A DNA stretch of 64,000 bases, taken from the NCBI GenBank assembly GCA_947034885.2, contig OX344750.2, positions 42,518,821-42,582,820 of the forward strand, in the 5' to 3' direction. The DNA comes from Thuidium tamariscinum. Its lineage: Eukaryota; Streptophyta; Bryopsida; Hypnales; Thuidiaceae. Under the pieces are notes generated by a model. That model did no database searches, was not told the DNA's origin, and saw nothing but the letters and a program-made list of their open reading frames with translations. The translations under genes and the position numbers were made by a program. Shown here piece by piece: positions 1 to 64,000 of this stretch (positions are counted from its first letter, which is position 1; each line of letters opens with the position of its first letter).

Positions 1-1134
1 GCTGCACGTGTTCATGGTTTGGCATGTTGGTTTGATGTTCTATTTGATGGCAGGTAGGACTTCTCTAATGTCGATCGTCTTGATATTTCTTTGTGTAATG
101 ATCTAGTGCCCCAGATATTATTGAACTAGGATCCTTCAGTTACTTAAATTAGCTAGTAGATCTCATTTTTTGGTTCAAATGAAGAAGCCTCAATACTTCT
201 TCATCGTCCATGGAAGTCTCGTCTAGGAAAACAAGAGAACTTGTCTTCTAGATGTAGCATGTACCCTTGTCCCATTGAGAGTTGTACTGGTTTTGGTCGT
301 AATCTGTTCTTTCAATCTGTTAACAGCACTGTCCAGACCTGGCTTACTACGGCTCCTGGGTCTCCCACCACGCATTGGTACCAGATTCGATGTGTGCTTT
401 CACAACCACTTTATGTGCTGGCTGGCCAACCCATTACTGGTCGCCTTCATTTGATCGCACATAGTTCTCAAAGCTATACGATTCACCTTAGTATGTCGGG
501 TACGTCACAGATTTGGTACCCAGTCGTGCTCTTTGTGTATCGTTTATCGCTCTGTAAACTTCAGCCGAACCTGTACATATTGGTCCAAGATCATTTGCAG
601 ATTTCAGTATTTATTTGTGTTCGTATTCTCATTCGAAGCTTGGAGCAGTGATACTTACAGTTGTGATGTTGGACAAATGCAGCCTCTATGGTGCCAGGAT
701 CTAATCGTGTTGGAATGCTTCAAACGTCTACAGCAAAGCTAGATTTGAAAGAACCCTATTATCGGATGACTCAGAGCCCTGCGTATGCGTGGTCCCAACA
801 AGAACAACAAACGCAGCAGGTTACTTCTTCTTTGCTGCTTCAGTGAAACGTTCTAAGATGAGTTCGTGTATTGCCTACTGCATCTTGTGTTTTCTTGTGT
901 CCACTTTTGAACACATTCTTTCCACCGTAGGTTGAAGCCTTTCCTACTCCGCAAGGTTCAACAGTCATGATGCAGCAGCCTCTCTCCACAGAAAGTGGGG
1001 ATGTCAATCAGGCAGGTCCCCAAGACCTACTCCAAAGCCAACAGTTTTCAGTACAGAATGGTATACAAATTCCACAGTATGTACCTGAGCCTGCGCAACA
1101 GTTTCAACAGCAGAACTTTTGGGCCTCATCATAA
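1..1134 (+). CDS. PRMT4: PRMT4/CARM1-type protein arginine methyltransferase, 3' part only
   Basis: Partial gene entering from the left edge. Exons 1-53, 327-499, 683-819 and 931-1134 join in frame (phases 2, 1, 0) and end at TAA 1132-1134. The joined protein reads VHGLACWFDVLFDGS, then THWYQIRCVLSQPLY and LDLKEPYYRM, which match the C-terminal beta-barrel and tail of plant PRMT4/CARM1. The family asymmetrically dimethylates arginines of histone H3 and RNA-binding proteins using S-adenosylmethionine. The SAM-binding Rossmann half and the double-E loop lie outside the window, so catalytic residues cannot be checked. The last exon codes a Gln/Pro-rich tail (QQFQQQNFWASS) that is poorly conserved in the family. 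Introns are 273, 183 and 111 bases with GT-AG ends. The start is off-window. Family assignment is secure; the paralog (4a or 4b type) is not. Confidence 0.93.
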
Positions 1135-3387
1135 CCGTTACTCCGTATGGATCTCCCTGCTTCGTGATTTCTGATCAATTATCAGAACACAGCTTGCCGG
1201 TTTAGTTTTTTTATTTGGGTCTTCTATGCTATTGAGTTTATCGATATCCGATCGAGCAGACAGTGGAAAGTTTATCAGAGTACTCTTGAGCTGCTATTGC
1301 TTTTTGTAAATGGATGTGCGGGATGAAGATTTGATGATAATCACACTTTTAAAATGACATGACCATTTTAAGGAATATTTCTCTTGCAATTAAGGTTTGT
1401 AAGGTTTGTGTACCTATTGTGTACGCTTTGCTCATATTTAGATTGATGGGTTTCACAATTTTTTTCTCTTGCAGTAGAATGGAAAATTTGATATTGGGAT
1501 GTTCACTTTGGTCAACTCATTCTTAGTGATGAAGCACACATTATAAGTGATCAAAGTGAAAACATCTAATAGCTTTACGTAGTTGTGCCTTGAAGAACCT
1601 AGAGGGGACTATTCTTGTCCATTTGGATTTTATTGAGATACTTTGATTATCCTATATTGTTATAATGGTAATTCAAAAGTGTTCATTCAATGATGAACAT
1701 GTGTCTAAATTGCATGGAGTATGTACTTCAAATTAAAAAAAATAAAGACTATTTGTCCCAATTCCACCCCTTTCACATCCAATTTGATCCCTTGTATTGT
1801 TTAAACTAGGAGAATGGCAAAGAAGGTGCAATTGGATTTCAATAGTATGATTTGAATAAGAGGGAGGAATTTTGGGCATGAAAACTTGACTTCCATGATC
1901 AAAATTGCCCAAGATAGTTACAATTGAATCAAAAAGTGTCAAAGAGACTTAAATATTGATTGTATTAGATATATATGATTATAATTTATAAGTATATAGC
2001 AAGTTAGTGTTGACATCTAAGAATTATTGTAGGATTTGGAATTTATTGATATAGTATATCTTAAACCAAATAATGCAATTTAAAGTGTGTTGAAATGTTC
2101 TATCAATCATGAAGAAGATCTAATAAAATTAAATTATGTTTAATCTCCTTGAAGCCCCCTTATTCTGTCAAGAGATAATTAGACTTACGTTAATTTTTAT
2201 TTTATTTTCAATTAGTACTTAGGAGCAATATTTATGGCATAATAAGCCAAAAGCAAGGTTGGTACACAATACAAAAAAATTCTAATAGCCAAAACCATTT
2301 TTTTTTAATCCTAAAATACCATATTTGTCTACATATATAGCTTTGATTCATTTTATTTAAATTGATGATGAAAAAGTTATGAATAATCTTGTTTTTCAAA
2401 TAATCTAAGTATCATTTTAGAAAAAACTCTTTGTCCAACTTTGAATGCTAATATCTTCAAATTGAAATAGTCAAATTTGATGAAATCTTCAATACATGAT
2501 TTTACACAAGTGAAGTATATTAAGCTCCTATGGTTAAATTTTGAAAACTTATATATTTTCATTTCTTTGTTCAATTCAATAGATGTAGCAATTTTAGGTG
2601 GTATTTGACAAAAAATGACTTTGGTCCTTTTGAGGCAATAGCACTAAACATACTCAATTGTTATTGGTAACAATGATAGGTGTGCAAATTTTTTATTGTT
2701 GTAAGGTATTAGAGAGCATTGAGCTAAAGTTGTCTTGTTTGGATGTGCTTAAGTGTGTAGGGACTATGATTGGCAATGAAATTTTTTAACTAAGGTAGAA
2801 CCTCCTATAACCATTCGGTACCTTATAGCCAACTTATTGATGGGCGTATTTCTAATCAAGGCTGGAATGTTTTTTTTTCTCATTTTTAAAGTTGGGACTA
2901 CAAGTTCATGACACATGTCCAAAAGTAGTGTGCAAGAAAGTAGAAAAGAATGAGTAAAAAAGTAGTTTTTTGTATGATCAAAATAAGAAGACTCCACAAA
3001 TTGGTATTTGGTCTAGCACACTTTTTGCCTTCCAAAATTCATAGTAAATTTAATCCATGTGATAAAATTATCAATTTTTTGCAATTCCCATCATTTTTAT
3101 CTTTGCACCTTTGAAAATATTTGTTTTGGGTTGCACTACACTAGAGCATGCCTAGAATACCTTACATGATCAATTACGGGTGGTTCTATCTTAAAGATAA
3201 AACAACATGAATTTAGTTATTTACAACATTTCCAATAAATATTTTCTCCTAAAATTCAAATATTTGTAGTATTTTAATACAAACATTTGTAGTATTATTT
3301 TATATATCGACATTTGTCAATTAATATCCATTGTTGCTAAAAAAAAATTATATTTTATTACAAATATGTTATAATTTTATTTAATTA
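1135..3387. other. AT-rich intergenic stretch with no recognised gene
   Basis: Downstream of the PRMT4 stop. The first few hundred bases are the likely 3' UTR and terminator region. The rest is AT-rich with only short spurious reading frames. I see no terminal repeats or coding signal in it. Confidence 0.6.
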
Positions 3388-3842
3388 CTAGCGGTTGGTG
3401 CTTGCTATGCTATGCAATCATCGTTAGAATTTAGGAAATTGACATCATGAAAGCTCAAATCTCACAAAAGCACTAAATCATTGAAGCGTAAAAAAGCATT
3501 AAGCCAAGAAAACCAATGGATTTGCTACCTCTATTATATCTTCTTGTGGATCTTCTTTAATATCACCTTCATTGCAACAACTACATTATTTTTATAATAT
3601 CACTCTTTGTAAAAAGTGATATTACAAAAGTGATTGCAAATTACTACTCTTTTTCTGTAATATCACATTGTGTGACAATAAGATTTTCATATATTCATGA
3701 TTGAAAAAATTCTTATAAAATACTTAATATAATTATTTTAAGGACTTATTGAAATCAATAGCATGCATTCTATTCAAATATATCAAAATTTTATTAATAT
3801 GTGATACAGTGAATGCATAGTATACCAAGCACCAGCCCCTAG
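3388..3842. mobile_element. MITE-like element, copy 1 (CTAGCGGTTGG family)
   Basis: About 455 bp with imperfect inverted ends: left CTAGCGGTTGGTGCTTGC, right GCAAGCACC...CTAG after TGCATAG. A near-identical copy lies at 8329-8782. No coding capacity. Identity between the two copies continues about 56 bases past the right inverted end (to about 3898), so the mobile or duplicated unit may be longer than the inverted-repeat interval. Confidence 0.7.
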
Positions 3843-4763
3843 TATTAATGGTAGCGTTTGTGACATTAGAGAGGGAGTTATGATTTTAGTAGTATGATAA
3901 TATACAGAATGTTTTAAAAAAATACTAGCTTCAAAGTCATTTGACTTTCTTAGGTGAAACTGTAGTTGTTGGGCCTTATTGACCAATTGTAAATAATTTG
4001 TGGGTTGAAATTTGAGTTGTCATTAAATAAGGCAATTTTTTTCAATTTATATTTAACATCAAATTATTTTTCTCAACCCAAAATTTTAAGATAAATGCAT
4101 TTGTTTGCAAATATTTTTATATAAATTTTCTCTAAGGTTTATATTTTCTTAGATTTTGCTCTACACTTACTTATATATACAACCATCTACAAATAATTTA
4201 CAAAAATGAACATGATTAAGATCTAAAAGTATCATAGTCATGTATAAGGAAGTTAATTTTTCAAAAGACTAGACTACTTTCTTGTACATCTACAATCTTA
4301 TTGACTTTGGTGTAGATGTAGGATTTTCTACAATAGACACTTTACTAACACTATGATTTTGAAAGGCATTAGATTGAATTTTTTGTTTTCATTGTGAAAA
4401 ATATATTAGTAAACAAGACTATATAAATTTTCACAAAAGTAATGTGGATTTGGGTCATTTGACTATATTAAATAAGTTAAATGACATCATTGAACCAATG
4501 GGCTTTCTTAAAGGCAAATAAATTTTTTTGATTACAAATATTGATAAGGTGAACTATAAAAATTGGATTGCAATTTAATCTAGTTTGTATTCTATTAATA
4601 ATTTTAGAAAGATGAAAAATTATGGTTTTAGTAGCACTTAATCCCCAAAGAATTGGACTAGGGTTGCTTAGTTTGTCATTGTTTTTTTTAATTTGGCCCT
4701 ATGATTGTTTTACATTAGACATTAGAAGAGATTTAGGTGTTCAATAAGGCTACAAGTTCTTAG

Positions 4764-5065
4764 CATTAGAAGAAATTTGAGGCCTCCAAAGGGCCGTTTT
4801 GGGGCTGCTCCCCGAAACTATTCCCTAACTGTTGGCCGTTGTCAAGGCGGCATTTATCCAAAAGAAAAAAATAATAATAATTAAATTAATTTCTTTTTAA
4901 AAATCAGGTCCTGAAATATGAAAAAAATCCCAAAATTTTATTCAAAAAAAAATTAATGACGTGGCACTCTTTCGACCACGTCGGATTTTGGTTCACATGG
5001 CAGAAATTGCATTCCCGCAGTCCAGGAACCTGCAGTCTTCTAATGCCCTCAAATTTCTTCTAATG
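4764..5065. mobile_element. MITE with 19-bp perfect inverted ends (CATTAGAAGAAATTTGAGG family)
   Basis: Left end CATTAGAAGAAATTTGAGG at 4764-4782 and its exact reverse complement at 5047-5065. A related 285-bp copy in the opposite orientation is at 47091-47375; it shares the sub-terminal block CCAAAGGGCCGTTTTGGGG. No coding capacity. Confidence 0.75.
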
Positions 5066-6895
5066 ACTTTAGGAAATATAGGAACTGCTCCACAACAATG
5101 CTACATCAATAGTTTGATGTAGTCAAAGTTTGGCCACATTAGATAATAATGTTCAATTTTTTTTAATTTAAATTTTTTTTTAAATTTTGGTAGAAATATA
5201 GAATAGTTAAAAAAATTATATTTAATATTCTAACAATGAGTGGTTAATTTTTATATTTCTAATTAAAATTATTCAATTTTATTTAAATACATTTTAGATA
5301 TATTCTTGGATATATTCAAAAAACATATTTGTATCACATAGATGAAAGGCCTATGGTCACTCTTACACATATTGTTTGATGTCATATTGTCATGTTGGTA
5401 GAGTAACTATGAACCAGACATTCAATTTTAAACTAAAGATAAATGTAAGTGTAGAAAACTTAGGTTTTTTCATCCATCCAATTTTGAAAGGACAAGATCT
5501 AACACCAAGGTCCTTTGCCAAAAATGATTTAATCTTTGCACAAATATTATTTCAAAGTCCATTTTCTATTTCTACAATATTTTTTTAAGTCATTTGTTGT
5601 CCATTGTTTGGTCTCAAGTGAACTCTTTCTAGCTTTAGAGAGTTGAAGGCAACATCTTCAAAGTTTAATAAATACGGTTATAGTTTTTTTCTTGTATGCT
5701 TCAGTAACACCTACCTCTTGAAACTCACCCAAAGTCTTTTTGTGGTACTTAAATCTCTGTTTAAAAGCACCAAGGAACATGATCTTCTAACATTGAATAT
5801 GCTATATACCTAAAAGGTTAGGTTCTAGCTTTTGTCACAAGATTCCCATCTTCCATGAATTCCATTATTTAACTCCTATAAAATAGCAGGCATATCATTT
5901 GATGACAAGGTCTTGAAGTTCAATCAATATTCAAGAACTCAATGGCAGCATTTATCAGGCTACTAGTGCTAACCACCCTTCAATTGTAGCCAATTCCTAC
6001 AATGCATAAGCAATTTCATTTTAAGATTCACTAATCAAGACTTACATCATGGGTTAGCATGGAATAGGACATGATCCAACCAATATGAAGAAGTGCACAA
6101 GAACACTCTATAGTGACACAAGCGATTGTAAGACTATTGTAAATCTAATAGTCCAAGGCCACTATAGCTCACTATATCACTATTAGAGAGTGAAGTAAAA
6201 GACCACCCCTCCTCATAGTATATTGTATAGGATTGAACAAATCCCCTTTTCCTAAGCTTCTTTGGGAAATCCAAGACATACTTCCATCTCAGCAAGCCAC
6301 TCCATTCTATAGTTTGGTCTCAAAATTGAACCTCAAAGCTAGCTTGTAGGCCTTTCTACATAGATAAATTTTAGCTCCAAATTCCAAATCTAGAATACAA
6401 GAACATTTTGTAGTACGCTATTTCTATAGATAACTGTAGCCTAATCAATTTCCCAAATGAGATAAATATTGAATAATTTACATCCCTCCAAAGATCTGAA
6501 TTCTTTAGGAGGTATAATTCTTTGGAATTCTACTCCTTTTGGGTTTAACTTATAACTCATAGTTCATAGCTAAGATATTCATGATTCTTAACATTTAAAA
6601 TTTTTTGTCTCATTATTTTAACAATGCTATGTGCCATATCCTATTTAACCAAGATTATCTTCGCGAAACCTCCACTCAATGACACTTTGGTTTGTAGGTA
6701 GGAGACTTCCAACTTTGAGGAGCCATATATTTGACTCCCAACTTAGATCTTTACATTCTTTAGACCTATTGGATAAACGCTCTCACCATCTTTCTAAGCA
6801 TGTATTATATGTCATCTAATTCTTCCCAAAGTGCTACAAAACTCTCTTTCCTAATGACTCTTCATTTCCCTCACTTAGTCTCTTGCAAGGTTGGG

Positions 6896-6920
6896 AAAGT
6901 CAAAGTCAAAGTCAAAGTCA
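6896..6920. repeat. Short (AAAGTC)n tandem repeat
   Basis: About four uninterrupted copies of the hexamer AAAGTC. Confidence 0.8.
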
Positions 6921-8183
6921 TCTCCACTGTCCCCCTTGCTTATTGTAGTGCAATGGATACACTTTAGTGTGAGAGTCATGCCAGTACCATGATTTTGTCA
7001 ATATCATCTATATTTTTACTAAAAACCTTACATCATTCAAACTATGTTAATTATCATTATGAATTTTGTATAGATTATTTTCAAAAATTTGTATAAATTT
7101 TACTTTGAGCTTTTCATTTGTGAAAAAATTGAGCTTTAAATTTCATGTATAGACTACTATAACGATAGAATCTACATAAAACAAGAGACACTAATAGTAA
7201 TCTAAACTATCTACCTTTGGAAAAGGTGTTCATTGAATAATCTTCAATAAACTTATGCCTTATAATAATATAATTAGAATTAAGCATAAATAAAGACAAA
7301 ATTTTGACATGTGGGATCTATGTATTCAAATTGACAAACAAGCTTAATTCAAGTTGATTCAAATTCATATTCAATTTTCATTAGTAACAATCAATAGCAA
7401 ATTAGAGGCATGTCCTTTCTTAAAAAGAAGTATCAATAAGACTACTTTATGATGCCATAAATAATTAGATATGCCATAACTAGGATGTACATTTCAAAAA
7501 AATTGTGAAAATAGAAATACATAAAATTTTGATTGACTTCACTTTTAGATGTAAAATTGCATTGAAAGTTATGAGTTTATCAAATTCAAGTGTCATATAA
7601 TATATTCAAACATTATCAATAGCAATAATATATTCAACTATACATATACAATCTAAAATTCATAATTTGTGGATTTTGTTTACACATTGATTCAAAACAA
7701 CTTTCTATATAATATTTTTAAACAAATGTTTGTAAAATTTTCAAAAATGGAAAGACCTTGGGTTTGCTTTCTAGATTAACTTAAAATGCCTAGGTGACCA
7801 AGAAATGTATAATGATTAATTTCAAGAAAAAACTTAGGAACAAAGAATGCACCTATTCATCTACAAATTTGACAATTTTGTAGTAGCCATTACTTTGTCA
7901 TAGTACTTATCCTTTTAGGGTTAGTATAAGAAACTAATTGAGTTTAATTGAATGAAGGTACATTCCTTCTTTCAAAGATAATAGTGACCTAAATTTTGTA
8001 AATTTCTTGCAACATATGAAACATGTACACCTATAATCAATACTACTCCAAATGCAATATCTACATTTGGATCAAAAAGCTTTATCAAAAAATAGATGTA
8101 TATTGATTACAATCAATGTACACAATTAAAACATACAAGTCCATAAGAGCTTCATGTTGTTTTTTAGTACACTTAACTCTATA

Positions 8184-9020
8184 CATTAAAAGAGATTTGA
8201 AGCCATTACAAGACTGCAAGTTCCCAAATTGTGGAAATTCTAAGAATAGTGCTTTATCAACAGTTTGACGTGGTTGCAACTCTACCATGTCAAATATTAA
8301 TTAAATCAATTATTATTTTTGAAAATTGCTAGCGGTTGGTGCTTGCTATGGTATGCAATCATCGTTAGAATTTAGGAAGTTGACATCATGAAAGCTCAAA
8401 TCTCACAAAAGCACTAAATCATTGAAGCGCAAAAAAGCATTAAGCCAAGAAAACCAATGGATTTGCTACCTCTATTATATCTTCTTGTGGATCCTCTTTA
8501 ATATCACCTTCATTGCAACAACTACATTATTTTTATAATATCACTCTTTGTAAAAAGTGATATTACAAAAGTGATTGCAAATTACTACTCCTTTCTGTAA
8601 TATCACATTGTGTGACAATAAGATTTTCATATATTCATGATTGAAAACATTCTTATAAAATACTTATAATAATTATTTTAATGAATTATTGAAATTAATA
8701 TCATGCATTCTATTCAAATATATAATTTTTTTATTAGTATGTGATACAGTGAATGCATAGCATACCAAGCACCAGCCCCTAGTATTAATGGTAGCGTTTG
8801 TGACATTAGAGAGGGAGTTATGATTTTAGTAGTATGATTAATATTATTATTATTTCAATTTTTCAATATTTTTTGAAAATTTTTGAAAAAAAATTAACTA
8901 ATTTTTTTAAAAATTCAAAAAACTAGGCTATGAGAGTTGATTTGTAGTTCTTGGATAGTGTGGGGAATTGCAAAGGGAACAACCTCCAAATGACCCTTTC
9001 TTGACCTTGAATCCCCAGAT
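8184..9020. mobile_element. Degenerate CATTAGAAGAAATTTGAGG-family element split by a later insertion
   Basis: Left end CATTAAAAGAGATTTGAAGCC near 8184 and a right part (AACAACCTCCAAATGACCC, near 8980-9000) that resembles the AACAACCCCAAAACGGCCC block of the 47091-47375 copy. The CTAGCGG element copy 2 lies inside it. Boundaries are approximate. Confidence 0.45.
8329..8782. mobile_element. MITE-like element, copy 2 (CTAGCGGTTGG family)
   Basis: Near-identical to 3388-3842, same orientation about 4.9 kb away, with the same inverted ends. Shared sequence continues to about 8838. Low divergence from copy 1 implies recent duplication compared with the other repeats here. Confidence 0.7.
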
Positions 9021-9551
9021 GATATCATTATCATTGTAGACATTCAATGTCCAATGGATGTATCCTTCTATATAGAACAAAAATGCATATGTTCATCCTT
9101 GGAATTTCATATGGAGGTCTTGCACAATAGTTTGACTTCCAATGACTACTTTTGGATTTTTTGTAAGCAAATGATTCTCACAATACAAAATACGATGATT
9201 TTCATGATGACAAGCCCAATGCTCTAAGGTAAAAGATAATCTTATTTTTGCAAATTTATAGCTTATCCCATTCATGTGGTACTAAAGTCTGTTGGAATCT
9301 TATTTCACTTGATAGCAAGACCCAATGAAAAACAATGATCAACAAAATTAAAGATACTCTATTCAAATTGGTGTCTACTATTGCTTGAATGAAGTCATAT
9401 TTTATTTACATTTGAATTAGTTGAATTTCCTTTCCTTTCAACATTTTTCACATAAAGTAATAGGTTCATAAATCACTCAAGCTCATAAATGTCCCACTTC
9501 CTAAAATGCACACTATTTGCACATGTTTTTTTTCATGGCCTTTGGCAATGT

Positions 9552-9770
9552 ACAAATGCTATACATTCCAAGAGGTGGGTGATTTTAGAGCTCTATACCA
9601 TTTCAATTTCAAAATTTTATAACTAATTCTACAATGCTCTGAAAAATATGAAATGACTAGGATTAGAAGTCAATTTCTCTTGCCTTGCATAGAAAATTTG
9701 CTAAAAAATACTTCAGGATGTTTCACATCCCTAAAATTCAGGTCCAACCCTTAGATGGTCAATTTAAGGG
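9552..9770 (+). repeat. Dispersed repeat, copy 1 of 3
   Basis: Starts with a TGTACAAA...ATACATTC dyad and contains a landmark (CCACAAAGCTC-like block, then ATATGAAATGA) also found at 12228-12480 and 53955-54195. Diverged and non-coding. Confidence 0.6.
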
Positions 9771-9774
9771 CAAA

Positions 9775-10523
9775 ACACCCATTTCCGCACCTGTTTCTTG
9801 TAGTGGACTATAGATTCACCCAAATGCGTCACTAGACTTCCCTTAATGTATTCGCCACATGTATGATTGTAATTTGCTGACACAACTGAAGGACACATAG
9901 GAAAATTTGGTTGGCTAAGTGCTGATTTTCGCAGGGTTCAATTTGGGGGGCACCTATAGGATGGTTCCACAAGTCTAGGGAACCAACACTTTGAAAATTT
10001 GCAGAAATTTCATACTAGGGGTAGTCACGGCTCCTTCGAGCACCCAGATTTTGCAGAAGAATGAGGGAAAATAGGATTCAATCAAAAGTCGATTAGCATG
10101 AAGGAGCTGTGACACCCCTTTCGAGTGCGGTGAGCATGTAGAATCGGAATCGTGCGAGATCGGCAACTCCGACCGTGCGATCGGCTTCCGGTAACAACTT
10201 CACTCGGTAACGATTCTTCACATCGCTTATTCACCTCTGGAGTAGAATAAGCGACGTGGTGAAGTCTTTGCCGTCGAAGAATATTCCGTCGCATGCCGTC
10301 TCGCAAGATCCAACTTGCAGTTGCCACGATGAAAAACGGTGGCAAAGTTTGGCAAGGAGGAAGAGCCGTGACTACCCTTATTGTATCTGAAAAATCTATT
10401 TTTTTTTTAATATTCATGATTATCACTCGCTAATACTAGAAAAATATCATTTTTAGAAAACATTGCCTCCAACTATGCTGAATTTCTTATTTGGACGGTT
10501 TTGGGTGTTTCCACTGTATGAAC
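9775..10523 (-). repeat. Partial copy of a long dispersed repeat, interrupted by a GC-rich MITE
   Basis: Reverse-complement similarity to 32830-33200, for example CGGTTTTGGGTGTTTCCACT near 10498-10517 and GGGGCACCTATAGGA near 9948. The 10018-10379 element sits inside it and is absent from the 32.9-kb copy. The other half of the repeat is represented by the copy at 24259-25505. Confidence 0.6.
10018..10379. mobile_element. GC-richer MITE with GGGTAGTCACGGCTC inverted ends
   Basis: Left end GGGTAGTCACGGCTC near 10018 and right end GAGCCGTGACTACCC near 10365-10379 are perfect complements over 15 bases. The roughly 360-bp body is clearly GC-richer than its surroundings. The related repeat at 32.9 kb lacks this block, which supports insertion. 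Confidence 0.75.
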
Positions 10524-11290
10524 CTGTTACCTTACATTTCTTCCAAGCTGAACCAGAACGTGCCAAAGGCTGCCAATGCTTTTGAATGAAGTTCGTTCGT
10601 ACGCGTTGCGAGAGGGAAACGAAAGCGAGAGAGAAAGCCGGAGTCCGTAGCGCGGAAGAAAAAAAGTAACTTAGCAGCGCAGAACTCGCACCTCCGTCGC
10701 ACCTGCTGTCAAGCATCATTTTCGGTGGGGTGCCTGGATTAGGGGGATTCCGATATGATGCTCGGCTTCCACGAGCGCGAGCTAGAGATGGTTTGCTTGT
10801 TCGCCTTGAAATTGACGAGGGAGCTTCGCAAGTGCCTGGAGGGGAGCGGAAGTGTAGGTCCAGCTTAGCTAGCTAGGGTTTGGGGGCAACGGAGGGTGTC
10901 GAGCGTTCGGCGGAGGGGCAGACGGGAGGGGATAAATTCAATCAAATTTCCTTCCGAGAGGGCCGCCGGTTTTGGCTAACTTTTAGGGTGGGACTGCCCT
11001 GCCTTCCTGCCAATCGTGCTCACTGGCCAGCAAGCGCGCTGGAAGAATCATCAGTACGCTCTATCTGTCTGTCTGTCTCTGGCAATGGGAGTGCGCTCGC
11101 TCTCGTTCGCTGGCCCGCTCTCTGCGGCATCTGTAAACGCCTTATTTTAGAGTCGTGCTCTGGTGTTCGTTTTTAGGGTTTCCGGAGTCAACTGGGTGCT
11201 CTTACGTTTCGCGGCTTTGGTCCAGGTTCATAATCTCAAAGCTGGACGGCGCCACCATTCATAGTCGACCACTTGAGCGTTTCTTGCACA
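10524..11290 (+). other. CpG-rich island with a 37-codon open frame; possible orphan first exon
   Basis: This is the only GC-rich, CpG-rich stretch between PRMT4 and the phytocyanin gene. ATG 10755 opens MMLGFHERELEMVCLFALKL and continues to TAG 10866-10868 (37 aa). Composition resembles the promoters and 5' UTRs of the real genes here. No downstream exon that would continue a protein is recognisable, and I do not recognise the peptide. It may be a truncated gene, a first exon with distant exons, or a gene fragment carried by a transposon. Confidence 0.3.
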
Positions 11291-12227
11291 TTTCTGGAGC
11301 AGGTTAAGGCAATGTAAAATTTTTGCCATGCAAGAAGATAGAAATCAAACAGATTGTCAACTTTTTTGTGATTTTTTTTCCTTGAATTCCATTTTAAAAG
11401 CTGGAAGTTGGCCTAAACCCATAACCAATGTATATAGACTTCCAATTCTAACCATTCAAGAACTACAGAATATTCTGTAGCAACACTCTAGCCTCCCTTT
11501 GGTTTGATAGAATGATGTGGAATATTCACATCATTTCATTTGTATGAATTGGTGTAGAATATTTCACACCAAAATCAATAATTACTAATGTGTGTTACAC
11601 ATGTCAAAATTATCAGATGGTGAAGTTTACTTAGTTATCTAGTGCCAGGGTTGCAATAGAAAACTAGAGTACAATTAATAGCAAAAGAAATCTTTTTTAT
11701 TACACTTTAATTCCCCATTTGGATGTTTTTGATGGATGAGGGCCTTCAGGGACGGAAAGGCAATCTCTTTGAGGGTGATTGAATGCTATATACTTTCTTG
11801 TACACTACTTTGGGCCATGTGTAATGAATCTAATAGTCCCAATCTGAAAATTAAGTAAAAAATACATTCCAAGCTTTGGTTGGAAATATGTTTCATTCTT
11901 GGTTAGAAATACCTACATCTAAGGGTTGGATATGGTTTTCTAGTTGGAGATGGGTGGTTTGATAATGTTCATGGTTGGCTTTTTTTTCTAGGTGCAAAGG
12001 AAGTGATGCAAAGAAAGATACTACAAGAAGCTTAAATTGTAAGGAAGAAATACTATAAAATAATACTTCTTTTGTTACACCATCTCAAAGGTTGAATGAC
12101 CATGTAAATTTGATGAGAGTGTTGGCAATCTCAAGAGAAATGCAATCTAAGGTAGCAGACTAAAACTCCAATAGGGCATTTTGAATTGAATATGACATAG
12201 AGATACATTTTGTTTTCTTTAATGTAC

Positions 12228-12480
12228 CAAAATGTACAAACTGTGTACATTCTAGGAAGTGGTTGCTTTTAGAGCCTATGGCATTTCAGCTTCAAAATTT
12301 CATAATTAATTCCACAAAGCTCCAAAAAAACATGAAACAACTTGGATTAGATGTCATTTCCTCTTATCTTTCAAATAAAATTTACTGTAAAATATTTCAA
12401 GATGCTTTCCCTCTTCGAAATTCAGTTTCAGTGCTTAGATGGTCACTTTATGGACCTCCTACCTTAAGTGGTTTTGTAAT
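12228..12480 (+). repeat. Dispersed repeat, copy 2 of 3
   Basis: Begins TGTACAAACTGTGTACATTC and shares the block CCACAAAGCTCCAAAAAAA and the ending CTTTATGGACCTCCT with 53955-54195. A 90-codon open frame runs across it, but the frame is not conserved in the other copies. Confidence 0.65.
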
Positions 12481-13510
12481 TTTTCAACACTTTAGAAATA
12501 ATTTACAAATTTTCAAAGAAGTAGCCTATACTTAACTCTAGTATGAACACCCTTGAAGTAGGAAATGTCTCAACTTTCAACGCTTGCTTCAAAAAACTCC
12601 ACACTTCTCATTATTTGCATTTGAAAAGTTGTGGTGTTTTTGAATCTTAGAAGTGTTAATTCAAGGTCGTTTTTAAGATGTTAGAGAATGGAAATTAATA
12701 TTGCTTCTAGGTGTGTTTACATAATTTAGTCATAATTTTCCTTGACATATGTATATGATGAATGTCATAGGCTCTTGTAGTGTACCGCAATAAAACATCC
12801 TCAACAAATTTGGCACAAGAAATAAATTAAGTTTTGAATGGTAAATTGGTATGCAATTAGAACTTGGCATTATTATTTGCTTTTATTGTAAGTCTAATAA
12901 AAAATTCTTTAAAATAGACACACTAACATTTGAATTTTGACTTTTGATAAACACAACAGATTGCTAATTGACTGAAAGTAAACTAAAAACCTAGAGTTAC
13001 AAAGGTGATTGGAAATTCAAAAGTACAATAGTTTGGCAAAAAATGACTAATGAATATTCTCTTTATTTGGTAAAAAATTCAATGTAGATTACATGAGGTT
13101 GGTTGTAGACTTGCCTTCAACAAATTAGGCGATAGTTTATACTTGTTCATATGGCTTAATTACCTATTTCCACACTAAGTAGTGACATTCTTGTTGAAGA
13201 ATTCTCAACTAAGGTTTCCCATCCTTAATGTTCAAAATAAAGAGGAATGTGTTAAAATTACATTTTTCTAAAAGTTGAACTTAATACAAAGGTAGATATT
13301 AGATATTTGAAAATATTTATTGTGAACATTTATAGGTTGGGATGATTTGGTGCCACATCTCAATTCCAACTTTGCGGGGTATTCACAAATAATTTAATAG
13401 ATTGTTTTGTAATTTTTTAAAAAGTTTTTCAAGGGGATGATCTTGAAAAGAGATTTGAGAAGTATAAATTTTTCAAAAATGTACATCAATATGTAGAATG
13501 ACATATTATG

Positions 13511-13525
13511 CCCCCCCCCCCCCCC
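13511..13525 (+). repeat. 15-base C homopolymer
   Basis: Uninterrupted run of 15 C in an otherwise AT-rich region. Confidence 0.9.
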
Positions 13526-13864
13526 ACCTATGCCACTTGTATTAATTTTGGGGTCACTCAAATGGCTCATTTAAGGTAGCTGACCTATTTCCAATCACTT
13601 AAGCAATTATGCATAGTTAGAGTCTAGTTTTTTCATTACAAAATTTTTCCCACATACAGAAATAGAGTTTGGAAGGATAGTATATTTATTTAAAATTTTA
13701 TTACACAAAATGTAATTACTATGAATTTTTTTAGTAGAAGATTCTTCTTGATCTATAATGGTAATATAGACCTTACTATTTCTAACTGTAGACTGATTGC
13801 AAAATCAATCAAGGGCTCATTGCATTTATGAGAGCCTTTCAACCAATCCTAATGTGCCACAATT

Positions 13865-14191
13865 CACTAGAAGAAAACTACACTATTCATGCCAAAAATT
13901 GCGTTAAACTTGCCAAACCTACATTTTACTTAACAAAGATTGCATTGGGACTACTTTGCGTTCAACGTAACGTGTGGAGTAGATTGTGTTAAGTTCTCCC
14001 TTCATAACGCAAAGTTCTGCGTTGCAATGTGTCAACACAAAATTGAACAAGGAAAACACAGATTTTGTGTTAGAATGAAAATTTTCGCATGACAAAGCAG
14101 GACTTCAACACAATCCACTCCATGCGTTATGTTGAATGCAACACAGTTTCAACACAATTTTTGTCAAATACAATGTAGTTTTCTTCTAGTG
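13865..14191. mobile_element. CACTA-type MITE with ATT target duplication
   Basis: Starts CACTAGAAGAAAACTAC and ends GTAGTTTTCTTCTAGTG, a perfect inverted pair. It is flanked on both sides by ATT (13862-13864 and 14192-14194), the 3-bp duplication expected for CACTA/EnSpm elements. 327 bp, no transposase. Confidence 0.85.
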
Positions 14192-15436
14192 ATTGCTTCG
14201 GGAATTGCACCACAACTTCACGAAAAGGAACAACATGTTGATTGGAAATGGGTGGGGGATCGGAAATGGATTGGCTACCTTAAAAGCAACTACAACCACC
14301 CCAAATAACTTTTCCTACTTTTAAAATCCAAGGGACACTTACATTTGGCAATTATAGAGCTTGATGTGTTTATTACTTACTTGGTTGAGCAATTGATCCA
14401 ATGAAGTTTAATATAATTATGTCAATGTGAACCATTAATAAATCATAACAATGAAATATAGTGAATAAAACAACCTTATTCATCCATCCTACATATTTTC
14501 ATTAGAATGGAAAAATTTCAAGAAATTGGCACTTTTCAAAATGTTTATCTATATGATCAAGTCCTAGTTTAGGGATTACAAATTTTTGTTTACTTCATTA
14601 CCATCTTTTTGGCATTTTGGAACATTTCATTATTAGTTTGTTTTTCTTTCAAATAGTTATGGTGTTATAAAAAATTAAAGAAGATACTTCATCTCACTAT
14701 ATGTACCAAAATGTGAAAAATGTGAAAAATTAAGTTTGCACTATATATAGATTTGAAGATCTAAAATCTACTTCTATAGTTGATTATAGATGTCACAACC
14801 TTTATAGAAGATTTTTTTTTTTTTCAAAACTAAAATTTCAAGGAGTGTAAGTATGTGCACATAGACTCTATGTTTGAGCCTATGAGCTTAAGATTTATTT
14901 TATAGGCACTTCTAGTGTTTATAAATGTTTATTTTATAGATACTTATGTTATAGAGTCTTTCTATATTGTAATGTAACTATTTTATAGGTTCCAATGTTA
15001 TAATTAAACACCTTCAAATAGTTGTAGGTATGTATCTAAAACTAGGTTCAAGTAGGGATTCAAGGCTCATAAGCTAACTTTGAGCTATCCTCATGCATTT
15101 ATGTTGTTGCTAAAATTTGCATGACTATATGGTGGTGATGCCAATTTTATTAAAGATGGCTTAAAATAGTATAATTGCGATGCCAAAATTGAAACTTGTT
15201 TGTACATATAAGTCTAAAATTAGAAATTGGTGTAGATTTACATTTTAGAGCAAGTGTTTGAAAGGTTTTAAAGTATTGGAATCCAACTAATTTAATGAAA
15301 TTGGCATTTTAAATGATGGCTTCACATCAAAGAAAAGTTATCTAAATTACAACTAAGTCAAATGACATTTCAAAAATTTTTAGGCATTTGTATTAGTTGA
15401 AAGGAGTTTCATGACTTGTTTACACCTAAAGGAAGG

Positions 15437-16175
15437 GGGGTGGGATTGCACAAAACACTTACAAATTTTGTTGTGTTTTTATTGCATTTATGAATGCCTT
15501 TTTTTTTGAAGTACTTTAAAATTAGAAAAATAATTTTTGAAATTTTGAAAAAAAATGGCCAATGTATACACTTGTAAGATAAAGGTAACCATTGAAGGAA
15601 AATTATAAAAAAATTCTTTAAGTATGAGAACTAGAAAAGTGCCAAATCTTAAGAAAATAGATATTTTGATGTATTAATTATTAAGAAATAGTAAAAATAT
15701 TTAAAAATAAAAATAACAACTTCTTGTCTTGAAAAAACTTTATTGAGATGGTCATCCACCAAAGAAACCACTCAAATTTTTTTTACATGTTTCAAAATGC
15801 AAGTAGAAAGAGGCTTAGTTTGTAGACTTCTACACAACATATAATTATTTATTTTTGAAAATCCTTCATAGAATATCTACAAGTCTATTAGAAGACCGTC
15901 TCCTCAAATTTTTAGCTTTAAATTCATTGATTTGAATACTCAATAGTACTAAAAAAATCCAAATTGGCAAGTATGATATATAATTGGGGGCTTTTTTTGG
16001 ATAATAAAATATTTTTAAAATATTTTTAAAAATTAGGTAAGATAAATATTAGTCACAAGTACCTTGTTTATACATTTGGAGTAATTTGGAGACAAGACAC
16101 AAAAATTATGGCCAAAAAACTAATTAGCTGAAGGCATGTGACAAAAAATAGTATAAGTGTTTCATGAAATCACCG
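15437..16175. mobile_element. Non-autonomous element of the GTGAATGCAAG family (diverged copy)
   Basis: Left end GGGTGGGATTGCACAAAACACTTAC, right end AGTGTTTCATGAAATCACC, inverted and about 740 bp apart. The interior (AACTAGAAAAGTGCCAAAT) is shared with 28672-29402. No coding capacity. Confidence 0.65.
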
Positions 16176-16450
16176 AGGGCCAAAGATTGGGAAGTTTTCT
16201 TCTTCAAGCCTTATTGTTTTCTATTTAGAAGTTATCTTTTGGAGATGATAAAGTTCAAAGAAGGATACATAATTATAATACTTTTGTTTAAATCCCGAAA
16301 ATTTGTTTATTTTGTTCATTTTGAAAGTAAAAAGATCCTAAAATTTAAAAAAATTCTTGTACTCCTGACCAATGAATTTATTCAAGATGTGTATTTGTAA
16401 AGAATCTTTTTTAATTTTTAAAAGAAATTTTATATTTATTAATAGAGATG

Positions 16451-17183
16451 AGGGGTGAATGCAAGAAACACTTGTACTATTTTGTGTAACATGGCATGTG
16501 CTGATCTATTTTTTGGCCATAATTTTTGCATTTTAACTTTAAATGACTTGAAATTTATAGAAAAGGTACTCATGACTATTATGCACCTTAAATAATTTTT
16601 TTCATAATTTTCAAAAATGATTTACTATTAAAATAGTACTAGTGACTGAATGTCACAAATGCTAATTTGGAGGTTTTTAGTACTATTGAGTACCTTTTTC
16701 TTAATGATTTTGAGCTCAAATTTGGAGGAAATGGTCTTCTAGTAGACTTGTATCTTTTTAGAAAAAGGATATCAAAAGAAGTTATTTTTATGTGGTGTAT
16801 AAGTCTACAAAGTGAGCTTCCTTCTACATTTTTTTGGAAACATGTAAAAAATGATTTTGGTGATTTTTTTGATTAATAACCATCTCCATGAAGTTGTTGC
16901 AAATGAAATTTTTTAATTTAATTTTAAAAAAAATTAAAATTATTCTACTAATTAAAACATCAAAACATGTATTTTCTTAAGGGTTTGACAATTGACACTT
17001 TTCAAGTTCTCCTACTTAGAGATTTTCTTAACAAAGTTCCTTTAGTGGTTCTCTTCATCTTGAAGGTCCTTACATTAGTCATATTTTTAAAGGTTTTAAA
17101 AATTATTTTTCTAATTTTAAAAAGCTTCCGAAGAAATCAGCCAAACGCAACAGATAGTACAAGTGTTTCTTGCATTCACTTTG
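16451..17183. mobile_element. Non-autonomous element of the GTGAATGCAAG family
   Basis: Inverted ends GTGAATGCAAGAAACACTTG and CAAGTGTTTCTTGCATTCAC are exact complements. The interior is related to the arms of the 1-kb fold-back at 45447-46503 (shared block GAGCTTC and the TTTTGGTGATTTTTTT tract). About 730 bp. Confidence 0.75.
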
Positions 17184-18839
17184 AGAAAAATTGCTAAATT
17201 TTGGGATTTGCAAACATCTTAGTGTACAATCTATAAATTTTTTATTGATAAAATCAATTATTTTATATATTAAAACAAAAATGTAAGGTATATCCAAAAG
17301 TGATATTAAAACAATTTTTTTTTAATATTCCAAATGCTTATCTTTGAGGGTTTTAGGTGCACAGGACACAATTAATTTTTTCAATTAAAATTCGACAAAA
17401 TTTCTTAAGATTATTTGGTTCTAAAGTACTTTTTTTCTTGATGCATTATAACTATAGACAATAAAAACCACATTTGGTGAAGTCATATTTTAATATATTT
17501 TAGAAATGAATTTGTTTGATGCATTGACATGCATTGAAATTGTAACAAAGACAAGTTTTTTGGATACCCATATAGAGGCATTATTTGATTTTTGAATTGG
17601 GGTCATTGCAAGAAATCCATTATGTTTTTGTCTCAAGAATACAATTTTTGGGTGTAGGACTGGTAGTCTCGTGCGATTCTACCAATACTACGCATCTTCA
17701 CTACACTTGTGAATGTCAGCCATTGATTTCGGGCGCCTGCAAATCTGGGCTATCGATTAAATACTATGTAGTACTATGCAATACTATAGAGTGCTACAAA
17801 GTACTACTGAGGTCATTGGGAGCAGAAAATAGCAGAAAAGGGGTTTGTGGACCTTTTCATTTTTAGTAATTCAAAAAAAAATTTAAAAATTCTTTAAGAA
17901 AATCCATTTTTCTAAACCAAATTGTGCTTACATTGCAACAAAAAATTCCTTTAGGCAAACATTTCCCTCTTCATAGCCTTTGTGCAAAGGAAGGTTACTT
18001 TCACCCTATGTGCACAACAGACATATTACTATTTTCATAAAAACTTGTCTTCAACCCTTATAATGTTAGTAGACCTCCAATTTGTTTAATTTGTGACTTC
18101 AAATTTGAATTTTTGAGTAAAAAATAGGACTAAAACCTTCAAAATGACCAAGGTAGACCGTAGACATCCAATCGGAGGTAGTTTTAAAATAATAAATTAA
18201 TTTTAAAAATTTTGAAAAAATTATTCAACATCTAAAACTTTTGTGTACACCTTCAATCCAAATTTCAAGCCAAAAAAAGAAAAGATGCAAAAGTTATGAG
18301 CAATAAAGTACCCGTTGAAGGTCAAGAGGACAAAAAAAAGGACAAGTGTTTCTTGCAATCACCCATTGGTGCAAATTTTTTTAACTATTGTATGAAATTA
18401 GTCATGTAGATCATTTCCAAGTGTGTATATATACAACTTAAGTTTGTCTTAGTGTACAGACCTTGATTTCAACCAATCAAACCTTCAAAAAGTAAAGACC
18501 TCTTATTTCTACATTTGATAAATTGAACCTTAGCATCAAATGCTTGGCATTAAATAATTTTGTAGTAGATTGTAATACAAGGAAATGTAAAAGCATCCAT
18601 ATCAAGAGACCAAAAATTAACTTCACCTGACTACGCAATTAAACGTTAGGCTTTGTTGCCATTTCTACGACTTCTAAAACCAATATTTGAGCATGCTAGA
18701 TAATGAATGGGGAGTACCAACATTTAGTTACAAGTTAGCCGATTCAAACTTAGAATTTCCAAATCGAGTTAAAAATTTTAGGGAAAAACTGATCATTTTA
18801 GAGAATCTTCTTTATATTCTTACCTAGCCGAGACTCCGA
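17184..18839. other. AT-rich stretch with one stray element terminus
   Basis: A right-end-like sequence of the GTGAATGCAAG family (ACAAGTGTTTCTTGCAATCA) is near 18343, without a recognisable left partner. Otherwise unassigned. Confidence 0.5.
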
Positions 18840-20551
18840 GAGTACACTCCAGACAACCGGTCCAAGAAAATGTAGGATAGACAGTACATCAGCATGAAAC
18901 TAATGGCGCTCCTTGTCGATGGAAATGGAAACTGGTTAAATGCATGAACGTCGACACTCAATCTTGCCGTTCATGGCTGCCTGCAGCAGTTGGTGAAGGA
19001 TGCCCGCATGCAGATGAGATCTATTTCCAGAGATTCCAACCATGGCAGTCCGCATGTCAGACGTGACTGCGAATCCTCCACCAGACCTTAGCTTCAATGG
19101 GCCTCAGGATCTCACGTTCCACCAACTTCAGTCACCGAAAAATTCGATACCAGGGATCGATCGACGATCGAGAACTCCGTCCATCATCGTCCGCCAGCGA
19201 ACGTCATTTCCTAGGGTTTGTTTTTGGACGAGTTTCTCCGGGGATCCCATGAAACCGCAACTATTTAAACCATGCAACGTCCCAGAACGAGTGCGTTGAT
19301 GCACCCTAAAGACCCCAAGTCACAAGAGGTCAGGAAAATAGACAAGCGCATCTCCATTTAGCTAGCGCACTGAGGATCCACTTTTGCCTGCAAATGCGGA
19401 TCGAGCACCAGCAGCCAATGAGAGGAATCCGTGGCCCAGATTCGGGGGGAAGGGGGTGTTTCAAGGAACTGATGTACGATTGCTGACGACATATATAGTG
19501 CGACCCTTTGCTATTCTCACAGCGGAGTCCGGCGGAAATGCGCTGGTCAGGCAGATCTCTGCGTTCCACTTGACGGAAATATTCGCTGCTGAAGGTGTTC
19601 AGAAACAAGTGGCAAAGGACGAACAACATTGAAGCCTGCGTACCAGTACTACTGACTGGCATGGCAGCTTTCCCGAACGATTGTGGGATCTCGCTTGCCT
19701 AGTAAATACTGCGGGTAGATCTAGGACTTCAAGTCGAAGTATACAGTGCGGAGCTGGAGAAGGGAGTCGTTTGTCTTGAGTGATAGACCTACGTACTGTG
19801 GCCCTGCTCTGCCCCCAGTGCTCCTGATTTCGTAGAAGACGTCGATCTCTCTCATGTAAGTTCGGAACCATTCTTGACTAAATGTTAACTTTCGACTTCC
19901 TCTGAACTTCATCTTTCCGTGGCTGGGCTCCGTCGTTTTCGAGGATCAGAAGTTTGAGAGCTTTGCACTAGCGATTGGTGCTGTTGCGATCCTTACTCCG
20001 GGCATTGGCAAGACGTAGTGGTTATGGAACTCTGAATATACTTGCATTTTGTTGCATTTTAAAAACATGTTTAGGCATCTGAAATCATCGACTCCGTTGT
20101 TGGTTCTCTAGGTGTACTAACATTTCTGGGACCGTAATAAAGTTTTCTTCTGGTCTGCAATGCAATGCTGAAATATTATTGCTAGGAATCGGCAGCGATC
20201 TCTCTAACTTCTACCTTGAAGATCCTTCCTCTGGCACGTCTTCAGGTATTCAAGTTGTTTAATGCCTGGTACATGTTCTTGCAGACACTCTTTCTACGTA
20301 CTCGATTTAAAGCTCAAGGGTCGCTTGCGCCATTGTATAGGGCATGTAAGCAATGTCATTTCATAGTCTGGCTATGACTATTACCTGTTAGGGTTTCTGA
20401 ACTAGTGTAACACTCAGAAACGAACTTTTCGGTAGTTAATGTCATTGCAAACTGAATTGAATATCTCGATATTGCGTATGTAGCATTGTATTAAACTCAC
20501 ACTGTATTATTTGTTCTCTCCATTGCAGTACGTACACGAAATATTCAGAAG
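18840..20551 (+). other. GC-richer region upstream of the phytocyanin gene
   Basis: The rise in GC starts near 18.84 kb and runs into the phytocyanin gene. Short frames on both strands are open (for example 85 codons from 19042), but none is recognisable and they overlap antisense frames of similar length. I interpret this as promoter and 5' UTR, possibly with a 5' UTR intron ending at the CAG just before 20530. Confidence 0.4.
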
Positions 20552-22321
20552 ATGATTTCGAGGTTAGACGTGACCACTTGGTCACGCCGCCCCATCCTTG
20601 CCCAGGTCGTGCTCGTACTGGTGGTGATGGTTCTCATCAGTCACGTGCAGTGCGCCAATTACACTGTGGGAGCAGGTTTCGTAGAATCTGGTAACGGTTA
20701 CACTTGGACGAACACGGTGGGTGGACTGCTGAAGCCTACGTTGCTGGAGGGCGCTTATCAACAGTGGGCCAGTTCCGTGAAAGTAACCGCGGGTGACATA
20801 CTGAGTAAGCGTCTTTTGCACAGATCCTTGGCAATCATCAGAAGTTTTCTTCATTCGATGGTTTCGGATTTTATGCATATCTGTAGCTAGCCACATTTTT
20901 ACTGTTCAAAAGTTCTAGGTTGTACTGCAGCATACCGTTCAATCCTTCATGTAAGGAGCTTCGAGACTTAACTGTGAGAATGCATCCAATAGGTATTTCT
21001 TCCGCTTCGAAGATAATTGGTATGCATTGTCCATAACCGTTAATACAATCACAATCTCCATCTGCGTTAAATGGCAGAATCTCAACAGATGACACTCTCC
21101 ACATGACCCCTCGGGAATCTAAGATCAACATATTCCAGTCCTCTTTCTTTAGGGCTTTGTGCATTTGAATGTCAGAATCTTCACACTCTGAATAGGCCAA
21201 CGCCACTGAACAGAAGGTCCAGTCGTGTGCTTTCAAATAGAATGTCGCAAAATGCCAATCTTTCGATATTGAAGTGCACTCAGCTCTTGAAAGTAGGACT
21301 GACTCTTACATTTGGGTTTTGCTAAAGTTACAAATTCTTGTAACGAATTTTTCCATTCTGAGGAATACTGCACGAGAATCCAACCTGTTCATTCGTTCTC
21401 ATCGCTATTGGCTGGACATGTGCCTGCAGCTTTCGATTACCCATTGGGCTCACACACCGTCTTCCTGGTGAGCACCGAGGTCGCCTTCACTCAATGCGAC
21501 TTCACAGGAGCAGTCCAAGTTCCAGATGGATTTCCAACTACTGTAAGAATTCACTTTCGAACCGTTTCCTCATTGTATGATTGTGGGCTCCAAATTCATG
21601 TGTTGATTCGATCGAGAATTTCCTCGAGTCTTCCGTCGAATAGAATCTGACACCCGAACTTTCTCCTTACACCAGTGCCGAGATGGAGGAAGATTAATTT
21701 GTGAACTTATCGCAGTGGTGAGCTAATGTTGCACTGTTGGGTTGCTTTTCTGGACAGTACACGATCAAATCAACGGATACCACGCTTTACTTCGTGTGCA
21801 ATATTCCTGGCCATTGCCTTCAAGGTGGCCAGAAAGTGAAAGTTACACCTGTGGTGAGTACTCACGACGGCCTCTCTTCAGTTTCAAACTTCTGGGAGTT
21901 AATAACTGTATTACCAAGATCCCATGTGTTGTGAGGGTTCGAGTTAGCTACGGCTTCAGGTTTATCTCAAAGTACGCTGGGCACCATGATTTCGGGGCTT
22001 CAAGATTGTGACCTTCAACTGAAAGAGCTCTTAAAAGTAGGACTAATACAAGTTTTCGTTTCATGGCGCCGCCTTGAGAACTTCCAAATAGTGTTTTGAA
22101 ATTCCGTCATTATAACGCCATTGTAACTGAACGTCTGTGGCACACTTCGTTTTCCCTCACACTGCGGCTTCTTTGGGACGCAGGGCACGGGCACACTCGC
22201 ACCTCCTTCAGGTTCGGCAGCAAGTAATGCACCACATCCATCAGCTCTGAGCGGCGTGGCGACTGTGTTCCTCCTTATCATGTTTTCCACTTACAGTTTG
22301 GCTAGTTCTCTAATTCTTTAA
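20552..22321 (+). CDS. GPI-anchored phytocyanin (stellacyanin/uclacyanin-like blue copper protein)
   Basis: Exons 20552-20804, 21430-21542, 21758-21853 and 22184-22321 join in frame to 199 aa. Residues 1-35 form a signal peptide with a hydrophobic core (VVLVLVVMVLIS). The phytocyanin domain follows, from NYTVGAGF to KVKVTP. Copper ligands read as His93 (GSHTV), Cys136, His141 and Gln147 in CNIPGHCLQGGQK; Cys107 and Cys142 can form the family disulfide. Gln in the axial position is stellacyanin-like; plantacyanin and most uclacyanins have Met. After a Pro/Ser/Ala-rich linker, the C-terminus is hydrophobic (VATVFLLIMFSTYSLASSL), as expected for GPI attachment. Such proteins sit outside the plasma membrane and are thought to act in electron transfer or wall and arabinogalactan signalling. 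The GGT of VGG and all splice phases are consistent. Exact sub-class is less sure than the family. Confidence 0.92.
20871..21236 (-). pseudogene. Antisense 121-codon open frame within phytocyanin intron 1
   Basis: An uninterrupted frame on the minus strand fills most of the 625-base intron 1. It includes SDIQMHKALKKEDWNMLILD. A weakly similar peptide (DDMEVHAVFKKKKIWMQ) is on the minus strand at about 22600-22690, just past the gene. I do not recognise the protein. It could be a relic of an older gene overlapped by the phytocyanin transcript, or chance. Confidence 0.25.
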
Positions 22322-23101
22322 AATTCCACATGGTCTAGCAAAACCTATTTCTATGAATCATGAATTGTAGTTCGTTATGCAAGGGGGATTGTGAGGTGCA
22401 TTATTATTGTAGTTTTAGCTGCATCCGACTATGTACCATATAATCTGTTTGATAAGCACCGTCTCCCCTGGAGTTGCAGCCTTGTGTCCCAGTCCATGGT
22501 TTCCGAACGTTGAATACATGAGCTCCCAATTCTTTTTATATTCCATGCACTGGCTTCTGACCCTCAAATATTGCAGTTGCAATGGGCTATCAGATCGTAT
22601 TCCACAGGAAAGCAGGATCGTTTTCACAGCCATATGCTGCATCCAGATTTTCTTTTTCTTGAAGACTGCATGTACTTCCATATCGTCCACGTACTTGGCC
22701 ATGATGCTTGAAGGATTTTAGTTACGTGAAGCCAGGTTGTTTTTTGGTTTTGGAACCAATAGTTATGTGGCCTTCCTTTCAAGAAGGTTTTCAAGTTGTT
22801 TCACTCCTTAAATTAGGGGGCTTCAATTGAAGGAGGCTGATTGTGAGTAAACAATTTGAATATGCAATTTTTGTATGCAATTTTTTCATGTATTGATTTT
22901 GCGTGAATGCGTGATGGATAAAATGAGGTTTTGGAAGTATTTTGGCAACATTGTAGAGGGCCACAATTATAGTTTAGCATTTTCTAACACATTTAACCTC
23001 ATTTTTTTGTAAGTTTGAAGCTAGCTATTTTTGTTTTGGGGAGGAAATTGGATATTTAATTGCCTAAAAAAACCCTTGTATGAAACTTACTTTGAGTTGT
23101 A
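22322..23101. other. Phytocyanin 3' flank
   Basis: Likely 3' UTR and terminator region, then AT-rich DNA. A weakly similar minus-strand partner of the intron 1 frame lies near 22415-22702. No gene recognised. Confidence 0.45.
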
Positions 23102-23412
23102 ATGGGGAATTCCGTTAAAATGGCGGTATTCCACATGCCATTTTCACACCTTGACATCTAGGACAAGTATACATTGCTAATATCTAGGACACTTTTAGAT
23201 TTCTGAAATCTATGACAAGCATAGATATTAGACCAAACAATCTAAAAAATCTAGGATTGGTATAGATTTCAGAAATCTAGGAGAGTTGTAGATTTCCAAA
23301 ATCTAGTACAGGTGTAGATCCTAGGATAGAAAAAACGGTCCAGACCGCACAGTCTAAACTGCTCAAAAGCGCCAATTTAACGAAATGGCGCCATTTTAAC
23401 GAAATTTCCCAT
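23102..23412. mobile_element. MITE, TTTCGTTAAAATGGCG family, copy 1
   Basis: Ends ATGGGGAATTCCGTTAAAAT and CCATTTTAACGAAATTTCCCAT are inverted. The interior holds degenerate tandem units built on ATCTAGGACAGGTATAGATTT (about 23160-23325). Three more copies are in the window. Confidence 0.75.
23160..23325 (+). repeat. Degenerate minisatellite inside MITE copy 1
   Basis: About six degenerate copies of a 24-28-base unit around ATCTAGGACA...GATTTC. Shorter arrays of the same unit occur in copies 2 and 3. Confidence 0.65.
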
Positions 23413-23986
23413 TGTAGAATTTGCTTCGGCCTAAAAACTTTTTAAGAAAAATGCTCTCCGCCGAGGCCTTGTGCCTCACTGCCTCTGGTTCGATGTACTG
23501 TTTTCCTTTTCAAAGGAATTTGGTCCATTTGTTTAAAAAAAAAAAAAAACTTACTTTAGTTGAGGGTTTGGATTTTACCTCATTGAGAAGGACTGCTACA
23601 GAATGGTAATATCAAGAGATGGTAATTGTAGCAAGTGCTCGTGAGAAATGAAATGGAGCAAACTAAATAACCTTTTCGGCGGAGTTAACATCTACCTTAC
23701 TAGACTACACGTGTCATCTGCAAATGGTCAAAACTTTTCTTCCCGAACGTGATCATAAAATCGCAGGACGAAAATCGTATGTGATCATAAAATCCTACCA
23801 TCGAAGGTGGTCCAATGAAGGTAAATTTTGGATTATCCAGGATAAAAGTGAAAAGAAGCCCCCTATTTTGAGCCGTGGCTAGGGTATATCCTAGACTTCT
23901 CTCAGTCAATTTCGAGTCTCTGATTGCCAATATGAATTCAGAATTTGCAGAAAAGTTTATTTGCAAAAAATAAAAATCCTGCATTT

Positions 23987-24205
23987 ATGGCCAATTTCGT
24001 TAAAATGGCGGTATTCCAAATGCCATTTTTCAGACCGTGTAGTTTGAACTAAAAATTGATATCTATGATAGGTATAGATTTTCAGAAATCCACAACACAT
24101 ATAGATTTCAAAAATCTATGACAGGTGTAGATTTCAGACCGCACAATTTGAACTATCAAAAGTGTCAAATTAATGGAATACTGCTATTTTAACAAAATTT
24201 GCCAT
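23987..24205. mobile_element. MITE, TTTCGTTAAAATGGCG family, copy 2
   Basis: Left end ATGGCCAATTTCGTTAAAAT, right end ATTTTAACAAAATTTGCCAT. The interior carries two or three units of the same AGATTTCAGAAATC minisatellite. Confidence 0.75.
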
Positions 24206-24349
24206 ATTTAGCCCTGAGTTAAATCCACCCTAAATTTGTTTAGTTACAAAATTAAAAGAAATTGATAAGTCTTATCAAAACTTGGGCCTGTACACAGTTT
24301 TGAGTAAGCTCCAAGAAGCTCAAAATAGGCTCTAGGCATTTAGGGTTAA

Positions 24350-24687
24350 CCCTTAAATGACGTGGGCGCCGTTTTTTGGTTGATGAAGGACTCCAAAACA
24401 AGCTACAAAATGGAAAAACAAAGCTTTTCATCCAATTTTTTTCCAGTATCAAACCTAAGATTGTGTGCCATGATGTAATGCAGAGATTAGCTTGCATTAA
24501 TGTACTCATAACTTTATAGAAGATTAGATTCTCTGTGCATGCCACGAAGGTTCCATTACCTAGCTCAAAATTTGAGTCGCTGGCTAAATTCTAGCCAAAA
24601 TAGTGACTTTCGCCTTTAGTCTTTGCGAAACTGGTCTCTGTTCACAGCTCGCTGTTCCTCCTTGGTGACCCGCCCGTCGTTTAGGGG
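24350..24687. mobile_element. TTAA-flanked, piggyBac-like non-autonomous element
   Basis: TTAA at 24346-24349 and 24688-24691 flank a 338-bp element with ends CCCTTAAATGACG and CGTCGTTTAGGGG (inverted, imperfect). The paralogous repeat has a single TTAA at 32756-32759 and no element, which shows the TTAA was duplicated on insertion. TTAA duplication with CCC-starting ends is the hallmark of piggyBac superfamily elements. No transposase inside. Confidence 0.8.
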
Positions 24688-24785
24688 TTAAAGATGAAGT
24701 GAAATCTCCGTTCTAGAATTGAAGTCATCGGGCGCATGCTGAAGTCAACACAGTTTCTCTCCTCGTTCGACTTCATTCAATTTAC

Positions 24786-25062
24786 TAAGGTGGGTACACC
24801 CAAAAGCGCCCTGTTCCCAAAAGCGCCATCTACAATGCACATACATTTCCGAAATCAGTCATGTTCACAGACTGTAGATGGCGCTTTCAGAAACAGACTT
24901 TGACTGTTAATAACTTTTGCATACGGTATCCAAATCGTGCGTTCTTTGGTGCGTTGGAACATGCTTTCACTTGCCAACAAGACTACATAAAAATTTAAAC
25001 TCATTAATAGGAGGAACTAGGCTCAGTATGAGAAAGTGGCGCTTTTGGGTGTACCTACCTTA
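24786..25062. mobile_element. TA-flanked MITE (TAAGGTGGGTACACC family), copy 1
   Basis: Ends TAAGGTGGGTACACCCAAAA and GGGTGTACCTACCTTA are inverted. The paralogous site at 32641-32660 is empty and agrees with a TA target with one mismatch. 277 bp. A second copy is at 29633-29908. TA target and size fit Tc1/mariner-type MITEs. Confidence 0.8.
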
Positions 25063-25505
25063 ATCCATTGATGGCAAAGTATTTTTTGAAGCCTCAAAAA
25101 ACTAATTTTATGTGACTCACTCGGTTTACGCATATGAGAATCTTGCAGGGAATCTCTCCGCTGAAAGCGACTCCGGTTTTTCGGTTCGTCACGCGTCTAA
25201 CCCTTGCGATTCACAGAAACTCAAGCACATTTGGGGCACATTTTGCTGCGTCGAAAATACAGTCTTCGACGTCGTCGAGAGCTGAAAGCCAAGCACACGA
25301 GGCCGGAAGAAATTCAACCGACGAAGATAGTTGCATTACTTTCCACTCCTAAAAGGGAACACAATCCTGCAAAGTTTCCAGACAAATTGAGAATCAACTC
25401 TAGTCAATTGCATCATTCAGTTTCCTGAGATTTCTCCTGTATCTGTTGCCAATGTGCTTGGCAAATGACGAAGTTTTCTAAGTCTCTTTTCTTTTCTTCC
25501 ACAAA

Positions 25506-28500
25506 TGAAAAAAAAATTTGTTGCAAAATATCCACCTTCAATATGTATTCAAAGTGCACTACATTTGTGCATGTGTGGAAGCCACAATTTTTTTTCTTCT
25601 TGAAAATGCATATGGTTAAGAAGAAACATCTTAAATTAGAAAAAATGGATTTTTTGAATTTTTTTTTGATATTTTATATTATTTCTTGAAAGTCAAATTC
25701 CAAAGTAACTATTTTTTTGCATTTTTCATCACTCTTTGATTGAGTATAAATTTTAAAGATATTTTTTTTTAGGTTAGAATTTTCACTCACATACTACTTG
25801 GAGTGATTTATAAATTATCCATATTTTATTTCATTTTTAAAAAAATTATTCAAAAAGTCATAATACAATAGTATTAAGGCCATTTTGAGACAAAAACATT
25901 AAGTGTTTCTTGCAATGATTCTTGCATTTAATATTCTCCAAATTTTTTTGATACTATAGTGATTGGAACTAAAGATCTTGTAAATGAGATTTTTATAAAG
26001 TTGATCTTATTTTTCTTTTCTATGACTTTTTTGTTTGCATTTGAAATGAAATCTTGGCCATAGGGGGACACTCTCACTACATTTGGGGGACCTACATGCA
26101 GCGGAGGGGTATTTTGTGAGGGCCTATTTACCTCCTAAGTAACATTAAGAGGACCCCTATCATTACCTAACGCAAAACAATTTCTTATATAATCATCCAT
26201 ATCATTACTTATAATATGTAGGTCAATGCAATTTTTTTTAGCCTATATTTTTTGTAAGTAAAAAATCTAAATAAAAAACTAATGAAAAAGTAAAATCGAC
26301 AAGAAAAAAGTTCATAGAAAAAAAGATTCAATTTCAAAACACCAATTAGCATGAATGAGTCAAATACAAAACATAAGAATTGAAAGTTGTACTCAAGCTA
26401 TATGAAGAATGTGTTCAAAAATACAAAGCCAAAGTCAATTGACTACAAAAATACAAAGCTCGCAAAATTTGCCCTTAAACCTCGTACAATTTCCTCCAAC
26501 CCCGAGCACGTGTAGGTCTCCAAACTTCTAATTCAAAAGCACCTTGCACATTGCACGCACACATGCCTCTAATGAGTAGTAACTTAGAACTCAAAACACA
26601 CAAGTACACCTTCGACAAGCAGAACTCAAAACACACAACGGCTACTCTAAAACTCTAAGTTTGTGAAATCACACTTTCATCCATTGATTTGGAATTTCAT
26701 CTTGAAACTCTGACATATAAGTACTATCCTATAAGTCCGACATAGTACTATACTATAATTTTGATGTAGTACAAACAAACCCTACATTACATGTACCTAA
26801 AAATTAATGGACCATATTTTTTAGCTACCTCACTAGAAGAAATCCCTGTTAATTTCAGCGCAGCACGTCATGTAAATTGTATTGAGGCCGCGTTGCTGAA
26901 AACGCGGAAAAAACACCAAAAAACACCAAAAAACGCATTTTCAATGTTTTTCTATGTTTTTTTTAGCGTTTTCAGGGTTTTCCTACGTTTTCAGCAACGC
27001 AGTCTCAATACAATCTACTTGACGTACTGCGTTGAAATAAACAGGGATTTCAGTGTTTTTCTTCTAGTGCCTACATTACCCGCTACATTACTTATAATGG
27101 ACTTGCCACTTTTCATGTCCCCTACTTTATATGTAATTTTTTAAAAATACTTATAAATATTATCCAAAATGAATTGAATCCACCCAATATTCCGCCGCAT
27201 GTGGGTTGCTAAAATGCAGGAAGTATCCCCTGTGATCTTGGCATCTTTCATCTCATTTATTGGTTGAAAATGGTTCGAGGAGTTTTGTATAGTTAACAAT
27301 CTATCCAATAAAATAAAGTTAGTTATTTTTTTATACATAATATATATTTTTTAGCTTCTTATTATGACATATAAATTATATTTTTGAACTGCTGCAATAT
27401 TTATTAGAAATTTAGAATGTTGTAAATCAAGCTTCACGTGTTGAATATGATGATTTGAAAATATTGTAAAGAGAAAGTTGTTGTTTAAATTTTCCAAAAT
27501 TTCATTTGAAGAATATCTTTAGTCATTTAAAGATTAATAATTTGACAAGTGCTATAAAGCCCACTAACCTAGAACTGGATATGTTTCTAAACATGATGTG
27601 AATATGCTATAGAAATGTGAAAACTACCCCTCATTTCCAATAAGATGAGTATAGAGTATGTTCTAAAAATTAATATCAATTATGTAAAAATAAAATCTTG
27701 TTAAAATATATAACTTAGAGATATCTTGTCAACTAAGAGTGCCTACATATACATTAGAAGTCTTTGCAAGTAGATGAGCTCTACTTGAAGAGGATAAAAA
27801 ATCTCATTTAACTACAATATGTGTCTAATTTATGCAAGTTATTAGATGTTATATAATTGCATTTGTGAATGAGCTCCATTAATTCTTTGAGGCTTAAAGT
27901 CTTTCATAATCATGCATTTTCTACACCCCAATTTAGTCCCATACAATTTATAGTACAATTCCTTGTATGAAATGAAATGCTTGGGGGATGTGGTAAATAT
28001 ATGGATTTTAGAATAGACCTTGTGTGGCTAGAGTGCTCAAAAATAGTATGCATTGCAAAATAAAGTAGAACCAAGATGATAATAGTCAATTTTATGCTTA
28101 ACGTAAAGTGTCATTGTAATAGTCATGTAGACTCTTACTCACTTCTTCTATGTGTGGTGGGTCTTTTTTACATTAAAGTAAGCATAACCGTTGAAAACTA
28201 TTTTTCAATTGCCACTCAATTCTACATGAATCCAATTCTACATTAAATCTATGATTCAATAATGTCTACATAGATATTGATACAATTGGAAAAGCATTGA
28301 TACCTACACAAAATTCTTTGAACAAAAATCTTTGAACCATTCTTACTAGTCCAAATAATGAGATCAGAGATATATATGATATCAATTTGATTTTTCAAGA
28401 CAAAAGGTAGAAAGCAACAAACTAGGGCGTTTTCATAAACACCTCTTCAAAATATGTTTTTGTAACAATGACTACAATATAAAAAAGATTGGAGAATATT

Positions 28501-28671
28501 ACATGCAATCAAAGCAAAAATCATATAATTTCTCATTATAGAAATTAGGAGAGAGGCTCTCCCTACCTTCTTTGATCCTATTATGGTTTAATTGAGTTGA
28601 ACAAATGCTACAATACCTACTTGAACACATCATTCTAAGACCTCAAATAAAGAATATATCCTTCAAATAGG
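25506..28671. other. AT-rich intergenic stretch
   Basis: Contains a stray GTGAATGCAAG-family end (AAGTGTTTCTTGCAATGA near 25901) and the CACTA MITE at 26831-27069. Otherwise no recognised feature. Confidence 0.5.
26831..27069. mobile_element. CACTA-type MITE with CCT target duplication and palindromic body
   Basis: Starts CACTAGAAGAAATCCCTGT and ends in TTTTTCTTCTAGTG, flanked by CCT on both sides (26828-26830, 27070-27072). The sub-terminal arms continue to pair over most of the element (GCGTTGCTGAAAACG with CGTTTTCAGCAACGC), so the 239-bp element can fold into one long hairpin. Confidence 0.85.
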
Positions 28672-29402
28672 GTGATTGCAAGACTGAAATATTTGTACTA
28701 TTTGTTGTGTTTTGCCATAGTACTCATGAATTTCTCAAGAGTAACTTAAAATTAGGAAAATAAATTTTCTTAAATTTAAAAATATGGCGAATGTATATAC
28801 CTTTAAAATGAAGGTAACCATTACAAGAAATGTGTAAAAAAAATCTCTAGGTAGGATAACTAGAAAAGTGCCAAATATCAAGAAAATTAATACATCAAGG
28901 TTTTAATTAATAAAAAATAGGGAAATTTTTTAATAAATAAAATAAAAAATTTCTATATGCCATAACTTTATAGAGATTCATTTTGGCTCTAAGAAAACTA
29001 GTAAAATAATTTTTTACATGTTTCAAAATGCACGCAAAATTAGGCAAATTTTGTTGACTTCTACTTAATATATAAATAGTTATTTTAAAAAATACATTGA
29101 GAAATAGCTAAAAGTATACTTCAAGACTATCTCAGCCAAATGTCACCTCCAAATTCGTTTCTTTGGGTACTACTTTGTTAAAAAAACAAAAACAAATGAC
29201 AAGTGTGACACTGTGACATCATATTGGAGGCTATTATTAAATAGTAAAACAATTTTTTTACAATGCGTATATTAGTTATAGGTACCTTGTCTAAGAATTT
29301 TGAATTATTTGGAGCCAAAATACAAAAAACTAATGGCCAAAAAACTGATCAACACCAAACATGTGACAAAAAATAGGACAAGTGTTTCTTGCAATGACCC
29401 AA
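28672..29402. mobile_element. Non-autonomous element of the GTGAATGCAAG family
   Basis: Left end GGGTGATTGCAAG, right end ACAAGTGTTTCTTGCAATGA. The interior aligns with 15437-16175 (AACTAGAAAAGTGCCAAAT). About 730 bp, the same size as the 16.5-kb copy. Confidence 0.7.
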
Positions 29403-29632
29403 CAATGATTACATTGTCATGCAATGAATGCATATTATTTCAATCTTTCAATCACCTAATACAAACATTTCCACTCCAAGTAAGCCACCATGTTGAGGTG
29501 CAATGTGATACTATTGGCACCTCCATAGTGGCTCACCATTGAGCTCACCATTGACAATGGGTAATTCTATCTCCATCCCTCTCCTACCTGTTGGAATATG
29601 AATGCTCAATGTAAGCATTTGAGGCACTACTG

Positions 29633-29908
29633 TAAGGTGGGTATACCTAAAATTGCACCTCACCTAAAAGTGTCATCTATAGTTGCTGTACATTTTTGAA
29701 TTCCATTGTGTACCTATTTGGCTGGAGCGCTTTTAGAAACAGACTTTGAACCTTAATAACTTTTGCATACTGTATCCAAATGCTGCATTTTTTGGTGCAT
29801 TGGAATGTGCTTTCACTTGCCAAGAAGACTATATGAAAATTTGATCAGACCAGTAATACTTACTAGGTGCAGTACCAAAAAGTGGCGCTTTTAGGTGTAC
29901 CCACCTTA
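29633..29908. mobile_element. TA-flanked MITE (TAAGGTGGGTACACC family), copy 2
   Basis: Inverted ends TAAGGTGGGTATACC and GGTGTACCCACCTTA. The interior shares CTTTTGCATACTGTATCCAA with copy 1. It ends 86 bases beyond the stop codon of the SDR gene, so it may lie in or next to that gene's 3' UTR. Confidence 0.8.
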
Positions 29909-29993
29909 ATTCGTAGCTGAAATCAGAGTTCACACTAAGGAGTTGCTGCAACAGTTTGAAAACGGGGTTGTTGCAAACTAAGTTGATGATTCT

Positions 29994-31739
29994 TCAAAAT
30001 GTGTTGCTTGGCTGATGCTTGATGAAAAACTGGCCGGAAGGACAGTCATAAATGGGTAGAAGCGCAAGCCACACCGGAGCCATAGCCGCCTCAGCGGGTG
30101 TGAGCATCCCGTACGTGCTCACGTAATACTCTTTCACAGCTGGATCCGAGTTTGCAAATGCTGCCTTCGTCATGTCAGTTTCCATCAGGCCTGGGCACAG
30201 TGCGTTTACCAGCACACGTTGCCCTTCGCGTCTGTCTGCCAACTTCGCTGCCAAAATGCGAGTGTACGTGTTCAAACACAACTTGGATTCCTTGTAATGG
30301 TGAGGCGCAGACCAGTTTTCTTCAATTGCCCGTCCGTCTCTCACGTCGTCCAAGTACTTGGTCGACACGGAATCCACCACGCTTACATCTTGATGCTGCA
30401 CTGCGTTGTGCACCATTGTTTTCACGTAGTCATGGGAAGCAAAGTGCTGTTCATACGCATCACATCGAGCATGCATGGTTAATGTTCCTGGCTTTGTACA
30501 GGGGTTAAGGTCGAGGGTGCTACTGAATGCAACTGGTTGGATAAACGCTGCTATAAAAATTACTAGAAGGTTTCCACGCCACAGAACAGTTTAGAGAATT
30601 TCAAAAGAAAGAAAGAAATGGAAGCACTTTGGATGCCCAGCACTTTGACACAGCTTTTGGATAGCTACTTGTCTTCTAAGAAACGCTCCTGAATTAGGGG
30701 CAATTCGAGAATCCTTGGTAACTAATTATCAAGACCCTTGCGGAAGAATTAAACCTTGATTATGATAGGATTTCTTCCGTTGTTGGCTGGATTGATTTAA
30801 TCACATCAAATGACTTGCCGAGAACAATTGATCATTTGGGACTAATTATCAATTGAAACTAGATCCAAAATGTTCCTCCCCGAGCCTTCGATGCCCTCGA
30901 ACACGAGTTTCTTCCTGCACGCAAACTTGATCCTTCTTCCAAGGGCTGGAGGAGAACACGCAGACTGAGAGCTTCAGTTAGGTAGAGGAGGTGGAAGTGT
31001 TCGTCTTTTTGTTCAATACCTTCATCAGGCTCGTTTGCGAGGAGATCATGACAATGCGCGCCCCCGCCGGCGACGCTCGCAGCAACGGCAGCAGCGCCTC
31101 CGTCACGCGTCGGGCGCCCCAGAAATTCACCGCCATCGTCTCCGCCGCGTCCTCGTACACCTCCAGCCTCCGCTTCGACACCCCCGCGTTGTTGATCTGT
31201 CCGCAGAGATGCATGTCCACACATACATACGTATAGTTACATATATACATCATATATATAGATGTAAAAAACATATGTATCCCCACCATAACCCAATTTA
31301 ATTCAACCAACCCACTAACTTAATTCTGCTCATGATAGTTGCAGTTGCAATGAAAGAAAGTTCTCAGAACTTGGTGAATTTGACTCCGGAGCATTGCTGT
31401 AATGAGTTCCCGGGTAGAGCTCTATGGAGGATCTATGCATGCTGCACGGTTTCTTACGAGGATGTCGATTCCGCCGAACGTGGTGCGCAACCACGCGGCC
31501 AACTGCGCGACGCTCTGATCGTCGGTGACGTCCAGTGGGTGGAAGTGAAGGAGGTCCGCCAGCGCGGGTTCCGCGTGCCGCGCGGCGTCCACGGCGTCCC
31601 TTCCGAGCGCGGCGTTCCTGGCCGTGGCGACCACCGTCATGCCTCGTCTCGCGAGCTCCAGCACGATTCCCTGCCCCAGCCCCTTGTTGCTCCCAGTCAC
31701 CACTGCCACCGTGGCCTTGGACCACCAGCTGCATTCCAC
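29994..31739 (-). CDS. Short-chain dehydrogenase/reductase, carbonyl reductase (CBR1)-like
   Basis: Minus-strand exons 31739-31458, 31196-31020 and about 30491-29994 give 318 aa. Features: TGSNKGLG cofactor loop (residues 15-22), NNAG (96-99), catalytic Ser in VMISSQ (146-147) and YKESK with Tyr219 and Lys223. VNALCPGLMETDM after the active site and the long insert before the Tyr place it with monomeric carbonyl/salutaridine reductase-like SDRs, which reduce carbonyls with NADPH in the cytosol. The substrate cannot be inferred. Exon 1/2 splicing is clear (IDIL joined to INNAG). The exon 3 acceptor is less certain: the phase-compatible AAAG just before CCA at 30491 gives a protein of family length but is a weak acceptor. 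Coding GC is much higher than the surrounding DNA. Confidence 0.85.
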
Positions 31740-32285
31740 CCAAATCCAAAGGAACCGCTTTCAGTCCAGCACCATAGATCAAAGAAGTTCAATTCCAGGA
31801 TCGAAGAAGTACAGAAGGTACGTCGGAAAGATTAGAAGTTTTCAGCATGTTTATATCTGTGGAGCACCCAATTGCTAACTATGGCGCAGATGAATTGCTG
31901 AGACAGAAAGTTTGTTACTTTTCGAGTGGCACATCCGGTGCCTGTGAGGCCATGTCGAACCCGCGAAGGAAGATTTCACTACGTACTCAGATAGCAGTTC
32001 AGCAGCTCAGATCTATTGTTGCAGAAAAATCGAACGAGCATAGCAAGGAATCAAGGATACCACAAGTTTTCTAATTATGAATCACAAAAGCTGTCTGCTG
32101 CTGAATTTATATGAGAAAGAATGGACTGGGAAGGAATCGCTTCGAACTACTTCCTCTTCTCCATGCGTGAGAATTCCATGTGGTGAATTCTTGTGACGTA
32201 CTTCAAGAACTCGTCGGCTGAACTTTGTCAGGCACGAAGACTTCTGGTTTGTCTCTACTGTTCCCTGCTTTGCAAGGAAAAATCT
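31740..32285. other. SDR 5' flank
   Basis: Probable promoter and 5' UTR of the SDR gene. GC content is intermediate. No recognised motif or other gene. Confidence 0.45.
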
Positions 32286-33200
32286 TTTCATTTGTGGAAG
32301 AAAAGAAAAGAATCTAGAAAACTTTGTCGAGCACATTCGCCACAACTGTTTACAGAAGAAATCTCAGGACACAGATGCAATTGACCAGAGTTGGTCTTCA
32401 ATTTGTCCAACTTTGCAGGATTGTGTTCCGTTTTGTGAGTGGAAAGCAGTGCGTCTTCGACGACTGAAATTCTTCCGGCCTCGTGTGCTTGAGTTTCTGT
32501 GAAACGCAAGGGTCACTCAGACGCGTGACGAACCCGAAAAACCGGACTCGCTTTCAGCGGCGAGAGTCCCTGCGTAAACCGACTGAGTCGCATAAAATAA
32601 GTTTTTAGAGGCTGTAGGTCCTCAGAAAATTCCTTGCCATCAATGGATAAGTAAATTGAATGAAGTCAACGAGGAGAGAAACTGCGTGGCCTTCAACATG
32701 TGCACGATGACTTCGAGGACGGAGTTTCCAACACTGAGTCACTGACTCTTCATTTTTAACCCAAAATGCCTGGGGCGTCTTTTGAGCTTTGGGGAATTTG
32801 CTCTAAACAAAATGACCAAGTTTTGATAAGTACAGTGGAAACACCCAAAACCGTCCGAATAAGGAATTGGAGGCATCTTTTTCTAAAACTGATATTTTTC
32901 TAGTATTAGCGAGAGAAAATCATGAATATTCAAAAAAAAAAAAATTCGGAATCAGTATGTAATTTCTACAAATTTTCAAAGAGTTGGCTCCCTAAACCAC
33001 TGGAACCGTCCTATAGGTGTACCCTCAACTGAACTCTACTGAAATCAGTTGTCAGTGAATGAAAATTATACATGTGTCTTACAGCTGCGTCAGCAAATTA
33101 GAGTTAAACACTTGTCAGACACTTTAATGGATGCTCATGGACAGATTTAGTGACACTCTTGGGACCAAGAATAGGTACAGGGACGGAAATGGGTGTTTCT
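32286..33200 (-). repeat. Long dispersed repeat, most complete copy
   Basis: Its left part (32286-32845) matches 24259-25505 and its right part (32830-33200) matches 9775-10523, both in reverse complement. It lacks the three MITEs present in the other copies, so it keeps three empty target sites. Short open frames only. Confidence 0.7.
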
Positions 33201-33548
33201 CCCTTAGTACTCCGTACAAATCTTTTTAAATTTGTAACTGGACAAATTCGAACTAGAATTGTTCAAGATCACAAAACGAAACACAACAATATCACTTATG
33301 GATTGAACGTTTATAATGTTGAATCAAGAGGGTGCTAATACTTACTATAAAAGAGATTTGAAGTTAGTCTTTCAACTCTATTTTTACATGAAGTACATAA
33401 TTGAAGTTTTTAATTTGACATTTGACATACAAGTGCTCTTGTGAAGTCACATTGAGAGGAGGCGACTTTGGAGCTCACTAAGAAGACGGTATATATTAGA
33501 TTATTGATAAGCCGTTTTAGCGGCAAATAGGTTATCTAATACATAAAA

Positions 33549-33726
33549 TAGATATTTCGTTAAAATGGCGATATTCCTATGCCATTTTTTCATTCATTTT
33601 CTAAGACAAGTATAGATTTCAGACTTGAATGTCTTGAAATCTAGGAGAGGTATATATTTTAGAATGCATGGTCTAAATTTGAAAATGCCAAGTTTGTGGC
33701 ATACTGCCATTTTAACAAAATATCCA
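33549..33726. mobile_element. MITE, TTTCGTTAAAATGGCG family, copy 3
   Basis: Left end GATATTTCGTTAAAATGGCG, right end CCATTTTAACAAAATATC. About 178 bp with one or two minisatellite units inside. Confidence 0.7.
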
Positions 33727-34484
33727 TTATAACTAGTTGTTGACCTTACCATCATTGTGAATAGGACAATGCCACCTTAGCGTTGAAAAGTCAACAACCG
33801 ATTATGAGAGCCCACTAGGTGATTGAAGCTGCATACACGTGTCTAGTTAGTAGTGATGAGAACAAATGAATAGGTTGGATCCTCATATTCTTTAGAATGG
33901 TAAAATATGATATAAGAATTTGATATCATTACCAAGGCCCAAAGTGAAACTTCAAACACATTTACACTAGTCTTAGTTTTAAGAGCTCAATGCACTTCAA
34001 TATCAAGAGATTGAAAGTTTGTGACATTCTATTTTTAAGTATAATTATGATAAGACCTTACATTCATATTTAATGAAATTGGCATATTTTCAAAGTGCAT
34101 AATTTATGACATTTAAATGTACAAAGCCTTGGAAAATAGGGCTAGAATATATTAATCTTAGGTTTCAATGGGATCATGCAAAAAGTGCAACCTATTGAGA
34201 TTCTACCATTTAACCCCTCAAGGCCTAAGGCCAATTTAGGTTTAAAAACATTCTTCCTTTTCAAGCCTTATAAATGTACATGTCACTAAGGTATGAAAAT
34301 CTTAACCATGCAATTAATCTTGTAGTGTGCATGTTGTAAATGATGTGAATCAAATTTGGAGTTATTTGGCTACATGAATTGCAAGATTATAATGTTTTCA
34401 TGTTGAAAAAAGATGTTAAAATTTTCCTAAAAACACATTTCGAGGTGAAATTTGATTTTTAATCTTATCCAAATGAAAAGGCTT

Positions 34485-34711
34485 ATGGTCAATTTCGTTA
34501 AAATGGCGGTATTCCGAGTGCCATTTTGACAAATTCCAGTGCCACTTTGACATATTCCATGTGCCACTTTGACAAATTTCAAGTGTCATTTTGACATATT
34601 TTGTGTACCATTTTGACATAGAGGCTTAGTGGTAGAGGAAGAAAATGTGCCATTTTAACGGAATGTTGTGCCATTTTATTGGAGTATCACCATTTTAACA
34701 AAATTGACCAT
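34485..34711. mobile_element. MITE, TTTCGTTAAAATGGCG family, copy 4
   Basis: Ends ATGGTCAATTTCGTTAAAAT and ATTTTAACAAAATTGACCAT. The related element in P450 intron 2 lacks this block. The interior is a tandem array (34520-34620). Confidence 0.8.
34520..34620 (-). repeat. Tandem array of about 21-base units inside MITE copy 4
   Basis: Five units of the form TGCCATTTTGACAAATTCC. The unit looks like an amplified sub-terminal piece of the host MITE (ATGCCATTTT). Confidence 0.8.
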
Positions 34712-35210
34712 GCTTTTAAATAAGAAGGGCTTTTAAATCAACATACAAACACATTGGTGAAAAAAAATTTCATTCAATTGACTCATTGAATTAGCAAAAT
34801 GACTTTGAAGTAGCAAAAAATAGCACAAAAGGATGAAAAAACACATTAATGATTGTACCTTCTACTAAAATGCTTCTCTATCACTCATAACTTCTTGGAT
34901 TGATGTAAAATTTTAGACACACAAACTAGAATAGATTGCACAACTTTTCCAAAAAGAATTATTAGAAATAGACACCGTATTAGGAAAAAACAAGCCACCA
35001 AAGTTCATTGTAATTCAAAAATGTATGGTATTGGACTTTGAATTGCTCCCAAACATTCAAAATAACTTGGATTGCTATGAAAATTCGACCAAAATAATTC
35101 GACTTCTAGAGAAATATAATTCAACAAATTTTATTGAAAACAAGCATTGGATGAAGGAAATACAAGCCCTCAAAGTTGCAAACATCAACTGCAATTTGGT
35201 GAACTCAAAT

Positions 35211-35250
35211 TGAACTTGTGAACTTTGACTTGTGAACTTGTGAACTTTGA
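35211..35250 (+). repeat. Short direct repeat TGAACTTGTGAACTTTGACT
   Basis: Two copies of a roughly 20-base unit, each itself made of TGTGAACTT steps, within the TTAA element. Confidence 0.75.
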
Positions 35251-35507
35251 TTGGTTCCCAAGATATTTGTACATCTTAGATTCATCTGAAAATTTTACCA
35301 CACAAACTAGGATGTTATGCCCAAGTTTTCCAACAAGTTTTATTGAATTTGGACATTGGTTGCAAAAGTTATTACACTTTGAATTGGATTGCTAGCTATA
35401 TGAGGCAACTTTTGAGCCCTTTGGGCGTTGAGGGGTTAACAAAGATGGAGATTACAATTGGATAAACAATTATAGGCAATGTATACTACGTTGAATAGGA
35501 GTTTTAA

Positions 35508-36443
35508 TCCCTAAAGGACCAAACTACTTTTTTTTGGCAACATTGATAGCAATTTTGGGTAGCTCACTACAGATGGGATCTTTTTAGTTGTTGTTTTTTG
35601 CACTTTTCACACAACATGTGCCCCATGAATAACTTCAAGGCCCAACAATTTTTGACTACATGGTTCAAAAGTTATTGTATGATATATATGACTTTTATTG
35701 CTTGACAGGTAATTTGGGCAGTTCAAAAAAATTTCTTCAATGATCACTTTTTTTTAAAATAAAAATTTGAAATTATTATTTTTTATTTATATATACATGG
35801 AAAGTTTTGAATCATTTCATTTTGGTTAATGAAATGAAAGTTATAGGAGTTTTAGTTTGCAAGTAGTTTGGGGGAAGTTATAGAATGTCTAATCTAAAAT
35901 AAACTTTGAAGTCCTTTATTTAATTCAATTCTTAATATTTTTGAAAAGAAATAAAAACATTGGGTATAGATCATTTAATACAACATTGCAACCATTGGAT
36001 TGGCATTTTTCAATTCAATAAATAAATTGTTAGCAATTTAGTATTTTTGAATTGTTCTCTAGTCCTTCCTATTTACTATTCTTTTTGTATATGTTGTACA
36101 ATTCTAAATGATTTGAAAATTTTCTAGTATGTAATCAACTCGAATTGAAGAATGAATCCAAATGATAACAACCCCATTTTGGACATTTTTTCATGTAAAT
36201 GTGTCTTGAAGTGCAACTACTCAGATTTTCAAAGTGATAAAAGTAAGGATTTTTGTAACTTCAAACAACAATATCTTGCAATCTAAATTACATGACCAAA
36301 AAATTTGAAATTTTTACTACACCTTCTCAAACTAGTTCACTAAGAAATTCCAATGGTTACATTACACCAAAAATGTTTATTTTTAAAAATTTGGTAATTG
36401 TCCTAAAAATGACAATTTTAGAATAGTTAAAAACTTATGAGGG
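35508..36443 (-). mobile_element. Probable TTAA-flanked element, shortened
   Basis: TTAA at 35504-35507 followed by TCCCTAAAGGACC, and TTAA at 36444-36447 preceded by GAGGG. The interior is reverse-complement similar to 42585-44414 (CATTGCAACCATTGG against CCAATGGTTGCAATG). The right end is weak. Confidence 0.5.
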
Positions 36444-36882
36444 TTAAGGGGACCAAAAAATTTAAAGGATTTATCAAGGAAAACTGTAGATGTTTGAAAC
36501 ATGATGTACAACCCCCAAACTCTTCAATGACTATTGACGTATAGCAAAGATAGATTTTTATATAGTGTGAACTGCCAAGTAATAAGTATGGGTCCCCTTA
36601 AAAAACCTATTTAATGTAGTTATCTTCACAGCGTAAGAAACACCTCCGAATGTATTTTTCACAATTAACTCTCAGTGCTCTGGCAAGTATCTATTATGAC
36701 AATGTGGGTTTCAGAATCCTTCTGAAAACTGTCACATTGATACTTCACCTTATGCACAAAATTACGTAACGTGTTTCACCCACAATAAATTGGATACGTA
36801 TTGCAATTTCAAGATTTCTTATCCTCTTCAAGTACCTATAACGATAACTGTAGCCAAATTATCCAGATCTCAATTTATACAT

Positions 36883-39800
36883 TTACATCACTTGCAGTAC
36901 GCTGTTGACAGCATCCGCAATGAGATGCCGTAAAGAAGGCTCATTGGCCTTGATGTGACTACTGTTTGGACCCAGTTCTATCCAAGCCCTGGAAGGAGAT
37001 CGGATTTCCACCACAAAAGAGATGTGTGCACTCATAGCAGACGATTCATCAACTACAGACTCACGGACAGAAACGTCACCCATGCCTCTTTCCTGTAGAG
37101 CTCTTGAAAGCGCTCCAACGTTCACTTGGCCCCAACGACATTTATAGTCATCCGAAGAAAGACGGGATGAAGCAGATGTTTGGAGAGAAAGTTTACCGTC
37201 TCGAAAGCAGAAGTCTGCTTGGAAAGGAGCAGCTGCAACCGTTTTGGGTTTAACTAGTTTTGGCTGGACTTGCAGAGCTAATTCTGCACACATATCTACT
37301 TCAAGTTCAGTCTCAAAATTTGGAACCTGGACTGATCGACCAATCTCGTAGCCCAGTAAAACTTTTGTGTCGCTTTCAGCTGCCTCCAGTAATCTTCGTG
37401 ACGAATCAGGAACCTGTTGCAATTAAAGAAGATTACTACATAGCCATGTAAAGGTATAAAGCAAATTCAGCTCCACAAAAGCCACACTGACGGTCCAAGG
37501 TAAGGAGATGTGCTATAAAGACTACTCTCATATGCAGATATCGATCTGAAGTCGAACCGATCTGAAGTTAGTTGCACAAAACGTAACCATTCAATAGCAG
37601 TCGTACACTAGAGTTCAGTGACAGCTGACAAGATAGGTGTAAATTACATATACTCACCAGGGTAACTTGTGGGTGAATGCTCTGCAGCACTGATGCTACT
37701 TCCTTTGACCTACAAATCACACCATGCATGATTAAGACAGCATCGACGTTCAAATCTTATATTCCAAAGAATGACAGAATATTGTTTGAGTGTAGAAGCC
37801 TGCCGTTACGTCGCACTTGCACCCCAAGTCAAAATCATCTTCAGTGTTATTAGGTAGAAAGCAGGATCATAGCTAACAATTTCCAGGCAACAACAAGATA
37901 TGAAACATACCTAGACATGATTCACACATTAAATGTAGGCAAAGAAAATCAAGCACTTTAAAGGCACTGCCCAATATTTAGTAAGCACGGAGATTGTCTC
38001 TATAACAGGGCTTTTCTCAAATTTATTGCGAACAATCTGCAGAACAATTTGCAAGTTTTTAGGGCAACAAGAACGATGAATGAGATACAAGGCAGTACCT
38101 TAGTCGTAAAGAAGCAGGCAAGTCAAGGACTTGCATTGATAGTGGCATATATGGGGCCAGTAAAAGTTCTTTATCAAAATCTCCCTGCGTTCCAAAGAAC
38201 ATGCGTTGGTCGATCGAGCTAGAATCATAGCAAGACGCCAGGGTTTCACAAATTGCTACCGAATACCAGAGAAGTAATAAATGTCACAAGTCTGCTGCTA
38301 TTTCCAGGACTGTAGTAAGTATAACCTATTAAAACTTACAGGAAAGAGGTAGCGACAATAAAGAGCTGAACAAATCATCTATGTAGTTGAGAATACAGAG
38401 AACAACCTCAGTCAAAATTAGTAAGCAAAGCGGATTCTGACGCCAACAATGCAGGAGGTGCGCGGCTGGGCCCATACGTAAACTAAAATGTGCTGCAAAT
38501 ACAACACAAGGCTCCTGCGACACTTTTCTGCAGGTACAAACGCATAAGTAAGAATGGTCGAGACCAATCTAACAGAACAAGGATGGATGTATCCAACGTG
38601 CATGCATCAGCATCAGCACTGGGCCGACATTGCCATCCTCAATCAAGAATGGTATTACCAATTCGAAACTCTTTCTTCTGTAAAAATTAGGGACAAACAA
38701 ACAAACTCACTTCAATTCTGGAGAAGAAAGTGATTTCGAATGATGCAGGCGTTCCTCCTGCAGTAGATTCACATAGCCAAACAAGGACTCCCCTGCATAC
38801 AGCTGTCCTACCCGTTCAAAACCGTGAAACTGATTACTCAATACGTCTTTACAGTTGTTGGAACAGAGACCATGCATAACCAGACATTGTTCAACATATT
38901 GCTAGAAGCCCACCAGTGAGTATCAATCAGAATACAGTACATCAAGGTCGTTGTAAATCTAGGACCTTGTCCACCCACGGTTTGACTGGTACCAAAACTC
39001 ACCTTCTCTTGTCGGGTTCTGCATAGCCACTCAGGAACAGTATTACAGTAGGCCAGCATCTCCGCTGCGGCTGTGGAGATATAGTGAATAGGGACGTGCC
39101 TGAGACCAATAAACAAAAAAGGGAACCTGAGAAGAAAGCTTGAATGAGATATTTACATCTTGTCAATGGCACAAGACGTTGCATAAACGGAATACCAATT
39201 CCATAAAGGTAAAAATTGACACTCACTTCAGATTAGCAGCTCCAAGCTGAACTCCCAACTCTTCTAAAAGCTCCAGCAGCAATCCACAGGGACTTATTGG
39301 AAACAGAACAGAACCTCCTCTTCTCAGAGCCTCAATTGCTCTCTTGCATGCCGAAACTACTTCTGGTGCCAAATCTAGAGTTGCCACATTTACTTCAGCA
39401 TTCTCTCCCTTACCAGCTTCCTCAACAGGCGGCAGGATACCAGTATTCGGTTTTGGCGCTCCAACACTGGAATTTGATAGGCCACCCCGGGCGGGAGCCG
39501 ATGGCAAGCTTCCACTATTTTTTGGTGTAGGTCGTTGTGAGACACCAAAGCCTGAAGAGGACTGCCCGACTGGTCCTACATGTTCAACTCCAATTTCAGG
39601 AATTTCTTGTGCCTTGGAAACACGGTCTTCTTTGCTTGGAGTGACATTCTCTGCTTGAGGTGAACATTCAACATCAGAAATTATGAGAGTATGACATCCT
39701 GCCAATGGGGCCAAATCCAGTGGCATCGCGTGGTTCTTAGTTTCCAAGGAGGTAGCAATATAACCCACGCTCTGACTGGCTCCAGAAATGATCCAATTCG

Positions 39801-41364
39801 ACGCCCCAATTCCCATACCAGAGCTCGAGGGCGAGACTCTCAGACTGCCATTGATATTGACCTCTTCACCAAACCGCAATTTTTGCACATGGACGAAGCA
39901 GTCTCGAATGTCCTGTGCACTGTAACGCAGGCAATCCCATGGAGGTGATCAAGACGCGACCAGATTTTAGTTGAAGGCAAACTTAAAAGCTAATAGCAAA
40001 CGAAACTACTTGATTTCTGCAATGCGACCTTCGACTTCCAATAGAGAAAGAGTTGTGAACCTGTACAGCGGCAGCCAGTTTGCCCTATTTGAGAAACATC
40101 GACCGAGTAACGAACCCCTCACATGCACTGGCAAAGTGCAAAGAAACGAGGGGTCTAACCAAGGTGGTTTCTGCCCACCAGTTTCTAGCCTTCCACGGTG
40201 TTGAATAAAGTCAGCGTGCAGAAACACTAACTCCTCCATCATCAGTCTACCAATCTCAGCAGTTGCTTTAGTGGCATAGACCTGCACAAATAATGGTATT
40301 AGACATGAAGTAAAATGGTGTCTATAGAAAACGCTACCTGGTTCGATAGTATCACACACGGGACCTGATCCCACGTCCTATACTTATTACCAAAAAATCT
40401 CATCCCATTCATACACCTGGTTGGACAAATTAGCAAGAGGCGTGAACATGACTTGACTGCCTGTCTACGGCCACCTGATCTTTGAGGAGACGGAGTAATC
40501 TACTCTCACTTAAATGACTCTACAACCTCCGACTTTGAAATCGCATAAGAAATTCATGCATAATGACAAAAATTTGATCAAAACCGCTTTGGCTTCCGCA
40601 CCAAAGATCTCTTCAGAGCTCTGAACATCTCTCAAGAATCACACTCCTACACGAGTTCAAACGCTAGAAATGACGCAAATAATATCCTTCACCCTAATAT
40701 CTCCTCTCTAAGCTTATAAAGCCACATACAATCAACAAGAAGTTGAAGTCAAATCCTTGCCTTGCCACAGAAATCAGGGTGCTTCGTTAAGAAGGGAAGG
40801 CCAAGCATGCCAGCGGGATTTGAAATGATAACAGCATCCAATAGTCCCACATCCACAAGCTCCATTCCAGAAACTTTGTACCATGGCTCTCCCTTCACTA
40901 GAACCTGTCCATTCAGTTCTTTGAAGAGTGAACTCATATCCTTCCAATCTCTACCCTTCCCATCCTCTTCATGGTTCAGACGAATCCTCGCAGATGGCCT
41001 CAGCAGTGCATTCTGATTTCCCTTCCTCTTGCGTACAGCTATGAAGCTCCGGACACTGGCAGACTGTTCTTCGGGAAGTGGTGCGGGGTGAAAGAGAGCT
41101 AACGCGGAAAGGTCGATGGGACACTCGAGTAGAACACAGGACTCGTCAAAATCCAGCAGGTGGCATGCAGGACCAGATTCCTCCTGGCCAGGGTCCTTCC
41201 CACACCCCAGGGACGTCTGCAATTTGCAAAACAATTGAAGAAGTGAAAACCTGCTGAAAACCCTAAACCCTAAACCCTAAAATCCTAGAACCCCGAGGTA
41301 TCCACCAAATTTCTTCAAGAAGAAAAAAAGAATATTAAACCATAAGAATGCTTACCAGCTTCAT
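36883..41364 (-). CDS. INTS9: Integrator complex subunit 9 (beta-CASP family, non-catalytic)
   Basis: Ten minus-strand exons: 41364-41356, 41216-40761, 40281-40010, 39919-39227, 39099-39003, 38802-38711, 38527-38407, 38184-38099, 37709-37658, 37413-36883. They total 2409 nt (802 aa plus stop) with all phases consistent. The protein starts MKL, split by intron 1, as in INTS9 relatives. Metallo-beta-lactamase and beta-CASP parts follow (ECPIDLSALALF, VYATKATAEIGRLMMEELV, GASNWIIS, EPCVVFAAHFSLRMG). The position of the zinc-binding HxHxDH reads NPAGML (136-141), so it is a pseudo-nuclease that partners catalytic INTS11. Integrator cleaves snRNA and other nascent transcripts in the nucleus. Residues about 332-422 are a Ser/Pro/Gly-rich insert that makes the protein longer than animal INTS9. 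Intron 2 uses a GC donor (AAG|GCAAGG). Confidence 0.93.
41257..41286 (-). promoter_or_regulatory. Telo-box cluster in INTS9 intron 1
   Basis: Three tandem CCCTAAA units (TTTAGGG on the gene strand) directly inside intron 1. In plants, such interstitial telomere motifs near the transcription start are common in genes for translation and growth. Confidence 0.6.
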
Positions 41365-41878
41365 GACTGACACCGGACACAGTATCACCTTAATCTCTTG
41401 GAATTATCGGCAGTCGCTCCAATCCCAACATGCTGCGACCACAATGCGAGGGCCTTCAGTCAGATTGCAATGCACTAAACGATTCTCAATCGAGTTAGGG
41501 CAAAATTCGTCGTGGCATGCAAGCGAAGAATGGTGATCCCAAGCGAATAAAACGAATCCGTACTTGACAAGCTGGGAATCTAGAACCCTAATTTGAGTCA
41601 GAAGGTCGGATCTAAAACCTCTCGAACACCCCTCTCAATCTAGACAATTCAATCAAAAATTCCCAAAAGAGCAATGGCCAGCATTAGAGCTCAATTATGC
41701 AAAGCGACCTGCAAAACATGCAGAAGCGCTACATAGCCAATTGCAGCTGGAGAGATTGGAAATTGCCAAGTGTGGTCCGTGCGAATATCATTTCCAGAGC
41801 CATCAAATGACAAATAAGCAATTTCGACGATGACGACCAAGCCTCAGCTGCAAGCCAGAACCCTTCTTGAACTCTTAA
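41365..41878. other. INTS9 promoter and 5' flank
   Basis: About 510 bases between the INTS9 start codon and the first TTAA element. Moderately GC-rich. No other gene seen. Confidence 0.5.
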
Positions 41879-42580
41879 CCCTTAAAGGACGGACCTCTCA
41901 ATTTGTTACCGTTCTCAAACCAGTCATGTATGAAAAATTTTATTTTTATTTTTCAAAGATGAAAGTACATGTCTTCTATAACTTACTTCACAGAAATTTC
42001 AGATTTTTTTTTGAGGAAAATTGATTTTTATGACAGTTTTTGAAAAAAAAGTGAAGAAAAAATCATATCAAATAGAAAAGAATCTCAAAAAATCTGAAAA
42101 TTTCACCATGTGTGTACATTACAGTGACAAACATTATGGGGTAAACTCAACTTCTATGTACACTTATTTCTAAGCTGCAATGGATATTAAAAATGTAGCC
42201 AAAATTCAAATTGTAATAAAACATTCGATCTAACGAATTTTTCCAAAATTCCAATTGGAGTAGAAACTAGAAGTGAGGACCTTCATTTTTGTTAGATGGG
42301 CTCAAATTCAGAATATGTCATTTTCAAGGAGAAAGTTCAAATTTACTCAATTTCTCAAAATACACTAAAACAACAAATTCTACCATCCGTTTTCTGTAAT
42401 TACTTCTCAACCACATGGAAACAAACATCAGTTAGACGAAAAACTTAATTGGACACTCTTCGTAATTCAACATGCAAGGGCATTAAAAAAAATATAGATG
42501 AAAAAACTACTATTTAGCTCTTCTTCTAGCCCCCTAAAGTCATCCAAATGCCAAAAAATGGCGTTGGCGTCACTTAGGGG
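41879..42580. mobile_element. TTAA-flanked, piggyBac-like element A
   Basis: TTAA 41875-41878 and 42581-42584. Ends CCCTTAAAGGACG and GCGTCACTTAGGGG are inverted and imperfect. 702 bp. It directly abuts element B and shares the TTAA between them. Confidence 0.75.
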
Positions 42581-42584
42581 TTAA

Positions 42585-44414
42585 CCCTTGAAGGATAGAC
42601 CAGTGGCCGTGGAAATCATGCATTTTGATACCGTGTGATATCACCTACTTTGAAAAAGCTAAATGTACACATTGGAAGTCAAAATATTGTAGAAGATCTT
42701 CCTTTTTCACCTCAATACTAGGGATGAAAAGTTGCATTTCAGGCCAAGAAGGAAAGATTCTTTGTCATTCAAAGGACGCCAAACATCCACAGCAACGTTC
42801 AAGTGTTATTGACTTTCACCTCCATCGAAGGAGGGCCCCAAAAGTGACTGAATGGTAAATAACTTTTTTTCCATACTAGATGTTTTGACTATGTTTCACA
42901 AGATGATTTTACATATATAATCATGACATGAAATTTTGTTTTACAATGCACTATTCTAGACTAGCATATATACAAATGGAGTGATATACAAAAAGAATTA
43001 AAATGCATTTATATGTCATATAAATTTCTCTCATTTTTCTTCAAGAACTCTCAAGAATTTTAAGCTTCCAAAAGAATAGATTTTTGATAAGAAATAGGAA
43101 ACATGTATTTATATATTTATATATAATCAATAATGGAGCACATAAAGTTAAAGATTTAGAAATTTGACTACGTTGTAATAAGTCATTTTTGAAGGGGATT
43201 TTCAATTTTCTTAAAGATTGTATAGAATACTTTAGCACTTTTGAATTTCTTTTTCTTTGACCTCTAAATGCACAAAGTCAATTTTGAGCTTTCTTGACTA
43301 AGCAAAAACCAATATTTTTAAAAGTTACATTAGTTCATAAAATTGTAATTATACAATCTTAAATTAGACGTACTACGGATCACTTAGGAAAAGAAAACAC
43401 AATAATATCATAATAGATCTTCAATGGATATAATTATAATTAGGGTATTCCGAAAAGTTTTTTCCATTACAATTTGATATAAGTCCAAATTTTTAACTCC
43501 TTAAATTCCTTGACTATGTTTATTCCCAAAACAGTCAAAAATTGCCATATCTAGTACCAATAACAAATTTCTTTTAAATTTCTTTTAAATTTCTTTTTGA
43601 GATTTATAATAATAGGATCTTGTAGTGAATTGGTTTGAAAATGTGTAGAAATTTTTTTAGAATTTTTCACTATATAAATTGCAAGATATTAGCATTTGAA
43701 TTGATAAAAATCATTTTTTTATCCTTACAAATCCCTTGTGCACTTCAAAAGGTCACAATTTTCAAAAATGGTGGTTACTCTTTGAGTTCATTTTTCAATT
43801 CAAATTTACTAAATGCTCAAAAAAATTCAATTCATTTGGAGTTGTACGGCATATAGGAAAAAATTAGTAAGTAGAAAAGAGTAGCACATGATTCAAAATA
43901 CAAAATTCTTAAATACTACTTTAAGGAATTGAAAAATGCCAATTCCAATGGTTGCAATGTTTTTATAAATAATTTTCATCCTATTATTTTATTTTATTTT
44001 TTAAAATATTGAAAATTGAGTAAAATAAAGGACTTCAAAGTTTATCTTAGAGTAGAAAACCCATGAGTGCTCACAAACAAAAACTCCTCATAACTTTTGA
44101 TTCATTGATCAAAATGAAATGATTCAAAGCTTTCTATACAAAAATAAACAAAGAAAACTAATTTCAAATTCATGTTTTTGAAAAAAGTGATTTTTTCCAA
44201 TCTACTCAAATTGCCTATGCACAAAAGAAGCAATATATTAGGCTATTACTTTTTACTCATATTTCCAAATATCTTCATTTTTAGTGCTTGTGAAAGATAT
44301 TCCTTGCCCCTATATTCTATTAAAATTTGGGCCAAAAATATAAAAATCTCCATTCATACATACTTGCCTAAAATTGCTATGCATAGCAAATTTAGTAAAC
44401 TAATCCTTTAGGGG
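42585..44414. mobile_element. TTAA-flanked, piggyBac-like element B
   Basis: TTAA 42581-42584 and 44415-44418. Ends CCCTTGAAGGATAG and CTAATCCTTTAGGGG are inverted. 1830 bp. No transposase-length frame. The interior is related to 44900-47090 and to 35508-36443. Confidence 0.75.
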
Positions 44415-44973
44415 TTAATGTACTAAGGTATGACTTCACCAAATGTGGTTGTAGTAATCTACGTTTATAATGTAATTAAAAAAAATTATCACAACCAAAT
44501 ATTTCAAAGAATTTTTAATACATTTTTTAGTTGAAAAGCAAGTTATATCTTATTTATCAAAAATTCTCAAAAACTAGCATTTAGAATATCAAATAATTTG
44601 ATTTTCATATATAATATATGATATTGTATATGTATTTTGTATTCATACAATATCCATATCCATATCTTGAATTTGTATTTGGAAGGCTCAAATTAAATCT
44701 CACAAAGATCAACAACATGTGATTTTTTGAGAAATCTACAACATTTTGGAAGGGAAGCATTTAAAAAAAATTCAATGGCCTCTAATTTTTGAGATTAAGG
44801 GGGAACTACTGTAGTGGCAAACCAAAAGGCGGTGCCATCTTTTCAATGCATAGGCATAGTCAAATGAAGTTAATCAATAGAAGTAAAAACTTCAAATTCA
44901 AACCATCAAACTAATATCTAGCCCTTGAATGTATTTGACTATGTTTTGCCAAAACTGCTCCAAAACTACCATT

Positions 44974-45126
44974 CACTACAAAAAAACAAGGGAATAAATG
45001 ACTCATCCATAGAGTCATTGTGGACAACAATAGTTACAAAACAGTCATTTTGTAGTCATTTTGAAGTCACTACTGTCCACAATGACTCTATGGACGAGTC
45101 ATTTATTCCCTTGTTTTTTTGTAGTG
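44974..45126. mobile_element. Palindromic CACTA-type MITE
   Basis: Starts CACTACAAAAAAACAAGGGA and ends TCCCTTGTTTTTTTGTAGTG. Pairing extends through GGAATAAATGACTC, TAGAGTCATTGTGGACA and their complements, so nearly all of its 153 bp folds back. Element B gives the uninterrupted version of the target. Confidence 0.85.
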
Positions 45127-45446
45127 TTTCTAGTACAAGACCCAAATCTTAAAAAACAACAATTTAAGATAGATGTAACTATAGGATCTTATAGTACACT
45201 AGTTTGAGAATATATGGAAAAAATTTCAGAAATTTCCACCATGTACGTAGCAAGATAATAGTGTTTAAATTGTCAAAAATCCAATTTTTGTTCTTGCAAA
45301 AATTTGGACAATTGCACTTCAGTGGCTCACTTTTGTATGAAAAAAAGTCCAAAATGGTTGTTACTCTTTGGATTCATTCTTCTAGTCACGTTGGCTACAT
45401 GCTTAAGAAATTTCAAATCATTTGGAGTTACTTAAAGCCTTTTGTC

Positions 45447-46503
45447 ACAACCTAATTTTTTCTTTTTCTTTTAGCCATAACTTTTGTGTTTTAGCTCCAA
45501 ATGACTCAAAATTAATAGGGAAGCTACTCATGGATATTATGTATCTAAAATGAATTTTTTAGATTTTTCAAAAATAATTTATTATTTTTAAATAGCCCCG
45601 AAAATTTCTCATAATACTTGATTTAACGGTTCTTAGCACCCCATTTCTCCAAAAAAACGAATTTTGACCTAAAATTTGGAGAGCATGGTCTCCTAGTATA
45701 CGTATACCTATTGTCTAAAGGAATTCTAAAAATACTTATTTTTAAGTGTTGTAGAAGTCCACAAAGAGAGCTTCATTCTGCATTGTTTTCCAAAGGTATA
45801 AAACATTATTTTGGTGATTTTTTTTAGTTAAATCTCATCACCAAAAAGTTTTTTCAAGTTTTGTAATTTTATGTATTTTTCAAAAAAATAATAATATTTT
45901 AAACAAATTAAAATGTCACAAGTTGCATTGTTTTCACCGGAATTCTATGAGAATTCTATGTCCAAAGTTTCGGTGAAGAAAATACAACTTGTGACATTTT
46001 AATTTGTTAAAAATAGTATTATTATTTTTTTAAATACTTAAAATTACAAAACTTGAAAAAACTTTTTGGTGATGAGATTTAACCAAAAAAATCACCAAAA
46101 TAATGTTTTATACCTTTAGAAAAAATGTAGAATGAAGCTCTCTTTGTGGACTTCTAAAACACTTAAAAATAAGTATTTTTAGAATTCCTTTGGACAGTAG
46201 GTATAAGTATACTAGGAGACCATTCCCTCCAAATTTTAGGTCAAAATTCGTTTTTTTGGAGAAACGGGGTGCTAAAAACCCTTAAATCAAGTACTGTGAG
46301 AATTTTTTGGGGCTATTTAAAAATAATAAATTATTTTTGAAAAATCTCCAAAATTCATTTTAGATATATAATAGCTATGAGTAACTTCCCTATAAGTATT
46401 AGGTAATTTGGAGCTAAAACACAAAAGTTATGGCTAAAAGAAAAAGAAAAAAATAGGGTGTAACGAAACGCAACAAATAGTACAAGTGTTTCTTGCATTC
46501 ACC
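45447..46503. mobile_element. 1-kb fold-back element: two roughly 500-bp arms, near-perfect inverted repeat
   Basis: The left arm (about 45447-45940) and right arm (about 45968-46462) are reverse complements with few mismatches. They meet at a short centre around GAATTCTATGAGAATTC (45940-45957). The right arm ends in the GTGAATGCAAG-family terminus (ACAAGTGTTTCTTGCATTCA, near 46483-46501); the left arm lacks it. The arm interior matches the 16451-17183 element. Confidence 0.85.
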
Positions 46504-47090
46504 CTTGGGTATAACATGTAGAAAAAGTTAGTAAGTAGAAAGAAGTAGAAAATGGTTCAAAATACTAAAATAGTAATAATTATTTTGTGAAATTGAAAAT
46601 TTCCAATCCCAATGGTTGTAATGTTGTAATATACAATCTTCACCTAATATTTTTATTATTTTTCAAAATATTAAAAGTTGAATAAAATAATGGACTTCAA
46701 AGTTTATTTTGGAGTAGAGATTCTATAACTTCCCACAAACTACCCTCAAACTAAAACTCCCATAGCTCTCATCTCATAAATCAAAATGGAATGATTTAAA
46801 GTTTTTCAAATAGATAAAAGTCTAAAAATAAATTATAAATTATAAATTTTTAAAATTGACTTTTGAAGAAGTTTTTTCAACTACCCAGGCTGCCTACCAA
46901 GTAAGGAAAATCACATATCATGCAATAACTTTTTATCTATGCTATCAAAAGTTATGAAATTGTTGAGCCTTAAAGCTACTCCTTGGGCACACATTGTATG
47001 AAAATTTCAAAGAAAAAAAATAAAAACTCCATTTGTAGTGAGTTGCCCAAAATTACTATGTTGCCAAAAAATGCAATTTGAGCATTTAGG

Positions 47091-47375
47091 CATTAGAGGA
47101 GAATTGAGACCATTGGAAGATTGCGGATTCTTAGACTGTAGAAATGCAGTTTCTGCTGCGTGAACAGGAATCCTACATAGTTGAGAGAGTGCCACGTCAA
47201 AAAATTGAAAAAAATTGGGGGTCCTAAAATATGAAACAAAGCCCCAAAAAAATTTCAAAAAAAATTTAATTTAATTTTGGGTAAATGTTGGCTTGACAAT
47301 GGCCAACAATTTCAGAAACAATTTCAGGGAACAACCCCAAAACGGCCCTTTGGAGGCCTCAAATTTCCTCTAATG
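47091..47375. mobile_element. MITE (CATTAGAAGAAATTTGAGG family), reverse orientation
   Basis: Starts CATTAGAGGAGAATTGAG and ends CCTCAAATTTCCTCTAATG. It shares CCCCAAAACGGCCCTTTGG with 4764-5065 in opposite orientation. 285 bp. Confidence 0.75.
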
Positions 47376-48630
47376 GGCTAGAGAGGGGATACAAATCAAA
47401 GAAAATGGATTCACATGTGATCAAGGTACACTTGTACATACATACCATTCTCTTTGCAAGCATAAAAAGATAGTGATTTCAAATCCAATCATGTATTAAA
47501 CAGTTTACTACATTTTACTTGATGATGATTGCAAAAGCAAAAGCATGGCTACTCCATAGTTGACATGCATATGCAATTAAAAATTGGCAAGTGATTTGAA
47601 ACTTCTTTACATAATCCACACCTACAAACAATGACAATATATGTAAAATTTGTATTATTTTTGCTTGATTGTATACATTTTTTTTTCTTAAATTGCATAT
47701 TAACATCTAAAAAATCTAAAAATTTACGCAATGCTCTCATTAGAATTTTGTAAGTTTACCAAAAAAAATCAATTCAATAAAAATTCTTTTGCACCTTCAC
47801 CTTTGTATCATAAAAACATGTAGCTTACACCTAATGGGCAAATGTATTCAATTCTTTTTAGGAATTAAGCTATGTATATCCATTATATACCCTCAACTTT
47901 TTAGTAATTCTATTTACAAGACTTGTCTTATTACAAGTACAGAAATGTTTGATGCATTTAGAGGGCCATAATGTGTATGCATACACATTGAGACCTTCAA
48001 AAGGTCTTGACACACAACAAACTAAGATGACAAGTGCTCTAGGCTTAACAAAATATTATCACGTCAAACAATGACCTTTCAAATCTAAATTTAGTAATTT
48101 TAGTAAATTTTTCACTTAGTGATTGGTCGATTGACTGCTTATGAAGAAGATTTGATGAGAATGGATAGGGGATTTATAAGATTGAGGTAAACTATTGGAA
48201 TATCAAATTTGGCAAGTGCTATGTAGATGTTCTTATGCATTATTGAAAGAACTTGTTAACAATTAGGTTACTTTACATCAAGAAAGTTACTTTACAAGTC
48301 GTCAAAGTCAATAAATATTTCCATTTGTACACATGGAGGTTCATGAGTTCCAATTACAACAATACCTAATTCAAAAATACTACACTCTTGTAGAATAACA
48401 ATAAATATTTACATAGTTAAGAAACCAGAATGGGACAACCTAATTTCACTATTTTGTGTAGCTTCTCCTTCCACCCTTTGGTCCAGTGCCAAATTGCTAA
48501 TAAAACAAAAGGTAGCCCAATGACCCTCTTTGGTAGGTGCCATATTGTCATGGTGGTGAAAAAAGTTTGGATCCAAAGTAAAAGCTTTAGGTAAAGGCAA
48601 TGTGCAACTGAAAAACAAGCCCTTCTTGTC
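47376..48630. other. AT-rich intergenic stretch
   Basis: No recognised gene or terminal repeats. GC rises near 48.45 kb where an unassigned minus-strand frame (48409-48681, 90 codons) begins. Confidence 0.5.
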
Positions 48631-49070
48631 TCCAGCCAGCCTCGAGTTCAAGGGAGGGCTCCCTTCATCAGGGCCGTTCAAGGCATTGGCAAACCAGATG
48701 CAAGGGCTTGGTGGGCTTGGTTCATTTATTCAAATAATTCAATAAATAGTGACATGATACAATTTTGGGGAGCACATTAAATAATACCATCAAAACCCTC
48801 AAGGAAAACACTGAAATTTTTTATTTTTTTTATTTTTTATTTTTTTCAGATTCAGAATTCAGATTCAGAATCAGAGACCCCAATTTAGCTAGGGGACCCA
48901 TAACATACAAAAAAACCTAACACAAATATAAACCCCAAACCCTTATCAACCCCTAGTAGTAAAATGAGATTTACCCCGCTGGGCCCAAGCAGCTTGCCCT
49001 TCCATCTGGTCCGTCAATGCCTGGAAGGGCCCCGATGAAGGGAGCCCTTCCTGAAACCGAGGCTGCCTGG
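48631..49070. repeat. Inverted repeat pair in the NOP58 upstream region
   Basis: Arms of about 92 bases (48631-48722 and 48976-49070) are inverted copies; both contain GGGCTCCCTTCATC or its complement. They are GC-rich and enclose about 250 AT-rich bases. The right arm is about 230 bases from the NOP58 start codon, so it may overlap the core promoter. Confidence 0.75.
48980..48987. promoter_or_regulatory. Site II-like element TGGGCCCA upstream of NOP58
   Basis: TGGGCC/GGCCCA is the TCP-bound site II motif, frequent in plant ribosomal-protein and ribosome-biogenesis promoters. Its position about 310 bases before the ATG, together with telo-boxes in the first introns, fits that class. Confidence 0.45.
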
Positions 49071-49295
49071 TTGCTTGGACAAGCCCTAACTTAACTCCCT
49101 ACAGGCCCAGACTCGCCGTCAATTAGAAAGCGGCTGAGTTGATATATTCCCAAAACCTCGCAATTGCAAATTCCTTTCGCAGCTCGATAAGGGCTCTCGC
49201 TCTCTCCGCGTCTGGCGCCTCGCAACCTCAAACCCTGAACATCAGTCCCCCACACTAACCCCGTGTTTAGATTGATTAGACTCGACTGATTCACC

Positions 49296-52193
49296 ATGTT
49301 GGCGCTCTTTGAGACCCCTGCGGGGTTTGCCTTGTTCAAGGTTTTGAACGAGGGCAAGCTCGATGCCTCCGAGGTAAGAAAAGTTTCGTATTGCAGCTTC
49401 AAAGTTGTAGTTTTTCCGCTCAAGAATGCGGAGTTCTGACCATGGGATGGGTGTTGGTTCTTTTTTAATGTTGCAGGAATTGTATAAGGAGTTTGAGAGC
49501 CCCGAACTTGCACGGAAGGTATGTGTCGTGGCGCCTTTTTTTTTGTAATCAAGCTCATCATTGGAATTGGACGCTTTGAGGGGTAGGGTTTAGGGTTTAA
49601 GGTTTAGGTTCATTGCTGACTGGGCGTGTTGGTTTTTTCTCAGATGGTCAAGTTGAAAGCTTTTGACAAATTTGAGAACACGACCGATGCTCTTAACGCG
49701 GCGTCGCACCTTGTGGACAGCAAGCTTCCCAAAGGTCTTCGCAAGTTTCTCAAGGCTCAATGTCAGGGCGAGACTTTGGCTATTGCTGATTCCAAGCTCG
49801 GAAAGGCTATCAGTGACAAACTGGTGAGTGGATCAAGCAAAAACCCTAAACCCTGGGTTTCTTGGCTACAAACCTTATGACGCTGGAAGGGTTGTACTTT
49901 TAATCCTGATTAGCTTAATACGATGTTTAAGAGAAAGACTTGCTCATATGAAGAGCATTCCGAAAGTTGCGCTTTTTGATGCTTTTTGTGGGTTAGTAAG
50001 ATGTTCTAGAGAGAGACTACTGTAGCACATGTGAAGAGCACTGCCGAGGTTGCGCTTTTGCATTTCATTCTCTCTCTGCGGAACACGAAGGTGTCTTAGA
50101 GAGAGACTAGCACTTGTGAAGAGTAAGACCTATCACAGAGATGATTTATGTGAACTTTTGTGAACAGGAAATCAACTGTGTGAACAATGCGGCCGTGTCG
50201 GAGCTTATGAGGGGATTGAGGTCGCAGTTGTCAGAGCTCATTTCAGGGCTAGCTGGTCATGACATGGCACCCATGAGTCTCGGACTGTCTCACAGCTTAT
50301 CTCGATACAAACTCAAGTTCAGTCCTGACAAGGTGGACACTATGATTGTGCAAGCGATCGGGCTTTTGGATGACTTGGATAAGGAGCTTAATACTTATGC
50401 TATGAGGGTTCGTGAATGGTATGGTTGGCACTTTCCCGAGCTTGCAAAGATTGTTCAGGATAATGTCCAATTCGCTAAAGCAGTGAAGCTGATGGGCAGC
50501 CGGACAAACGCTGCTGACCTTGACTTCTCTGGGGTGAGTAAATTTGACTGACCATTGAAGTTTTATGAAACAAATACAACTGTCTCGTAAATTATTTTCA
50601 TATTTTCATGGCAATGGTGATTGAATTTCTGCACGGAGATAATATTTCAGGATCATTTCATGGTATTTCTCGTCAAAAGACGTATCGTAAGCTTACTCCA
50701 CGTGTGGGTCTTACCAGATATTGCAAGAGGAGGTGGAGGCCGAAATGAAGGAAGCAGCCGTTATTTCCATGGGTACAGAAGTTAGTGATCATGATATGTT
50801 GAACATCAAGTCCCTGTGCGATCAGGTCATTGCACTTTCAGAGTACAGAGGCCAGTTGTTTGACTATTTGAGGAGCCGTATGAATGCAATTGCACCAAAT
50901 CTAACAATTATGGTAGGAGAATTGGTGGGTGCACGGCTTATTGCTCACGCTGGAAGTCTCATCAACTTGGCGAAACATCCCGCTAGTACCGTTCAAATTT
51001 TGGGTGCTGAAAAGGTGCTTTAAAATCTCTCGTCCCATTATTTCTGTGATTCTCGTCTCTGTCAGTTTCGTCTAACATGGATGCTCATGAATTTCGATGA
51101 GGCCGCAGTGGGCGAGTCATATTGCTGACCCTCTTCTGAATCCCTGCAGGCACTTTTTAGGGCATTGAAGACAAAGCATGAGACTCCCAAGTATGGACTT
51201 ATTTATCATGCTTCATTGATAGGACAAGCTGCACCCAAATTTAAGGGGAAGATTTCTCGAGTTCTTGCAGCGAAATCAGCACTGTCAATCCGTATGGATG
51301 CCTTAGGAGAGGGTTCTGAAGCTAGCATTGGTATTGAGAGTCGTGCTAAGGTTTGTGCTTCACCGATGTTGTACTATGCTCTCTTGCCGATTCTATTTCG
51401 TTGCTCCCTCTACTGTTAGTTTAAACATATGACTGAAGCACTTGTCGAGTGCCTCATCTTCTTACATCTTTTTCCATCTAGCAGTTTAATCATGACCATG
51501 TGGTTGCTCACATCAGGTCGAAGCAAGGTTAAGGCAACTTGAGGGTAGGGCCCTCGGCAAAACTGTTGTTACGCCCGGTTCGAAGGGCAAGGCAAATATT
51601 CAGGCCTATGACAAGGACAGGAAATCTGGAACTCCAGGGTTGCTTTCTGCTGCCAAGGTAAAGTGACTTGACAATTCTCATTTGCTACGTTGTGTCTACC
51701 AAATTTTGAAGATGCAGTTGACATGCTGCTATTTTCCTTTTTAAACATGCAGAATTCACTAATTTTTGTTATGAATCTTCAGGTCTACAACACAGCTGCT
51801 GATGTGACTATGGATGTAACTCCCTCCATTGAAGCTACACCTTCAACTGATGCTACTCCTGAGAAAAAGAAAAAGAAGAAGAAGTCGAAGGAAGCAGCTG
51901 AAGTCTCAGAGGCAGCTGAAGTCTCAGAGCCAGTTGTTGCTGTAGCAACCACGGAAGCTACTCCCCTAGCGAAGAAGAAAAAGAAGTCCAAGGAAGCTGC
52001 TGCCACTCCCGAGGCTACTGTTGCAGTGGCCGTTGCTGTAACCCCCGAGGTTACCAAGTCAGGAAAGAAAAAGAGGAAAGCGGAGACCGAGGCCATCGTG
52101 GAGGCGGCAGTGGAAGCTGCGGTAGGAGCAGTCAATGGAGTTACGACGGAAAAGAAGAAGAAAAAGAAGAAAAACAGAGAAGAGTCCGCATAA
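49296..52193 (+). CDS. NOP58: NOP58, box C/D snoRNP core protein
   Basis: Exons 49296-49373, 49477-49518, 49644-49823, 50168-50533, 50718-51014, 51150-51350, 51517-51657 and 51783-52193 are all phase 0 and give 571 aa. NOP5NT is at residues 1-65 ([20 protein letters not shown]), the NOSIC/coiled-coil part includes [20 protein letters not shown] and [14 protein letters not shown], and the Nop domain contains [20 protein letters not shown] and [15 protein letters not shown]. The last exon (residues 436-571) is the Lys/Glu-rich KKE tail with three KKKKK-type clusters. NOP58 binds box C/D snoRNAs with fibrillarin, NOP56 and 15.5K/SNU13 to direct 2'-O-methylation of rRNA in the nucleolus. NOP58, not NOP56, is indicated by the start and by the [10 protein letters not shown] block. 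The start is the first ATG and matches the family N-terminus. Confidence 0.96.
49583..49610 (+). promoter_or_regulatory. Telo-box in NOP58 intron 2
   Basis: GTAGGGTTTAGGGTTTAAGG. A second motif in the opposite orientation (AAACCCTAAACCCTGG, 49842-49857) is in intron 3. Confidence 0.55.
49920..50128 (+). repeat. Tandem repeat of about 85-90 bases in NOP58 intron 3
   Basis: Two and a half diverged units. Each contains AGAGAGAGACT (or AGAGAAAGACT) followed by GTGAAGAG, and the first two also GTTGCGCTTTT. The array fills most of the 344-base intron. Confidence 0.75.
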
Positions 52194-53890
52194 ACGGTAG
52201 CATTATTTTATAGTTAAGTCATAGGAGCTATTGTACAACTTGGAGCGAAAAATGATGCTGGTGGGCCAAATCCGAACTCTCTCTCAAATATGAATTGCAT
52301 ATATCATGAGCGAATGAGCATTGGTTGCTTGGAAGGGGTTCTCAAGTTTTGAGGCTTGGATCTCAGAGAATAAGTTGGAAGACTGTCTGAGACATCAAGA
52401 GTGATCTCACCCTAAGTAAGTATTGGATTTTCGGCTATGCCTGGACTCCTGGAGTCTGTTGCAGACGGCAGCTCAGGCGACCTGTCTTATGTACAAGTTT
52501 TGGACTATTTAACAGGGTTGAGTTATTTTTTGCTTTCAATTTCTTGCAATGGAAACTACCTATCTTGTGTTCTGATAACCTATGCTTTCAAAACTCGTCT
52601 TTGAATTCCCTTCCTTTGTCGATGTGACCTTATTGTGTTCGGTCAATCTGTCTTAACCTAAATTGACCGTGAGGACCGAACATTGGGCGTCAGAATAGAG
52701 TTTGGATGTTCAAAACCCAGTTTTTCCCCAGTTTTGATGGGAATCAACTATGTGGCAAGGAATATGCTGGAAAGTTTTGGGTATTCTCGAAATCCATTTC
52801 TGGTTAGGATTTAATATGCGTGATCTCGAATGAACCATCCTCTTGTGTGACGAGTGACAATAACATGCATTGCCAAAGAAAAATCATTTGCCATCATTAG
52901 AGCAAAATTAGGGTCTACCCTTGGAGCGTCGGGATTCATTTGGGCACATAGAAGCGGACAGAGAAGTGCAGAAATGTTGGAACTGATTCCTTTGAAAATG
53001 ATACTGGCGATGCATGAAGTAACCGTATGATCTCGAGTATCACCACACCTTGTTGGAAACAAAAATGAAATTCAAGAAAAAGGAAGACGATGTGCAGATC
53101 ATGAGGTTTGACTGCGAAAAGGGGGTCGTCGACCTGGACGGGCAGGTGTGGTGCGCTCTGTGAACAAGAAGTCGGAACGAGTGGAGAAATGCTTGGAAAA
53201 ATGTGGGGAAAATTGCTGTGTACAGGAATGAAGTGAAGAAGGGACTGTGCAAATTTCATTCACAGGACTTGCACAGATACAAAATTGAGGAGCTTGCAGT
53301 GGATTGGTCTCCTCCAAGCTTGAGAATACGCAACATTTAGGAGGTAGCTGACCAAACCATGGATGTGCCCGATGCCCAATATAATACCATTAGACGAGCC
53401 TGTGCGACACTGATGTCAGCGTTCGTCTCGAAGCACATTCTTCCTCACATTCTTCATTGCTGGATTCCATGAGCTCCGTGAAGCTTCAGCGTTTCCACGA
53501 CCAAAGCCGACTACAAGCGTACGAGTGTCCGACTAGCACAGATCAACGATGTACAAATGGGTAGCCTGCTAATTTCTTGAGGCAGATTGTTTCTTAAGAA
53601 AATTAAAATTCTTCACGGAACAAGTGGATTGTACTATGCTTGTCTTTCAATGCAGTCGCTTTGCCAGAGAATGGTGGATACATACTTTCTTTTTTATGAT
53701 TTCAGTACTTTGGTGCTCTAATTTTTTTTCATGAACATATTGAAGGCACATGCCTTCTGCCTCGTTCCGAATTTTGGTCCGGGAATACTCATGACACGAC
53801 TTTGTAGACCTCGGGCACTTCGAAATTTGCTCAAGAACGATACATTTGCCTGTAAGGGAGGAGGCTCGAAAATCAATCAGGCTCAAAAAC
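52194..53890. other. NOP58 3' flank, moderately GC-rich, no gene recognised
   Basis: The first few hundred bases are probable 3' UTR. Minus-strand open frames at 52811-53317 overlap each other in different frames and look like chance. No splice-compatible protein seen. Confidence 0.45.
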
Positions 53891-53989
53891 TGCCCACCTT
53901 CCGAAATGTACACTGTTGTACAGTACATGTTTCTTTTCCATCTTCACAGGAATGATTGTACAAACAGTGTACATTTGGGAAGGTGGGCA
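53891..53989. repeat. 99-bp palindrome (hairpin) at the edge of a dispersed repeat
   Basis: Arms TGCCCACCTTCCGAAATGTA...TTGTACA and TGTACAAACAGTGTACATTT...GGTGGGCA pair over about 33 bases with a loop of about 30. Confidence 0.8.
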
Positions 53990-54195
53990 GTATTAGAACC
54001 CTATGCCATTTGACTTCAGGAATTTATAACTGATTCCACAAAGCTCCAAAAAAATATGAAATGACGGGTTAAATGCCAATTGCAATTGTCTTTCAAAAAA
54101 ATATTTACTGAAAAATAATTCAAAAAGTTTCTCCTCTCCAAAATTCAATTTTAGTTCTTAGATGGGTGCTTTATGGACCTCCTCCCTTACTAGCA
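53955..54195 (+). repeat. Dispersed repeat, copy 3 of 3
   Basis: Aligned with 12228-12480 and 9552-9770 through TGTACAAACAGTGTACATTT, CCACAAAGCTCCAAAAAAA and CTTTATGGACCTCCT. Confidence 0.65.
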
Positions 54196-56055
54196 TTTTT
54201 CATTTGCAAATGCTATCATGAATACATACAATACCGCCACAAATCCACTACAAATCTAATACAAATCCACCCAACTGCTCCTAGAAAAAAAATTGAATGA
54301 AAAGACCTTGTTTTTTTGCCTTCAATGACTTTTTGTTTCTATTCATCGTCCATTTTCTAGACATCAAAGTGCTCTAAGGAATGCCCCAATTAGATGGTAT
54401 AGATATAGCACTAAAAATTAGGAGGAAATGCCAACATGGCCATTACCAATGAAGAACTTTAGGTAATGACATCAAATTTTGATAAGATTGTGTCACCAAT
54501 AAGAGTAAGTGAAGAGAGAATGATATATTGTATTGTAGCATCATTTGCTTATCCCCTAAGTTGAATTCAGAAAACATTGTTAGGAATGGTTTATATTACA
54601 ATAGGGTTGTCTTGCATGCCAAGATATTCATTTTCATTTCTTGTCCACATTGCTTGGAATGCTACATTGTCAACATTGACTTTATTAATACAACAACTAG
54701 ACACATGGTTGGTGCCACATTAGATTAGCATGAGTGTACCTAGTGCCAACTTAGCCTATACCTCACATCCTCTAGACTATTTCCAATTGGTTTGCAATAT
54801 CAATAGCAACCTTAACGATGACAATGGAAATGGTTTTGCATACACCTACAATTACCAAAATATTAATATTGAGGCCAAAAGTTCCAAGAATCTTAAAACC
54901 CTAATTTTTCTTTAATGCTTGACATTGCTTATAGCAAAAAGAACTTCGTGATTTTTATTGTTGCATATTGCTAAGATTGCAACATGAACAAATATAAATG
55001 AACAAAGAAGTTGTAGGATAGGCAACACAAAGTGTATTTGTAACCTAAAACAATCATAAATTCTACATAAACATTGTGAATTTTTACACATGAAAACTAT
55101 CTAGTATTGCAATAACCATGTTAAGGGAATAAAAATGGGCATCACCCACTTAAAACACACTTTAGGTCCATTTTTATTGAACTAGTGCTTCAAGCACCCT
55201 ATCAAGTGTATAAATTGTCTCAAAATTAGTGTCCTATAGAAAAAAATAAAGGACAATGCAATCAAGCAACATCTCCAATTGTACTTTGTAGATTTTTCAT
55301 TTGGACCCATTTCATTTTATAGACTCACATGGTTTTGGTTAGCTTTGGCACTTCTCCTTAAGCAAGTAAGGAAGAGAGGTGAATGAAAGAGAAGATGCAA
55401 ACAAGAATCTTTTTCAATGAATAATGCATCAAGTGTTATCCACATTAGGTCAACCTATAAAATCATTATAGGCAGTTGTCCAAAATATGTCCTCTTCCCA
55501 AGCGGTACGATAAAAAACCAAGCCCAAAAGTTAAAGTGACAATTCTGTTTCTTTTTACCAAAAGCCTCTGAAAGCAAACCTTGAATTTCTTGACTGACAA
55601 CATTCTTCACAACTTCCTTGACCAACAATTTTCTAGACTGACCTTGAGCCAGCATTGACTGAGACTCACTCGCACAGCAGAAATCGAAGCCCGTTGTTGA
55701 TCTCATAAACTCTCTTCTATCCGAAGTTACTGGCAATCCATATCGCTAAGAGAAACTTAAGAGGTAAAATACTTCGAATTCCAGCACAACCTCGTTACTG
55801 TGGTCTTACGATTCTCCTCCTCAGTCTCCAGTTTGAGTCCCAAGAATGATTTCAATTTCAAAATCAATTGATGGGTCACATTCAAATGTGAGGAAACTGT
55901 GGTAGAACTGCAGAGAATTCAGCTGTGATTCCACTGAGTACACTGGTGCATGATTTGCAGAACTTGTCAGATTCTCTGCCTGCGAGCGGTGGAGGCAAAT
56001 TCAAGGGAATTTGCTCGCAATCTAACCCGCGAGCATTTTGGTAGTCCTTCCGGCC
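54196..56055. other. Intergenic stretch and P450 upstream region
   Basis: 54196-55440 is AT-rich without recognised features. 55455-55736 holds an unassigned minus-strand frame of 93 codons. 55740-56055 is the GC-richer promoter and 5' UTR of the P450. Confidence 0.45.
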
Positions 56056-59000
56056 ATGGCGAGGCTGGTGGAAGTATGGACAGCCGTGACTGTGGTGGTG
56101 GCGACAGTGCTTGTCTACAAAGTTTTGAAATTGCTGTGGATTGGAGTTTGGGAGCCGCTGCGCTTGCGTCGTGTGATGGCGCGGCAAGGAGTGAAAGCAG
56201 CGCCGTTTCGATTCCTTGTCGGAAATCTCATCGACATGGGCAAATATGTGAAGTCGTTGCCCGAAGCTCTGCCGCTGGACAGTTACACCGATTTCTCGCC
56301 CACTGTCACGCCGCAATATACTTTGTTCTGTCCCAAATACGGTATGGATGCAAGTTTCTCTTATGCTATGGTATTTGCACCCGTAGAAACATCAAAATGA
56401 GATTAAGAAAGGCTTCATTTGCCTTCACTTTTCTTGGGTCTGTTTGGCAAGTGAATGAAGGTTCAAATGCATCTGAGCACGATGTTTCTGGAACTGGATG
56501 AATGAACTGTGAATGTTCAAAGGATTGATTGTTTTAGGGTAGTGATCAGTCGCTTTTGGGTAAGGATTCCAGTTTCTCGTCCACTATCGTCCGTCAGTTT
56601 GCCTTGGATTGTCCCCAACACGGTGTGCCGGTTTCTCATACGCTATGGTTTGTTCCCTTAAAAACATTGAATTGAGCTTGAGACTGCCTTCATTCTTCTT
56701 GAGTCGTTTGGGCAATTGAAAGAGGGTTCGAATGCATCTCAGCAAGTAGATTTGGAACATCGGATGAAGAAACTATGAATCTTCGAAGTACTAATTGTAG
56801 GTCTCCTAGAAATGAACTGCAGATTTTCATTTTCAATCCATATTCTGCTTTTGAGCAATTTTATTGCTTCAATTTCAGGGAGCATCTATTGCTAAGATGC
56901 TTGAACCGACTAACTCGCAATTAAAACCGCGGCGGTTCTCCCCGTAAGTTACAATGCTTTGTGTCGAAGACAATGCCAAAGCTTCTGACACTTCATTTGT
57001 GCAGGGAAGAATTTTGTTTATGAATGGGCTACCTTCACGCGAATTGTTGTGCGAGACCCGGAGATTGCGAAAGAAATTTTTGTGAACAATCACAAATTCT
57101 TGAAGAGGTTCTTCCTCGAAGACATGATCGTCAAGCAAGTGTTGGGCACAGGATTGGGTAGTCTGTTTGGAGAGAAATGGGCTACCGAGAGACGGACCCT
57201 CGCTCCCTTCTTTCATCAGGACACACTCAAGGTAGAACTTGCTACACCCTAAACCCATTACTGACTGGCCCCTTAACCTCTAACCCCTAAATGCTCAAGG
57301 CCTTTTTGGATTTAGAAACATCATTGCTTCTGGAGTGTTATAGGGCTAATTTTCACTTAAATATGGAAATCTGAACTCTACAATCTTGTAGTGTACGTAT
57401 TGAAGATGAAGTGAATCAAATTTAAAGTCATTTGACCACTTTGATTGCAAGATTATAATGTTTTGGAATTGAAATGAATGCTGAAATTTTCCTAGCAATA
57501 TATTTGGAGGTGAAATTTGACTTTTAAACCTACTCAAATGAAAAAAAATTTAAATGTAAAGTGCTTAAAAGCCACCATAGAAAGACAATGGTGAAAAAAA
57601 TATCATTTGATTGGCTCATTGTGTCTACAAAATGGATTTGAAATGTCAAAAAATAGTTGCAAAAAATACATCGATGATTAATCCTCCTTTTACTAAAATG
57701 CTTCTCACTCACTCTTAACTTCTTCGATTGATATGAACTTTTAAACACACAAACTAGACTAGTGTGTGCAACTTTTTCCAAAAAACAGATATTGAATGAA
57801 AAAGAAATAAGCCATTAGAGTTCACTTTAATCCAAAAATGTCTAGATTTCAAACTTTGAATTGATCTCAAACATTCTTTCTTGATGTGAAAATCTTATGA
57901 CAATAACACTACAAAAAAAAACATTGTCCAAAACAACATGAAAATGAATTGATATATGTTGATTATGTTTATTGATTTACTTTGTTAGGACATATTGATT
58001 TGGACAAATAATCAACACAATTGTCTTAATTGTCAATCAAGATTTGATCAAATTGTTAATATTCAAAAATTTAGATTTATAGACCACCACATAGGTTGAA
58101 CCACCACATAAATGAGATCATAAATTTAAATTTAAAAACTTAATTGTAATTCATTTTTACAAAACTTAGCATTATTTTCGAAGTAGTTCCATGGATAGAG
58201 AACATATGACCTATGAATGTTACATGGGTTGGTGCAAGTGAGGAGAGATGATAATCTTTTTATACATGTGGGATGGTAGGAGGTAGAACAAAACATATGG
58301 GATACATAAATGAAGATGAGTAGGAGCTCAACCACTCATAGTTAAGTCATAACTAGCAAATTATGTTAAAAGTAGAATTTCAGGCCTCATTTAGGTATAG
58401 TAGAACAAATTTTTTCAAATAAATTTAACTAAGAAAAGGTGGAAAATCACACCAAGTTTTGTCTCCACAAATTTTTTTGACATTTCAAGTCTCCAATCAA
58501 GAGTTATAAACAAATTTTAGAGAGAAAGTTTTAAATTGTCAAAAGAATTGTCCTTTCTAATCCATCTTTGAAATTTGTCTATAACATTTGATTGAAGGCT
58601 TGAAATGTCAAATAGTTTTTTGAAGATGAAACTTGATTTGATTTCCCACCTAGTCCCAGTTCAAATTTTTTTGAAAAAAGTTATTCTAGGATGCCTAAAT
58701 GAGGTCTTAAATTCTACTGAGACTATGTTTGATAGATTGTTGGATCAACACCCGAAATTCCAATTTTTTCACAATCAATACAAATCACTTCATCTTGTGT
58801 TGATTAGGGCCCCTTTTTCTTGTAAGTATAACTACACTTAAGGGAAACACAACCCAACAAATATGATTGAAAATGAACATTGGATGAAGAAGGTATAAAC
58901 TTCCAAAGTTGCAACCAACAAAATGCAATTTGGTGAACTCAAAGTGAACCCACGAACTTCAAATGGTTTTAAAAAATCAATGCATCTTTGATTGATCTAA

Positions 59001-62000
59001 AAATTTTACTACACAATCTAGAAGAGAGAACACAAATTTACCAATAAGTTTATTGAATTCTGACATTGGATGCAAAGTAATAGTGCTTCAAATTGGAATT
59101 ACACACTATGAAAACACTTTTGATTTCCTAGGACATTTAGAGGCTTAAGGACCAAGATGCTCAATTTTGGTCTCATCAGTTTTTCAAGTTTCTTTGACTA
59201 GATCATTATTTTGTGAATTTCTGTTGAGTTCAATTTGGGGTTTTTTTTTGACTAGTATGTGTAATGGACTTCACTAATTCTAATGACATAAAATAAAACC
59301 TCAATCAAAATATATTTTTCATAACATCATCAATTGAAATGTCTTTGTTCAAATCTAAAATCCTACATTCTTTTGAAAAAATCAATTCATTGATTCATTT
59401 CTCAAAACCATTGATGTAGTGTTGTTGATTTTTTGCATTTGTGATACATGCACATGAGTTTTTTCATATTGGTTAAATTTTGCTTTGGTGCATATTTTAT
59501 AAATATTGTTGTAATAAGAAATATTCTCAATAAATGATGTGAATGGAAAATTGTAACTTTGTGATGTTTCATTTTTGGAAATTTATAACTAGCTCATTTT
59601 AGGGTCAAAAATGATGTTTCAACTTGTATTGAGTTACATCTCTTCTTTCCTAACTTTTAAAAATGAATAAGAGCATGTGAATTTTTCATATGCACTCTAA
59701 ATTAAGATGGTTATGAGCCAACTATTTTTAGTCAAATGACACTAGTTTGTGAGCCTAAAAGCATGAGCCTTGTGAGCCTAAAGCATTAACAAAAAAACTT
59801 TGAATTTGTTAGGCCAAAAGAGAGAAAAGCAAAGTCATTGCTAAAAATTCTATTTATAGTAAAATTTCAGCCCTATGACTATGGACCTATGATTGTAGAA
59901 GTGTGGTTAACATATTTTAAAATTTCAAACCCTACTATCTCCAAAAGGCCTCTCAATACCTTCCAAAAAATAACTTTGAAATTTTGAATTTTTTTTGGTG
60001 ATTCCATCACACCCCAATTCATCTCTTGGTATTGAGAGAAGGTGTGAAGGGTGACAAAGTTGCAAAAAAAGTGAACTAATGACATAGTCACAAAAAATGA
60101 AAAAAAAATTGAAAAAATGAAAATAAAAGTTTTGAGACCTCTAAGCCCCTATACCTCCGTGGGAATTTTTGATATTGAGAGCCACGGGTCTTGGAGGGTG
60201 ATGGTATTGCAAACAAAATAGACAAATAGAAAAAAAATTGAAAAAAAATTGAAATTAGAAAAAAAAAAAAGTTTTGGAAGTCACAAATTTCAAATCCCAC
60301 AAGGGAGTTACTAGCTATGAAAAATCCTAAACTCCTAAAGCATGGTAATAGGTCCATGTCCTAAAAATCACGAAAAATTAGAAGTTCATAGGCTCACATG
60401 CACACACTCTTAGGCTCACAAAATAGCACCCTCGCTTTTAGTCCAAGTAAGGACTTAAATCTTTACTTATACTATTGAAGAAGATGCAAATTAATTTCTA
60501 TATAATTTATCATGTAAATGAATAAATGGGCATAAATGATTATTTTTATAGTAACTATAGGGGTTGTCACAATTCATAGTTTTAACTAAGAATTTAGAAC
60601 TTATTTCTAAATTTAGTCTAGTACAATTTTGAGTTTTAAAGTGTGAAATTTCTTGAAGAAATTTGAACCACATTGTCCAAATCTCTTCTTCTTTGAATTC
60701 TCTTCAAGTAGCTTTTGGAAGTTTCTATAAGTAGCAACAGTAAATTCTCAAGTGAGATATCTATTTTTGATTTGGATGCAATCAAGTCAATTTGATAAGA
60801 TTAATCTATTGGTAATTTAAGATTCTCATTGGATATAGTGGTGTGGTCACTTGTAGGGCATGGTAGAGGCAATGGTAGAAGCAACGACAACAGGAATACA
60901 AAAGTGGGAAAAGATGGTCTCCGAAGGTGGTGGCTCAGCAGAAATTGATGTACAACATGACATGCATAAGATTTCAGTAAGAATCATATCGTTGACGGCA
61001 TTCGGTGGTGATTGTGACAAGGGAGAGAAAATCTATGAACTCCAAAAAGAGATTGCAAGCCAAGTTGCCAAAAATATGTTTAATCCATTGGCTTGGCTCA
61101 TTCCAAACTATAGGTAATTATGTTGATTGCAAAAGGTGACATTGTTTTGGACTAAGTAAGAGGAATCAAGAATTTTTTTGCATATCTTTTAAATTAGATT
61201 TGTAGAGAAGGAAATCTCGTAAGCGCAAGTAAGAAAGGTAAGAATGATGAGTTGTAATCATCTTGCTTGCAATTCTTCCGCATCAACTTACAAAATCATC
61301 CAATATGCAATCTAAGATAGAATCTCTCATAACCTAAAATATTCCACTAGCAATCATAATTTATAAGGTTGCCTTTTTTTTCAAACATAAACAAATTATA
61401 TCTATTTGTAAGTGAAATTCAAGAATGGCAATTGAATATCCTTTGCAATAGCTATGTGAAATCTAACTTCAATTAGTAGATCTTCAAAAGCTATGAAGCT
61501 TATTGCATCATTGATCCTTCATCATAACACTATAACCTTCCTAATTTTAAGGGTGAAGTTCCTTTGTATCTTTGCATTCCAGACTTCTTTCATTATTGAA
61601 ATTCAATGAAACTCGTTAAATTGAATGTTTCCAATTTCAAAATATTGTAGAAATGGCATTTAAGCCTTTATTTTCAAAAATATTATGCATTATACAATCT
61701 CATATTTTTACTATGGAGCAGGAAAATTCCAACAAAAGCAAACAAGCACATGGACAAGTATGACGCTAAGATTGATGCTCTCTTACATGAAGCTATGGAG
61801 GGACGAAAGAATGATGTACTTACAGGGAAAACAAGCTCTTACGGGGAGGATTTGCTTGGACGCATGTTGACCGCGGCAACAGATAGATGGGATGAGAAAA
61901 CACAAGAATTCAATATGGCATCCGTATTCAACAATTGCAAACCCTTCTACTTTGCAGGTGAAGACACTGTGGCAAGCACCATTGTGTTTTCTATGTTAAT

Positions 62001-63703
62001 GTTGGCCAACAATCCCCACTGGCAAGACCGTGCCCGACAAGAAATCTTAGAGGTGCTTGGTGATGGAGGGGAATGCAAACCTAGTACACTGACACGGCTT
62101 AAAGTGGTAACTTTCTTTCCTACTTACCTATCTTGTTATTTCATTTAGAGCTTCTGGTTTTGAATTTTTTACTAACTATACTATAATTTTATATTTGAAC
62201 ATTGTGCACGACATTGTGGTATTCACCTCTATTGTAGCTATACACATGTATGGAGAGATTTGATAGATTTATCTAAATTTGAGTCTACTAACTATACTCT
62301 ATAATGTTGATTTAGAATAATGTAGCAAAATTTGAGCCAATGATTGAAAGTAGTATTTGAACACACAATGCCAATCTTTTGGATAGAAGTTTTTATAAAT
62401 TTAACCACATTTGAGTCCATTGTTTTGCCTACTTTGTAAAGTTAATGTGGTAGAGTTAATGATTGAAGAAAAAAAAATGAGGATCTATAATCAAGGATGG
62501 TGTAATTATTAATATTGCATAGAATTACAACATTGAATAGGTTTATTGTTGAAGACAAGGAGCATGGAAAGGGGTTAACAAGACTAAATGTCTCATCAAC
62601 GTTCCTTGCTCATAACCATTCAAGATTGTTACAAATCATAACTTCTAATGCTAAAGGTAGCATAAACCTAAAGTTAATGCCGTAAACTTAATTAAAGATG
62701 TCCATGACATCCATAATGTCAACACTTTTCAATCAAATGTGTAAATCATCAAAAAATTTGATGAACAACAAATGATATTCAAACGGATAAACTTATATTT
62801 CTAGATTAAATTTTTATTGTTCAAACTTGTTTTGAAACACCTTTGAGTGTTATAAACCTTTCTAGAATAGAACATATACAATATACTCTTCAAAGGGGTC
62901 ATGGTTCTATTTCACAAAATGATTAGAAACTACAAATGTATTTTGGAAGAATCAAACCTTGATTGTAATCCTACATCCCATTTGCATTGGTATTATGCAC
63001 AATAGTGAAAATCAAAACTACAAATATTGCAATTAATGTTCAAGTTATTATGACTAAATTTCAAATCAACACCTATCAATTTGATACAACTGATACCATC
63101 TTAGAAACAATGATTCTACTTGGATTGAATGTTGTATATATGTATTCAATGTTACATATCCTTCACCATAGCCAAACTTAGTAATTCTAGATTTCAAAAT
63201 GACCACATTTGCTTCCTCATTTTTGTGATTTCTTTGGTCTAAGTGATTCATGTATTTGGAATTTTGGATTGCTCTAGGTGGGAATGATCATAAATGAAAC
63301 CTTGCGAATCTTCACAACAATACCAGCAATAACAAGGGAAACAACAAAAGATCTCCAACTAAAAGGACTATTCATTCCAAAGGGTATAATTGTTGAAGTA
63401 GCAATTACCGCAATCCACCAAGATAGGGACTATTGGGGAGGTGATGTTGCGGTCTTCAACCCTGAGAGGTTCAAGAATGGTGTCTCCGGTGCATGCTCAC
63501 ATCCACAAGCATTTTTACCATTTGGCCTTGGTCCAAAGTATTGCATTGGCAACAACTTTGCTTTAATGGAAGCCAAAATTGTATTGGCCATGGTCTTACA
63601 ACGGTTTCAACTCGTAGTTTCACCAAACTACCGGCATCACCCAACTTTTGATATGGTGCAAAAACCAAAGTTTGGAATGCCTATCATTTTTAAAGCATTG
63701 TAG
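56056..63703 (+). CDS. Cytochrome P450 monooxygenase, CYP72-clan type
   Basis: Exons 56056-56341, 57005-57231, 60857-61113, 61722-62106 and 63278-63703 join in frame to 526 aa. The N-terminus is a membrane anchor (VEVWTAVTVVVATVLVYKVL). Motifs: GEKWATERRTLAPFFH (C-helix WxxxR region), I-helix AGEDT (335-339), ExxR as ETLR (392-395), PERF (447-450) and heme loop FGLGPKYCIG with Cys474. The usual Arg of FGxGPRxCxG is Lys472. Microsomal P450s of this clan hydroxylate hormones and other small molecules with NADPH-P450 reductase; the substrate cannot be told. Introns are 663, 3625, 608 and 1171 bases. Exons 1-2 are GC-rich, exons 3-5 AT-rich. No frameshift or early stop, so it appears functional. 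Clan call rests on the YGKNFVYEW and FRIxPTKxN-like (YRKIPTKANK) blocks and overall intron pattern. Confidence 0.93.
56570..56795 (+). pseudogene. Decayed duplicate of P450 exon 1 end plus donor, inside intron 1
   Basis: Sequence about 56289-56514 (last 53 bases of exon 1 plus about 170 bases of intron) is repeated in tandem about 280 bases downstream. The exon-like part reads FSSTIVRQFALDCPQH, against FSPTVTPQYTLFCPKY in the real exon, and still ends at a GT donor (CACG|GTGTGC). A TTCCAG lies directly before it. Confidence 0.75.
57284..59144. mobile_element. Degenerate TTAA-type element filling half of P450 intron 2, with nested insertion
   Basis: Left CCCCTAAATGCTCAAGGCC and right GGACATTTAGAGGC, then TTAA 59145-59148. 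Left and right segments align with 34214-35435 in the same orientation (GCAAGATTATAATGTTTT, GCAATTTGGTGAACTCAAA). A block of about 915 bp starting CACTACAAAAAAAAACATTG (57908) to about 58823 is absent from the 34-kb relative and looks like a CACTA-type insertion with a diverged right end. Confidence 0.65.
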
Positions 63704-64000
63704 AAATTCTACCTTAATAAATGTTTCCTTTCTGTAATCAACTAGTGAATTGATGAAGTGTTCTAGATATTTGAGTTTATAAGTAGTAAGGCACTAATAA
63801 TCCTAGTTGCGTGCACTAGTATTAAATTTCTTTTGATTTGTCAGGTTCATGAATATAGTGTTTCATAATAGTTTAGAGAGTATTTACTTGTGTTTTCTCA
63901 AACCTATCAACATTATCCTACTTTCACCTCAAGTTAATTAATTAGTGGGACAAATACCACATTTCTCATACTTCTCAATTTCAAAACTTTGTAAAATCCA

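Follow-up and report, generated by a model that had tools for sequence, protein, structure and literature searches.

A TTAA-bounded insertion and its empty counterpart

The window, by which we mean the whole analysed stretch of 64,000 nucleotides from contig OX344750.2 of the moss Thuidium tamariscinum, contains a P450 exon and a NOP58 exon (identified by PDB matches) together with several repeats, one of which carries an element that we term E1 (Table 1). The core of E1 is a 338-bp segment (CCCTTAAATGACG...CGTCGTTTAGGGG) located between two TTAA tetranucleotides. Its ends form an inverted repeat of 17 nt that is 88% identical when the TTAAs are counted, and the short terminal inverted repeat proper, 13 bp long, has 11 matching positions. 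In the inverted paralog of this repeat, the minus strand reads GGCATTTTGGG-TTAA-AAATGAAG, with a single TTAA in place of the element. When the flanks of E1 were joined by script, they formed one continuous alignment with the paralog with a score of 134. The unjoined sequence scored 95, and the flanks taken singly scored 59 (left) and 95 (right). Automatic alignment misplaced the insertion between the paralogs, and joined flanks were used instead. Left-end cuts placed 10–13 bases inside E1 scored 138 against the paralog. The paralog is old, with aligned pieces that are ∼75–89% identical (the left flank of E1 gave 85% over 34 bp in a BLAST search within the window). Because of this age and divergence, the paralog alignment alone leaves the join unfixed to the base, and the border of E1 is fixed because 21 genome copies share it.

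The coordinates and sequences of E1 and of the empty site were as given in the preliminary description of this DNA, and its proposal of an insertion at TTAA, based on the paralogous empty site, is borne out by the joined flanks and the 21 genome copies. The same description took the empty site to show duplication of TTAA. On its own the site cannot do so, since a lone empty site with TTAA fits a TA or TAA duplication equally well, and it is the other tests described below that separate these cases.

Table 1. Positions of E1, its empty counterpart and other TTAA-ended sequences in the window
Feature	Position	Strand	Remark
E1, probable non-autonomous piggyBac-type element (MITE)	24346..24691	+	346 bp with both TTAAs; genome copies
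E1 left TTAA target-site copy	24346..24349	.	sequence and copy alignment
E1 left terminal inverted repeat CCCTTAAATGACG	24350..24362	+	
E1 right terminal inverted repeat (CCCCTAAACGACG on - strand)	24675..24687	-	
E1 right TTAA target-site copy	24688..24691	.	sequence and copy alignment
Single TTAA of the empty site, inverted paralog	32756..32759	-	aligning flanks
Degenerate end-like sequence TTAA-CCCTAAATGCC (- strand), adjoining E1	24336..24349	-	weak
E2, 710 bp, TIR CCCTTAAAGGACG / CCCCTAAGTGACG	41875..42584	+	
E5, 1,838 bp, TIR CCCTTGAAGGATA / CCCCTAAAGGATT (10/13)	42581..44418	+	one TTAA in common with E2
E3, 1,230 bp, TIR CCCCTCAAGGCCT / CCCCTCAACGCCC	34210..35439	+	
E4, diverged copy of E3, 69–74% in blocks	57280..59147	+	homology borders
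Orphan end TTAA-TCCCTAAAGGACC	35504..35520	+	

Other TTAA-ended elements in the window

Where at least five further candidates had been announced, we found four two-ended elements (E2, E5, E3 and E4), the orphan end at 35504 and the degenerate end at 24349. The orphan end has no good partner, the best TTAA candidate within 5 kb matching at only 7 of 13 positions. The homology between E4 and E3 ends at identical borders, which read CTAA followed by CCCC on the left and, on the minus strand, TTAAG followed by CC on the right. The left ends of E1, E2 and E5 are CCCT and agree with the CC[C/T]T motif given for piggyBac termini (PMC2872659). Their right ends, CCCC, and the CCCCT at both ends of E3 depart from it, as do some ends of the autonomous elements described below. 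E1, E2, E5 and E3 follow the wider CC..GG rule for terminal nucleotides (PMC10045372), and the right end of E4 reads TTAAG before CC. No transposase match was obtained for E1–E5 with the 10 longest of their 80 frames of at least 30 aa, for which the sole hits were three to unrelated families, all below threshold. As is typical of a MITE, E1 is short (346 bp), lacks a transposase frame and occurs in multiple dispersed copies.

Several other repeats were observed in the window. A second MITE-like insert (GGTGGGTACACC...GGTGTACCTACC, 24790–25061) lies in the same repeat as E1 and is absent from the inverted paralog; its empty counterpart is near 32640–32660, and the duplication is perhaps TTA/TAA. 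Another MITE-like repeat (AATTTCGTTAAAATGGCGGTATTCC.., ∼34483–34713) is nested in E3 and missing from E4, with similar copies near 23100, 23985 and 33545. A long foldback at 45437–46471 has 352-nt arms that are 91% complementary and enclose 124-nt arms that are 90% complementary. Direct repeats at 3362–3898 and 8303–8838, ∼4,940 bp apart, are 95% identical; their size is compatible with a terminal-repeat retrotransposon, and clear ends were not recognised. A three-unit plant-type telomere-like repeat (AACCCTAAACCCTAAACCCTA) is located at 41259–41279.

Copies of E1 across the genome

The host assembly (363,211,507 bases in 19 contigs) was searched with E1, which gave at least 47 matches, at least 22 of them, E1 itself included, spanning position 1 to position 344 or beyond. 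E1 and 20 of the 21 other fuller-span copies were aligned with 50 bp of flanking sequence on each side. The mean pairwise identity of the 21 copies is 0.828. Within the element the mean majority fraction is 0.884, compared with 0.362 and 0.394 for the two flanks, and conservation drops at TTAA on both sides. The left end is TTAA in all 21 copies. On the right, 18 of the 21 copies have TTAA at the expected offset, and the remaining three are shifted by one base (L046) or read TTAG (L044) or TTAC (L047), so that only 2 of the 42 ends depart from TTAA. Boundaries other than TTAA in a genome-wide alignment, which the preliminary description had named as grounds for rejecting its assignment, thus do not prevail. 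The exact 17-mer comprising the end and TTAA occurs 259 times in the genome, and its backward control does not occur at all.

These copies bear on two other explanations of the locus. One is that no mobile element was involved and the paralog lost the segment between two TTAAs; at this locus just two paralogs, both old, were compared. However, 20 other copies with the same borders lie in unrelated flanks on several contigs, and the probability of such a loss is vanishingly small. Alternatively, E1 could be a Tc1/mariner (TA) or PIF/Harbinger (TAA/TTA) MITE with ends that begin with A or TA, which would give its flanks the appearance of TTAA. MITEs with these targets are common in plants, as stated in a part of a 2023 review (PMC10004981), and a single empty site fits TA or TAA equally. 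This origin is nevertheless highly improbable, as the outer T and A are kept in copies that were found without requiring them, and 21 of 21 left ends of the E1 copies are TTAA despite unrelated flanks.

It was also observed that some elements adjoin each other. E2 and E5 are arranged head-to-tail with one TTAA in common (window 41875–44418). By eye, four of the 21 aligned E1 copies (L039, L043, L049 and L053) have the left end of another element immediately after their right TTAA, and in L053 this adjoining left end resembles that of E5. The left flank of E1 itself is also end-like, and a sequence similar to this degenerate end is present in the empty-site paralog. Such strings may result from a preference for insertion next to resident ends, or just from the crowding of the genome.

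TTAA as the duplicated target

The window was scanned for pairs of ends with TTAA flanks, CC..GG termini, an inverted repeat of at least 10 of 13 positions and a span of up to 4 kb. Five pairs were found, whereas 300 dinucleotide shuffles gave an average of 0.07 each. Because one pair is a cross-pair that combines the left end of E2 with the right end of E5, the scan implies four elements, namely E1, E2, E5 and E3. When all 256 tetranucleotides were tried as the target duplication, TTAA gave five pairs, seven others gave one each and the rest gave none. The outer nucleotides were also assessed in pairs selected less strictly. Among 18 AACC..GGTT pairs, the five of the E type have TT outside on both sides, which is seen in none of the other 13. 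A flank-free selection of CCC..GGG pairs with an inverted repeat of at least 10 of 13 yielded 91, six of which have identical 4-bp flanks, and in five of these six the flank is TTAA.

An end model of 13 positions that ignores the TTAA positions was also used. Its top 10 hits in the window are preceded by TTAA nine times and by CTAA once, although most of the ends from which it was built had been selected for TTAA. In 86,796 bases flanking transposase copies elsewhere in the genome, it produced 18 hits of at least 13 bits. TTAA precedes 11 of them, four follow tetranucleotides that differ from it at one position (TCAA, ATAA, CTAA and TTAG), and the remaining three follow ATTA, ACGT and CTTC. 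The reversed control of the model on the same flanks gave three hits, none after TTAA. Duplication of a TTAA target, which is a hallmark of piggyBac elements, was thus found in the window, in the flanks elsewhere in the genome, in the E1 copies and in the copies of the autonomous family PB-A described below.

Autonomous piggyBac elements in the same genome

The preliminary description had proposed a search of the genome for a piggyBac transposase (DDE_Tnp_1_7) with the same ends, and piggyBac transposases in elements with similar ends are present. With the PF13843 (DDE_Tnp_1_7) profile, 116 genome matches were scored out of 659 first-look candidates (best E 5.7e-80); by our own count 74 of the 116 are free of internal stops and 42 contain at least one. 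None of 14 control genomes gave a PF13843 match. Eight autonomous families were sampled. All eight have paired ends with TTAA and CCC[CT], 10–15 of 15 positions matching, where the pair taken for each family is the best-scoring one around its transposase; both CCCT and CCCC ends occur among them. The elements span 5.0–7.9 kb, although the 7.9-kb span of L021 may include other insertions, and their longest ATG frames encode 415–1,180 aa, with three above 1,000 aa.

One family, PB-A, is represented by 11 dispersed copies (L009–L019) of a 5,096-bp block that are 99.96–100% identical to the L013 copy (L013:1782-6877). All 11 are bounded by TTAA, and their flanks differ. This near-identity suggests very recent movement, although one assembly cannot prove that it continues. 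The predicted PB-A transposase is a DDD protein in a 1,009-aa frame (PF13843 E 5.7e-79), and among solved structures the frame matches only piggyBat (9c0f, 3.2e-27) and Trichoplusia ni piggyBac (6x67, 1e-22). A structure prediction for the transposase core was set aside, as its mean pLDDT was 57. The start of the transposase frame is overlapped by a second open frame (L013:2455-3273, 273 aa), which gave no Pfam match and may encode an accessory protein or be due to chance.

Seven transposase families were aligned, the eighth (L020) being omitted because its frame is broken. Three Asp residues are invariant in all seven, and the alignment with piggyBat suggests that they are the catalytic ones. 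A Cys-rich C-terminal domain is also present, whose five Cys and single His are likewise unchanged throughout the seven. For six pairs of families, pN is 0.25–0.51 and pS is 0.77–0.86, so that per site the differences that alter an amino acid are much scarcer than silent ones; the silent differences are saturated, and only the lower pN values are informative.

The identity of these partners bears on two further TTAA-duplicating groups. Sola3 elements duplicate TTAA, and this property is all that speaks for a Sola3 origin of E1, which we regard as most improbable, as the partner transposases with such ends are of the piggyBac type. Kolobok, the other well-known TTAA-duplicating superfamily of DNA transposons, shares the target duplication and would be an equally remote source of a MITE such as E1: according to the part of PMC9587614 available to us, its termini are 5′-RR..YY-3′, in contrast to the CC..GG of the TTAA-flanked elements here, and its transposase differs from the partners in this genome, which match DDE_Tnp_1_7 and piggyBac structures. 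An autonomous partner from another superfamily had been named as grounds for rejecting the assignment; the autonomous elements with such ends are of the piggyBac type.

We also considered that the transposases could be contamination of the assembly by an animal, a fungus or another eukaryote. The part of a 2025 survey that we could consult places piggyBac chiefly in animals, fungi and protists (PMC12732532), which would favour such a source. Against it, PF13843 matches are present on each of contigs C1–C10, and the TTAA-ended repeats around the sampled transposase copies are those that also occur in the window. The assembly also holds a LEAFY gene (SAM_LFY E 1.6e-27), and LEAFY is a marker of land plants and related algae. 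Contamination is thus very unlikely. In the DNA-binding exon of this LEAFY gene the sequence is KPKMRDYVHC, and we take Asp at that place to be the moss type. Five further, weaker SAM_LFY matches were observed (L030–L034, on C9, C1, C8 and C2; E 6e-9 to 1.5e-4).

Similarity between the ends of the window elements and the autonomous families

In BLAST comparisons with the eight autonomous families, the matches of E1, E2 and E3 are confined to terminal stretches of 23–45 bp. The right 28 bp of E1, TTAA included, are 89% identical to the right 28 bp of PB-A (E 8e-5). For E2, the right 45 bp share 82% identity with the left 45 bp of L022 (E 3e-7) and also match the left ends of PB-A and L020. The last 23 bp of E3 match the last 23 bp of L027 with E 0.004, which is weak as measured against the reversed-query control, where one internal hit had E 0.006. 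The single hit of E5 is internal, and E4 has no BLAST match to the eight families. The interior and left end of E1 likewise match none of the eight, and no shared interiors were detectable by BLAST. By eye, the left end of E1 is closest to that of L024 (CCCTTAAATGAC), whereas its right end is closest to PB-A. The ends of E1 thus resemble different families, and sequence singles out no individual family as its probable mobiliser.

Discussion

We conclude that E1 belongs to the piggyBac superfamily as a non-autonomous element of the MITE type, with a probability of about 0.96. This agrees with the assignment made in the preliminary description and is supported by the TTAA borders, the CCC ends and the autonomous partners. 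In general, piggyBac transposase cuts at the TTAA borders of its element and re-inserts the element at another TTAA, restoring a single TTAA at the site that it leaves. In the mechanism that we propose, a piggyBac transposase encoded elsewhere in the genome would bind the short ends of E1 (TTAA-CCC[CT]TAAA...), excise the element and join it into a TTAA, which would thereby be duplicated. By analogy with known piggyBac systems, we infer that E1 would be mobilised by cut-and-paste by one of the piggyBac transposases of this genome and that this activity may extend to the present day.

The closest parallel is provided by the coral piggyBac MITEs (CMITEs), which, in the part of the report available to us, have TTAA, CC[C/T]T ends, inverted repeats of 12–19 bp and tandem arrays (PMC2872659). 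As with the elements described here, they combine TTAA duplication and short CCC.. inverted repeats with non-coding sequence, have autonomous piggyBac partners in the same genome and are occasionally arranged in tandem, and the ends of CMITE-III begin with CCCCTC.., like those of E3. The CMITEs, however, are ∼100 bp long and have a conserved interior, whereas E1 has 346 bp and an interior that matches none of the eight autonomous families. The autonomous elements resemble the animal piggyBacs (T. ni, 6x67; piggyBat, 9c0f) in their DDE_Tnp_1_7-type domain, three Asp residues, Cys-rich C-terminus, TTAA target and CCCT-type ends. They differ in host and in size from beetle piggyBacs, for which the consulted part of PMC12732532 gives 2.1–3.5 kb and 500–725 aa, compared with 5.0–7.9 kb in this plant. 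Beyond eukaryotes, the accessible part of PMC10045372 states that bacterial IS1380 has both 4-bp duplications and CC..GG ends in common with piggyBac.

The piggyBac superfamily is already in print for plants, and the statement in the preliminary description that standard catalogues of plant MITEs lack it was too strong. In the portions of the sources that we consulted, PiggyBac is listed among seven angiosperm MITE superfamilies in a 2023 review (PMC10004981) and among plant DNA transposon superfamilies in a 2024 review (PMC10794571), and a repeat table for the fern C-fern contains 1,230 PiggyBac pieces (PMC6890710). These entries share the label and the plant host with E1, but those portions give labels or counts only, without an autonomous partner, borders or an empty site. 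The 2025 survey, in its consulted part, describes plant occurrences as occasional and names red algae (PMC12732532). In our partial survey of the literature, which carries little weight as a negative, we found no description of an autonomous piggyBac in a moss or of a recently moved population in a land plant. Within the literature searched, it is therefore new that a plant, here a moss, harbours autonomous piggyBacs that are diverse and have moved recently.

More broadly, the sequences are consistent with a moss that hosts a large, still-mobile population of autonomous piggyBacs in several deeply diverged lineages, some with unusually long transposases of ∼1,000 aa, and that also contains the MITEs belonging to them. 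Some of these MITEs would insert preferentially into a TTAA next to a resident piggyBac end, thereby forming head-to-tail strings that share one TTAA. We hold this wider picture at even odds. PiggyBac is a leading gene-transfer tool. Its cited uses in plants rely on an animal-derived version, judging from reference titles in the consulted part of PMC12732532. Native and diverse plant piggyBacs, including the 11 near-identical copies of PB-A, offer transposases to test, and the genome that contains them is a natural setting for the question of how plants silence TTAA-specific elements. In summary, the results extend the piggyBac superfamily in plants by documenting element borders, a target site and transposases that are candidate partners.
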